A DNA stretch of 10,054 nt, from assembly GCA_018894445.1 (NCBI GenBank), contig JAHIPJ010000129.1, positions 1 to 10,054 of the forward strand. The letters run 5' to 3'. This DNA comes from Actinomycetota bacterium (lineage in GTDB: Bacteria; Actinomycetota; Humimicrobiia; Humimicrobiales; Humimicrobiaceae). Within the stretch, counting starts at the first letter, position 1, and every line of letters starts with the position of its first letter. Below the pieces are notes generated by a model. That model searched no databases and was not told the origin of the DNA. It saw only the letters and a list, made by a program, of their open reading frames with translations. Below are positions 1 to 10,054 of this stretch, in pieces. The position numbers were made by a program, and so were the translations under genes.

Positions 1-708
1 AAAGAAATAAGCGAAATAGAAACTGTCAATAAATTGAAAATACATGAAGTTGGAAATATCAAGTTCATAAATCTGGAAATATGCCTAAAAAGTAATTTAT
101 ATTTATCACAGGTTGAAAATATCAAAGAGAAAATAAAAAATAAAATATCAGGTAAAATAACTGACTCCGAAATAATACTGGAAACGAAATCACTGTCATC
201 TAAGGATAATATAGAAGCATATGTAAAAGAAATTATATTAAATCAGCCGTATGTAAAGGATATTCATAATATTTATATATATAATGTGGATAATTATATT
301 GATATTTCTATTCATATAGAATTAAATAAATACTTAAAACTTGAAGAAACAGAGAAGTTTACGAAAATTACTGAAGATAAGATTAAAGAAAAAATAGGGA
401 ATATACGCAGTGTATATATTCATATCGAGGATGCCAGAAGTGGTGAGGATTGGAACGATATAACCAAAGAATCAGAAAAACTGATTTCTAATATAAAAAA
501 AGAAATATCTTCACATGTAAATCCTGAAACATGTCACAATTTTACTATACTTGAAAAAGAAGGGTCATATAATCTGGCGTTTCACTGCAGGCTAAAAAAG
601 AGTTTAGATGTAAAAAAAGCGCATTCCATAGTCACTAAAATAGAAGATGATATAAAGAAAAAGTTCGAAAGCATAAGTGAAATTTCGATACATGTAGAAC
701 CACGATAA
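1..708 (+). CDS. Cation diffusion facilitator (CDF) transporter, C-terminal part only
   Basis: The reading frame is open from base 1 to the TAA at 706-708 (235 residues), so the start and the membrane domain lie to the left of the window. The last 85 residues look like the cytoplasmic ZT_dimer domain of CDF metal exporters: a CHNFTILEKEG strand, a hydrophobic strand, LDVKKAHSIVTKIEDDIKKK (the 'sl..AH.i...ie..i' helix) and the final ISIHVEP. Two further modules with the same strand-helix-strand order precede it. Residues 69-143 end in VYIHIED and the less complete residues 9-66 end in IILETK. The visible part would therefore be three tandem ZT_dimer-like units, whereas typical CDFs have one. 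By family, the protein would be a homodimeric divalent-metal/proton antiporter with this tail in the cytoplasm. The TTG at 34 is merely an internal codon. The substrate metal cannot be told, because the membrane helices are outside the window. Confidence 0.72.
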   Translation, partial: KEISEIETVNKLKIHEVGNIKFINLEICLKSNLYLSQVENIKEKIKNKISGKITDSEIILETKSLSSKDNIEAYVKEIILNQPYVKDIHNIYIYNVDNYIDISIHIELNKYLKLEETEKFTKITEDKIKEKIGNIRSVYIHIEDARSGEDWNDITKESEKLISNIKKEISSHVNPETCHNFTILEKEGSYNLAFHCRLKKSLDVKKAHSIVTKIEDDIKKKFESISEISIHVEPR

Positions 709-898
709 CAATATCGATGAAAAATAGCAGACGACGGCTGTTTATATGATTTTCAAATTATTTATTTGTATGTACCGTGTTTTTTTGATTTTAATAAATG
801 AAAACATTAATTAATCCAAATTGTATAAGAAAGGAGTTATGGTCTGGAGGTATTAATTTTTTTTTAGTAAATAATATAAAATTTTGAATGGAGCAATT

Positions 899-2728
899 AT
901 GATAAGCAAAGATAAATTGGAGAAATTATCAAAACTCATCAGGTATCTAATATTAATTTCGACCACTAAAGCAGGGTCAGGGCATCCATCCTCTTCACTG
1001 TCAGCAGTTGAGTTGATGTCTACATTATTTTTTGGAGGTTTTTTTAAATTCAAAATTAATGATATTGAATATATAAATAATGACCGTCTGATTTTTTCTA
1101 AAGGTCATGCTTCTCCATTAATGTATTCATTATGGGCTGCAGCTGGAGCTGTAAGTGAAGAAGAACTACTGACGCTAAGAAAATTTGAAAGCAGGCTTGA
1201 GGGTCATCCTACTCCTGATTTCCCATACGCTGAAGCTGCAACAGGCTCATTGGGCCAGGGCCTCTCTATTGGTCTGGGAATGGCCTTAAATGCTAAATAC
1301 ATAGATAAGCTGCCTTATTACACATATGTACTTCTTGGGGATAGTGAAATGACTGAAGGTTCGCAGTGGGAGGCTATACAGATTGCAGCTTATTATAAGC
1401 TGGATAATCTTGTAGGAATTATAGATGTTAACAGGCTAGGTCAGAGAGGAGAAACAATATATGGATGGGATATTAAAGCCTATGAGAAAAGGATATCTTC
1501 CTTTGGGTGGGAAACCATTACAGTTGACGGCCATAATATTGAAGAGATTGCTGATGCCTATAAAAATGTATTAAGTGTAAGGGGTAGGCCAACAATGATA
1601 ATTGCAAAAACGATAAAGGGCAAAGGAGTAAGCTTGCTGGAAGATAAAGATGGCTGGCACGGAAAAGCAATTTCTGAGGAGCAGCTGGATACAGCTCTTA
1701 GGGAATTAGGAAATGTTGATAAAAACATGAGGGGAGAAATTTTAAATCCAGAAGAGGTTAACATACCTGAAGAAGGAATAGAAGAATATGATAAGATTCC
1801 TATGGAGAGTGGTAAAATAGCTACCAGGAAAGCATATGGTAATACTCTGGTTAACATATTTTCAAAATATCCTCAAATAGTTGTCCTTGATGCTGAAGTT
1901 AGTAACTCAACATTTTCAGAGATCTTTAAAAAGCGATTTCCACAAAGATTTTTTGAAATGTATATTGCTGAACAGAACATGGTGGGTACAGCGCTTGGGC
2001 TGTCTATCAGGGGAAAAATTCCTTTCATTTCTTCTTTTGCAGCGTTTCTAACCAGAGCCTTTGACCAGATTAGAATGAGTCAGTACTCAAAATCGAATAT
2101 AAAGTTTGTGGGTTCGCATTCGGGTGTATCAATTGGAGAAGATGGAGCTTCTCAAATGGGACTTGAGGATATTGCTATGTTCAGAACTTTACTTGAGTGT
2201 GTTGTATTGTATCCATCAGACGGCATATCTACTGAAAAGCTGGTAGAGAAAGCTGCCAAACATTTTGGAAATGTGTATATCAGAACTACCAGAATGGATA
2301 CACCAATTATCTATAGCAATGAGGATGATTTTATAATTGGGGGAAGTAAAGTAGTAAAGGAAAGTAATAATGATGTGGTAACTATTTGCGCAGCTGGAGT
2401 AACATTGCATGAAGCATTAAAAGCTTATGAGAAATTAAAAAAGGAAAATATACTGGTAAGAGTAATTGATGTTTATAGTATAAAGCCCATAGATAAAGAT
2501 TCTATCAGAAAAGCTCAAAAAGAAACTAAAGCCATATTAACTGTTGAAGATCATTATGCCGAGGGAGGTATAGGGGAAGCAGTAAAAAGTGCTGCTTCGG
2601 AAAAAAGTCCGGTATATATCCTTGCAGTAAGAAAAATGCCCAGAAGTGGAAAACCTTATGAATTATTAAACTATGAAGAAATATCATATGAAGCCATTAT
2701 AAAAAAGGTTAAAGAAATAATAAGATGA
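899..2728 (+). CDS. tkt: Transketolase, single-chain
   Basis: This 609-residue protein moves two-carbon ketol units between sugar phosphates in the non-oxidative pentose phosphate pathway, using thiamine diphosphate and Mg2+. It supplies ribose 5-phosphate and erythrose 4-phosphate. The N-terminal TPP domain has GSGHP at 26-30, KGHAS around 70, TGSLGQG at 115-121 and the metal/TPP motif GDSEMTEG from 147 with Asn178. The pyrimidine-binding domain has the catalytic Glu358 in YIAEQNMVG, then the SIGEDGASQM segment. A C-terminal transketolase domain follows. GEDGxSQM and the length (about 610, against about 660 in E. coli) resemble the shorter, vertebrate-like group. N- and C-halves are on one chain, unlike the split archaeal type. 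The ATG at 899 is chosen over the TTG at 884 because GGAG at 890-893 lies five bases upstream of it. There is no close operon partner: 190 bases separate it from the CDF gene. Confidence 0.95.
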   Translation: MISKDKLEKLSKLIRYLILISTTKAGSGHPSSSLSAVELMSTLFFGGFFKFKINDIEYINNDRLIFSKGHASPLMYSLWAAAGAVSEEELLTLRKFESRLEGHPTPDFPYAEAATGSLGQGLSIGLGMALNAKYIDKLPYYTYVLLGDSEMTEGSQWEAIQIAAYYKLDNLVGIIDVNRLGQRGETIYGWDIKAYEKRISSFGWETITVDGHNIEEIADAYKNVLSVRGRPTMIIAKTIKGKGVSLLEDKDGWHGKAISEEQLDTALRELGNVDKNMRGEILNPEEVNIPEEGIEEYDKIPMESGKIATRKAYGNTLVNIFSKYPQIVVLDAEVSNSTFSEIFKKRFPQRFFEMYIAEQNMVGTALGLSIRGKIPFISSFAAFLTRAFDQIRMSQYSKSNIKFVGSHSGVSIGEDGASQMGLEDIAMFRTLLECVVLYPSDGISTEKLVEKAAKHFGNVYIRTTRMDTPIIYSNEDDFIIGGSKVVKESNNDVVTICAAGVTLHEALKAYEKLKKENILVRVIDVYSIKPIDKDSIRKAQKETKAILTVEDHYAEGGIGEAVKSAASEKSPVYILAVRKMPRSGKPYELLNYEEISYEAIIKKVKEIIR

Positions 2729-2755
2729 AATTCCAATGAGTGTAAATTGGAATTT
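2728..2755 (+). terminator. Hairpin directly after transketolase, possible terminator
   Basis: A perfect 10-bp inverted repeat (AAATTCCAAT at 2728-2737 and ATTGGAATTT at 2746-2755) with an 8-base loop begins on the last base of the stop codon. It is AT-rich and lacks a clean T-run afterwards, so it is a weak intrinsic terminator at best. The convergent small-RNA terminator lies just downstream. Confidence 0.45.
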
Positions 2756-2778
2756 ATTGATTGAAAATTTTAATGCAT

Positions 2779-2840
2779 AAAAAAACCCCGAGTTATCTTT
2801 TGCCATAGCTAGCGCTTTAGGCTACTAAAAATCTCGGGGT
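2779..2840 (-). terminator. Rho-independent terminator of the minus-strand RNA
   Basis: On the minus strand ACCCCGAG (2840-2833) and CTCGGGGT (2792-2785) form an 8-bp GC-rich stem followed by a run of seven T residues (2785-2779, the first of them also the last stem base). The 40-base interior can extend the hairpin: UUUU with AAAA and GUAGC with GCUAU, leaving an 11-base loop. It is therefore longer and more irregular than an ordinary terminator and may be a second structural domain of the RNA. The T-run is on the minus-strand 3' side, which fixes the direction. Confidence 0.8.
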
Positions 2841-2909
2841 GTACCTTAGAACTTTTCTCAGGGACTTTTTAGATTATTAACCTCTTATCTATTCTCTTTC
2901 GAAAGTGAA

Positions 2910-3014
2910 CTACCTTTGGGCTAAAGACCCAAGGGCTTCCTGCTTCACAGCTTCATCTAACGACGACAGCTCCACAGGCTTTAGACGATAGTCCCTACCG
3001 CCTTTAATAGCCAT
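2910..3014 (-). pseudogene. tnpB: tnpB remnant: last 33 or so codons of an IS605-family RNA-guided nuclease gene
   Basis: The minus-strand frame ending in TAG at 2912-2910 encodes a 34-residue open frame containing KPVELSSLDEAVKQEA and ending LGSLAQR. This looks like the disordered tail of TnpB proteins, where a '(V/M)KQEA' stretch just before the right end is common. The stop codon overlaps the terminal TAGTTCAC, also typical. An in-frame TGA lies two codons upstream of the first ATG (3014), and the left-end hairpin follows directly, so the catalytic RuvC and zinc-finger parts have been deleted. In intact elements this stretch doubles as template for the omega-RNA scaffold, which may be why it is kept. 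It is not a functional nuclease. Confidence 0.7.
2913..2935 (-). repeat. Right-end subterminal palindrome of the IS605-type remnant
   Basis: Stem CCTTTGGG (2913-2920) and CCCAAGGG (2928-2935), 8 bp including one G-U pair on the RNA, with loop CTAAAGA on the plus strand. It overlaps the end of the tnpB frame and corresponds to the terminal hairpin of an omega-RNA scaffold. Confidence 0.75.
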
Positions 3015-3018
3015 TCAT

Positions 3019-3041
3019 CTCAAGGGCTAAAGACCCTTGAG
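3019..3041 (-). repeat. Left-end subterminal palindrome of the IS605-type remnant
   Basis: Perfect 8-bp stem CTCAAGGG (3019-3026) and CCCTTGAG (3034-3041) with the same loop, CTAAAGA, as the right-end hairpin. Matching loops in two different stems suggest that both were bound by the same TnpA transposase. Confidence 0.75.
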
Positions 3042-3108
3042 TTTTCTGGCTACTATTCTATAAATTTCAGTTATTTCTAAAAGTTGCCTCCTGTTCTAAG
3101 ATGATAAA

Positions 3109-3137
3109 AAGATACCAAAATTAAAAAATGTTGTCAA
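3109..3137 (-). promoter_or_regulatory. Minus-strand promoter of the small RNA
   Basis: On the minus strand TTGACA (3137-3132, exact consensus) is followed after 17 bases by TATCTT (3114-3109, four of six consensus bases). The start would fall near 3102, the first base of the RNA's closing helix. A weaker plus-strand pair, TTGTCA (3131-3136) and TATAGA (3154-3159), overlaps the same -35. Confidence 0.62.
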
Positions 3138-3225
3138 TAGATTAGAAGTAAAATATAGAGAATATTCGGAAATTTTTAAAATTTTTTTATGTTTAATAAA
3201 AATACTAAAACTATAGTAGAATAAT

Positions 3226-3248
3226 TAAGAATAATAAATAAATTCTTA
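3226..3248. promoter_or_regulatory. Inverted repeat abutting the tyrA promoter, possible operator
   Basis: TAAGAAT (3226-3232) and ATTCTTA (3242-3248) form a perfect 7-bp inverted repeat with a 9-base centre. It ends one base before the -35 box of the tyrA promoter, so a bound dimeric regulator could act on that promoter. The region is very AT-rich, so chance cannot be excluded. Confidence 0.3.
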
Positions 3249-3277
3249 TTCACAAAATGTAATAATTTTTATATAGT
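3249..3277 (+). promoter_or_regulatory. Promoter of the tyrA-aroA-cmk-plsC-ispH-DUF512-der cluster
   Basis: TTCACA (3249-3254) and TATAGT (3272-3277) each match consensus at five of six positions and are separated by 17 bases. Transcription would start near 3284, giving a leader of about 50 bases before tyrA. This is the best plus-strand promoter in the gap. Confidence 0.6.
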
Positions 3278-3335
3278 ATTAAGATATTTTTATAAACTTC
3301 TGATAAAATAATTATTGGATTTGATAGGAGTTAAA

Positions 3336-4457
3336 ATGAAAAATATTAAAAAAATAACTGTAATAGGATTGGGACTTATAGGTGGATCATTAGCTTTATC
3401 TTTAAAGAATACCGGTGAAGATTTTATAATCACTGGCTATGATATTGAAGGTGAAGCAATGAATATAGCCAAATACAGGAATATAATTGATGTTGTTGCT
3501 ATAGATTATAAAGAAGCAGTTACTGATGCTGATTTGATAATAATAGCAACACCATTAAGTAAAATAATCGAGGTCGTAGAACATATTAAGGGTTACCTTA
3601 AAAAAGGAGCGATTATTACAGATGTTGGCAGCGCTAAAGAGAAGATAGTTAAAAGAGTAAGTGAAATATTACCTGAAGGAGTATTTTTTATAGGCGGCCA
3701 TCCAATGGCTGGCTCGGAAAATGAAGGTGTGCTCAGCGCCACTCCAGAATTATTTAGGAATACATTTTATATTCTAACTCCTACAGATACTACTATAACT
3801 GAACCTCTGGTTACATTACATTCTTTATTTACAAAAATTGGCGCAAAAGTGATTTCTATAAATCCTAAAGAACATGATGAAAATGTAGCGTTAATAAGTC
3901 ACTTGCCACATATCCTTTCAACCAATCTGGTTGATATGATTGATGATAAACAAAAGAAGATGAAAAATTTATTTAAACTATGTGCTGGTGGTTTTAGGGA
4001 TATGACCAGAATAGCTGCTGCAAATATAAAAATGTGGCTTGACATAAGCTTAGAAAATAAAGATGAGCTAATTAAATCAATAGATGACTATATAAAGTAT
4101 CTGATAAAGTTTAAAAATAACTTGAAAAAAGAAAATTCAGAATCAATAAAAAAACATTACATAAAAGCCCAGAAGGCAAGAATTAATTTACCAAAATATA
4201 TTGAGAAAGATATTTCCAAATTATATGAACTTAGAGTTGCAATACCTGATAAAGCAGGAGTTTTAAGTGAAATTACACTGGCTATAAGTTCTCACGGAAT
4301 AAATATTGAAGATATATCTATTTTTCATTCAACAGAATTCAGTGATGGGGGAATCCTTAAAGTACTGATTCAAGGTGAAGATGCTAGTAAAATTACAAAA
4401 GAAGCTATTGAAAAAGCAGGATACGAAGTAAGTGTAAAAAAGGTATTAAGTGAATAA
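3336..4457 (+). CDS. tyrA: Prephenate dehydrogenase with C-terminal ACT domain
   Basis: Oxidises and decarboxylates prephenate to 4-hydroxyphenylpyruvate with NAD(P)+, the committed step to tyrosine, in the cytoplasm. The protein has 373 residues. A Rossmann fold opens with GLGLIGGS at 11-18. The substrate part has GGHPMAGSE at 120-128 and SHLPH with the conserved catalytic-region His189. An all-helical dimerisation segment with FRDMTRIAAAN follows at about 220-230. From about 297 an ACT domain begins (LRVAIPDKAGVLSEI, then HGINIEDISI). In this family an ACT domain usually mediates feedback inhibition by an aromatic amino acid, so tyrosine control is inferred. The ATG at 3336 has GGAG at 3327-3330 five bases upstream and is preferred over the TTG at 3315, which precedes that site. 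There is no chorismate mutase fusion. It is the first gene of the cluster, two bases from aroA. Confidence 0.94.
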   Translation: MKNIKKITVIGLGLIGGSLALSLKNTGEDFIITGYDIEGEAMNIAKYRNIIDVVAIDYKEAVTDADLIIIATPLSKIIEVVEHIKGYLKKGAIITDVGSAKEKIVKRVSEILPEGVFFIGGHPMAGSENEGVLSATPELFRNTFYILTPTDTTITEPLVTLHSLFTKIGAKVISINPKEHDENVALISHLPHILSTNLVDMIDDKQKKMKNLFKLCAGGFRDMTRIAAANIKMWLDISLENKDELIKSIDDYIKYLIKFKNNLKKENSESIKKHYIKAQKARINLPKYIEKDISKLYELRVAIPDKAGVLSEITLAISSHGINIEDISIFHSTEFSDGGILKVLIQGEDASKITKEAIEKAGYEVSVKKVLSE

Positions 4458-4459
4458 AA

Positions 4460-5749
4460 ATGGAAATACATGGAGCAAGAAGTTTAAAAGGTGAAATAAA
4501 AATTCCCGGTGATAAGTCAATTTCACACAGAAGTGTAATCATATCCTCATTGATTAATAATAATGTAGTAATAAAGAATTTCTTATTCTGCGAGGACTGC
4601 ATAAAAACTATAGATATTTTAAATAAATTAGGGGTAAAAATTGAAAAAATAGATGGGAATTTAATAGTATATGGCAAAGGTATTAAAAACTTCAGTGAAC
4701 CTGACCAAATACTGGATGTTGGAAATTCCGGGACTGCAATCAGAATAATGAGTGGTGTACTATCCGCAACTAATTTTATGTCCGTATTGAGTGGTGATAG
4801 TTCTATAAACGACAGACCTATGAAAAGAATAATAGAGCCACTATTAGAGATGGGTGCAAAAATTAATGGAAGAGAAAATAATTCAAGGGCTCCTATAGTA
4901 ATATTTGGAAACCCCGATCTGAAAGGAAAAAAATTTAAGCTTAAAGTGCCAAGTGCTCAGGTTAAATCCAGTATCCTTATGGCAGCTCTTAACGCAGAAG
5001 GTACAACTGAGATAGTTCAACCAGAAGTTTCGAGAGATCATACAGAGCGTATGCTCCAGTACTTTGGAGCAGATATTATTTACGATGGTAAATACACAAA
5101 ATTAAAACCCGGCAAGGAATTAATTGCTAAAAATATTTATGTACCCGGTGATATATCTTCAGCAGCTTTTTTTATTGTTGCAACTCTAATTTTAAAAGAT
5201 TCACATACTATTATGAGAGATATCGGTATGAACCCCACCAGAAGTTATTTTATAGAAATACTTAAAAAAATGGGTGGAAAGATTATTATTAAAAATCAAA
5301 GAATTATAAATAATGAACCGGTTGTAGATATTGAAACTTTTTCCAGTAATCTAAATTCTATAAAAATAGATAAAGATAAAATCCCTAATATAATTGATGA
5401 GATACCAATACTGTGTGTAGCTGCAACTGTTGCAAAAGGTAAAACAGTGATAAGAGGAGCTGAAGAATTAAGATATAAAGAAAGTGACAGAATCAGGTCT
5501 ATTGTAAGCCAGTTTAAAAAATTAAAGGTGAATATTGAGGAAAAAGAGGATGGAATGATAATAATAGGAGATGTGAATTTCAAGACGGGTGAAGGAATGG
5601 TAGATAGTTTCGGAGATCATAGAATTGCTATGTCTCTTTCTATACTGGCTTTGTTATCAATAGGAAAAGTAACTATTCTGGATTCCGAATGTATCAATAC
5701 TTCATTTCCCGGTTTTAAATATAATCTAAAAAAAGTTTTAGTGCAATAA
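4460..5749 (+). CDS. aroA: 3-phosphoshikimate 1-carboxyvinyltransferase (EPSP synthase)
   Basis: Transfers enolpyruvyl from phosphoenolpyruvate to shikimate 3-phosphate, the sixth step of the shikimate pathway. Its 429 residues are the normal length. Motifs in order: GDKSISHRS with Lys19, Ser20 and Arg24; GNSGTAIR at 88-95; SINDRPM ending at 121; SAQVK at 165-169; SRDHTERM at 191-198; PGDISSAAFF at 229-238; DEIP with Asp313; ESDRIR at 341-346; and DHRIAM at 386-391. These cover both lobes of the inverse alpha/beta barrel, with no missing site. SAQVK and GNSGT resemble the Gram-positive-type (class II) enzymes more than the E. coli type; this is from memory of the family. The ATG lies two bases after the tyrA stop with no strong Shine-Dalgarno site, so translation is probably coupled to tyrA. 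Confidence 0.96.
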   Translation: MEIHGARSLKGEIKIPGDKSISHRSVIISSLINNNVVIKNFLFCEDCIKTIDILNKLGVKIEKIDGNLIVYGKGIKNFSEPDQILDVGNSGTAIRIMSGVLSATNFMSVLSGDSSINDRPMKRIIEPLLEMGAKINGRENNSRAPIVIFGNPDLKGKKFKLKVPSAQVKSSILMAALNAEGTTEIVQPEVSRDHTERMLQYFGADIIYDGKYTKLKPGKELIAKNIYVPGDISSAAFFIVATLILKDSHTIMRDIGMNPTRSYFIEILKKMGGKIIIKNQRIINNEPVVDIETFSSNLNSIKIDKDKIPNIIDEIPILCVAATVAKGKTVIRGAEELRYKESDRIRSIVSQFKKLKVNIEEKEDGMIIIGDVNFKTGEGMVDSFGDHRIAMSLSILALLSIGKVTILDSECINTSFPGFKYNLKKVLVQ

Positions 5750-5804
5750 CATAAAAGAGAATAGGCATAATATCGTAAAGACATATATGAGTACTGGTTA
5801 AAAG

Positions 5805-6503
5805 ATGCTTGATAATATTATAACCATAGATGGTCCTGCTGGAAGCGGCAAGAGTACAGTTGCAAAAATTTTAGCTAGAGAATTAAATTTAAAATATATT
5901 GATACTGGAGCCATGTATAGAGCAATTACCCTTCTTGCTTTGCAGAATAATATAGATTGTAAAGATGAAGAATCTATATTAAAGCTGGCCAGAAATATAA
6001 ATCTCCAGTTAGATAGTAATTCAGTAGATGAAAGTAAATATACCACAGTAAAAATAGATGGAAAAGATGTTACGGATGAGATTAGAAGCAGGGAAGTAGG
6101 ATCTGCAGTTTCTATTGTTTCTAAATTATCTGGAGTGAGAAAATATTTAGTAAGTCTTCAAAAAAAATTTATCCAGGGAGGTAATGCTGTTCTTGAAGGC
6201 AGAGATACGGGAAGTGTAGTTTGTCCGGATGCAGCACTAAAAATATATTTAACTGCAAGATTAGATGAAAGAATAAAAAGAAGAGATTTGCAGATCAGGG
6301 GAAAAGGGCAATTTTTAGAAAGAAATATAATCAAAAAAGAAATTATAAGCAGAGATAGAATTGACAGCAGCAGAGAAGACAGCCCACTAATTATACCGGA
6401 AAATGGAATTATAATTGATACATCAAAATTATCAGTAAAAGGAGTTGTTGAAAAAATTAAGAAATTATATTTTAAAAAAGTAAATGTTAAAAACGAAACA
6501 TAG
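5805..6503 (+). CDS. cmk: Cytidylate kinase
   Basis: Phosphorylates CMP and dCMP with ATP, recycling nucleotides from RNA and phospholipid turnover. The 232 residues show the P-loop GPAGSGKST at 10-18, DTGAMYRA at 33-40, the insert DGKDVTDEIRS at 85-95, EGRDTGSVV at 131-139 (family usually GRDIGTVV), the lid region ERIKRRDLQ and a C-terminal DTSKLS, all in the expected order. The ATG at 5805 is the only in-frame start before the P-loop, since a TAA lies at 5799-5801. It has no clear Shine-Dalgarno site. A four-codon frame, ATG 5787 to that TAA, ends three bases before it and might couple translation. The last 20 bases overlap plsC. Confidence 0.94.
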   Translation: MLDNIITIDGPAGSGKSTVAKILARELNLKYIDTGAMYRAITLLALQNNIDCKDEESILKLARNINLQLDSNSVDESKYTTVKIDGKDVTDEIRSREVGSAVSIVSKLSGVRKYLVSLQKKFIQGGNAVLEGRDTGSVVCPDAALKIYLTARLDERIKRRDLQIRGKGQFLERNIIKKEIISRDRIDSSREDSPLIIPENGIIIDTSKLSVKGVVEKIKKLYFKKVNVKNET

Positions 6504-7131
6504 TAAATCCTATTTTATTTTATACAAGTTAGTGCAGTTTATTTTAAGAGTTATTTTTTGCCTGCTATACAGAGTAGAAAAAATAGATTTACACAAAGTA
6601 CCCAGAAATGGTAAGTTGATAATATGCTCAAATCATATAAGCTACCTGGATCCGGTGGTAATAGGAGCATATATTCCCAGATGTGTATATTTTATGGCAA
6701 AAAAAGAATTATATAATAATAAGTTTTTATCCTCTCTGGTAACTTTCTTAAATGCCTTTCCTGTTGAAAGAAAGGCTTTTAATAGAAAAGCATTTTATAT
6801 TTCTTTTGAAATTTTAAAAGACGAAAATGTCCTGGGTTTATTCCCGGAAGGTACAAGATCCACTGATGGGGTATTAAGAGGTGGTAAAAAGGGCATAGGA
6901 TTTATAGCAGCAGCGAGTAATACCCCCATTCTACCTGTAGCAATAAGTGGTACAAATAAAATAATACAGAAACCTCACAAGAGAATATTTTTCCCCAGGG
7001 TTAAATTAATTGTTGGAGATATAATAGATATAAAAGATATTTTGAAAGAACATAGTAAAAAAGAAGCTATCAGTATAATAGTTGATAGAACAATGAAAGA
7101 GATAGGTAAAATATACGATAAAATAAAATAG
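6484..7131 (+). CDS. plsC: 1-acyl-sn-glycerol-3-phosphate acyltransferase
   Basis: Acylates lysophosphatidic acid to phosphatidic acid, the precursor of membrane phospholipids, at the inner face of the membrane. In its 215 residues, a hydrophobic segment at about 10-29 is the likely membrane anchor. The acyltransferase blocks follow: NHISYLD (Asn50, His51, Asp56, the H(X4)D catalytic pair), FPVER at 92-96, FPEGTRS at 120-126 and LPVAISG at 150-156. The ATG at 6484 overlaps the end of cmk by 20 bases, indicating translational coupling. The cmk-plsC pairing is frequent in Gram-positive-type bacteria. Acyl-ACP versus acyl-CoA use cannot be judged from the sequence. Confidence 0.92.
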   Translation: MLKTKHSKSYFILYKLVQFILRVIFCLLYRVEKIDLHKVPRNGKLIICSNHISYLDPVVIGAYIPRCVYFMAKKELYNNKFLSSLVTFLNAFPVERKAFNRKAFYISFEILKDENVLGLFPEGTRSTDGVLRGGKKGIGFIAAASNTPILPVAISGTNKIIQKPHKRIFFPRVKLIVGDIIDIKDILKEHSKKEAISIIVDRTMKEIGKIYDKIK

Positions 7132-7147
7132 AAAAATAAGGTTTTTA

Positions 7148-8002
7148 ATGCACATGGATATAAAAACAGCTAAATATTCAGGATACTGTTTTGGTGTAAA
7201 GAGGGCTCTAAAATTAGCAGAAGAAATATTAAAAGAAAATCAGGGTAAAAAAACTAAGATCTTTACTCTTGGTTCTATTATTCATAATTCAGGGGTCACA
7301 AATGAGTTGGCAAAAAAAGGTTTAATTTCGGTTGAGAAATTAGAAAAAATAATACCTGGCAGTATATTTATTATAAGATCCCATGGAATGTCCCCGGTTT
7401 TAGTTAATGAAATTAAAAAAAAGAATGTTAAGATTATTGATGCTACCTGTCCTTTTGTAAAGAAAGCCCAGGCTAGAGCTGAAACACTCAGCAAAAATGG
7501 ATACTTTGTAGTGATTATTGGAAATAAAAATCACCCTGAGGTAATGGGAATAAAAGACCATGTATTAAATAAAAATTATGCGGTAATAGAAAATGAAGCA
7601 GATGCAGAAAAAATTTCCAGTAAGGAAAAAATAGGAGTTGTTGTCCAAACAACACAAACTATAGGAAAATTATGTCTGATTACCAGCAAATTACTGGAAA
7701 AGGCCAAAGAGTTGGTTGTATTTAATACCATCTGCAATACTACAAAAAAAAGACAAAATTCAACTAAAAAACTGGCAAATAGTGTTGATATAATGATAAT
7801 AGTTGGTGGGAAAAACAGTGCAAATACAACACACCTGATGGAAATATCAAAAAAGTGCAATGCAGTAACGTACCACATTGAAAATTATAAGGAAATCAAA
7901 CCGGAATGGTTCAATAATGTTAAAAATGTTGGAATAAGCGGCGGTGCATCTACACCTGTGGAAGATATAATGGGTGTAAAAGAAGCAATTGAAAAATTAT
8001 AA
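7148..8002 (+). CDS. ispH: 4-hydroxy-3-methylbut-2-enyl diphosphate reductase
   Basis: Last step of the MEP pathway: reduces HMBPP to isopentenyl and dimethylallyl diphosphate, using an oxygen-sensitive iron-sulfur cluster. The 284 residues carry the three cluster cysteines, Cys14 (SGYCFGVKRA), Cys101 (DATCPFVKK) and Cys196 (FNTICNTTKKRQ). Substrate residues are His46 (IIHNSGV), His79 (RSHG), His129 with Glu131 (NHPEVMG, the proton-relay Glu) and the TTQT run at 168-171. The C-terminus GISGGASTPVEDI is typical. No S1-domain or other fusion is present. The ATG at 7148 has AAGG at 7138-7141 six bases upstream; a second ATG at 7154 is less well placed. The 3' end overlaps the next gene by 14 bases. 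Confidence 0.96.
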   Translation: MHMDIKTAKYSGYCFGVKRALKLAEEILKENQGKKTKIFTLGSIIHNSGVTNELAKKGLISVEKLEKIIPGSIFIIRSHGMSPVLVNEIKKKNVKIIDATCPFVKKAQARAETLSKNGYFVVIIGNKNHPEVMGIKDHVLNKNYAVIENEADAEKISSKEKIGVVVQTTQTIGKLCLITSKLLEKAKELVVFNTICNTTKKRQNSTKKLANSVDIMIIVGGKNSANTTHLMEISKKCNAVTYHIENYKEIKPEWFNNVKNVGISGGASTPVEDIMGVKEAIEKL

Positions 8003-9101
8003 ATTATCAAAAAAAATAAAAACCTGTAATAATAATTGTATATTTTGTTTTGTAAAACAGCTTCCTGGAAACTTAAGATCTTCTCTATATATAAAAGATG
8101 ATGATTACATGCTTTCCTATATGTACGGCAATTTTATAACTCTTACCAATGTTACAGCAGATGATTTGAACAAAATAATAAAATATAGGTTGGAGCCACT
8201 TTATATTTCTGTACATAGTATGAATGAGAATATAAGGACAATAATTTTTGGTAATAAAAAAAATATGTCTGGATTGGATAATCTGAAAATCCTTGATAGG
8301 AATGGCATTAAAACAAATATCCAAATAGTTTTATGCCCCGGAATCAATGATGGCAATAATTTAGCAGATACACTTTTTATATTACTAAATGACTTAAAAA
8401 ATATGTTATCAATAGGGATTGTTCCAGTCGGAATTACCGGGTTTAATAATAACTATAACTTGAAACCTTATAAAAGAAAAAGTGCTTTAAAGATTATAGA
8501 TTATGTAAATAATTTTAAGAAAGATTATAAGTTAGTAAAAGATTCTGATAATATTTATCTTTCTGATGAATTTTATATTCTTGCCGGAGTTGATTTTCCT
8601 GAATATGAATACTATAGAAATTTTTACCAGATTGAAAATGGAATTGGGAAAAGCACTGATTTTTTAAAACAAGTGGAAGATTATTTAAAATATGATCATA
8701 TTCCCATTCCTGGTAAATTTAATAAGATTAGAAAATATATATTAATAGTTACATCAGAATATGGGAAAGCCATAATAAGTAACGCTTTAAAAATTATCTT
8801 AGAAAAATTTAATAATATTGGGGAAAAAATAGTTTCTTATATTAAAATATTAGAGATAGAAAATAAATTTTTTGGTGGAAATATAAAAATAACAGGACTT
8901 TTAAGCGGAAAAGACATAATATCAAAGTTAAGTAAAGAGAATATGGAAATATATGAGAAAATACTTATTCCCAGCAGCATTTTTAATGAAGAAAATTTGA
9001 CTATTGATAACTATGCTAGAAGAGATATTGAGATAATTAGTAATAAGATAAAAATAATATCTGAAAACGGTACTAGTTTTATAAAAGAATTAACATTTTA
9101 A
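7989..9101 (+). CDS. DUF512 / radical-SAM-like protein without the N-terminal PDZ domain
   Basis: This 370-residue protein has an exact CX3CX2C cluster motif at residues 13, 17 and 20 (CNNNCIFC), followed by FVKQLPGNLRSSLYIKDDDY, GNFITLTN, LYISVHS and VLCPGIND. This is the signature core of the DUF512 (PDZ-radical SAM) family, often found next to der. The C-terminal DUF512 part is recognised by FFGGNIKITGLLSGKDI at 294-310. The family role is not established; the motif implies a 4Fe-4S cluster, and that it uses S-adenosylmethionine is inferred. Relatives are usually about 430-450 residues with a PDZ-like domain before the cysteines, but here only 12 residues precede Cys13. The upstream DNA is intact ispH, so the domain is absent, not frame-shifted. 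The start is TTG at 7989, inside the ispH 3' end, with no strong Shine-Dalgarno site; the exact start is the least certain point. Confidence 0.85.
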   Translation: MKNYKLSKKIKTCNNNCIFCFVKQLPGNLRSSLYIKDDDYMLSYMYGNFITLTNVTADDLNKIIKYRLEPLYISVHSMNENIRTIIFGNKKNMSGLDNLKILDRNGIKTNIQIVLCPGINDGNNLADTLFILLNDLKNMLSIGIVPVGITGFNNNYNLKPYKRKSALKIIDYVNNFKKDYKLVKDSDNIYLSDEFYILAGVDFPEYEYYRNFYQIENGIGKSTDFLKQVEDYLKYDHIPIPGKFNKIRKYILIVTSEYGKAIISNALKIILEKFNNIGEKIVSYIKILEIENKFFGGNIKITGLLSGKDIISKLSKENMEIYEKILIPSSIFNEENLTIDNYARRDIEIISNKIKIISENGTSFIKELTF

Positions 9102-9121
9102 TTAAATATAAGCGGGTAAAT

Positions 9122-10054
9122 ATGAAGGAAAATATTCCAAAAGTTGCTGTTGTCGGAAGACCAAATGTGGGAAAATCAACACTAATTAATAGAATATGCC
9201 AGAAAAATGAAGCAATAGTGCATAAGGAACCAATGATTACCAGAGATCGTAAATATTACAAGGCTGATTGGAATGGTAAAATTTTTTATCTGTTAGATAC
9301 AGGTGGTATAGATTTAAAATCAAAACATAGGATGGATATGCAGGTGTTTTTACAGACCAAAAAAGCAATAGATGAATCAGATATTATTATTTTTATGGTA
9401 GATCTAAAAGAACCCGTATCCCCGCTTGATGAAGAAATAGCAGAGATCTTGAGAAAAACAGATAAGGAAATAATATTTACCGGAAATAAGCATGATTATA
9501 AAAAGGGTAATTTCTATATTGAAGATTTTTTAAAATTTGGTTTTGGGTATCCTGTAAAAATATCTGCACTGCATGGTATAAATACGGGAGATCTTTTGGA
9601 TGAATTAGTTTCTAAATTTAAAGAAGATTCTATAGTTATAGGAGAATATGAAGAAAAGGTTGTTCCGGGCATATGTATTCTGGGTAAACCGAATGCTGGC
9701 AAATCAACATTGTTCAATGCCATTATTAAAGATGAAAGAGCAATAGTTGATGAGGTTGAGGGGACCACAAGAGATAGTATTGACAGCATAGTGAATATAA
9801 ATAACAGAAATTATAAATTTATAGATACCGCCGGATTAAGAAGAAAAAAGGATAAGGGAGGAGAACTGGAATATTATAGCGAACTAAGGACAATAAGATC
9901 CATAGAAAATTCAGACATAAGTTTAGTGCTTATTGATTGCATTAAAGAAATAACCGTCCAGGATTTAAAAATTGTAGAGACATGTATAGAAAAGGGCGTG
10001 GGTATTTGTGTCATTTTTAATAAAATTGATATGGTGGATGAAGATACTATCGGT
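9122..10054 (+). CDS. der: Ribosome-assembly GTPase Der (EngA), 5' part, cut by the window edge
   Basis: Double-GTPase needed for maturation of the 50S ribosomal subunit. The frame is open from the ATG at 9122 to the last base (311 residues). The first G domain has GRPNVGKST at 12-20, Thr40, DTGG at 59-62, NKHD at 122-125 and SAL at 148-150. The second has GKPNAGKST at 188-196, Thr215/Thr216 (EGTTRDS), DTAGLRRKK from 235 and NKID at 300-303. Two tandem G domains are diagnostic. The remaining third, including the KH-like domain, lies beyond the edge. GKPNAGKS in place of the more usual GRPNVGKS in the second P-loop is a mild variation that keeps Gly-Lys-Ser. The gene follows DUF512 by 20 bases, with a weak ribosome site (GCGGG at 9112-9116). 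Confidence 0.95.
   Translation, partial: MKENIPKVAVVGRPNVGKSTLINRICQKNEAIVHKEPMITRDRKYYKADWNGKIFYLLDTGGIDLKSKHRMDMQVFLQTKKAIDESDIIIFMVDLKEPVSPLDEEIAEILRKTDKEIIFTGNKHDYKKGNFYIEDFLKFGFGYPVKISALHGINTGDLLDELVSKFKEDSIVIGEYEEKVVPGICILGKPNAGKSTLFNAIIKDERAIVDEVEGTTRDSIDSIVNINNRNYKFIDTAGLRRKKDKGGELEYYSELRTIRSIENSDISLVLIDCIKEITVQDLKIVETCIEKGVGICVIFNKIDMVDEDTIG

Follow-up and report, generated by a model that had tools for sequence, protein, structure and literature searches.

The window analysed here, 10,054 nt long, is contig C96 of a metagenome-assembled genome (G000; 1.24 Mb, 92% complete). It carries on its minus strand a gene for a predicted structured RNA between a transketolase gene, which is convergent with it, and tyrA, which is divergent from it (Table 1). 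Pfam matches confirmed both neighbors and, with them, the placement given in a first-pass annotation of this DNA, which had described an unrecognized, free-standing structured RNA equipped with a promoter and a terminator of its own. Among named genomes, the closest matches of tyrA (95-97% identity) come from metagenome-assembled genomes; three of the four bear the label Actinobacteria/Actinomycetota or Candidatus Hydromicrobium americanum, whose genus is assigned by NCBI to Candidatus Humimicrobiia. The description in the annotation is supported by the Rfam, homologue, covariation, and promoter-conservation tests reported below. Our analyses extend it in three respects: the family is multi-copy, ilvE follows some of the copies on the same strand, and a motif resembling a receptor for the GAAA loop is found in the second hairpin. 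A second, uninterrupted paralogue is present in G000 at C210, beside ilvE, and the tyrA-side orthologues in sister species are also uninterrupted, without the insert found in the window. With the intact paralogue as the blastn query, the window matches at 3112-3057 (86%) and 2881-2776 (81%), and the covariance model of the family aligns to 2777-2952 (110.7 bits, E 3e-23), with the 5' side of the model filled with bases of the insert.

Table 1. Features of the RNA locus and its neighbors (positions in the window; 5' and 3' strands of helices are those of the RNA)
Feature	Position	Strand	Basis and remarks
Transketolase gene	884..2728	+	PF00456, PF02779, PF02780; convergent neighbor of the RNA
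RNA gene	2777..3102	-	Transcript predicted from ~3102 to the U tract; ~172 nt when uninterrupted
Seven-U tract, intrinsic terminator	2779..2785	-	Sequence; overlaps the end of the P4 stem
P4 terminator hairpin, 3' strand	2784..2792	-	Pairing counts, 82 copies
UAUGG, 3' side of receptor-like motif	2803..2807	-	Position-wise counts, 82 copies
CCUAAAG, 5' side of 11-nt GAAA-receptor-like motif, P4/P5 hairpin	2815..2821	-	Position-wise counts, 82 copies
P4 terminator hairpin, 5' strand	2833..2841	-	98.2% of cells paired (82 copies)
P1 closing helix, 3' strand	2844..2852	-	Pairing counts, 82 copies
Internal-loop strand CCUGAGAAAAG, type I core, 3' side, conserved	2853..2863	-	40-copy alignment; counts in 82
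P2 helix, 3' strand	2864..2873	-	Pairing counts, 82 copies
C(GAAA)G tetraloop capping P3b	2896..2901	-	GAAA in 81/82 intact copies
155-nt non-autonomous IS200/IS605 element	2905..3059	-	In the P3b stem, directly 3' of TTTAT (3064-3060)
P2 helix, 5' strand	3076..3084	-	Pairs with 2864-2873; 8/8 pairs double-changed, 86% of cells paired
Internal-loop strand AGGAGGCAAC, type I core, 5' side, conserved	3083..3092	-	40-copy alignment; counts in 82
P1 closing helix, 5' strand	3093..3101	-	Pairs with 2844-2852; 9/9 pairs double-changed, 82 copies
-10 box TATCTT, preceded by TG (extended -10)	3109..3114	-	Promoter scan; TG in 67/73 copies
-35 box TTGACA	3132..3137	-	Promoter scan; exact in 55/73 homologous copies
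tyrA (prephenate dehydrogenase)	3336..4457	+	PF02153, PF20463; divergent neighbor

A promoter scan recovered the minus-strand -35 box, 17-nt spacer, and -10 box at 3137-3109 that the annotation had pointed out, with a TG ahead of the -10 box. The call is weak by itself, as the scan returned 7 such sites over 661 bases where 3.6 were expected, and its weight comes from conservation in the homologues. In 73 of the first 76 copies (the other 3 have no upstream sequence), TTGACA is exact in 55, the TG is present in 67, and the spacer is 17 nt long in 63, while the -10 box ends 5 to 7 nt ahead of the start of the model in 69. The mean best promoter score in these copies is 10.2 of 12, versus 8.1 in shuffles. 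Conserved placement of this kind is the strongest support for a predicted transcript short of RNA data. At the other end, the GC-rich hairpin with seven U residues is plain in both the sequence and the fold, where a CCCCGAG/CUCGGGG stem runs into the U tract (2785-2779). A terminator scan did not list this hairpin because its loop exceeds the length that the scan allows; the sole site found lies on the plus strand, inside the insert. Comparison among copies shows the locus to be a discrete predicted transcription unit of about 172 nt with a sigma-70-type promoter.

The boundaries of the insert at 2905-3059 were confirmed by a 96% match at C148, which comprises the element plus TTTAT, and by the empty site in G002, G003, and G006. 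The insert keeps a left-end hairpin and a right end and lacks TnpA and TnpB. Both of its ends match an element at C165 of the same genome that encodes TnpA (PF01797) and TnpB (PF01385, PF07282), and each of the three copies (window, C148, and C165) has TTTAT at its left end. Ends shared with an autonomous element of the same genome, a common target sequence on the left, the lack of a transposase, and the lack of a target duplication are all as in IS200/IS605 miniatures. Judged by its sequence, the insert is a miniature IS200/IS605 derivative that landed in P3b just 5' of the GAAA cap. It is like IS200/IS605 elements and their transposase-less miniatures in keeping both ends and in lying 3' of TTTAT, and it is unlike the full elements in having neither gene; it is an ordinary passenger, outside the RNA family. 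A miniature IS605-type element thus splits one copy of the RNA while an intact paralogue remains, and since the tyrA-side copy is split inside P3b, function probably rests on the intact ilvE-side copy. The same 155-nt TnpB-less element also occurs at C148 (L011, 1015-1175), between nusG and a ribosomal protein gene (identified by eye). Right ends of this type correspond to the tail of the TnpB genes at C165 and C196, which is where the scaffold of a guide RNA would be expected, and TnpB acting in trans might therefore use the miniature copies.

The homologue search (blastn with the natural uninterrupted C210 paralogue as the query) found the RNA in 7/7 genomes of the genus and 32/35 genomes of the family. 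A covariance model, R1, built from a 40-copy alignment (A1), found it in 34/35 family genomes, including 15/15 high-quality ones, with 1 to 10 matches in each, some of them broken. In the class, R1 matched 35/40 genomes, the extra one being G035, a member of another family with a short 127-nt relative (43 bits); four genomes of a third Humimicrobiia family gave no match. Among 396 Actinomycetota, searched with R1 under stricter filters, nothing was found beyond the family and class matches and a borderline match in G066, which belongs to another class. We judged the latter to be due to chance (30.7 bits, E 8e-4; E 0.009 with a wider model); with the wider model, 2/19 genomes of the G066 order had anything at E <= 1. 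The G066 sequence (C117, 5243-5310; L233) is a terminator-like hairpin similar to P4, ahead of an aroF-like gene and tyrA (both named by eye). Two antisense matches (L060, 194-327, and L219, 75-261) were dropped from the 105 model matches, and the row for the window was reset to 2777-3102. Phage and plasmid records gave only chance-level matches (E ~0.5; 14 and 1 records), and two exact, strict sequence patterns hit 0 viral contigs, on which grounds a phage or plasmid origin was rejected. At the level of these searches within Actinomycetota, it is established that the predicted RNA family is kept by one Humimicrobiia family.

The RNA in the window and two uninterrupted homologues fold better than their shuffles. 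The fold of 3102-2779 has an energy of -114 kcal/mol and a z score of -6.0 (0/100 shuffles as good), values to which the insert contributes; the uninterrupted ilvE-side copy of G000 has a z score of -3.2 (2/200 shuffles as good), and the uninterrupted tyrA orthologue of G002 has one of -5.2 (0/200). The closing helix proposed at the predicted start near 3102 corresponds to P1, which has 9 bp, all of them changed on both sides among the homologues. The proposed long capped hairpin is likewise present, its 5' arm consisting of P1, an internal-loop core, P2, P3, and P3b, with the GAAA cap at 2900-2897, and so is the second irregular hairpin. The latter is built from P5 and from P4, the stem of the terminator, in which an internal loop is conserved. 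The core in P1, formed by AGGAGGCAAC with CCUGAGAAAAG, includes a short AGG:CCU pairing, and P3 contains an AGUA/GAAA loop that we presume to be akin to the sarcin-ricin motif.

Massive compensatory change in the homologues, counted with a pair-counting tool, supports this structure. In A1, a MAFFT alignment with a hand-made structure that holds 40 of 47 copies (7 partial ones were left out), 34/45 pairs are changed on both sides and 91.7% of cells are paired. A larger alignment, A3, was fitted to the covariance model with E set at 1e-14; the window was left out of it, as were sources whose copies are truncated or degenerate, and its counts therefore describe intact copies only. Across these 82 intact copies, 40/45 pairs are changed on both sides and 92.1% of cells are paired, with 482 double-changed cells versus 121 in shuffles, and 0/500 shuffles reached as high a value on any measure. 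Shifting the pair partners by 1 to 3 columns lowers the pairing from 92% to 28 to 52%. Chance hairpins are ruled out by this covariation, and the pairing of the predicted secondary structure is strongly supported. Column conservation in the g1 tyrA-side orthologues is 0.773 for unpaired and 0.775 for paired columns; since the unpaired columns are no better kept than the paired ones, this comparison lends no support to a loop-based function.

The position-wise counts in the P5 motif, CCUAA(G/A)...UAUGG, follow the pattern of a tetraloop receptor. C2, U3, A4, and A8 are present in 82/82 intact copies, C1 in 79/82, A5 in 77/82, G10 in 81/82, and G11 in 79/82, while positions 6, 7, and 9 vary. GAAA, CCUA, and xAxGG occur together in 77/82 intact copies, and exact CCUAAG/UAUGG occurs in 17/82. 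According to a published description of the 11-nt receptor complex, position 9 (U9) is flipped out and makes no contact with the tetraloop (PMC11381326), so the pattern of variation fits a working receptor. The motif is thus of the same CCUAAG/UAUGG type as the published 11-nt GAAA tetraloop receptor, with a fixed core and a variable position 9, but it differs in that the putative receptor sits inside an intrinsic terminator hairpin. From these counts we infer that the GAAA cap docks in the receptor-like motif of P5, either within or between molecules. For docking within one molecule, the 5' hairpin would need to fold back on itself; formation of a dimer is just as possible. Against docking stand truncated copies, L223 among them, that retain GAAA without the receptor. 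The G035 relative is also without the receptor, and its P3b loop is UUCGU in place of GAAA. We rejected a clean joint loss of GAAA and receptor in this relative, as a GAAA loop caps its P5.

We compared the RNA with known classes by searching Rfam 15 at the gathering score. No family was matched at that level at the two G000 copies, at the G035 relative, or at 20/20 further loci, and this holds for the known riboswitches and T-boxes among others. Lax searches with three copies gave best E values of 0.52, 0.39, and 1.1, far under the cut-offs; the best match of the window near the RNA (E 0.52) scores 17 bits against a cut-off of 81. The papers listed under the taxon names include none on RNA, judged by title, and the passages of PMC11109978 consulted do not mention ilvE, tyrA, or a tetraloop; on this basis we know of no published description of the family. 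A family-level lineage of uncultured Actinomycetota keeps an RNA family that goes undetected by Rfam 15 models in the copies tested. A known class whose habit recalls this family is 6S RNA, which has a similar length, a rod-like 5' hairpin, and its own promoter. The 6S family (RF00013) gave no match at the RNA; 6S RNA was found at other places in 26/35 family genomes, though not in G000. The RNA also differs from 6S RNA in being often multi-copy and in having a terminator hairpin with a receptor-like motif. The raiA or ModT RNA (RF03072) is a free-standing structured RNA of Bacillota and Actinomycetota that is transcribed from a sigma-A promoter and has eight paired regions and two pseudoknots, as reported in PMC11706538. 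It shares with our family a free-standing position, a sigma-type promoter, and a structured fold. Our family is modeled instead as two hairpins with a different conserved core, and the two-hairpin model accounts for the covariation counted. None of the 40 class genomes had a raiA match over the cut-off, and one 13-bit match was seen elsewhere; no control genome passed either, so the sensitivity of this search is unproven. The shared habit of a free-standing RNA of about 170 to 200 nt with a sigma-70-type promoter speaks for a divergent member of 6S, raiA/ModT, or another Rfam family, but given the 6S RNAs located at other places, the raiA result, and the absence of gathering-level matches, we regard such an origin as highly improbable.

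The putative GAAA contact raises the question of catalysis, since docking of a tetraloop in a receptor is typical for introns and ribozymes. If the RNA were a ribozyme or otherwise catalytic and were locked in this way, both the contact and the near-invariant unpaired residues found in the P1 and P4 loops across the 82 copies would be accounted for. However, no known catalytic core was matched in Rfam at the gathering level and the copies inspected are intergenic, and catalysis appears very unlikely to us.

The genomic positions of the copies bear on whether the RNA acts in cis or in trans. Two sites are old. At the ilvE site, the RNA is upstream of and co-directional with the gene in 21 genomes of 7 genera (21/21). 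At the tyrA site, which 15 genomes possess, likewise from 7 genera, it is divergent from tyrA; both sites are occupied in 8 genomes. Past the tyrA-side copies, every next gene in view is convergent (14/14, or 17/17 with three copies beside DUF255 included), and the identity of this gene varies (tkt, GGDEF-HD, PrsW-like, or DUF255). In G010 and G011, the RNA persists next to DUF255 although the 0.6 kb and about 2.9 kb of upstream sequence in view contain no tyrA. In G027, it lies behind mnmA with no ilvE within 1.5 kb downstream; in G026 the contig ends 205 nt after it, too soon for that locus to inform on ilvE. At sites outside the ilvE, tyrA/DUF255, and RRM-gene groups, the next gene is co-directional in 23 cases and opposite in 21. 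These orientation counts are based on 92 copies, the best among 103; for 7 of the 92, no downstream gene is in view. Gene nicknames were assigned by eye and checked with Pfam for only part of the genes, with the result that a "NifU" cluster became mnmA (two checked), an "HK" became GGDEF-HD (one), and a "HigB" became Gp49-like (one). Convergent, changing, or absent neighbors and the 23/21 orientation argue for a free-standing RNA.

A cis-acting leader, with a ligand-sensing 5' hairpin and a terminator that gates read-through primarily into ilvE, would explain why 21 same-strand copies lie just upstream of that gene. Gaps to ilvE of 28 (G024), 58, and 60 nt leave little room for a promoter, and read-through is plausible in G024, where ilvE begins only 28 nt after the RNA. 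The copies before RRM-domain genes are also at a near-constant spacing of 119 to 122 nt (4/4). A riboswitch or attenuator is expected to be consistently co-directional with related genes. The family as a whole is not, but the ilvE copies (21/21) and RRM-gene copies (3/3) are. The 17/17 convergent genes and the even orientation elsewhere argue against a leader, as do the persistence of the RNA in G027 without ilvE nearby and the terminator helix, which is among the best-kept parts of the RNA (98% of cells paired). No competing antiterminator was noticed by eye. In 4 genomes from 2 genera, a TTGCAA-17-TA(C/A)AAT motif precedes ilvE by 24 to 36 nt, but single promoter scores there are mostly no better than those of shuffles (p < 0.05 in 2/20). 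We consider a leader function unlikely, yet the most probable of the alternatives weighed here. One comparison counts against a free-standing RNA as well: among four g1 tyrA-side orthologues, 90% of columns are invariant in the RNA, 86% in the stretch from the promoter to tyrA, and 50% downstream, so the RNA is only slightly better kept than the flanking stretch. Genes of one PAS-GGDEF-HD cluster were seen near tyrA-side copies in several genomes, at L177 (gene at 1507-2928), L178, L037, and L028, with Pfam confirmation for L177 only. These neighbors deserve attention, as ModT RNA reportedly changes c-di-GMP (PMC11706538).

Conservation of the family could also reflect mobility if the RNA belonged to a small selfish repeat that spreads. 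Up to 10 matches occur in one genome, broken copies exist, and in many pairs of copies from one genus the shared sequence stops 0 to 10 nt after the RNA, with a variable reach upstream. The range of 1 to 10 matches per genome and the broken copies near toxin-antitoxin-like genes are what a mobile repeat would show. The ilvE and tyrA positions are nonetheless kept over 7 genera each, and a tree of the copies clusters by site, with 5 changes for tyrA versus 14.0 in shuffles and 7 for ilvE versus 18.7; 0/500 shuffles were as low, a result that near-copies favor. As neither site forms one clade, exchange between copies or tree error is likely. No transposase family recurs, by eye, among the 45 neighbor clusters shown, and the phage, plasmid, and viral searches described above also speak against spread by mobility. 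One apparent 5' truncation is an internal deletion in which the promoter is kept, and two more look alike by eye; the idea that the dispersed g1 copies integrated at the 3' end is weakened by the former. Taken together, these data make a mobile repeat a poor explanation, somewhat less probable than a leader. The dispersed g1 copies L226 (G004:C159), L228, L024, L029, and L023 adjoin toxin-antitoxin-like genes, one of which is Gp49-like by Pfam while the others were identified by eye.

Our results are instead consistent with a model in which the locus is a copy of an apparently undescribed RNA family that acts in trans, probably as a protein-binding scaffold locked by GAAA docking, and we give this reading a probability of about 50%. 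In this model, docking of the GAAA loop in P5 would fix the 5' hairpin and the terminator hairpin against each other, and the scaffold would expose a surface, formed by the conserved P1 and P4 internal loops, to which a protein would most likely bind. The RNA would act in trans, like 6S or raiA/ModT RNA, rather than on a neighboring gene. What is conserved belongs to helices, internal loops, or the tetraloop and receptor, so that no obvious open seed is left for antisense pairing. A trans function through a bound protein is suggested by this lack of a seed together with the promoter, the terminator, the heavy structure, and the indifference of the RNA to its neighbors. Because it offers about 100 copies, is compact, covaries clearly, and contains a putative tertiary contact that can be tested, the family is a good target for structure determination and the search for partners.

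The family also contains subtypes, which we sorted by eye. The four RRM-gene copies, from three genera (PF00076 was checked for two), and the relatives in G014 to G016 and G024 have a second P1 core, and the copies in G012 and G013 have a third. Most subtype copies retain the GAAA hairpin and P4/P5, suggesting a constant chassis with exchangeable recognition parts. We tentatively propose, at odds well below those of the scaffold itself, that the RNA is a trans-acting machine in which a two-hairpin scaffold, its GAAA loop docked in its own terminator, carries exchangeable P1 cores, the type I core being AGGAGGCAAC/CCUGAGAAAAG. If so, its standing would be comparable to that of raiA or OLE RNA, and one lineage would run several RNPs side by side on a shared chassis, perhaps in the form of dimers linked by the tetraloop. 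The RRM protein is a possible partner of the RNA. Its genes were located at 2722-2976 of L212 and 3299-3562 of L222, and in L173 and L208. A further variant, L215 (4889-4975), is an 87-nt mini form that lacks P2-P3 and keeps a promoter, P1 as a short hairpin, and the terminator hairpin of P4/P5; it could be either a degenerate copy or a functional short form.
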